Assembly (NCBI GenBank): GCA_016462245.1
Contig: JAEMTR010000004.1
Span: forward strand, 1-33,075
Reading direction: 5' to 3'
DNA from: Solirubrobacteraceae bacterium
Lineage (GTDB): Bacteria; Actinomycetota; Thermoleophilia; Solirubrobacterales; Solirubrobacteraceae
Length of the DNA: 33,075 nt
Of the stretch, positions 1 through 33,075 are shown one piece after another (within the stretch, counting starts at the first letter, position 1; every line of letters begins with the position of its first letter). A program made the translations under genes and the position numbers. The notes below the pieces were generated by a model. That model ran no database searches and was not told the DNA's origin. It saw only the letters and a list, made by a program, of their open reading frames with translations.

Positions 1-631
1 GGTCGAGACCCTTGTAAGGACGGATCAGACCGAAGCAGAGGACAACTGGCCCTTCAACCGCTGCCAGCTCTGGCGGCAGCGGCGCGCGGTTCTGAATCTC
101 GGCAAGGTGAGTGAAGCTGCCGTGCGGGATCACGTGGCAGCGAGCGGCCGGAACGCCGAGTTCGCGCTGAAGCCGCTCGCTGCCGTCCTCGCTGTGGACG
201 ACGACCGCGTCGGCTCGCGCATAGGCGCGGCGCAGGCCGGCGATCTGGCCGGGGCGCGGCTCGCGCGGAACAACATCGTGGGCGGTGATCACGAGCGGGC
301 GGTCGGTCGGCAGCAGCGAAGCGTCGAGCTGTGGCAGCGGCAGCCACTGGAAGTGGACGACGTCGGCGCGGCGCGCTCTGCGGCGGTAGCGCAGCATCTC
401 TGGAAGCTCAGCAGCGAGCCGCGAAGCGGAGCGCAATTTCGAACCAGGCTGCCCACGCAACATCCCGCCGAAGCACTGATCTACTCGATAACCGTCTGCA
501 GCAGCGACATCGCCGTAGCTGAACGGGCCGCTACAGAGCGTTACGTCGGCGCCCGCGCGTGCCAGCGCCGCGCTGAGCGCACGGTCGTAAGGAGGCGTGT
601 AGGCCGGCGGGTCGACGACATGAATACGCAC
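1..631 (-). CDS. Glycosyltransferase family 4 (GT-B), 3' end truncated by window edge; GTG start
   Basis: Not in the ORF track. Reverse-strand translation from GTG at 631 is open to the window edge: VRIHVVDPPAYTPPYDRALSAALARAGADVTLCSGPFSYGD...ADVVHFQWLPL...VITAHDVVP...ADAVVVHSEDGSERL...HVIPHGSFTHLA...VVLCFGLIRPYKGLD. The FGxIRPYKG and IPHG motifs are typical of GT4. Confidence 0.9.
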   Translation of the reverse strand, partial: MRIHVVDPPAYTPPYDRALSAALARAGADVTLCSGPFSYGDVAAADGYRVDQCFGGMLRGQPGSKLRSASRLAAELPEMLRYRRRARRADVVHFQWLPLPQLDASLLPTDRPLVITAHDVVPREPRPGQIAGLRRAYARADAVVVHSEDGSERLQRELGVPAARCHVIPHGSFTHLAEIQNRAPLPPELAAVEGPVVLCFGLIRPYKGLD

Positions 632-638
632 TGAGCAG

Positions 639-645
639 CACAATA
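639..645. promoter_or_regulatory. Overlapping divergent -10-like hexamers (minus TATTGT, plus CACAAT)
   Basis: Minus: TATTGT-N8-GTG(631). Plus: CACAAT-N7-GTG(652). Confidence 0.5.
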
Positions 646-651
646 CGAGTT

Positions 652-1593
652 GTGGCCGAAGTCGATCTAAGTTATTGCGTCGTCAACACCCAGCAGCGGG
701 AGCTGCTGCTGCGCGCGCTCGACTCAATCGGACGTGAGCAATCGGCGCTGAAAATCACAACCGAAGTGCTTGTTCTCGACAACTCGTCGACCGACGGCTC
801 GGCTGGAGCGGCGCGCGACCATCCGGTCGTCGACGACCTCGTCGTACTCGAACAGCGAGCCGGAAAGGCTGAGAACGACTCGATGCTGCTGGAGCGAGCA
901 AGCGGCCGCTACGCGCTGCTCTGCAATGAGGACACTGAACTTCTGCCAGGGGCGACGCAGGCGCTCTACGCGGCGCTAGAAGAGAATCCCACGGCGGCCG
1001 CCGCAGGCGCCAAGTTGCTGAGTCCCGACGGTCACGCCCAGCCCAGCGCATGGAGATTCCCTGGGCCGCTGACAGCGCTGGCCTCGGCGCTCTTCATCCA
1101 TCACTGGACAACCGTTCAGAGCGGCGGCGAGATAACGAAGCCGGTTGACTGGGCTCAGAGCGCGGCGCTGCTGGTGCGCCGCGAAGCCGGCAGCCAGATT
1201 GGTTGGCTCGACCCGCAGTTCTTCGTCTACTCCGACGAGGTCGACTTCTGCAAGCGGCTAGCCGATGAAGGCTGGCAGACGCTCTACGTGCCGAGCGCGC
1301 AAGCGATCCACCACGAGCAACTTTCGACCGGCGCGCTGCCGGAGAAGCGGATCGTCGAACTCTCACGCAACCGTGATCGCTACATGCGCAAGCACCACTC
1401 GCGGATCTCAGCAGCGCTTGTCCGCTGGCTGACGGCCTGGACCTATTCGCTGCGCGCGATCGCGGCGACCGTGCTGCCCGGCCACAACGCCGCCCGCTAC
1501 CGCGCCCATGCGCGCGCATCGCTCCATCCCGATCAGGGCGAAGGGCTGCGCGAAGCGGCGCTTGATTACAACCGCGGCGGGCGCAGGCTGTAG
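652..1593 (+). CDS. Glycosyltransferase family 2 (rhamnosyltransferase-like)
   Basis: ORF 313 aa, GTG start; SYCVVNTQQRELLLRALDSI...VLVLDNSSTDGSA...LLCNEDTELLPGA...GWLDPQFFVYSDEVDFCKRL is the GT2 pattern. Confidence 0.88.
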   Translation: MAEVDLSYCVVNTQQRELLLRALDSIGREQSALKITTEVLVLDNSSTDGSAGAARDHPVVDDLVVLEQRAGKAENDSMLLERASGRYALLCNEDTELLPGATQALYAALEENPTAAAAGAKLLSPDGHAQPSAWRFPGPLTALASALFIHHWTTVQSGGEITKPVDWAQSAALLVRREAGSQIGWLDPQFFVYSDEVDFCKRLADEGWQTLYVPSAQAIHHEQLSTGALPEKRIVELSRNRDRYMRKHHSRISAALVRWLTAWTYSLRAIAATVLPGHNAARYRAHARASLHPDQGEGLREAALDYNRGGRRL

Positions 1594-3017
1594 CGAAGCG
1601 TCTTTAGTTCGCCAACCGTCACGACTCGAGCCAAGACCAACGCGGCGGCGATTGCCGCAAGCAGTAGCGATCGCTCCAGCAACCCAGCGATGCCGTCGCT
1701 GGGCAGTAGCTCGTTGCCCAGCAGGCTGAGGCCGGCGACGATCACAACCAGTGGAATGATCTTGCGCCACTCGAACGGGACAGTGAAAACCTTGCGCGTC
1801 AAGAGGAAGAGCACGACGAGCATCGCGATGTAGGCGACGCAGAGCGAGATTGCCGCGCCGACAACGCCGAGCGGCGGCACGAGCCAGATCAGCAGGCCAA
1901 CATTTACAACGAGCCCGGCAGCGGCGGCTGGCAGCGTGCGGACCGTCACCTTCGCGCGGCCAGCGATCGTGACCAGCACGAGGTAGAGCCCGTAAAGCGC
2001 CCAGCCCAGCGCCAGCCACGGCAGCGCCTGATTGGCGGCGAAGAAATCCGGCGCTGTAAGCAGCCGCACCAGCCAAGCGCCGAGCAACGTGAAGCCGGCA
2101 ACCAGCAACGAGCTGACGACCATGTAGGCGGTCGTAACGCGGGCGTAAGCCTGCTGCGCGCGTTGCTCGTCAACGATCGAGTAAGCAAGCGGCGGCCAAG
2201 CTAGCTGGAAGGCGCGAACGAGGATGATCACGGCCGTCGCCAGCTTTACGGCGACCGAGTAAAGACCGGCCGCCGACGGGCTGTCGGCGCGCAGCAGGTA
2301 GGCGCGGTCGACGACGTTGAGCAGGAAGACGGCGGCGTCAGCGGGGATCGTCGGCGCGCCGTAACGCAGTAGCGGCCCGAGCAGCAGCGGCCCGCGGGGA
2401 ATGCCGATCTGCTCGCGCAGCACAAAGAACCACAAGCAGACCAGAACGATCGCCGAAGCGACGTAGTTGCCGAGCACGTAGCCGCGCGCGCCCTCGTCGA
2501 GAAAGACGACGAGCGTGACGGTCAAACTGACGGTCAAGATTACGTTCGCCGACGAGGCGATCAGATAGGCGCGGCGGCGATCGCTAACGCGCAGCAGCGC
2601 ATAAGCCATCTCCAAGTTCGTGAAGGCCCAGATCCCAAAGACACCGGCCGACATCAGCGTCGCGTCGGAGCTTCCGAGCACAAGCTGCGAGAGCGGCTCG
2701 GCGAGCAGAACGCCGGCAACCAAAGCCAGCGTCGAGCTGATCAGCACGAATCCGCTCGTCGTCCGCACGAGGTGGCGACGAGCGTCGTCGCTGCCTGCCT
2801 CGTGCCAGTGGCGGATGAATGCCTCTCCGAGGCCGGCACGGAGCAGGATGCTGATCAAGATCACCAGCGTCAGCAGTGTCTCTGCGTAGCCAAACTCGGC
2901 CGCTGTAAGCGAGCGTGTGTAAAGCGGCAGTGTGAAGAGCGCCAGCAGCCCGGCCAGCAGGCTCGAAGCCTGGAAGGCCATCCCTGAGGTCGCGAGCCGC
3001 TTAAGAATGCTGTCCAT
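1566..3017 (-). CDS. Polysaccharide biosynthesis flippase (Wzx/MATE-MVF-like, multi-TM)
   Basis: 483 aa with about 12-14 hydrophobic segments; N-terminal LATSGMAFQASSLLAGLLALFTLPLYTRSLTAAEFGYAETLLTLVILI is typical of polysaccharide-export flippases. Confidence 0.88.
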   Translation of the reverse strand: MDSILKRLATSGMAFQASSLLAGLLALFTLPLYTRSLTAAEFGYAETLLTLVILISILLRAGLGEAFIRHWHEAGSDDARRHLVRTTSGFVLISSTLALVAGVLLAEPLSQLVLGSSDATLMSAGVFGIWAFTNLEMAYALLRVSDRRRAYLIASSANVILTVSLTVTLVVFLDEGARGYVLGNYVASAIVLVCLWFFVLREQIGIPRGPLLLGPLLRYGAPTIPADAAVFLLNVVDRAYLLRADSPSAAGLYSVAVKLATAVIILVRAFQLAWPPLAYSIVDEQRAQQAYARVTTAYMVVSSLLVAGFTLLGAWLVRLLTAPDFFAANQALPWLALGWALYGLYLVLVTIAGRAKVTVRTLPAAAAGLVVNVGLLIWLVPPLGVVGAAISLCVAYIAMLVVLFLLTRKVFTVPFEWRKIIPLVVIVAGLSLLGNELLPSDGIAGLLERSLLLAAIAAALVLARVVTVGELKTLRYSLRPPRL

Positions 3018-3027
3018 CTAATCGCGG

Positions 3028-3033
3028 ACGCTA
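3028..3033 (-). promoter_or_regulatory. -10-like hexamer TAGCGT of flippase gene
   Basis: GGGTAGCGT-N10-ATG(3017). Confidence 0.5.
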
Positions 3034-3062
3034 CCCACCCACGCGGTGGAGCCCTGCGCGGC

Positions 3063-3068
3063 TAGGCT
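3063..3068 (+). promoter_or_regulatory. -10-like hexamer TAGGCT upstream of GTG 3076
   Basis: TAGGCT-N7-GTG(3076). Confidence 0.45.
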
Positions 3069-3075
3069 GGCGGCC

Positions 3076-4146
3076 GTGAGTTCACAAGCCAATAAAGCGC
3101 AGCCGATCTGCGTGCTGCTGCTAGCACGCGAGCTGGAGCAGTTCATCCTGCGCGAGCAGGCCGAAGACCTGCTGCGCTCGCCGGCCGTAGTTGCGGTTGA
3201 TCCGCCGCGCGTCCGTTACGGCGCGATCGCGCGGCTGCCGCGCGCTGTCGGCGCGGAGCTGGCGGCGCAACAGGCAAAGCGGCTGATTAAGACGCTGCGC
3301 AGCAACCGTGGCGAGCCGCGCGTCGTCGTCATCTTCCACCCGCTTCAACTGCCACTGGCGCAGGCGATCCAGGCCGACTGCGCGGGCTGTGAGATCTGGT
3401 ATTCGCGCTGGGATCGCTACGAGCTGGCCTACGACGCGACGCCGGAGCGGCGCAAGCGCCTCGCCGAGCTCCACCAGCAGGCATCAGAGGCCTCGTCGCT
3501 GACGTTCGCCGTCTCCGACACTCTCGTTGCGATTGAGACCGACGCTGGCCGTGACGCGCTACTTGTGACGACACCGGCCGACAGCTTTCCGGCGCCGCAG
3601 ATCGACGGCACGGTCGTCGCCGTCTCACTCGGCCACCTCGGTTGGCGGACCGATTGGGCGCTGCTGCGCGCCGTTGCCGAGCAGCTCGGCGAGCGGCTCG
3701 TGCTGCTGCTGATCGGCGACTGGCACGAGGATGAATGCGCCGATGACCCTGACTTCCAAGCCTGCCGCAAGCACCCCAGCCTCGTCTGGCTCGGGCGCCA
3801 GAGCGACGAGCAGGCCTCGCGCCTGATCCTCACCGCCGACGTCGGGATCATCCCGTTCAAAGTTGAGCCCTTTAATGACGCTGGGCTGCCAAACCGAATT
3901 CTCAAATACGCGCGCTTAGGGCGACGCACGATCAGCCCAATGCTCTCCGGCGTTACTAGCTGGGCTCCAGCAGTAACGCGCGCCGCCGACGCCGACGAGT
4001 TTGCCGCCGCGCTACTAGAGCAGGCAGGGGCGAGGACGCGACCCGACGGCGAGCTGCGCGAATGGGCGATCGCTCAAACGGCGCGGCGCCAGAACGAGCC
4101 GCTCTGGCAGCGACTCCAGCAGCTCGGCGTTACCCGCGACAGTTAA
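3076..4146 (+). CDS. GT-B fold glycosyltransferase (GT1/GT4-like)
   Basis: ORF 3046..4146; GTG at 3076 is an alternative start to 3046. GHLGWRTDWALLRAVAEQLGERLVLLLIGD...VWLGRQSDEQASRLILTADVGIIPFKVEPFNDAGLPNRILKYARLGRRTISP is a GT-B C-terminal domain. Confidence 0.82.
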   Translation: MSSQANKAQPICVLLLARELEQFILREQAEDLLRSPAVVAVDPPRVRYGAIARLPRAVGAELAAQQAKRLIKTLRSNRGEPRVVVIFHPLQLPLAQAIQADCAGCEIWYSRWDRYELAYDATPERRKRLAELHQQASEASSLTFAVSDTLVAIETDAGRDALLVTTPADSFPAPQIDGTVVAVSLGHLGWRTDWALLRAVAEQLGERLVLLLIGDWHEDECADDPDFQACRKHPSLVWLGRQSDEQASRLILTADVGIIPFKVEPFNDAGLPNRILKYARLGRRTISPMLSGVTSWAPAVTRAADADEFAAALLEQAGARTRPDGELREWAIAQTARRQNEPLWQRLQQLGVTRDS

Positions 4147-5576
4147 CGGCAGGATGCCCAAGCTGATATTCGCCCGTGCTTGGCGATCAGCTTGAAGCCG
4201 CTTGGAGCAAAGTCAGTGTCGATTGGAACCCCGTCGGCACGTCCGTAGCGGCGGTGCGTCTTGGGGTCGATGAAGACCAGCGCAACACCATTCTTGGGTG
4301 AAACGTCGGAGCGGGCAACAACCGAACCGGCAGCCGAGTTACGGATCCAGAGCGACTCGGGGATTAGGCCGAAGGCCGGCAGACTAAGCGGGCCGCAGCG
4401 CAGCGCAGCGGCAACCTTGGGATCGGCGAGCGTTGCCTCAAGATCATCGTGAACAGCGGCGATGTAGCGGATCTCAAGCTCGGCGCGGCGGAAACTGTCG
4501 GCTCGTTGAACCGCCAGCGCAGCTCCGGCAATCACAGTCAGCAAGGCCACCAATGCCCAGCCACGGCGCAACGTGCTGGCGCGATCCAACTCGACCGATC
4601 CAGCGAGTGCGTATCCGGCGAAGAGCAACAACGTGATCGAGGGAATCGTCAAGTAGCGGGGAAGTAGCGACAGGCCGAAGATGCCAACGCAGATGTAGGT
4701 CACGATGCCGACCGTGATCAGCCCAAGCGGGAGATAGAGAGACTGCGCGCGGCGGCGGAAGATCTCGATCACAATGCCGACCGCGACAAGCAGAAGCTGG
4801 GGGGTGCGAAGAACTCCGATCAACGCGTCGACGAAAGTCGATGGCACCTTGGCAATGCCACGTTCGCGGCCAAGCTCGGCGGCGAGGCTGCTAGTGGCCG
4901 TCAATGCATAGAGCGGCTCACCAATGTTCCACCAGTCATAAAGGCACCACAGCAGCGGTGCTGCCAGAACCAGTGCCAGTAGTCCAGGATGAAAGCTGCG
5001 GCGACCGCTGGTTGGATCTTTCGGCCAGCAGCACCAGAGCCAGTAGACCCCGGCCAACAGCCAAGCCTCGGGGCGCAACAGCCCGGCAGTGGCCAACAGC
5101 AAGAGCACCGACACTCCGCGTCGTTTGCGTTCGGCCTCAAGCGCTGCCGCTACAAATACCAGCGCCAGGAAAGGCATATCGGCGAAGCCGCGGGCAGCGT
5201 AGAGCATCAGCGTCAGATTGCTGGCGACTAGGAGCGCCGCGACGATCCCCGGCCAAGGCCCAAAGACGACGCGGCCGATGCGCCAGATCGACCAAGCGCA
5301 AATGGTTAGCGAGAGCGCTCCAAGCAGCACCATTAGCTGCGCGCTGTCGTCGCCGACAAGGGCCCCTAGCGCCGCGGCCACCGCCAGATAGAGCGGATGT
5401 AAGGTAGGAGCTTGATAGGCGTCGATCGATGGGACCTGGCCAGCCAGCAGCTCTCGGCCCCAGACGAGGTGGTAGTAAGTGTCGTAGCCGGGGTAGCTGT
5501 TTGCCAGCACCCAGGCGACGACCGTAAGCGTCAGCGCCAGCCCGATGACAATTAGTTCACGCCGCGAAAATGTCAT
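4143..5576 (-). CDS. Polytopic membrane glycosyltransferase-like protein (GT-C/ArnT-PMT type)
   Basis: 477 aa, many TM segments, early loop NSYPGYDTYYHLVWGRELLAGQVPSIDAYQAPTLHPLY as in GT-C transferases. Confidence 0.7.
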   Translation of the reverse strand: MTFSRRELIVIGLALTLTVVAWVLANSYPGYDTYYHLVWGRELLAGQVPSIDAYQAPTLHPLYLAVAAALGALVGDDSAQLMVLLGALSLTICAWSIWRIGRVVFGPWPGIVAALLVASNLTLMLYAARGFADMPFLALVFVAAALEAERKRRGVSVLLLLATAGLLRPEAWLLAGVYWLWCCWPKDPTSGRRSFHPGLLALVLAAPLLWCLYDWWNIGEPLYALTATSSLAAELGRERGIAKVPSTFVDALIGVLRTPQLLLVAVGIVIEIFRRRAQSLYLPLGLITVGIVTYICVGIFGLSLLPRYLTIPSITLLLFAGYALAGSVELDRASTLRRGWALVALLTVIAGAALAVQRADSFRRAELEIRYIAAVHDDLEATLADPKVAAALRCGPLSLPAFGLIPESLWIRNSAAGSVVARSDVSPKNGVALVFIDPKTHRRYGRADGVPIDTDFAPSGFKLIAKHGRISAWASCR

Positions 5577-5581
5577 CGCCG

Positions 5582-7039
5582 TCAGTCACTTTCCGCTTCT
5601 TCGGAGCGCGCGCCAGCGAGCGCGGTCGCAACGCCGAGCAGCACCCAGGTGAGGGGATCCTCAAGGAAAGCTGCGTAAATCAAGGTGTGAACAACGAGTG
5701 CGACCAAGGCCGCTGCCACTCCGATCTGCATCTCCGGCCAAGGAGCCGACCGAGCACCACGCAGAGCGCGAATGAAGGCCAGCGCAAGCAACGCGAGGTA
5801 GGCGATTAGGCCGATCAAACCCTGTTCTGCCGCGATCGTAATTGGGATTGTGTGCGACGCGGAGGCTGCGCGCTCGACCGAAGCGTTGTTTTCAAGGCGG
5901 TACTGGCGTGAGAACGATCCCGCACCCCATCCCTGCAAGGGACGCTGAACAAACAGCTCGCCTCCCCCTGTCACCAACGCCGCCCTGCCGCTCGTGGCGC
6001 GATCAGCAGTCTGGCCGCCGCTCAAAACGCCGCTAGCGACCGCGGCGGTCAGGCCGCCAACCAATAACGTGGCGACGACGACTACGACTGTCCAGCGCAC
6101 GCTCCAACGCAGCGCAGCGATCACTGCCAAGCCAGCAAGCAGGCCGACGAAACTCGACTGCGAAAGCGTAATCAGCAGGCCGCCGAAAAGGATTGCGGCG
6201 GCGAGGGCGCCAAGCGCGACGCGACTGTTGCGCTTCTGCCAGCAGATCCAGGCGACCAAGAGGACGATCACGACGACGAGGAAGCGGCCGAAGATGTTGG
6301 GATCAAAGAAAGCCGAATTGACGCGGAAGTAATCGGAGAATTGATTCGAAGCAATCACCTTCGGATTGAGGAAGATGTGCTTCGTCGCGAACTCAACAAA
6401 TCCGATTGCGCTTAGCAGCAGCGCCAGTCCGACGAGCACCGCGAGCGCCCGGCCGGCGAGCCTCTCAGTCCAACGTGACCGAGCCACGAGGACGAAGAGC
6501 AGAGCGAACGGAACGTAGAAAAAGACAACGTTCTCAAGCGCCGGGTCGCGGCCCAGTCCGTAAGCGCTCTGCAACGAGTAGAGAACAAGCACAACGGCGA
6601 TTACCCACTCCAGAGCCGCTGGTGGCGAGCCATCTTCGCTGGCACCGCTACGCAGCCGCGGAAGCAGCCAAGCCAGCGCGCCTGCCGCCACCACGAGGTA
6701 GAGGCCGAGCAGAAGGTTGGCGGTCGAATCGCCAACAGCAATCGGGATTCTGAACGGAAGAGTGACGACCAGCGCGATTACAAAAGCGCTGGGGCGCTTG
6801 CTGAAAAGAACCGTCAAAGCGCCAACTATTGAGAAGCCAAGAATTAGCGCCGCGACTGCGAGTGCGGGTCGTTCGCGCAGCGCCGAAAGCTGATCCGCGT
6901 CGGCAACATGGATGACGAGGATCAGCGGGGCGACCACGAGCGTTGCCAGCATCAGCCGCGCTCGCGTCGTCGCCGATCGCACGACCAGCGTCGCGCCAGC
7001 CAGCAGGCTGCAGATTGTTAGCGCGAGAGCAGTTGCCAT
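5582..7039 (-). CDS. O-antigen ligase family (WaaL/Wzy-like) membrane protein
   Basis: 485 aa polytopic; C-terminal GRAALVTGGGELFVQRPLQGWGAGSFSRQYRLE...ASASHTIPITIAAEQGLIGLIAYLALLAL matches the Wzy_C/O-antigen ligase pattern. Confidence 0.88.
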   Translation of the reverse strand: MATALALTICSLLAGATLVVRSATTRARLMLATLVVAPLILVIHVADADQLSALRERPALAVAALILGFSIVGALTVLFSKRPSAFVIALVVTLPFRIPIAVGDSTANLLLGLYLVVAAGALAWLLPRLRSGASEDGSPPAALEWVIAVVLVLYSLQSAYGLGRDPALENVVFFYVPFALLFVLVARSRWTERLAGRALAVLVGLALLLSAIGFVEFATKHIFLNPKVIASNQFSDYFRVNSAFFDPNIFGRFLVVVIVLLVAWICWQKRNSRVALGALAAAILFGGLLITLSQSSFVGLLAGLAVIAALRWSVRWTVVVVVATLLVGGLTAAVASGVLSGGQTADRATSGRAALVTGGGELFVQRPLQGWGAGSFSRQYRLENNASVERAASASHTIPITIAAEQGLIGLIAYLALLALAFIRALRGARSAPWPEMQIGVAAALVALVVHTLIYAAFLEDPLTWVLLGVATALAGARSEEAESD

Positions 7040-8808
7040 GAGCGTGTCATCAGTCCCTGAACGTCAGGGTCGGTTGTCAGTCGTGAAGGAAGCTGAGGCA
7101 GGCCAAAACGAATCACAGTCCCCTTGCCGACACGAAAAGCGACGATAGTCAGCGCGCCCTCGGGCGTAACAGCCGACGCCAGCGGCTTTGCCTCAGGCAC
7201 CGTCTTCGTCACTTCAATCGCCTCGTAGTTGTTGAACAGACCACTCGTTCCCCTGAACAGATCGATCTCGTCATCACCAGCGGTGACGTCGAAATTTCCC
7301 TTCGCCGCGGGTTCAAGCGTGCTGCCAAAGATGTCGGCCGTCGCCGCAGGCAGCGGCCGAACAAGATTCGCCTTCTTCGTCAGCGTGACCGACCGCAGCA
7401 GCGAATCGGTGCCGGCCTCGACCAGCGTTCCACCATCGGCGACGAAGTTACGCAGTTTGCTAGCTACGGCTGGTGGCAGCCAGACCGTGTCGCCGACCAG
7501 AAGCACGCCACTGTGGCCTTCAAGCTTCGGCCCACGGCCTCTCGCCAGCCCGTAATCGGTTGTCAGGTCGTAGCGATAGCGATTGCTGTCAAGCCAACTC
7601 ATGATCGGTTTTTCCTGAAACGCGAAACGCGCCGGAAGCCGCGAACCGAGCACGCGTGCGAGTTTCGCCGGCCCGCCCGTCGAAAGTAGGTTCGGTTCAC
7701 CGTCTCCATCATCATCAACCGGATTGCGGCCCTGCCAAGTCATTAGCCCCAGCACGACCAGCACACGATTTTTCTGGCCGTCATCGACTGCCAGCGGAAC
7801 CGATGAGCGCAGCGCTCCCCGTTTGGCGGTGAAGAGGAAAAGCTGCGAGCTCTTGCCTGGCGGTTTGACGCGGACCGCCCCAGCCGAGCTACGGCCGCGG
7901 CGCGACGCCGATTTGCCAAGCGAGCTGAGGCTCCAGCTGTATCGCTCCCCACCGCCGTCAACGGCGACTACTGCGGAAGATCCGGCCGAAGTTGGCAGCA
8001 GCGGCGGCTGGGCGGCTATCGGCCTAACGGTTATGCCACCACGGCCTGGCAGTCGCTGGCCATAAACAGTGATCGGTAACCCCTGAGCGTCCAACGGCAC
8101 TGAGCTGCCCAGTACACCGGCCGCATCGCGACGCTGAGCGACTACAAGATAAGTGCCGGCTGCGACCGGCCGGCCGTTTGCTCCGCGGCCGTTCCATCTG
8201 GCTTCGTCCGACTGCTGTTCGATTGGAACTTCCGCAACCTGCTCGACCGGCAGTGGGGCCGTGCGAAATACCAATAGGCGACCGTCACGGGCTGGGCTAT
8301 TGAGCGTCACTTCAGCTGGCCGACCGTCGGCGCGCGGCAGCATCTCGGGGCCAGGGCCGGTGCCCGGGCCGATCGAAATCACACGAACCTTCGGCGGCGT
8401 TGTGTCGACGAGGAACGATTGCGGCACGACGATGCTCCGACCTTCGCGCCGCAGCGTTACCCGAATCCTGTAACGCCCGTCGGCGACGACCGCGCCTTGC
8501 CGATCTCTGCCGTTCCAGACGAGTGGCGAAATTGTGCGATAGGCCGGCAGCCGGAGCCCAGAAACCAACTCGCGAACCCGATCCCCTCGATCGTCGACGA
8601 CGGCAACATCGATCAGCTCGTTGCGCTTGAGCCGAAAAGTGATTCGCTGGCGATCAAAACGGCCGTCGCCGTTTGGTGAAATCGCCTTCGCTGAAATCCG
8701 AAACGAGAGCAGCACCGGATCAGCCGTTTTCAGCTTCTGAGCGAGGAAGAAGGCAGCGCCCGTAGCAATCACGAGCAGCGCGAAGAAGAGCTGAGCGAGC
8801 CGCGTCAA
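7018..8808 (-). CDS. Secreted/anchored protein with FlgD-Ig-like repeats and a C-terminal Rossmann/GATase-like (N,N-dimethylformamidase beta-like) region
   Basis: 596 aa, N-terminal TM; ISPNGDGRFDRQRITFRLKR...PLVWNGRDRQGAVVADGRYRIRVTLRREG is FlgD-Ig-like, with a second copy RWNGRGANGRPVAAGTYLVVAQRRDAAG; C-terminus GVLLVGDTVWLPPAVASKLRNFVADGGTLVEAGTDSL. The C-terminal assignment is tentative. Confidence 0.65.
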   Translation of the reverse strand: MTRLAQLFFALLVIATGAAFFLAQKLKTADPVLLSFRISAKAISPNGDGRFDRQRITFRLKRNELIDVAVVDDRGDRVRELVSGLRLPAYRTISPLVWNGRDRQGAVVADGRYRIRVTLRREGRSIVVPQSFLVDTTPPKVRVISIGPGTGPGPEMLPRADGRPAEVTLNSPARDGRLLVFRTAPLPVEQVAEVPIEQQSDEARWNGRGANGRPVAAGTYLVVAQRRDAAGVLGSSVPLDAQGLPITVYGQRLPGRGGITVRPIAAQPPLLPTSAGSSAVVAVDGGGERYSWSLSSLGKSASRRGRSSAGAVRVKPPGKSSQLFLFTAKRGALRSSVPLAVDDGQKNRVLVVLGLMTWQGRNPVDDDGDGEPNLLSTGGPAKLARVLGSRLPARFAFQEKPIMSWLDSNRYRYDLTTDYGLARGRGPKLEGHSGVLLVGDTVWLPPAVASKLRNFVADGGTLVEAGTDSLLRSVTLTKKANLVRPLPAATADIFGSTLEPAAKGNFDVTAGDDEIDLFRGTSGLFNNYEAIEVTKTVPEAKPLASAVTPEGALTIVAFRVGKGTVIRFGLPQLPSRLTTDPDVQGLMTRSWQLLSR

Positions 8809-9332
8809 AGCGCCACCAAGCTCCCGTTATCGGGACGCTCAGATCCATCCCTGCCGGCATCTCGTAGCGCAAGGCGGATCACGTTGCCGTGGCAGATGAT
8901 CACAGTCGCTCCAGTTTCACTGCGCGCGCGCCAATCGTCCAGCCCCGCCGCCACGCGTGCAGCCTGGGTCGCAAAACTCTCACCGCCCGGGAAACCCCAG
9001 TCGGCCTTCAGCTCAACGAACGATGTGAACGCTTCAGGCTCTTCAGCGGCAACGTCAGCAAAGCTGCGGTCGGTCCAATCGCCGGTCTCAGTTTCGGCAA
9101 AACGGGAGTCGATCTGCGGTTCGAGGCCGATCAGCCCGGCGACGATCGTCGCCGTCTCGAGCGCCCGCGCAATGTTGCTGGAAACCAGCGCCAGCGGCTC
9201 CAGCTCGGCCACCGCAACTGCTAGCTGACGCGCCTGCTGACGGCCGGTCTCGTCAAGCGGCACGTCGCCCCAGCCCTGGAAGCGCCCCTCCACGTTGTAG
9301 GCGGTCTGTCCGTGCCTAGCTAGATAGATCAC
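8805..9332 (-). CDS. Histidine phosphatase family protein (phosphoglycerate mutase-like)
   Basis: MIYLARHGQTAYNVEGRFQGWGDVPLDETGRQQARQLA (RHG motif)...VIICHGNVIR. Confidence 0.93.
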   Translation of the reverse strand: MIYLARHGQTAYNVEGRFQGWGDVPLDETGRQQARQLAVAVAELEPLALVSSNIARALETATIVAGLIGLEPQIDSRFAETETGDWTDRSFADVAAEEPEAFTSFVELKADWGFPGGESFATQAARVAAGLDDWRARSETGATVIICHGNVIRLALRDAGRDGSERPDNGSLVAL

Positions 9333-10582
9333 TGCGCTTGATCGGCGCCGAGCACTACGACGACCACAGCGTTCTGGCCGAGGACGCGGATGTTCTCGTC
9401 GATCGCCGTCACTGCAGCGCTACTCAGCCCAAGCGTCGTTGCGACTTCATCGGCGGCCGCCTTAGCTCCGGTGTCGTAGTAGACGGTTGAAGTCTGGGCG
9501 GTCTGATCGGGCGCCGTCGTAACCGGGCCAACCTTCAGGAAGCCTGCCGCCTGAAGCTTGTCGGCGGCAGCCCTCGCCAAGCCGCTACCGGTCGTGCCGT
9601 TAAAGACCGCGACCTGCGTCGTCGCTTTGTCGACTGCTCCGTCAGTAGAAGTGGTCGAAGTGGCCGTTGTTGGCGGTCCGACACTGTTGGTTGCCGGAGT
9701 CGAGCTAGTGGTCGAATCACTGCCGCCGAAAACCTGAGTGATCAAGACGAAGGCGATCACGATGATCGCTAGTCCACCGATGACCACGAGCAGCAATGAA
9801 CGCTTGTCGCCTTCGGGCGGCTCTTCAGCCTCGGCGCGGCGGACGCGCGGCGGCGGCGGAACCGATGGCGGAATCGTAATCTCGTCGGTTGCGTTGCGAG
9901 CCGGAGCAACCGTGCGCGGGCGCGGGCGAGCGGGCGGCGGCGCCGGACGACCGGCGGCGCCGGTGGCAGGAGCCGGCGGCGGCGGCACCGCTGGAGTGGC
10001 CGACGACTTCGCGGCTGGCGTAGCGGCTGGCGGCGGCGCATCGCCACCGGGCTTAGCTGAGCTATCTGCGACGGCAGGCTTCTCTGCGGCCTTCGCAGCA
10101 TCGGCAGCGGCTGGTTTCGCGCCGGCAGTCGGAATCGCGCCGGTTGCAGATTTGGCTACGGGGTTCGCGCCGGCAGTAGGAACAGCCCCGGTGGCGGGCT
10201 TCACTGGCTGACCGGGAACGGCGGCGCCCGGCCCCTTCGCCGCTGGGCCCGGCACAGCGCCGGTCACCGGCTTCGCGGTAGGAGTCCCAACCGGAGCGCG
10301 TGGACGACCTGCCGCCGTGGCTGCCGCGCCGGTTGCCGCGCCTGCGGTAGCGGCGGCCGTAGCTGGCGCTGGCCGCGCTGTCTCTTCGCTGATCCGTTCG
10401 GTGGCCTCGGCGTCACGTTCGGGTGAACGACCAGCCCAGTCGCGCAGCCGCTTAACCTCACGCGCCTGCGCTGCGTAGAGCGCCGCGAGCAGGCCAACGC
10501 CAACAACGGCGGCAAGGCCGGCGAGCGCACCGATGTGATCGATCTCGTTTGAGATCGAGAGAGCAGCGTGAACCAGCGTCAT
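9329..10582 (-). CDS. LytR_C domain protein with two TM segments and a long Ala/Pro-rich linker
   Basis: C-terminus TQVAVFNGTTGSGLARAAADKLQAAGFLKVGPVTTAPDQTAQTSTVYYDTGAKAAADEVATTLG is a LytR_C domain; TM1 GALAGLAAVVGVGLLAALYAA, TM2 LLLVVIGGLAIIVIAFVLITQVF. Confidence 0.85.
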   Translation of the reverse strand: MTLVHAALSISNEIDHIGALAGLAAVVGVGLLAALYAAQAREVKRLRDWAGRSPERDAEATERISEETARPAPATAAATAGAATGAAATAAGRPRAPVGTPTAKPVTGAVPGPAAKGPGAAVPGQPVKPATGAVPTAGANPVAKSATGAIPTAGAKPAAADAAKAAEKPAVADSSAKPGGDAPPPAATPAAKSSATPAVPPPPAPATGAAGRPAPPPARPRPRTVAPARNATDEITIPPSVPPPPRVRRAEAEEPPEGDKRSLLLVVIGGLAIIVIAFVLITQVFGGSDSTTSSTPATNSVGPPTTATSTTSTDGAVDKATTQVAVFNGTTGSGLARAAADKLQAAGFLKVGPVTTAPDQTAQTSTVYYDTGAKAAADEVATTLGLSSAAVTAIDENIRVLGQNAVVVVVLGADQAQ

Positions 10583-10591
10583 CGACGATTG

Positions 10592-10597
10592 ATCTTA
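10592..10597 (-). promoter_or_regulatory. -10-like TAAGAT for the LytR_C gene, overlapping the TAA stop of the upstream dehydratase gene
   Basis: TAAGAT-N9-ATG(10582); stop codon TAA occupies 10597-10595. Confidence 0.45.
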
Positions 10598-12553
10598 TGC
10601 CTTGGAGTCGCTGGACTGCTGTTCGAACGCCTCTGCAGCGATGTCTTGCGGTCTATCGGCGTCGGTGAAGGTTGCGACTTTGGCCGCTAGCACGGCCGCA
10701 TCACCGCTCGCAGTCAACACTTCGATCTCTGCAAACCAGCCAGCAATCTCGCCACTTTGGCGGGCTTTACGCGATGCGTGAATAATCTTCTCGGCCGGCG
10801 TTGGCTGCGGGCGCTCATGCGGATTGAAGAGCTCCTCATGGAGCTTCTCACCCGGCCTGCGGCCAATCACCTCAATCGCGATGTCGCGGTCAGGTTCGAG
10901 CCCTGAAAGCTCGATCATGTCGCGCGCGAGGCCGATGATCGAAACCGGTTCACCCATCTCAAGCACGAAGATCTCGCCGCCACTGCCGAGCGAACCGGAA
11001 CGAATGATCAGTTGAACGGCCTCGGGAATCGTCATGAAGTAGCGCGTCATCCGATCGTCGGTGACGGTCACTGGCCCGCCGCGGGCGATCTGGCGGCGGA
11101 AGATCGGCACGACCGAGCCGGAGGAGCCGAGAACATTGCCAAAGCGAACAGAGGCGTAGTTGGTCTTTGGAAAGCGTGAGCTCATCTCTTCAACGGCGTA
11201 TTCGGCGAGCGCCTTCGAAGCGCCCATCACGGTCGCCGGAGCGACCGCCTTGTCGGTCGAGACGAGCACAAAGTTGTGGACCTCAACCTCACCGGCCAGC
11301 TCGGCAACCAGCCGCGTTGCGACGGCGTTGTTACGGATCGCCTCGACCGGGTTGCTCTCCATCAGCCCAACGTGCTTATAGGCAGCGGCGTGGAAGACGA
11401 ATGTTGGGCGGTGCTGCTCGAAGACTTCACGCATCCGCTCAGCCTCTTTGCAATCGGCCAGCACCGCCGTCAGCGATGAGGGGTGGACGTGGCGATCCTC
11501 CTCAAGTTCGCGTTGAATCGCGAAGAGATTGTCCTCAGCGTGGTCAAGGATCACCAGTCGTCGCGGCGCAATTCGCGCAATCTGGCGGCAAAGCTCGGCG
11601 CCGATTGAGCCACCGGCTCCGGTCACCAGCACAATCTCTTTCGAGAGATAACTGCCCACGCGGTCGAGCTCCATCCGCACCGGCTCACGGCCGAGAATGT
11701 CCTCAACCTGAACTTCACGAACTTGGCGGACGACGTGGCCGGAGCCGGCCTGCAGCAGTTCGAAGACTGTCGGCAGCGTGCGGACGGGGATGCCGCGGTC
11801 GCGGCCCTCGCGCACGACGCGGCCACGCAAGGTTCCTGGCGCTGAAGGAATTGCGATCAAAATCTCATCGGGCTCGGATTCGTCGAGAATTCGCCCCAGC
11901 TGCTCGGTTCCGCCGAGCACCTTTACGCCATCGATGCGAAGGCCAGCTTTGAGCGGGTCATCGTCAACGAAGCCGACCGGGTTGAGCGCCAGCGTTGGGT
12001 TGCGCAGGATCTCGCGCAGCGTCAGGCGGCCGCCGTCGCCAGCGCCGATTATCAGCACGCGACGAGCATTCTTGTCGGCGCGGAAGCCACGGATCGGCCG
12101 TTCACGGACGGTTCGGGCAACGAAGCGCACACCGCCTACGAAGAGCAGCATCAGCAGGAAGAAGAGTGCGAGCACGCCGGTTGGGACGAGCACGTTGATC
12201 TCGCCGCCGGCCGATTGGTAGCTGACCGGGTGAATCAGCGCGACCAGCCCAGCGAGCGCAACGGTCAGTAGCGCGACGGCCTGGAGCACGCCGAGATAAT
12301 CGCCTTGGGTTGCGTAGCGCCACTGGCGCTGCTCGGTCCGCAGCAGCAGGAAGATCACGAGTGTCAGAACGACAACCCAGGGAATCGTCTCCTCAAAGAG
12401 CCGCTCGTAGCGCGGCGGCGGGCCAGCCGCTTGGTCAAAACGGAGTCGAAAAGCGAGAAAGTAAGCCAGCGCGGCAAGCGTTCCGTCAACCAACAGTTGC
12501 GCAACTGAGTGGCGATGGAGCGGGAAAACTGCCGAGCGGAGACGACTGCGCAT
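10595..12553 (-). CDS. Nucleoside-diphosphate sugar epimerase/dehydratase (FlaA1/CapD/WbpM-type, membrane-anchored)
   Basis: 652 aa; four N-terminal TMs, LIIGAGDGGRLTLREI, LVTGAGGSIGAELCRQIARIAPRRLVILDHAEDNLFAI, HAAAYKHVGLMESNPVEAIRNNA, LVSTDKAV.P are diagnostic. Confidence 0.95.
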   Translation of the reverse strand: MRSRLRSAVFPLHRHSVAQLLVDGTLAALAYFLAFRLRFDQAAGPPPRYERLFEETIPWVVVLTLVIFLLLRTEQRQWRYATQGDYLGVLQAVALLTVALAGLVALIHPVSYQSAGGEINVLVPTGVLALFFLLMLLFVGGVRFVARTVRERPIRGFRADKNARRVLIIGAGDGGRLTLREILRNPTLALNPVGFVDDDPLKAGLRIDGVKVLGGTEQLGRILDESEPDEILIAIPSAPGTLRGRVVREGRDRGIPVRTLPTVFELLQAGSGHVVRQVREVQVEDILGREPVRMELDRVGSYLSKEIVLVTGAGGSIGAELCRQIARIAPRRLVILDHAEDNLFAIQRELEEDRHVHPSSLTAVLADCKEAERMREVFEQHRPTFVFHAAAYKHVGLMESNPVEAIRNNAVATRLVAELAGEVEVHNFVLVSTDKAVAPATVMGASKALAEYAVEEMSSRFPKTNYASVRFGNVLGSSGSVVPIFRRQIARGGPVTVTDDRMTRYFMTIPEAVQLIIRSGSLGSGGEIFVLEMGEPVSIIGLARDMIELSGLEPDRDIAIEVIGRRPGEKLHEELFNPHERPQPTPAEKIIHASRKARQSGEIAGWFAEIEVLTASGDAAVLAAKVATFTDADRPQDIAAEAFEQQSSDSKA

Positions 12554-12562
12554 CAGAACGGC

Positions 12563-12568
12563 ATTCTA
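12563..12568 (-). promoter_or_regulatory. -10-like TAGAAT of the NDP-sugar dehydratase gene
   Basis: TAGAAT-N9-ATG(12553). Confidence 0.55.
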
Positions 12569-12617
12569 GCTCTAATGCGCTCTCCCTTCAGCGCCGCGCA
12601 AGGATCCTCGCAGGCCG

Positions 12618-13625
12618 TTAACGGGCGCTCAGCAGCAGCTCTACCAGCAGCTCGGGATCACGACGCACGCGCGCGGCCTGCGTTGTTGCCTCGTCGGCGG
12701 CCGATCGGCGAGTGAGCAGGACCGCGGCCGGGTCCTCAAGCCGCCCCATTCGACCGTCGGCGATCAGCTTCTCGTCGACAGCGCCGATCTTTCCTTCGAA
12801 GCTCGTCAGCACCGGCGTGCCTAGCGCAACGGCCTCGCGATTCATCGTCCCACCAGCGCTGACGACGAGGTCAGCAAGCGCCACCAGAGATGGTCCATCG
12901 ATCGCGATTTCAGGAATCACAAAGCCGCCGGCAGCAGCGAGTTCAGCACGCTGCTGCTCAGTCCGCGGCAGCACTACAACCTGGCCCTGCTCGCGGAGAC
13001 GAACCAAAACCTCGCTGAAGGCGTTGTTCTCAAAGCGGTGGTAGAGCGAGACGGACGGCGGCGTGCGAACGACGGCTAGTGGCTGCTCGCCGTCAAGGCC
13101 AAGCAGGTCGAGCACGGCGCGGTCGGGCTCAAAGTCGGCGAGGTAGTACTCCTCCTTTAGCCCGGGATAACGACGAAGCTTGCCGCGCGCTCCGTAACGG
13201 TCTAGCCGCTCCGGCGGGATTGCGTCAGGCACGACGACGGCCTGAGCGAGGCGGCAATTGACGTTGTGCTGGACGGTTGCCCACTCGTAATCGAACATTG
13301 TCGCGGCCGGAACGCCGAGCATCCGCGCCGCAACGTTGACGTCGTTTGAGCCGTGGCCGATCGCCAGATCGAAGTTGCGCCCGCGGGCCCAGCCGCGCAG
13401 CGCCAGCGAACGGTCGACAAGGCCACGCGCCTTCGCCGCCAGCTTGCCTCCACGGTGACGGCCGATCACGGTCGCGTCGATCCCGTGCAGTTCACAGAGC
13501 GCAACCGTCTGCGCGAAGTCGCGCGCCGTCACCTCGACCTCGGCGCCGCGCGCTCGCAGCCGCTCAATCACCGGCGCCAGCACGAGCACGTGCGGCGAAT
13601 TTGTTAGATCGACCCAAACCCGCAT
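12618..13625 (-). CDS. DUF354 domain protein (GT-B-like)
   Basis: MRVWVDLTNSPHVLVLAPVIERLRARGAEVEVTARDFAQTVAL...HGSNDVNVAARMLGVPAATMFDYEWA is the DUF354 pattern. Confidence 0.88.
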   Translation of the reverse strand: MRVWVDLTNSPHVLVLAPVIERLRARGAEVEVTARDFAQTVALCELHGIDATVIGRHRGGKLAAKARGLVDRSLALRGWARGRNFDLAIGHGSNDVNVAARMLGVPAATMFDYEWATVQHNVNCRLAQAVVVPDAIPPERLDRYGARGKLRRYPGLKEEYYLADFEPDRAVLDLLGLDGEQPLAVVRTPPSVSLYHRFENNAFSEVLVRLREQGQVVVLPRTEQQRAELAAAGGFVIPEIAIDGPSLVALADLVVSAGGTMNREAVALGTPVLTSFEGKIGAVDEKLIADGRMGRLEDPAAVLLTRRSAADEATTQAARVRRDPELLVELLLSAR

Positions 13626-14713
13626 TAGCCGAGCGCGGCGCGGGTAGCGTCAACAACCTGCTCAATCTGCTGATCGCTGATCGTGGCGCTGATCGGAATA
13701 GCAAGGTGGCGCCGAGCTGCTTGGTCGGTTCCGGGCAGCGTTCCTTGCTGCGGCCGCCAAGCACGCATCGACGGCTGTTCGTGGATCGGGCTGCGGTAAT
13801 AGCCTCGCGCTCCGACCCCGCTGGCGCCAAGCTGCTCTGCAAGCTGATCGGGGTTGTCGGTCGCAACGACGTAGAGGTGCCAGGCCGGCGTCGCCGCCGC
13901 AGTCGCCTGCGGCAGCGTCACCAGTTCGCCGAGGCCGAGTTCGCCGTAACGCTGGCCGGCGGCCGCGCGGTGCTCCGCCCACTGCGAGAGCTGCGGCAGC
14001 ATTACGCGCAAGACGGCGGCCTGAATCTCATCGAGCCTCGAATTAAATCCGACCTCTTCGTAGCTGACACGGTCGCGCGAGCCATGAAAGCGCAGCATCC
14101 GTACGCGCTCGGCGAGCTCCTTGTCAGAGGTCGTGATCGCGCCGCCGTCGCCGAAGGCACCAAGGTTCTTCGACGGGTAGAAAGAGTGCGAGGCGATTGA
14201 GCCCAGTGCGCCAGGCCTGCCGTCTGGGCCGACCGAGCCAGCAGATTGCGCGCAATCTTCAACGACCGGCAGGCCGAGCGCCTCGATCTCGGCGACCGGC
14301 GCAATGTTGCCGAAGAGATGGACTGCGACGACGGCCTTCGTGCGTGGCGTGATCACCGCTTTGACCTGCTCGGCGGTTGAGACGTAGGTCAACGGATCGA
14401 TGTCGCAGAAGACGGGAACGGCGCCGGTCGGTGGAATAGCTTCGGCGCTGGAGTAATAGCTAAACGACGGCACAATCACCTCATCGCCGGGGCCCACACC
14501 GAGTGCGCGCAAGGCGATCGTGATCGCCTCGGTTCCGTTGGCAACGCCGATCGCCTCAGCGGCGCCGACAAGCTCTGCGAACTCTTGCTCGAAAGCCTCG
14601 ACGTTGGGGCCGAGGATGAACTGGCCGGCGGCAGAGACCTCGAGCAGCGCCGCGTCAATCTGCGCGCGTAGCGGCTCGATCGCGGTCGTTGGATCAAAGA
14701 GCGGAACGTTCAT
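13625..14713 (-). CDS. DegT/DnrJ/EryC1/StrS family PLP aminotransferase
   Basis: MNVPLFDPTTAIEPLRAQIDAALLEVSAAGQFILGPNVEAFEQEFAELVG...IPVVEDCAQ-type region...HSFYPSKNLGAFGDGGAITT. The track start at 14917 runs into dedA; ATG at 14713 gives the canonical N-terminus. Confidence 0.95.
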   Translation of the reverse strand: MNVPLFDPTTAIEPLRAQIDAALLEVSAAGQFILGPNVEAFEQEFAELVGAAEAIGVANGTEAITIALRALGVGPGDEVIVPSFSYYSSAEAIPPTGAVPVFCDIDPLTYVSTAEQVKAVITPRTKAVVAVHLFGNIAPVAEIEALGLPVVEDCAQSAGSVGPDGRPGALGSIASHSFYPSKNLGAFGDGGAITTSDKELAERVRMLRFHGSRDRVSYEEVGFNSRLDEIQAAVLRVMLPQLSQWAEHRAAAGQRYGELGLGELVTLPQATAAATPAWHLYVVATDNPDQLAEQLGASGVGARGYYRSPIHEQPSMRAWRPQQGTLPGTDQAARRHLAIPISATISDQQIEQVVDATRAALG

Positions 14714-14723
14714 TGTTGCCCCA

Positions 14724-14733
14724 ACGCTACCCT
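14724..14733. promoter_or_regulatory. Face-to-face overlapping -10-like hexamers (minus TAGCGT, plus TACCCT)
   Basis: ACGCTACCCT: minus TAGCGT-N10-ATG(14713); plus TACCCT-N8-GTG(14742). Confidence 0.55.
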
Positions 14734-14741
14734 CTCGGCCG

Positions 14742-15401
14742 GTGCCGATCTCTACGCTTCTCGTCCTCGCGGCGATCACCGACAAACTGGCTGACTGGGC
14801 GACCGGCGTTGTTGGCGACCTCGGACTGGCCGGAATCTTCGTCTTGATGACGCTGGAGAGCATGTGCATTCCAATTCCCTCCGAGCCGACGATGCTCTTC
14901 GCTGGCTTCAACGTCAACGAGGGGACCTACTCATTTATCGCCGTCGTCAGCGTTGGAGTAGCGGCAAATGTGCTCGGTTCGTGGATCGCCTACGGCTTTG
15001 GCCGCTTCGGGCGGCTGGAGCTGATCGAACGCCACGGCAAGTGGCTCCACATCACGCCGGCGCGGCTTGAGCAAGCCGATCGCTGGTTCGAAAAATATGG
15101 CGGCTGGGCAGTCTTCTTCTCGCGCATGTTGCCAATTGTCCGGACCTTCATTTCGCTACCGGCGGGCGTCGCGCGGATGCCGTTCTGGCGCTTCACGATC
15201 TACACCTTTCTCGGCTGCATCCCTTGGATGGCCGGCTTGACCTACATCGGCCTGACGGTCGGAGATAACTGGGAAGAGTGGAAGGGATACCTCCATTACA
15301 TCGATTACCTCGTCGCAGTAATAATCGTCGCCGGCGGCGTCTATCTCTTGATCCGCTGGTGGCGCTCACGCGGCGGCTCGGCCGATGCCCCGGCCGCTTG
15401 A
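14742..15401 (+). CDS. DedA/SNARE-associated (VTT domain) family membrane protein; GTG start
   Basis: In-frame GTG at 14742: VPISTLLVLAAITDKLADW...ESMCIPIPSEPTMLFAGF...FSRMLPIVRTFISLPAGVARMPFWRFTIYTFLGCIPW is the DedA signature. The track start at 14520 is antisense to the aminotransferase. Confidence 0.92.
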   Translation: MPISTLLVLAAITDKLADWATGVVGDLGLAGIFVLMTLESMCIPIPSEPTMLFAGFNVNEGTYSFIAVVSVGVAANVLGSWIAYGFGRFGRLELIERHGKWLHITPARLEQADRWFEKYGGWAVFFSRMLPIVRTFISLPAGVARMPFWRFTIYTFLGCIPWMAGLTYIGLTVGDNWEEWKGYLHYIDYLVAVIIVAGGVYLLIRWWRSRGGSADAPAA

Positions 15402-16203
15402 GCAGTCGCTACCGCTGCGCCACGCTCTAGCGCTGGGGCTAATGCACGGCCCGGCTGAGCTGCTGCCAATCTCCTCCTCGGGGCACACAACACTCGTTCC
15501 TTGGCTGCTCGGTTGGCCCTACCCGGAGCTTGATCCAGCGCTGCGCAAGAGCTTTGAGGTAGCGCTCCACGCAGGCACGGCGGTTGGCCTGCTGATTGCT
15601 CTGCGCAGCGAAGTAGGCGAGGCCGCCGGTTCCTTTGACCGCAGGCGCGCGATCCTGATCGCCGGATCGTTCATTCCGCCAGCAATCGTTGGCTACACGC
15701 TCGAAGGGCCGATCGAGAAGCGGCTCGGCACGCCAGCCTCAATCGCGGCTGGGCTGGTGGTTGGCTCGGCGGCGATGGCGCTGGCCGATCAGTTCGGGCC
15801 GCAGACGCGCTCACGCGAAGAGGCCGGCCTAATCGACGCCCTGCTGCTGGGAGTGGCGCAGGCGTCGGCGCTGATGCCAGGCACCTCGCGCGGCGGGATG
15901 ACGCTCAGCGCGATGCGCGCACGCGGCTTTACGCGGCCCGCGGCGAGTTCGCTCTCAAGGCATGTGGCGCTGCCGGTGATCCTTGGCGCCAGCGCGCTGA
16001 AGGGAGCGCGGCTGGCGCAGCAAGGACTACCGCCCGGCGCCGGCTCGCGGCTCGCTTTGGGCGCCGCTGCGGCGGCCGCCTCGACGTTGCTCGCGGCGCG
16101 GCTCGTGCCGGTCGAACGGGTCGGTCCGCTGCTGCCATACGCCGCCTACCGCAGCGCGCTGGCGGCGATCACTCTGCGCCGCCTGCGAAGATCGCAAACA
16201 TGA
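15385..16203 (+). CDS. uppP: Undecaprenyl-diphosphatase (UppP/BacA)
   Basis: GLMHGPAELLPISSSGHTTLVPWL and LMPGTSRGGMTLSAMRARGFTRPAASSLSRHVALPVI motifs; 272 aa polytopic. Confidence 0.92.
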   Translation: MPRPLEQSLPLRHALALGLMHGPAELLPISSSGHTTLVPWLLGWPYPELDPALRKSFEVALHAGTAVGLLIALRSEVGEAAGSFDRRRAILIAGSFIPPAIVGYTLEGPIEKRLGTPASIAAGLVVGSAAMALADQFGPQTRSREEAGLIDALLLGVAQASALMPGTSRGGMTLSAMRARGFTRPAASSLSRHVALPVILGASALKGARLAQQGLPPGAGSRLALGAAAAAASTLLAARLVPVERVGPLLPYAAYRSALAAITLRRLRRSQT

Positions 16204-17258
16204 GCGATGCCTACGCCGCTGCCGGCGTGGATACCGACCAATCTGACCTCGCCGTCGACGCGCTGGTTGACGTGCTGCGCACGATTGACCTCGGCCGCCC
16301 GTCACGCTCGATTGTGCGCTCCGGCCACTACGCCAGCGTGCTGAAGATCAGCGACGAATTGGGATTAGCGATGTCGACCGATGGCGTCGGTTCGAAGCTC
16401 GTCCTTGCCGAGCAGGCCGACCGGCTCGAGACGGTCGGGATCGACTGCATCGCGATGAACGTCAACGACATCATCTGCGTCGGCGCTGAGCCGATCGCGA
16501 TGCTCGATTACTTGGCCGTAGAGCAGGCCGACCCAACCGCCCTGGCAAGGATTGGTGAAGGGCTCAAAGTCGGCGCCGAGCAGGCCGGAATCGAAATACC
16601 GGGGGGCGAGGTTGCGGTGCTGCCGGAGCTGATCCGCGGCCACCCTTCGCCGCACGGCTTTGACCTTTGTGGCACGGCGATCGGCACCGTCGTTCCCGAC
16701 AAGATCATTCTTGGCGATGCGATCAACCCCGGCGACGCGCTGGTAGGGCTTCCTTCCAGCGGCGCCCACTCGAACGGCTATACGCTCGCTCGCCGCGTGC
16801 TGGTCGAGGACGGTCCGGGGCTAGATGCGACGCCGGCAGAGCTCGGTGGCGAAACGATCGCCGACGCGCTGCTGGCGCCGACGGTGATCTACGTCAAAGC
16901 GGTGCTGGCGCTGCTGGCGAGCGGAATCGAAGTCCGCGGACTCGCCCACATCACCGGCGGTGGCCTGACGAACCTGCGCCGCCTCGCCCCCGGCCGCGTT
17001 GGCTACTCAATCGAAACTCCGCTACCGGTGCCGCCGGTGCTGGCGCTGATCGGTGAGCTTGGCAAGGTCCCGGAGGACGAGATGTGGGAGGTCTTCAACA
17101 TGGGTTGTGGCCTGGTCGCGATCGTCGCTGAAGCGGACGTCGATGCCGCGGTCGCGATCCTCGCCGCCCACCATCCCGGCGCGGCGCGGGTCGGGACCGT
17201 TACCGACAACGCCGATCAGACGCTCGGGCCTGGTGGAATCGTGGTGGGCGGGAACTGA
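16200..17258 (+). CDS. purM: Phosphoribosylformylglycinamidine cyclo-ligase (AIR synthetase)
   Basis: MSDAYAAAGVDTDQSDLAV...MSTDGVGSKLVLAEQ...IGIDCIAMNVNDI-like region...LPSSGAHSNGYTL...HITGGGLTNLRR...MWEVFNMGCG. Confidence 0.96.
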   Translation: MSDAYAAAGVDTDQSDLAVDALVDVLRTIDLGRPSRSIVRSGHYASVLKISDELGLAMSTDGVGSKLVLAEQADRLETVGIDCIAMNVNDIICVGAEPIAMLDYLAVEQADPTALARIGEGLKVGAEQAGIEIPGGEVAVLPELIRGHPSPHGFDLCGTAIGTVVPDKIILGDAINPGDALVGLPSSGAHSNGYTLARRVLVEDGPGLDATPAELGGETIADALLAPTVIYVKAVLALLASGIEVRGLAHITGGGLTNLRRLAPGRVGYSIETPLPVPPVLALIGELGKVPEDEMWEVFNMGCGLVAIVAEADVDAAVAILAAHHPGAARVGTVTDNADQTLGPGGIVVGGN

Positions 17259-17323
17259 ACGCCACCGATGAGCCGCTCAACGATCATTAGCAAAGCCTTC
17301 ACCAGCCTCGCCACTGAAGCGCT

Positions 17324-18817
17324 ATGAGCTCGCCAGTCGGCACGATCCTCGGTGGCCGCTACGAGATCGACGAGGTGATCGGTCGTGGCGGCATGTCGAC
17401 CGTCTACCGCGCCCATGACCTGACACTCGAGCGTTGGGTGGCAGTCAAGATCATGCACCGTGAGGTGGCTCGCGAGAGTGAGCAGCTCGAACGCTTCCGC
17501 CGCGAAGCGAAATCGATCGCCAAGCTCTCCTCGCCGTACGTCGTCGGCGTCGATGACGCCGACGAGCAGGATCAAACGCCTTACATCGTGCTCGAGTACG
17601 TCGACGGGCAGACGCTGAAGCAACGGATACGCGAGTTCAAGCGGCTTGACATCGCCGAAGCTGTGGCCTTCACGATCGAGATCGCTAGAGGGCTTGAGGC
17701 TGCGCACGAGCGCCAGATCGTCCACCGCGACGTGAAACCACAGAACGTTCTGCTCGACGAGGATGGCGCAGCACGCGTGACCGATTTTGGAATTGCCCGC
17801 CAGCTCAACGACGAATCGCTGACGGCCGATGGCCGCGTCCTCGGCACGACCGATTACGTGAGCCCCGAACAGGCACTCGGCCACGACGTCACGCCGCAGT
17901 CCGACCTTTATTCGCTCGGTGTCGTGCTCTTTGAAATGTTGACCGGCGACGTGCCCTTCCGCGGCGAAAACCAAGTCGCCGTGGCGATGTGCCACGTTCG
18001 TGACGAACTACCTGACGTGCAACAGCTACGGCCTGAGGTCTCAACCGTGCTGGCAACGGTTGTAGACACAGCGACGGCGAAGAATCTCGACGTCCGCTAC
18101 CGCAACGCGGATGAAATGATCATCGACCTCGAAGCGGCGCTGGCCGTCGAAACTGCCCGCAGCGGCCACATCACCGGCGAAGCAACGGCCGTCTTCGAAT
18201 CGCTCCCGCGTGAGACGCGCCAACGCGTCGCCGTCAAGATGTCGCATCCTTGGCGCTGGCTCGCGCTGATCGCTCTGGGAGCTGTGATCGTCGTCGGCGC
18301 CTTCGCCTACCTAGCGAGCACGGCGCAGCGGGGGACCGGCACCGAAAACGCCCGCCCTGGCGACGGTTTGACGGCCGTCTCGCTTAGCGCCAGTTCAGCC
18401 CAGGCATACGATCCGGCTGGCGACGGCGCCGAGCACGACGACGAGGCTGCCTTCGCCGTTGACCGCAGCCCGTCAACAATCTGGTCAACCGAGGATTACC
18501 TGGGTGGCAACCTCGCGAAGCCGGGGCTCGGCCTCGTGATCGATGCCCGTCCGTCGCTGAAAGCGAGGGCGATCGACATCGTCAGCCCAACCCCAAGCTG
18601 GTCGGGCAGAATCTTCGCCGCCAGCGGCAGCGAACCACCGGCCTCGATAGATGATCCGGCTTGGACTGAGGTCGGCCAAGTGCCAAGTGCGACGGCCCGA
18701 ACGCGAGTCCGCCTGACGACCGATGGCAAGGCCTTCCGTTGGTACCTAATCTGGATCGAGCGCTTTGCGCCCAGTCAGAGCATGGTCGAGATCAGCGAAG
18801 TCTTCCTCTACCGCTAG
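17324..18817 (+). CDS. Ser/Thr protein kinase, single TM, extracytoplasmic discoidin/F5-8 type C-like C-terminal domain
   Basis: Kinase motifs GRGGMSTVYRA, VAVKIM, HRDVKPQNVLL, TDFGIAR, SPEQ; TM LALIALGAVIVVGAFAYLA; C-terminus AFAVDRSPSTIWSTEDYLGGN...GLVIDA...SQSMVEISEVFLYR. Confidence 0.93.
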   Translation: MSSPVGTILGGRYEIDEVIGRGGMSTVYRAHDLTLERWVAVKIMHREVARESEQLERFRREAKSIAKLSSPYVVGVDDADEQDQTPYIVLEYVDGQTLKQRIREFKRLDIAEAVAFTIEIARGLEAAHERQIVHRDVKPQNVLLDEDGAARVTDFGIARQLNDESLTADGRVLGTTDYVSPEQALGHDVTPQSDLYSLGVVLFEMLTGDVPFRGENQVAVAMCHVRDELPDVQQLRPEVSTVLATVVDTATAKNLDVRYRNADEMIIDLEAALAVETARSGHITGEATAVFESLPRETRQRVAVKMSHPWRWLALIALGAVIVVGAFAYLASTAQRGTGTENARPGDGLTAVSLSASSAQAYDPAGDGAEHDDEAAFAVDRSPSTIWSTEDYLGGNLAKPGLGLVIDARPSLKARAIDIVSPTPSWSGRIFAASGSEPPASIDDPAWTEVGQVPSATARTRVRLTTDGKAFRWYLIWIERFAPSQSMVEISEVFLYR

Positions 18818-18826
18818 AAGCGGTAG
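18808..18826. terminator. Perfect hairpin across the shared stop codons of convergent kinase and ddl genes
   Basis: CTACCGCT-AGA-AGCGGTAG: 8 bp perfect stem, 3 nt loop; no T tract, so terminator function is uncertain. Confidence 0.45.
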
Positions 18827-19815
18827 CCGCTCTGCTCGCGGTAGCGGGCGAGCGCAATTTCCAGCAGCCGCCCGCAGAGCTCGGGGTATTCGATACCGCT
18901 CTCTTGCCAGAGCCGCGCGTAGACGCTGGTCGTCGTGAAGCCAGGCATCGTGTTCAGCTCGTTGAGCAGAACCTCTTCGCCGTCAACAAAGAAGTCGGCC
19001 CGCGCGAGGCCACTGCAATCGGCTTCGCTGAAGGCGCGTAGCGCAAGCTCGCGGACGCGAGCGGCGGCCGTTTCGGAGATCCGCGCCGGCACAACCAGCT
19101 CCATTCCCCCCGGCGTGTATTTAGCCTCGTAGTCGTACCAACCGCCGGGCGAAGCGCTTTGCAGGACGACGATCTCGCCGGCCACGCTGACCTGCGCCTG
19201 CTCGGCGCTGCCGAGGACTGAGCATTCAACTTCAATGCCACTGCAGGCCGCTTCGACGATCACGCGCGGGTCATAAAGAAAGGCTTGCTCCAGCGCCGCG
19301 CTCAGCTCACCTGCCTCAGCGACGCGGACGATCCCGACCGACGATCCAAGCCGCGCTGGCTTGACGAAAAGCGGAAGGCCGAGCGCCTCAATTTGAGCGT
19401 CGAAGGCAGCCCGGTTGGTCTCGTAACTAGCGCGCGTTAGAGCGACGAAGTTGACCTGCGCGATCGCAAGATGTTCGAACAGCTGTTTCAGCGCCAGCTT
19501 GTCGATGCAGACCGCCGAGGCTCGCACGCCGCTGCCAACGTAGGCGATGTCGAGCATCTCAAGCAGACCTTGAATCGTGCCGTCCTCACCGAACGGGCCG
19601 TGCAGAACGGGAAAGGCGACATCAGCGTCAAGCAGGCCGTGGCCGGGGCGAAGCTCAAGCTCGTTCGCTCCGCAGAACCAGCGGCCTTCGGCGTCGATCT
19701 CAATTTCTCGCAGCTCGTGGCCAGCTCGGCGAACCCCATCGGCAACTGCGGCGCCGCTGATCAGCGAGACCTCGCGTTCCGAGGATCGGCCTCCCGAGAT
19801 AACGGCGACGATCAT
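18814..19815 (-). CDS. ddl: D-alanine--D-alanine ligase
   Basis: MIVAVISGGRSSEREVSLISGAAV...FPVLHGPFGEDGTIQGLLEMLDIAYVGSGV...LFVKPARLGSSVGI...VLLNELNTMPGFT. Confidence 0.96.
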   Translation of the reverse strand: MIVAVISGGRSSEREVSLISGAAVADGVRRAGHELREIEIDAEGRWFCGANELELRPGHGLLDADVAFPVLHGPFGEDGTIQGLLEMLDIAYVGSGVRASAVCIDKLALKQLFEHLAIAQVNFVALTRASYETNRAAFDAQIEALGLPLFVKPARLGSSVGIVRVAEAGELSAALEQAFLYDPRVIVEAACSGIEVECSVLGSAEQAQVSVAGEIVVLQSASPGGWYDYEAKYTPGGMELVVPARISETAAARVRELALRAFSEADCSGLARADFFVDGEEVLLNELNTMPGFTTTSVYARLWQESGIEYPELCGRLLEIALARYREQSGYRF

Positions 19816-21725
19816 CGAGGCCTGCCCCGCAAGCGAGCGCCGCCGGCAGGAGGCGGTTGATAGCGTCCGACGCCGATCGTCACGGTCGAACCGCTCGGCG
19901 CCGAACCGCCGGAAGGGTTCTGCGAGACGACCGTGCCGTCTTGGCTCTCCTCGGAAACGTCGACCCGGTCAACGCTGACCGTGAAACCGGCACTTTGGAT
20001 GTCGGAGATTGCCGAGGCCTCATCTTCGCCAACGGTATTGGGCACCTTGGTCGTTGCCTGCTTCTTGGCGACGACGATCGCGATCGTTGCACCCTTGGCA
20101 GCCTTCGTTCCGGCGCCGGGATCTTGGCGCAAGACCGTTCCCTCAGCCGAGGCCGATTCCTCCGTCGTAACGCTGACGCCAAAGCCGGCGCCGCGCAGCG
20201 TCGCGCTAGCGTCGTCGACGTTCTGGCCAATGACGGCCGGCACTTCAACCGTCTCTTTGCCGCTCGAGACGACAAGCGTCACGGTTGAGCCTCGGTCTAC
20301 CGGCGTACCCTCCGGTGGCAGCGTCTCGATGCTGTCACCACTAGGCACGGTGTCGGATGACTGTTTGCGTATTCGAACTGTGAAGCCAGCATTTTGAAGT
20401 TTCCGCTGCGCCTGCGAAGCCGACATCCCGGCGACCGACGGCACAGCGACCGAGGCGGGGCCGTCGGAGACTGTCAGCGTGATCGTCGAACCTTTGTCTG
20501 CCTGTTCGCCGCCCGGCGGATCCTGGCCGACGACCTGCCCTTTCGGCGAGTCTGATTTCTTGACCACGCTGTCGGTCTTGAACCCGGCCCGGACTAAAAC
20601 CGCCTGCGCCGTTGACTCTTCGCTGCCAACGACGCTCGGAACCGTTGCTTGGTCGGGCTTCAGCAGCAGCAGCAGCAGGATCAGCAGCCCTACGGCGACG
20701 ACGGCGCCGCCAGCGAAAAGCCACCAACGGCGGGTTGGCCCTTGATCCTCGTCGCTACCGCGGTTGGCGTAACCGCCGGAGGCAGCCGCAGCGCCAGCGC
20801 CGGCGCCAGCCGCAAGCGTGTGGCCGCTCATTCCAATCGCCGTCGATTCGCCAACGCCAGCGGCGGTAGCGATCGGGGGCGCTTCGGCAGGCATCGTTCC
20901 GACGCGAGCCTGCTCGAGCGCGTCGATGAACTCGTCGGCGGTCGCGAAGCGCTGCGCCGGATCCTTCGCCAAGGAGCGCATGATCACGGCCTGAAGCTGT
21001 GGGCTGATCGCGGCGTTAATCTCGCATGGCGGCGTTGGTATTTCACTGACGTGCTTGAGCGCAATAGTGACCGCGCTCTCGCCATCGAACGGCACCTGGC
21101 CGGTGACCATCTCGTAGAGGATCACGCCGATCGAATAGAGATCGGACTGCTCGCTAACCGCGTGGCCTTGGGCCTGCTCCGGCGAGAGGTACTGGGCGGT
21201 GCCCATGATCGAGCCGGTCTGCGTCATGTCCGAGGCGCCGGCGCGGGCGATGCCAAAGTCGGTCACGGTCGCTAAGCCGTCGTCATCAACAATCACGTTG
21301 TGAGGCTTGAAGTCGCGGTGAATCACGTTGCGCCGGTGGGCGAAGCGTGCGGCTCGCAGAATCTGCGTCGTCATCTCGATCGCCCAGTCGGAATCGAGCG
21401 CGCCGTACTCGTTGATGATCGCCTTTAGCGTTCGGCCTTGGAGATACTCCATCGCGATGTAATAGGTGCCGTCCCATTCGCCGCGGTCATAGACCGAGAC
21501 GACGTGTTGATGTTGAAGGCTGGCGGCGGCCGATGCCTCGCGTCGAAAACGCTCGACAAACTCAGCGTCCTGAGCAAAACGGCGGTAGAGCAACTTGATT
21601 GCCACTTCGCGATCGAGTTGAAGGTCGGTGGCGCAATAAACGTCGGCCATCCCACCGGAGCCGAGCAGATACTCGACGCGGTAGCGATCGTCGATCGTCG
21701 TTCCTGGCTCGACACCTGTGCTCAT
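19812..21725 (-). CDS. pknB: PknB-type Ser/Thr protein kinase with four PASTA domains
   Basis: True start ATG at 21725 (MSTGVEPGTTIDDRYRVEYLLGSGGMADVYCATD), not 21857. HRDFKPHN, TDFGIAR, TM, then four PASTA repeats (VPSVVGSEES..., VPSVAGMSAS..., VPAVIGQNVD..., VPNTVGEDEA...). Confidence 0.95.
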   Translation of the reverse strand: MSTGVEPGTTIDDRYRVEYLLGSGGMADVYCATDLQLDREVAIKLLYRRFAQDAEFVERFRREASAAASLQHQHVVSVYDRGEWDGTYYIAMEYLQGRTLKAIINEYGALDSDWAIEMTTQILRAARFAHRRNVIHRDFKPHNVIVDDDGLATVTDFGIARAGASDMTQTGSIMGTAQYLSPEQAQGHAVSEQSDLYSIGVILYEMVTGQVPFDGESAVTIALKHVSEIPTPPCEINAAISPQLQAVIMRSLAKDPAQRFATADEFIDALEQARVGTMPAEAPPIATAAGVGESTAIGMSGHTLAAGAGAGAAAASGGYANRGSDEDQGPTRRWWLFAGGAVVAVGLLILLLLLLKPDQATVPSVVGSEESTAQAVLVRAGFKTDSVVKKSDSPKGQVVGQDPPGGEQADKGSTITLTVSDGPASVAVPSVAGMSASQAQRKLQNAGFTVRIRKQSSDTVPSGDSIETLPPEGTPVDRGSTVTLVVSSGKETVEVPAVIGQNVDDASATLRGAGFGVSVTTEESASAEGTVLRQDPGAGTKAAKGATIAIVVAKKQATTKVPNTVGEDEASAISDIQSAGFTVSVDRVDVSEESQDGTVVSQNPSGGSAPSGSTVTIGVGRYQPPPAGGARLRGRPR

Positions 21726-23164
21726 CGCAGCAGCGACTCCATCACAGCTTTGGCGATCGGCGCGGCGTCGGTGCCGCCAAAGCCGCCGACCGTCTTCTCG
21801 ATCGTGACGGCGATCGCGACCTGCGGATCGGATGCGGGGGCAAAGGCGATAAACCATGGCTGCGCAATGTTGTTGATCACGTCGATCTCAGCGGTGCCTG
21901 TCTTGCCGGCGACTTCGATCCCCGAAAGCGCGGCGGCGGTGCCGGTTCCCTCCTCAACGACGCGCTGCATCATTGCCGTCAGCTTCTCGGCGCTCGCCGC
22001 CGACATCACGCGTGAAAAGCGCTGCGGCTTGTTTTCGTAGGCGGTGCGCCCTTCGGGATCGATTGTCCGCGTCGCGATTCCTGGGCGCATCAGGATTCCG
22101 CGGTTGGCGACGGCGCTGGCGACCATCGCCATCTGCAGCGGCGTCGCCAGCAGCTTGTCTTGCCCGATCGAAGCGCGGCCGATGTCGACGCAGCTATCGG
22201 TCGGACTGACGAGCTCACGATTTCCATCAGGCGAGCAATAGAGGCCGCTGGCGAGCCGCTCATCGGCAGGTAAATCGACCGGCACTGGGCTACCGAAACC
22301 AAACCGCTCCATGTAACGACTGATTCGACGCTTACCGACGCGCTCCCCCACCTGCGCCCAAACCGTGTTTACCGATTGCGTAAGAGCTGTTGTGAGATCG
22401 ACCTCACCGAAGCTCTGACCGCCATCGTTGTTGAGCGGAACGCCCGAGATCTCAACTCCGTTGTCGCCGTTGACGGTCGATGTAGGTTCGTAGAGGCCAC
22501 TGTCGATCGCTGCCGCGGCGGTCACGACTTTAAAGGTGGAGCCCGGCGGGTAGAGCCCCGCGGTTGTGCGGTTGAGCAGCGGCGCGCCGGGCGCTGAGTT
22601 CAGCCTCGCCGTCTGTTTTGCGCTGCGCAGAACGTTCGGGTCATAGCTGGGGATCGAAGCCATCACTTTGACGCGGCCGCTGCTCGGGTCGAGCGCGACG
22701 ACGGCGCCCGCCCTACCGGCCAACTGATCAAGTGCGATCTGCTGCGCCTGCGGATCGAGCGCGGTCTGTAGATCATTTCCTTGCTGGCGCTTGCCTTGGA
22801 GCTTGCGCAGCGTCCCCTCAAACCCAGCCGTGCGCCCCGTCAGCTGGCCGTTGTAGAAGCGCTCGAGGCCTGCAGTGCCGGGGTTGAGGAATGAGTAGCC
22901 AACGGTTTGAGCGAAGAGCCCGTTCTCCGGGTAGCGGCGCGCGTAGGTGCCGTCGCCGCGTCGAACAGATCGGGCAAGAACGGTTCCCGTATCGGCCACG
23001 ATCGAGCCACGGGCGATCCGCTGCTGGGCCAGCAACTCGCGTTTATTCTGCGGGTTATCTTGGAGCGCAGCGCGGTCAATCACAGTCCAGCGCGTTGTGA
23101 AGTAGGCGAGCAGTCCGAACAGCACCAGCAGCACCACGAAGACGCGGATGATCGGCTTGTTCAT
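21722..23164 (-). CDS. pbpA: Penicillin-binding protein 2-type transpeptidase
   Basis: MNKPIIRVFVVLLVLFGLLAYFTTRWTVID...RGSIVADTGTVLA...PPGSTFKVVTA (SxxK), VAGKTGTAE (KTG); syntenic with rodA and pknB. Confidence 0.94.
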   Translation of the reverse strand: MNKPIIRVFVVLLVLFGLLAYFTTRWTVIDRAALQDNPQNKRELLAQQRIARGSIVADTGTVLARSVRRGDGTYARRYPENGLFAQTVGYSFLNPGTAGLERFYNGQLTGRTAGFEGTLRKLQGKRQQGNDLQTALDPQAQQIALDQLAGRAGAVVALDPSSGRVKVMASIPSYDPNVLRSAKQTARLNSAPGAPLLNRTTAGLYPPGSTFKVVTAAAAIDSGLYEPTSTVNGDNGVEISGVPLNNDGGQSFGEVDLTTALTQSVNTVWAQVGERVGKRRISRYMERFGFGSPVPVDLPADERLASGLYCSPDGNRELVSPTDSCVDIGRASIGQDKLLATPLQMAMVASAVANRGILMRPGIATRTIDPEGRTAYENKPQRFSRVMSAASAEKLTAMMQRVVEEGTGTAAALSGIEVAGKTGTAEIDVINNIAQPWFIAFAPASDPQVAIAVTIEKTVGGFGGTDAAPIAKAVMESLLR

Positions 23165-24456
23165 CGCCGCGCCTCACGCCGTGCGCGGTCTGAAATCAGC
23201 AGTAGCAGCGCGAGGATCACAAAGTTGGCGACGATTGACGAGCCGCCATAAGAGACGAATGGCAGCGTCACGCCGGTCAGTGGAATCACCTTTGTAACGC
23301 CGCCGACGATCACAAAGACCTGCAGTGCAACGACCGTCGTGAGGCCGGTCGCCAGCAGCTTCGAGAACGAGTCGCGGGCCAGAACGGCTACACGGAAGCC
23401 ACGCTCAATCAGCAGCACGTAAACCAGAAGCAGTGCAATGCCTCCGATCAGCCCTAGCTCGTTGACGATCACGGCGTAGATCAGGTCGGTCTGCGCGGCC
23501 GGCAGGATCGGGCTGTCGCCAACGCTAACTAGGGCTTGGCCGAAGCCCTGCCCCCAGACGCCGCCGTCGGCCTGCGCGAAGAGTGATTGGGCGATCTGGT
23601 AGCTGCCGCCGATCTGCTCGTAGAGCTTTGGATCGAAGGGATGCTGCCAAGCGCTAACGCGGTCGCCGACGTGGCCAACTGTGCTGGCGAAGAACCAGGC
23701 GCCAATCCCAAACAGGCCAAAGCCGACGACCGGGAAGATCAGCCGGTCGGTCGCGACGTAAAGCATTGCCAAGAAGCCGCCGAAGAACATCAGCGATGAA
23801 CCGAGGTCGCGGATGAAGACCAGCATCAGCATTGCCAGCCCCCAAACCAGCAGCAGCGGGCCGATGTGTTTTAGCCTCGGCAGTGTGATGCCAAAGCGCT
23901 TGCGCGAGACCAGCAGCGCGCGCGTATCGCGCAGGTAGCTGGCGAGGAAGATGATGATGCCGATTTTGGCGAACTCGGCCGGCTGAAACGAGACCGGCCC
24001 GAGGCTGATTCCAAGGTAAGCGCCGTTGGCTTGCTGACCGATTCCGGGAATACGCGGCAGCAGTAGCAGCACAATGCTGGCGGCCGCGATCAGGTAGCGG
24101 TAGCGCTCGAGAACGCGGTAGTCGCGCAGCAAGATGATCGTCGCCGCGAAGGCGATCAGCCCGATCACAAACCACTGCGCCTGATCTCGCGCCAGCGTTT
24201 CGTTGAGCCGATAGATCACGACAAGGCCGATGCTGGTAAGCACGGCAACGATCGGCAGTAGGTACGGATCGGCGTCAGGCAAACGGACGCGGATGATCAA
24301 GTGAGCAGCGAAGCAGAGTCCAAGGAAGATCGCGCCATAGGTCAGTGAGAGGTTGTCGAGCTGCGTTCGCTCCTGGAGAAAGACGGCGCCAAAGCCAGCG
24401 ACGATCAGCAGTGAGGCTGGCACTAGGCCCAGTAGCTCGCGATTGCGCGCGTTCAC
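23161..24456 (-). CDS. rodA: FtsW/RodA/SpoVE family SEDS peptidoglycan polymerase
   Basis: NGAYLGISLGPVSFQPAEFAKIGIIIFLASYL...LGSSLMFFGGFLAMLYVA...FVSYGGSSIVANFVILALLL. Confidence 0.93.
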   Translation of the reverse strand: MNARNRELLGLVPASLLIVAGFGAVFLQERTQLDNLSLTYGAIFLGLCFAAHLIIRVRLPDADPYLLPIVAVLTSIGLVVIYRLNETLARDQAQWFVIGLIAFAATIILLRDYRVLERYRYLIAAASIVLLLLPRIPGIGQQANGAYLGISLGPVSFQPAEFAKIGIIIFLASYLRDTRALLVSRKRFGITLPRLKHIGPLLLVWGLAMLMLVFIRDLGSSLMFFGGFLAMLYVATDRLIFPVVGFGLFGIGAWFFASTVGHVGDRVSAWQHPFDPKLYEQIGGSYQIAQSLFAQADGGVWGQGFGQALVSVGDSPILPAAQTDLIYAVIVNELGLIGGIALLLVYVLLIERGFRVAVLARDSFSKLLATGLTTVVALQVFVIVGGVTKVIPLTGVTLPFVSYGGSSIVANFVILALLLLISDRARREARR

Positions 24457-25646
24457 GGAGAGCTGCTCCCGAGCTGCCCCAGTTCAAGCTGGCGGACCAG
24501 ATCATCGGCGTCGCTGCGCGAGCGCAGGCTGTGCTCGGTAATCGTCGTACGCTCGCTGGCAGGCAGCTGCGAAAGATTGATCCCGGAGATGTAATCCTCG
24601 CGATAGAGGTTGATCCCTAGAGGTAGCTCGTATGGAACTCCTTGGTAGACGCTGACGAAGCCCTCGCGGTCGGCGCCAACGAAATAGATTGCTTGGGAGG
24701 CGAAGTAAATCCCCGAAAGCAGCAGAGCAGCGACGAATAGCGCCAGCACGGTGCCAATTCCCGGCTTCCAGCGGCGCCGGCGCTTAGCGCTAGGCGCGCG
24801 CGGATCGCGCGGCACCCGGCGCTCGACGCTGGCCGCCACTGCCGCCTCGCCAGCAGTCGCTTTTGCGACTGGGAGCTGGCCGACGTCGAGGCCAACCTGT
24901 GTCGCCTCGATCTCGCTTGCGGCTGCGTCGCCTAGCGCTTCGAGCCGAATCAGCACGACCGTGATGTTGTCGCGCCCACCGGCCTCGTTGGCGGCGGCGA
25001 TCAGCGCGCGCGTGGTCGCCTTGAGCGGCTCGTCACGAGCGAGCATCGCGGCTATCTGTTCGTCGCTGATCATCGTCGTAAGCCCGTCGCTGCAAAGCAG
25101 CAGCAGGTCGCCGTCGCGCGCGCCGACCGTCTGAGCGTCGGGCTCAACGACCGACTCCGGCCCCAGCGCGCGCGTGATGATCGAGCGCTGCGGATGATCG
25201 AGCGCCTGCTGCTCCGTCAACTGACCTTGCCGAACCATCTGCTCAACCAGCGAGTGGTCATCGGTCAGGCGCTCGAGCGCGCCGTCACGCCAGCGGTAGC
25301 AGCGGCTGTCACCGACGTGTACCAGCGTCACATCGTTCTCGCCAACGTAGGCGGCAGTGACGGTGGTTCCCATTCCGGCACGCTCATCATCAGCGACCGA
25401 AAGAGCATGGATCTGTGAGTTGGCCTGACGGACGCTTTCGCTTAACCGCTGCTCAACGCTCTCGCCTTGACCGAGGCCGGCAGCGAGAACCTCGATTGCG
25501 GTAGACGATGCAACTTCACCGGCCTGCGCCCCTCCCATTCCGTCGGCGACAGCGAATAGCGGCGCGCGGGCCAAGAAGGCGTCCTCGTTTGCACGGCGCT
25601 GGCGGCCGGTGTCGGTCAGTTCGGCATGTTCGGCAACGCGCAGCAT
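24453..25646 (-). CDS. pstP: PP2C-family protein phosphatase
   Basis: ELTDTGRQRRANEDAFLA...FAVADGMGGAQAGEVASSTA...HVGDSRCYRWRDG...LLLCSDGLTTMI...GGRDNITVVLI; C-terminal TM. Confidence 0.95.
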   Translation of the reverse strand: MLRVAEHAELTDTGRQRRANEDAFLARAPLFAVADGMGGAQAGEVASSTAIEVLAAGLGQGESVEQRLSESVRQANSQIHALSVADDERAGMGTTVTAAYVGENDVTLVHVGDSRCYRWRDGALERLTDDHSLVEQMVRQGQLTEQQALDHPQRSIITRALGPESVVEPDAQTVGARDGDLLLLCSDGLTTMISDEQIAAMLARDEPLKATTRALIAAANEAGGRDNITVVLIRLEALGDAAASEIEATQVGLDVGQLPVAKATAGEAAVAASVERRVPRDPRAPSAKRRRRWKPGIGTVLALFVAALLLSGIYFASQAIYFVGADREGFVSVYQGVPYELPLGINLYREDYISGINLSQLPASERTTITEHSLRSRSDADDLVRQLELGQLGSSSP

Positions 25647-26134
25647 CAGGAATCAACGAAAAGGAACTCGCTATCACCGATCCGCAAGCGGTCGCCTTGG
25701 TGAAGCGGCTGAGGACCATTGACCGCCTCTTCATTGAGGAAGGTGCCGTTAGTTGAACCAAGGTCCTCGAGCACGACGCGGCCTCCCTGCAGCACGAGCC
25801 GTGCGTGAGCAGAAGAAGCGTAGGGATCATCGAGCCGGATCTCTGCCTGTTCGCCGCGGCCAAGCACAGCGCCGCCGGCAATCTCATACTCCATCCCGGG
25901 CGTATGGCCGGGCGCGCGCTCGACCACCAGTCGTGGGTCGCCGGGGCCGGAAGGCGCGGCGCCGGCCGTCAAGGCGCTGTGAATTCCAGTTGCGTCGGCC
26001 GGCGGCGGGCCGGCGACGCGCTGCTCATCTGGGCGGCGCAGATCACGCAGCGTGCTGCGAACGACCCAAGCGACAAAGAGAAAGAGAACAAGCAGGAAGG
26101 CGCCCTGCAGCACGATTGCCGTCGGCTGCAACAT
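25646..26134 (-). CDS. fhaB: FHA domain protein (FhaB-like)
   Basis: N-terminal TM; GGAVLGRGEQAEIRLDDPYASSAHARLVLQGGRVVLEDLGSTNGTFLN is an FHA domain; conserved position in the pknB operon. Confidence 0.92.
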   Translation of the reverse strand: MLQPTAIVLQGAFLLVLFLFVAWVVRSTLRDLRRPDEQRVAGPPPADATGIHSALTAGAAPSGPGDPRLVVERAPGHTPGMEYEIAGGAVLGRGEQAEIRLDDPYASSAHARLVLQGGRVVLEDLGSTNGTFLNEEAVNGPQPLHQGDRLRIGDSEFLFVDS

Positions 26135-26880
26135 CAGCGCGCCTCAAAGTGGCCGCTTACCGGCCCCAGCTTGATCTGATCACCATTGCTCAGTCGCAAA
26201 GAGCCATCGACGCGGCCGCCGTTGACGACGACGCCGTTGGTCGAACCGAGGTCCTCAACGATCCAGCCTTGAACGTCATCGCAGAGGATCTGCGCGTGTT
26301 GGCGCGAGACGTCAGGGTTTGCCAGCACCACGTCGCAGGAGCTGCTGCGGCCGATCACTGCCCCGGCCGGGGAGATCGTGAAGCGCCTCCCTTCAGCCTC
26401 GAAGATTGCTCGCGACGGCATCGCCGCCAACGGTTCTCGCACCTGGGCTGAGTCCGGCGGCGCCACGGGCGGCGGCTCCTCGGGCGGCGGCTCCTCGGCG
26501 GGAATCTGATCGAGCCGCACGACGCGGGTTTCGATCCCGAATTCGCCAAGGCCAAGAGCTTCATCGACGCCAAATTCGATTACCGGACGAGAAACGAGCG
26601 TCAAGCGCTCGGAACGGGCATGCTCGAGCAGATGGCCGGCCAGTTCGTCGGCGACCTGATCCTCGACGCCCTCGTAACGGACGCGATCCTCGGGCGAGAG
26701 CCAGATCACGTACTCGTTTGGGGCGTAACTGCGTGAAAGCGAAACCTTGACGTTCTGATCCATCTCACGGGTCAGTCGGCGTGAGATCTCAACTGGGCCG
26801 ACTTCGGTGCGGAAAACGCGACCGAAAGTACCCTCGACGAGGCCGCTCAGTCGCTGCTCGAGATTACGTAGAACGCTCAT
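26134..26880 (-). CDS. fhaA: DUF3662 + FHA domain protein (FhaA-like)
   Basis: MSVLRNLEQRLSGLVEGTFGRVFRTEVGPVEISRRLTREMDQ (DUF3662), P/E-rich linker, then GRSSSCDVVLANPDVSRQHAQIL...EDLGSTNGVVVNG (FHA). Confidence 0.93.
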   Translation of the reverse strand: MSVLRNLEQRLSGLVEGTFGRVFRTEVGPVEISRRLTREMDQNVKVSLSRSYAPNEYVIWLSPEDRVRYEGVEDQVADELAGHLLEHARSERLTLVSRPVIEFGVDEALGLGEFGIETRVVRLDQIPAEEPPPEEPPPVAPPDSAQVREPLAAMPSRAIFEAEGRRFTISPAGAVIGRSSSCDVVLANPDVSRQHAQILCDDVQGWIVEDLGSTNGVVVNGGRVDGSLRLSNGDQIKLGPVSGHFEAR

Positions 26881-26916
26881 AGTGGATGGCTCTTTACCGC
26901 GCGGCCGTAAAGGCTG

Positions 26917-26922
26917 ATGATA
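26917..26922 (-). promoter_or_regulatory. Candidate -10 (TATCAT) for the fhaA operon
   Basis: TATCAT on the minus strand 36 nt upstream of the fhaA ATG, with weak -35-like TCGGAC upstream. Confidence 0.35.
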
Positions 26923-26988
26923 CGGCTTTAGCTACTCGTCCGACCATGCTACGGACTGGACCTGCCGCCGCGCCCAGGAGCCTCTTTT

Positions 26989-28734
26989 TCAGCGCTTTTC
27001 TCGCAGCGTCGCCGCCGCCAGCGCGACCAGTGCAGCGAGCGCGCTTCCAGCTACCAAGACGCCAACCTGCGGCATCTGCAGCGGCCAGTGCAGCGCCCCT
27101 GCGAGCAGAACGCTAGCCGTGCTCAGGGTCGCCGCCCAAAGCACGGCCGTTGCGAGCTGAACAGCTACGAGACGGGTCGCCATTATCAACGGCAGGATCG
27201 ATGCTGCGGCGGCCCAGATCAGCGCGACGAGTGGAACGCCGTGGGTGATAATCGCGATCACCGCTTCGCCACCGCCTGCGGCTGAGCCAGCCCAGCCGGC
27301 GGGCAGCGCGAGATCACCGAAGAGCAGCCGGCTGTTGGCGATCGGTTCAGCCAGCGCCAGCCACCAGAAGCCAAGACCGGCAAGCGCAGCGCGATGCTTG
27401 GCGCTGGCGCTGAAACCGGCGAACGCTGGGAAGGCGAGCGCCAAGCTGGCGAGTCCCAGCAGCGGCGCAAGAAATGGCAGCAGCCAGCTGCTCGGGCTGC
27501 GCCCCAGCAGCAGAATCGTCGGCGCCAGTGCCGCCCACAGCAGCACAGCCCAGCCCGGCACGCCAGCAACGACGAAGAAGGCGCTGAGCGCGATAGCGAC
27601 GATTAGCGCGCCAACCCGTGGCAGCAGCGCGACCGCCAGTACAGCGCAGATCACAGTCCAAAGCATCGGCAGCCGCGGCGCGGCGGCAATCGGCTCTAGT
27701 GCCAGCATCGACGCCACTACGAGCGCCGCCGCTGCGACTGCGGCAACCAGCCTCTGCGCTATGAAGAAGGACCGATCAAGGTGCTCTTGATCTGGATCGG
27801 CGAGCAGATCGTGCTGCTGATCCTGCTCGATTGCGACGATGTCGACCGCTCCGGCCGTGGTGTCGGTCTGCGGAAGCCCGTCGATCAAAGCTTCGCGAAG
27901 CTCCGCCAAGCTGCCGCGGTCGAGCTCCTCCGGCTGTACCGCCCAGTCGATCGCGTCACAGATCTGTTCCGGTAGCTCAGGCCGCAGGTGGTTCAGCGGT
28001 GGCAGCCTCGTACCAACCCGCCGCGCCGTTGCAGCAGCTCCCGGAGCGCGGATCGGGTTGACGCCGCTGAAAGCTTCATAGAGGACGAGCGCCAGCGAAT
28101 AGAGGTCGCTCTGGCCGCTGACCGGGCGCCCGTCCGCCTGCTCGGGGGCCATGTAGGCGAGCGTGCCAACGACATCGCCGGTGTGCGTCAGCGCATCATC
28201 GCCGGCAATCAATGCGATCCCAAAGTCGGTCAGTTTGACAATCCCAGCCTCGCCATCGGGGCGGTCGGGAATGATCACGTTGGCCGGTTTGATGTCACGG
28301 TGGATAACTCCGCGCGCATGGGCGTGATTGAGCGCGTCGCAGAGAGCGACGCCGATCCGCGCGACGTCGCGGTCGGACAGTTCGCCGGCTACGAGCCTCT
28401 CGCGCAGAGTCTTGCCGCGGACCAGTTCGGAGACTAGGTAGACCGCTTCGGCGTCGCGGCCAGCTTCGTGGAGGGCAACAATCCCAGGGTGGTTGAGTCG
28501 CGCAGCTGCGATCGCCTCGCGCTCGGCACGGGCCGCCATCGCCGGATCGTGAGCCTCTATTCGTTTGACGGCGACGACGCGATCGAGCCGCTCGTCTAAT
28601 GCCAGCCAAACGACGCCGAAAGCGCCGGCGCCGAGACGGCGCATCAATCGGTAGCGCTCAAGCACAACGGTCGCCGTAACCTCGCCCTCAGACGGCGGGT
28701 CATACTGAACGATCGTTGTGTCGACGGTATTCAC
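26989..28734 (-). CDS. Ser/Thr protein kinase with polytopic membrane C-terminal half; GTG start
   Basis: YRLMRRLGAGAFGVVWLALDE...VAVKRI...HRDIKPANVII...LTDFGIALI...MAPEQADG...; residues after ~330 form several consecutive hydrophobic segments. Confidence 0.92.
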   Translation of the reverse strand: MNTVDTTIVQYDPPSEGEVTATVVLERYRLMRRLGAGAFGVVWLALDERLDRVVAVKRIEAHDPAMAARAEREAIAAARLNHPGIVALHEAGRDAEAVYLVSELVRGKTLRERLVAGELSDRDVARIGVALCDALNHAHARGVIHRDIKPANVIIPDRPDGEAGIVKLTDFGIALIAGDDALTHTGDVVGTLAYMAPEQADGRPVSGQSDLYSLALVLYEAFSGVNPIRAPGAAATARRVGTRLPPLNHLRPELPEQICDAIDWAVQPEELDRGSLAELREALIDGLPQTDTTAGAVDIVAIEQDQQHDLLADPDQEHLDRSFFIAQRLVAAVAAAALVVASMLALEPIAAAPRLPMLWTVICAVLAVALLPRVGALIVAIALSAFFVVAGVPGWAVLLWAALAPTILLLGRSPSSWLLPFLAPLLGLASLALAFPAFAGFSASAKHRAALAGLGFWWLALAEPIANSRLLFGDLALPAGWAGSAAGGGEAVIAIITHGVPLVALIWAAAASILPLIMATRLVAVQLATAVLWAATLSTASVLLAGALHWPLQMPQVGVLVAGSALAALVALAAATLREKR

Positions 28735-28741
28735 TAGCTCC

Positions 28742-28750
28742 TACATTCTG
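28742..28750. promoter_or_regulatory. Overlapping divergent -10-like hexamers (plus TACATT, minus CAGAAT)
   Basis: Plus TACATT-N8-TTG(28756); minus CAGAAT-N10-GTG(28734). Confidence 0.4.
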
Positions 28751-28755
28751 CGTGA

Positions 28756-30006
28756 TTGGCGCGCTGCCTGCCGCAGTACCGAAGCGGTGAATTTGCGAGC
28801 AAACTTGCACTGCGACCGATTTTCAGCTTTCGTAGTCATACTTCGCACTCGCGGTCTACCAACGCCGTGTCCTTAACTGTGTCTTTCTTCGACGACGAGC
28901 CAACTCGAGTTAGTTCCGCCCCGCGGCGCCCGGCCGAGCCGCGCCGTCCTGCCACGCCCGCAGACGAGACCCCCCCAGGCGACCGTCAGACGCTGCGCAC
29001 ACGCCAAGCGATCGCAATCGGCGTCGGCGTAATCCTCTTGCTGATCATCATCTTTGGCGTCAAGGGCTGCCTCGACAGCGCCAGCGAAAGCGCGCTAAAG
29101 GATTACAACCGCAACGTTTCGGCGATTGTCGCCGACTCCAACAACCAAGTAATGGCGCCATTCTTCAAGCTGCTCAGCGGCGGCACGGCAGGAGCCGCAG
29201 CTGGCGACCTGCAGGTTCAGATCAACCAGATCCGCCTCGCCGCCGAGGAAGACGGCAAGCGCGCTAACGAACTTGACATTCCGGGCGAGATGCGTGACGC
29301 GCAGCAGAACTTGATGCTGACGCTCGACCTTCGCTCCGGAGCGCTTACAAAGATTGCCGAGCTACTGCCAAAAGCACAAGGAACCGGCCAGGCGGCCGAA
29401 ACAGCGACGAATGAGATCGCCGGACAGATGCAGGCATTTCTCGCTTCAGACGTCGTCTACTCGCAGCGCACCGCACCGCTGATCAAGCAGGCGCTCGACA
29501 GCGCTGGCATCACCGGCCAGACGATCGAGCCGAGCCAGTCGCTCCCTGGCTACACCTGGCTGGCACCGAGCACGGTCGCGGCAGCGATCGGCGGTCAAGC
29601 TGGTGCTGGAACGACCGATGGCGCGGTCGCCCCAGGCCTCCACGGCCACGCGATCACCAGCACGTCGATCGCCGGCACCGAACTTCAGCCTTCCCCGGCG
29701 GCCAACAAGGTCACCGCTACGCCGCCGGTCGCTGTCACCGTCAAACTGCTCAACGGTGGTGAAAGCGACGAGAAGAACGTAACCGTCACGGTCACTCTCA
29801 CCGCTCCAGGAGCCAAGCCTATAACGGCGAAGAAGGTCGTCAATCTGACCGCCGCCGGTTCCGAAACCGATGTCGCGATTGCGTTGCCTTCCGCGCCTGC
29901 CAGCGGAACTGCCGCCACGCTGACGGTGAAGGTCGACCCCGTTCCGGGCGAGACCGGCACCGACAACAACGAAGCGACCTACACGGTTCTCTTCGCCGGC
30001 GGTTGA
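28756..30006 (+). CDS. Single-TM protein with C-terminal CARDB-like domain; start uncertain (TTG 28756, GTG 28867 or GTG 28879)
   Basis: TM IAIGVGVILLLIIIFGVKGCL; C-terminus VAVTVKLLNGGESDEKNVTVTVTLTAPGAKPITAKKVVNLTAAGSETDVAIAL...TLTVKVDPVPGETGTDNNEATYTVLF is CARDB-like. Confidence 0.82.
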   Translation: MARCLPQYRSGEFASKLALRPIFSFRSHTSHSRSTNAVSLTVSFFDDEPTRVSSAPRRPAEPRRPATPADETPPGDRQTLRTRQAIAIGVGVILLLIIIFGVKGCLDSASESALKDYNRNVSAIVADSNNQVMAPFFKLLSGGTAGAAAGDLQVQINQIRLAAEEDGKRANELDIPGEMRDAQQNLMLTLDLRSGALTKIAELLPKAQGTGQAAETATNEIAGQMQAFLASDVVYSQRTAPLIKQALDSAGITGQTIEPSQSLPGYTWLAPSTVAAAIGGQAGAGTTDGAVAPGLHGHAITSTSIAGTELQPSPAANKVTATPPVAVTVKLLNGGESDEKNVTVTVTLTAPGAKPITAKKVVNLTAAGSETDVAIALPSAPASGTAATLTVKVDPVPGETGTDNNEATYTVLFAGG

Positions 30007-30022
30007 TAGCCCCTCGCGGGTC

Positions 30023-30028
30023 TATCCT
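30023..30028 (+). promoter_or_regulatory. -10-like TATCCT of the DUF4446 gene
   Basis: TATCCT-N9-GTG(30038). Confidence 0.5.
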
Positions 30029-30037
30029 CTGCGCAGC

Positions 30038-30559
30038 GTGAATTCTCTTAACAGCAACGCGGGACTAATCGCTGTAATCGCTGCCGCAATCGCAGTGGTT
30101 GCCTTGGTCGCCGTGGTCGTCGCGCTGAGCAGGCTGCGCAGCTTACGACGCGATCAGAAGCTTGTGATCGGCGAGAGCGAGCGCGACATCACGGCCCACG
30201 CCGCCGAGCTTGAACGTCAGTTCGTCGCACTCCACGATCATTTGATTGACATTGCGACCGGCCTCGAAGGCCGCGTGAGCGCCGCGGAGACGCGACTCGA
30301 CGGTGCGATTAACCATCGGGCAGTCGTTCGATACGACGCCTATAACGAGCTCTCTGGCCATCAGTCGGTCTCAATCGCCTTGCTCGATGCGCACCGCTCA
30401 GGCGTAGTTATCTCTTCGATTCAGCACCGCGACCAGACGCGCTTCTACGTGCGGCAGGTTGAGCGCGGCAAGGGCACCGTCGAACTCTCGCCCGAGGAGC
30501 AGCAGGCCGTTGACGGCGCGATCGCCGGCGAATTGCTCGACCTCGCTGAGAGCGCCTGA
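30038..30559 (+). CDS. DUF4446 family protein; GTG start
   Basis: N-terminal TM; VVRYDAYNELSGHQSVSIALLDAHRSGVVISSIQHRDQTRFYVRQVERGKGTVELSPEEQQAVDGA matches the DUF4446 pattern. Confidence 0.88.
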   Translation: MNSLNSNAGLIAVIAAAIAVVALVAVVVALSRLRSLRRDQKLVIGESERDITAHAAELERQFVALHDHLIDIATGLEGRVSAAETRLDGAINHRAVVRYDAYNELSGHQSVSIALLDAHRSGVVISSIQHRDQTRFYVRQVERGKGTVELSPEEQQAVDGAIAGELLDLAESA

Positions 30560-31407
30560 TGCGCGTCGGTTATCTCGGCCCAGCGGGAACTTTCAGCGAG
30601 CAAGCGATGCACCAGTCGCTGGAACTGGCAGGGCTCGACGGCGAGGCCGAGATCGTCGCGCTGACAACCGTCCACGATGTCGTTAGCGCGGTTCAGGAGG
30701 GAACGGTTGAACGCGCGATCGCGCCAATTGAGAACTCTGTTGAGGGTGGCGTCAACGAGGTCATTGACGCGCTCGTCCACGATGCCCCCGATGTGTCGAT
30801 CATCGGTGAGTACGTGCTCGAGATCAATCCCTGCCTGATCGCCCGCGAGGGCACAGAGCTAAGCGCAGTCACGACCGTCTATTCGCACCCGCAGCCGCTA
30901 GCCCAATGCGCTTCGTTCCTGCGCCGTGAGCTGCCCGGGGCGAAGCTTGAAGCCAGCAACTCAACGGCAGCGGCAGTCGAGCAGGTGCTCAGTAGTGATC
31001 TTGCGGCGGCCGCGCTCGCCAGCCCGGCGGCGGCGATGCACAGCGGCGCAGTCGTGCTCGCCGAGTCGGTCGCCGACCATGACCTGCTGGCAACCCGCTT
31101 CATCTGGCTCTCGCGCTCGGTAAGCGAGCCACCAAGCGAGGGCCAGGCAGGCAAGAGCGCGATCATCTTTTCTGGCGCTGGCGACGGCTCGCCGGGGTGG
31201 CTATTGGACTGCCTCTCGGAATTCGCCAGCAGGTCGATCAACCTGACTCGAATTGAATCGAGGCCTGCGCGGCTCGAGCTTGGCCAATACATCTTCCTGA
31301 TCGACATCGATGGACGAGTCGACGCAGCAGGGCCAGCCGCCGACGCTCTTGGCGGGCTGGGCGAGCACTGCCAGCAGCTTCGCGTTCTCGGCAGCTACCC
31401 GGTTTAA
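30559..31407 (+). CDS. pheA: Prephenate dehydratase
   Basis: MRVGYLGPAGTFSEQAM...AIAPIENSVEGGVNEVIDAL...VYSHPQPLAQC...STAAAVE...ATRFIWL, then an ACT-like domain with NLTRIESRPAR. Confidence 0.96.
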   Translation: MRVGYLGPAGTFSEQAMHQSLELAGLDGEAEIVALTTVHDVVSAVQEGTVERAIAPIENSVEGGVNEVIDALVHDAPDVSIIGEYVLEINPCLIAREGTELSAVTTVYSHPQPLAQCASFLRRELPGAKLEASNSTAAAVEQVLSSDLAAAALASPAAAMHSGAVVLAESVADHDLLATRFIWLSRSVSEPPSEGQAGKSAIIFSGAGDGSPGWLLDCLSEFASRSINLTRIESRPARLELGQYIFLIDIDGRVDAAGPAADALGGLGEHCQQLRVLGSYPV

Positions 31408-31432
31408 GAGCGAAGATAGTTGGCGGCTGCGC

Positions 31433-31452
31433 GCTAGCGGCATTGCGCTAGC
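31433..31452 (+). terminator. Hairpin in the pheA-HNH intergenic region, possible weak terminator
   Basis: GCTAGCG-gcattg-CGCTAGC perfect 7 bp stem; no T tract. Confidence 0.35.
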
Positions 31453-31487
31453 CGTCGGGCTCGCAGTTAGACTCGCGGGCGAGTGAG

Positions 31488-32066
31488 ATGAAGACTCTGA
31501 CCGCATCAGCCCCCGCCCTGCCCGCGCCGCCGATCGCGCGCGATCGGCCGCTGCGCGATCTTGGCCGCGTCCTAGTTCTGAACGCGACCTATGAACCGAT
31601 CAACGTCTGCTCCGTCCGCCGCGCCGCCGTTTTGCTGCTGAAGGAGAAGGCCGACATGATCGAGCGAAGCGACGGCGAGCTGCGCTCTGAGCGACGCGTG
31701 CTGGCGCGCCCGATCGTGATCAAACTTCGCGTCTACGCAAACGTTCCGCGCGATAGCTCGAAGCGCAAGATCACGCGGCGGGCTGTCTTCGCGCGCGATG
31801 GATGGGCCTGCCAGTACTGCGGCACGCGCGCCAACTTGACGGTCGATCACGTGATTCCCCGCTCCAAGGGTGGACTCTCAACTTGGGAGAACATCGTCGC
31901 CTCCTGCGCTCCCTGCAACCGGCGCAAGGCCGACCGTCTGCCGGCTCAGATCAACATGCATCCGCGCAAGGCTCCGCGCGTCCCTGGGGCGCACGTTTTC
32001 ATCACCGTCGCCGCGCAGAAGATTCCCCCGGCTTGGCTCCAGTGGCTCCCTGCTGAAGTGGCGTAA
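31488..32066 (+). CDS. HNH endonuclease family protein
   Basis: VLNATYEPINVCSVRRAAVLLLKEKA...RDGWACQYCGTRANLTVDHVIPRSKGGLSTWENIVASCAPCNRRKADRLP, canonical HNH with CxxC pairs. Confidence 0.94.
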   Translation: MKTLTASAPALPAPPIARDRPLRDLGRVLVLNATYEPINVCSVRRAAVLLLKEKADMIERSDGELRSERRVLARPIVIKLRVYANVPRDSSKRKITRRAVFARDGWACQYCGTRANLTVDHVIPRSKGGLSTWENIVASCAPCNRRKADRLPAQINMHPRKAPRVPGAHVFITVAAQKIPPAWLQWLPAEVA

Positions 32067-32098
32067 TCGCCATCCCTGAGTCCTGCTAGATTCCGCGA

Positions 32099-32344
32099 TA
32101 CCAGAGAAAGGGGGTGGTCCAAATCGAAAAACCAATGTTTTCCGGGACCCTGGAGGTGACCGGCCGCTAGCGCGGTTGGCTGGACCCGCTAAGCGGAATC
32201 CAATCCGGGACACCGTTGGCCGATTCGCCGGAGCTGGTCCCCCCGGCCGCCCGCATAAGTTGCGAGTGAAGAACGACCGGCCGATTTAAATTCAGTCAGC
32301 AGTTGGGAAGGGCGTCGGGTTTATATCCGGCGCCCTTTTCTTTT
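32099..32344 (+). ncRNA. Putative structured non-coding RNA ending in an intrinsic terminator
   Basis: Non-coding interval between the HNH gene and gyrA with hairpins at 32116-32149, 32160-32179, 32182-32201, 32200-32219, 32227-32247 and 32252-32264, then a terminator at 32308-32344. TAGATT -10-like hexamer at 32087-32092. Confidence 0.6.
32308..32344 (+). terminator. Rho-independent terminator
   Basis: AAGGGCGTCGG-gtttatat-CCGGCGCCCTT (11 bp, one G-U) followed by a T-rich tract (ttttctttt). The minus-strand reading lacks a T tract. Confidence 0.9.
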
Positions 32345-32352
32345 GCGGCGAG

Positions 32353-33075
32353 CTACTCGTCTTCTTCGTCGGCCGCTTCAGCGTCTTCGTCAGCGTCAGT
32401 GTCCGTGTCTTCCTGATCCTGCTCGTCCTCTTGCTCGAGCTCTTCTTCGACGAGCTCAGCATCTTCGCTGACGACTTCGGCCTCTGTGGCCTCTGTGGCC
32501 TCGAGCTCGGCGCTCTCGCCCTCAGCGGTCTCAGCGTCTCCCTCGGCGTCCTCTACGACCATCGCAACGGCGCTGACAACGTCGCCGTCACGCACATTCA
32601 TCGTCTTGACGCCTTGGGCGCTGCGCCCGTACCTGTTGATGCCGCTGGCTGCGGTCCGCTGAACCATTCCCTCGCGTGAGATGAAGATCAGGTCCTGGTG
32701 CTCTCTTACGACGAGCGCGCCGGCGAGGCCGCCCTTGGCTTCGGTCAGCGCGATCGTCTTGACGCCCTTGGCGCCACGCTTCGTCTTGCGGTATTCGCGC
32801 ACCTGGGTCCGCTTGCCGTAGCCGTTGTCGGTGATCACGAGCAGGTCCATGTCGTCGCGGGCGATGTCCATCGCGATCACTTCGCCCTTCTCGCCAACGT
32901 CCATTCCCTTGACGCCGCTCGTGCTGCGGCCCATCGAGCGGGCGTCCGATTCAGCGAAGCGGACGGTCAGCCCGGCGCGCGAGGTGATCAGCACCTCATC
33001 GTCCTTGTCGACGCCGCGAACGACGATCAGCTCATCGTCGTCGCGAATCTTGATCGCGATGATGCCGTCGGCCTT
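32353..33075 (-). CDS. gyrA: DNA gyrase subunit A, C-terminal beta-pinwheel region plus acidic tail; 5' part lies beyond window
   Basis: Reverse strand is open to the window edge: KADGIIAIKIRDDDELIVVRGVDKDDEVLITSRAGLTVRFAESDARSMGRSTSGVKGMDVGEKGEVIAMDI...AQGVKTMNVRDGDVVSAVAMV, then an E/D-rich tail. Confidence 0.93.
   Translation of the reverse strand, partial: KADGIIAIKIRDDDELIVVRGVDKDDEVLITSRAGLTVRFAESDARSMGRSTSGVKGMDVGEKGEVIAMDIARDDMDLLVITDNGYGKRTQVREYRKTKRGAKGVKTIALTEAKGGLAGALVVREHQDLIFISREGMVQRTAASGINRYGRSAQGVKTMNVRDGDVVSAVAMVVEDAEGDAETAEGESAELEATEATEAEVVSEDAELVEEELEQEDEQDQEDTDTDADEDAEAADEEDE

Follow-up and report, generated by a model that had tools for sequence, protein, structure and literature searches.

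RF02471 (Ms_IGR-5) is an sRNA family of Actinobacteria that was first reported from Mycobacterium smegmatis. Its transcription is supported by RNA-seq in Streptomyces lividans (PMC8079986), in S. avermitilis it is reported as an sRNA transcription unit of its own (PMC8780764), and its homologs carry ribosome footprints in M. abscessus and M. smegmatis (PMC4974804). The authors of the last study doubt that all ribosome-protected sRNAs are translated, and the question is left open there. A literature search, with subscription papers mostly outside its scope, returned no description of a reading frame or of a function for Ms_IGR-5; an earlier description is possible.

Several other systems invite comparison with the RNA described below. 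Ms1 and 6S RNA are also stand-alone structured RNAs of 200-300 nt found in Actinomycetota, but our RNA lacks their long rod and central bubble and possesses instead the helices P1, P2 and P3 and a pseudoknot. Identity with Ms1 is ruled out by the M. smegmatis map, on which Ms1 lies at 6.24 Mb (PMC4191392), and by a study in which IGR-5 is entered separately from Ms1 (PMC10454040); IGR-5 is unnamed in a paper on RNAP RIP-seq (PMC11077062). In Staphylococcus aureus the regulated genes infC, ccpN and cvfC1 are experimentally known to combine an extended Shine-Dalgarno (SD) sequence, with very long pairing, and AUU/AUA-type starts that limit initiation (PMC13009471). Those are full genes, whereas the open reading frame (ORF) of the family considered here has 10-19 codons and no gene behind it. 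Leader-peptide attenuators and uORFs, for example the E. coli topAI uORF (PMC12121999), likewise place a short ORF over alternative helices that are followed by a terminator. Unlike these, the family RNA has no conserved downstream gene, and any regulation must therefore be exerted either in trans or upon the RNA itself.

The RNA gene and its surroundings

The window, by which we mean the whole stretch of DNA that was analysed, comprises 33,075 nt of contig JAEMTR010000004.1 from a Solirubrobacteraceae bacterium (GCA_016462245.1). A preliminary description of this DNA had proposed a plus-strand non-coding RNA of about 245 nt between an HNH gene (PF01844/PF14279) and gyrA. The gap in question extends from 32067 to 32352 (286 nt); gyrA runs on the opposite strand to the RNA gene, and there is no same-strand gene behind the RNA within the gap. 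The presence of a plus-strand RNA gene is borne out by comparison, in that the intergenic DNA has homologs in 51 of 61 relatives. The predicted gene (32100-32345, +) reaches from a 5' end at 32099/32100 to the end of a T-rich tail and is separated by 33 nt from the end of the HNH gene, which is read from the same strand. A 5' end near 32099, as had been proposed, fits the comparative data well. The putative -10 element TAGATT (32087-32092, +), which has no clear -35 partner, ends 7 nt ahead of 32100; relatives show a -10-like element (TANNNT) at an equal distance, and the 5' A that directly follows this spacing is near-invariant (a fraction of 0.97 in Thermoleophilia and of 0.93 in the other members). 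A consensus sigma-70 scan of the window called no full promoter. At the 3' end an intrinsic-terminator-like hairpin (AAGGGCGTCGG/CCGGCGCCCTT) with the T-rich tail TTCTTTTG occupies 32308-32345 (+). In relatives a similar hairpin (GAAGGGCGCC/GGCGCCCTTC) occupies roughly this position, and in the Thermoleophilia homologs a strong hairpin of this kind is found about 180-240 nt from the 5' end. The sole terminator match of a consensus scanner (32347-32361) differs from the hairpin at 32308-32345.

The genes that flank the RNA are not the same from clade to clade. In Mycobacterium colombiense it is flanked on one side by an aminotransferase class IV gene and on the other by a THAP4-like gene, and elsewhere, including Acidimicrobiia when compared with the window, the neighbours are unrelated and may be on either strand, with downstream genes that differ in both identity and strand. 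Across the loci compared we did not find a conserved same-strand downstream gene of the sort that marks a cis-acting leader or attenuator. Since the neighbours vary while the 5' end, body and terminator are conserved, the RNA is best regarded as a stand-alone gene and not as a leader, in agreement with what had been suggested from the window by itself.

Two further features of the neighbourhood were recorded. The C-terminal end of GyrA (32353-33075, -) carries a long acidic tail (..EDAELVEEELEQEDEQDQEDTDTDADEDAEAADEEDE), and D/E-rich ends ahead of the gyrA stop are likewise seen in same-genus loci. Three genes for Ser/Thr protein kinases are found within about 11 kb, at 17324-18817 (+), 19812-21857 (-) and 26989-28734 (-); one of the three has PASTA domains and is near an FtsW/RodA gene, so that the trio looks like a cell-division or cell-wall signalling cluster.

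Relationship to RF02471

In an Rfam search at standard thresholds, no family reached its cutoff. With relaxed thresholds, the RF02471 model aligned over its full length (1-184) to 32100-32289 on the plus strand, with 25.4 bits and E=8e-4, a score below the gathering cutoff of 45 bits. The same-genus ortholog (G003) exceeds this cutoff, with 45.5 bits and E=5e-9, and in the relatives the RF02471 matches coincide with the positions of the conserved intergenic DNA. The window RNA thus shares with the model both the 5' end and an alignment that spans the entire family. This full-length match, in the window and in the same genus, rules out a new RNA class, which the preliminary description had envisaged. 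Its exclusion of RNase P, tmRNA, SRP RNA and 6S RNA was confirmed by the Rfam searches, which gave no match to any of these, or to tRNA, and for 6S none up to E=10. A match to ctRNA_p42d covers the terminator hairpin only, and one to Scr2736 is at chance level.

To follow the family further, GTDB genomes were scanned with a core pattern consisting of AAGGRGGTGGTCC, a loop, GGAC and GAGGTG. The scan returned at least 119 loci, and among the matches listed nearly all are named Actinomycetota, from Thermoleophilia, Acidimicrobiia, Mycobacterium, Micromonosporaceae, Nocardioides, Actinomadura, Cellulomonas and others. Eighteen pattern loci were tested against RF02471; twelve of these, all from Actinomycetia, passed the cutoff with 52-179 bits, and the Thermoleophilia and Acidimicrobiia loci in this sample fell under it. 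The exact pattern is present in 50 of 399 genomes of the phylum and a slightly longer version in 93 of 201 genomes of the order, and because the pattern is exact these are lower bounds. The reversed pattern, used as a control on the same phylum and order genomes, had no matches. The RF02471 model itself recovers further members that are absent from the pattern matches. Two MAGs named as Acidobacteria (L079 and L042) also carry the RNA, and that of L079 resembles the Acidimicrobiia type; these are probably misnamed or contaminated bins and do not represent spread beyond the phylum.

From the RF02471 alignment and the Actinomycetia members linked to it by the pattern, it follows that the window RNA is a divergent relative of RF02471, a remote branch of a known family that lies below formal Rfam membership. 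The likeness comprises the 5' end, the AAGGRGGTGGTCC...GGAC...GAGGTG core, the mini-ORF and the order of the helices. The window lineage differs in its score, in having a 5' stem of CCAG/CTGG in place of CACA/TGTG and a near-cognate start, and in a 3' body with P3, P4, a pseudoknot and a terminator hairpin with a T-rich tail, as well as in its neighbours.

Complementarity to the 3' tail of 16S rRNA

Positions 32105-32120 (+) read AGAAAGGGGGTGGTCC, which pairs with the whole 16-nt 3' tail of 16S rRNA, GGATCACCTCCTTTCT, with two G-U pairs. The tail was taken from same-genus genomes, and as GGCTGGATCACCTCCTTTCT it was found exactly in 11 of the 41 genomes searched, three of them belonging to the same genus. 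In the genome assembly, which is about 85% complete and in which the organism's own 16S gene was not found, no site other than 32105-32120 can pair over the full 16 nt. The picture in 24 relatives is comparable, since 16-nt complements occur there almost only in the family RNA and on the opposite strand of the 16S gene. Contiguous pairing with the tail extends over 16 nt in 123 of 143 family members and over 15 nt in the other 20.

Helices and pseudoknot

Folding of the single sequence gave z = -1.68, with 9 of 200 shuffles equally good, and the opposite strand scored the same. This check, which the preliminary description had called for, thus shows a slight advantage that is unremarkable. Given the equal score of the opposite strand, folding alone is insufficient and comparison among relatives provides the real evidence. 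The same description had listed seven stems, all of which are present in the gap when it is read again; the fate of each under comparison is given below. The shuffle controls that we report ignore shared ancestry, and the explicit compensatory pairs are independent of them.

Helix P1 (32101-32153, +), predicted from the fold and from covariation, joins CCAG at 32101-32104 to CTGG at 32150-32153, and GGTCC at 32116-32120 to GGACC at 32145-32149. An 11-nt bulge (32105-32115) exposes the SD core, and the inner GGUCC/GGACC helix surrounds the start codon of the mini-ORF. P1 is the minimum-energy fold of 32100-32156 and likewise of three of the five other family sequences that were folded. Its outer helix covaries phylum-wide, as CCAG/CTGG, CACA/TGTG, CACG/CGTG or CGCG/CGCG, and has a mean of 4.15 bp compared with 3.03 in shuffled data (maximum 3.24, 0 of 500 shuffles as good), again with ancestry shared. 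The GGTCC/GGACC portion of the first listed stem therefore survives as part of P1; the GAAAA/TTTTC pairing drawn inside it is not conserved.

Helix P2 (32155-32214, +) pairs GGTGACCGG (32155-32163) with CCGGGACACC (32205-32214) and has an internal A/GA mismatch in the window. Relatives show the compensatory forms GGTGTC/GACACC, GGTGCC/GGCACC and GGTGGCC/GGCCACC, with a weak shuffle control (36 of 1000). A pseudoknot (32178-32297, +) that crosses P2 is predicted from compensatory pairs between GGCTGGA (32178-32184) and TTCAGTC (32291-32297). In Thermoleophilia, where the consensus is GGCTGGA/TCCAGYC, these include GACTGGA/TCCAGTC, GGCTGAT/ATCAGCC and CGCTGGA/TCCAGTG, and 1 of 1000 shuffles did as well. 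The long-range helix P3 (32215-32285, +), formed by GTTGGCCG (32215-32222) and CGGCCGAT (32278-32285), covaries strongly across 30 Thermoleophilia loci (0 of 1000 shuffles). Conservation and covariation in relatives, which had been named as a check, are thus found for the outer part of P1, for P3 and for the pseudoknot. An RNAalifold consensus on a MAFFT alignment missed both P3 and the pseudoknot.

Two of the local stems seen in the window are conserved in the Thermoleophilia alignment, namely the hairpin CCGC-TAA-GCGG (32186-32196, +) and P4 (32227-32247, +), in which GCCGG (32227-32231) pairs with CCGGC (32243-32247) around a loop with GTCC. A permissive search found the GTCC-loop hairpin in 130 of 141 members. 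The CGCA/TGCG stem holds up as a genus-level hairpin, with CGCC/GGCG as a compensatory form. The two remaining stems, one of 8 bp with two G-U pairs and the other with CCAA/TTGG at its base, compete with the conserved P2 and P3 and are unsupported as drawn. In one Thermoleophilia locus (L141) a long additional hairpin (CCCCCCATATTTCCCC...GGGGGG) is inserted after the stop of the mini-ORF and ahead of the pseudoknot strand, which shows that insertions are tolerated in this loop.

A conserved short reading frame

Behind the SD sequence is a putative mini-ORF (32123-32170, +), recognized by translation and by the conservation of its frame, start and stop. It begins with ATC 8 nt after the SD, would encode IEKPMFSGTLEVTGR and ends with TAG at 32168-32170. 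An alternative start, the ATG at 32135 (MFSGTLEVTGR), stands 20 nt away from the SD. The GTG that comes first, at the SD itself (32114), was rejected as a start, as it shares bases with the SD and lacks its own ribosome-binding site.

The stop codon lies exactly five codons past the GAG codon at 144 of 144 loci (TAG in 121, TGA in 15 and TAA in 8), although the search pattern does not demand it. An in-frame start at the right spacing, defined as a canonical start 7-13 nt after the SD or a near-cognate one at exactly 8 nt, is present in 208 of 209 distinct segments; in the other two frames the corresponding numbers are 0 and 1. In the lone exception a CTG lies in frame at a distance of 10 nt. 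This frame is uninterrupted in every one of the 209 segments, compared with 55 and 92 for the other frames. Members differ in the distance from SD to stop, with each of the three values modulo 3 represented, and the start tracks the stop. Most clades use TTG, ATG or GTG; the rest use CTG, ATC, ATA, ATT or ACG at exactly 8 nt. At loci obtained from the Rfam model, independently of the pattern, the ORF is found in 13 of 14, and the fourteenth (L200, E=0.0025 for RF02471) is an apparent false match on a protein gene. In L199 a TTG is merely 5 nt from the SD. In L198, from another family of the same class, there is one base fewer before the stop, and start and stop are shifted together. This locus lacks the GGAC strand of P1, yet a 10-codon ORF (ISDHSGGGSS*) is preserved in the new frame by an ATT located 8 nt past the SD. 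On these comparisons, the start, frame and stop of a short ORF are conserved beyond chance. The label of non-coding RNA given to the window gene is accordingly doubtful, since a mini-ORF with a maximal SD is present in essentially every member examined.

In nearest-neighbour comparisons of the variable codons, changes numbered 66, 77 and 75 at positions 1, 2 and 3, with no third-position excess, and 41 of 154 single changes were synonymous compared with 30.3 expected, a figure confounded in the C-terminal half by RNA pairing. That half of the ORF overlaps P1 and P2, and its conservation may be due to this pairing. In particular, the residue after T follows the P1 sequence, being L with CCAG/CTGG, C with CACA/TGTG and R with CACG/CGTG. 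Because the residues seem free to vary as long as frame, stop and helices are kept, the frame and stop are probably under stronger selection than the peptide, and translation itself seems to be the selected feature.

Discussion

The anatomy of this RNA is well supported by the sequences compared, which agree on the complement to the 16S tail, the in-frame start and stop, the P1 bulge, P3 and the pseudoknot. How these parts might work together is a more conjectural matter. We propose, with about even confidence for and against, that the locus specifies a stand-alone RNA of about 245 nt, the Thermoleophilia version of RF02471, whose fold is gated by ribosome docking and by translation of the mini-ORF. 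In this scheme 30S subunits would dock on the SD exposed in the bulge, which would serve as a standby site. P1 would be the gate, since GGUCC, at the outer end of the 16S pairing, is also one strand of the GGUCC/GGACC helix and the two pairings compete. Once P1 had opened, a ribosome translating the mini-ORF would cross the 3' strand of P1, then the 5' strand of P2, and would halt at the UAG inside P2, breaking P2 and probably the pseudoknot too. The RNA would then toggle between a folded form and one opened by the ribosome, depending on how translation initiation stands, and the near-cognate starts (ATC, ATT, ATA, CTG, ACG) might render the switch sensitive to conditions of initiation such as IF3. 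Its output would be in trans: it might retain 30S subunits, or it might expose the 3' domain with the GUCC-loop hairpin. Against this scheme, the proposed start in the clade of the window is ATC, normally a poor one, and a distance of 20 nt separates the ATG from the SD. In addition, the full 16-nt pairing would abut helix 45 of 16S rRNA, and initiation 2 nt further on may be incompatible with it. If full pairing and initiation were mutually exclusive, the opening of P1 might itself be a decision point.

A broader version of this proposal, that throughout the phylum the RNA is a stand-alone sensor of translation initiation, is one that we put forward tentatively and consider rather doubtful. 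The longest complement of the 16S tail would feed a mini-ORF with often weak starts, and passage of the ribosome would remodel a pseudoknotted RNA that acts in trans. If this were true, the sensor would amount to an attenuator without a downstream gene.

The potential clash at helix 45 also makes a decoy function possible, in which the RNA would mainly sequester 30S subunits through its 16-nt complement, for instance as growth slows, and the mini-ORF would set the length of their stay. The sole full-length complement in an assembly of about 85% completeness, the 15-16 nt of pairing in all 143 members, the SD core in an open bulge and the weak near-cognate starts of many clades are all consistent with this. 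We nevertheless judge it unlikely, since a decoy has no need of a start and a stop, yet these are in frame in 208 of 209 segments, and since most Actinomycetia members start with ATG, TTG or GTG, so that ribosomes could leave.

The conserved frame, start and stop could also be read as those of a micropeptide mRNA, whose product would be a peptide, 10-19 residues long and in most cases with the ending (R/G/W)T(L/R/C)EV-x-x-(R/S), and whose structure would control only the dose of that peptide. A C-terminal TxEV does look conserved, and other bacterial sRNAs encode peptides (PMC5521070, a general survey). However, the first half varies without third-position excess, and the C-terminal half is tied to P1 and P2, is partly fixed by the search pattern and has a post-T residue that follows the P1 pairing, which leaves this explanation distinctly unlikely. 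A classical trans-acting antisense sRNA, in which target mRNAs would be bound by the GUCC loop of P4 or by some other exposed segment and the SD and ORF would be protective or secondary, appears improbable. It is in keeping with the conserved GUCC-loop hairpin, with the RNA's own 5' end and terminator and with the classification of RF02471 as sRNA by Rfam, but most other segments are held in helices, and both the reading frame and the 16S-tail complement would be left unexplained. Finally, an unrelated product of the HNH gene that is confined to this lineage, a 3'-UTR or read-through RNA with a terminator, an option of the preliminary description for which the position of the RNA gene 33 nt past the HNH stop on the same strand might speak, is extremely improbable in view of the phylum-wide conservation with differing upstream genes, the fixed 5' end and the -10-like element.

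Whether or not the ribosome-gated scheme proves correct, the comparisons suggest a revised view of the family. RF02471, previously listed as a non-coding RNA of unknown function, appears not to be simply non-coding, in that its members share a conserved reading frame and a full complement of the 16S tail, and it can now be traced past the reach of Rfam to Thermoleophilia and Acidimicrobiia. A widely conserved actinobacterial RNA would thereby be linked to translation initiation in a way that may be tested, including in mycobacteria and streptomycetes, for which genetics and Ribo-seq are available. It also provides a caution that families classed as sRNA can conceal selected reading frames of a dozen codons.
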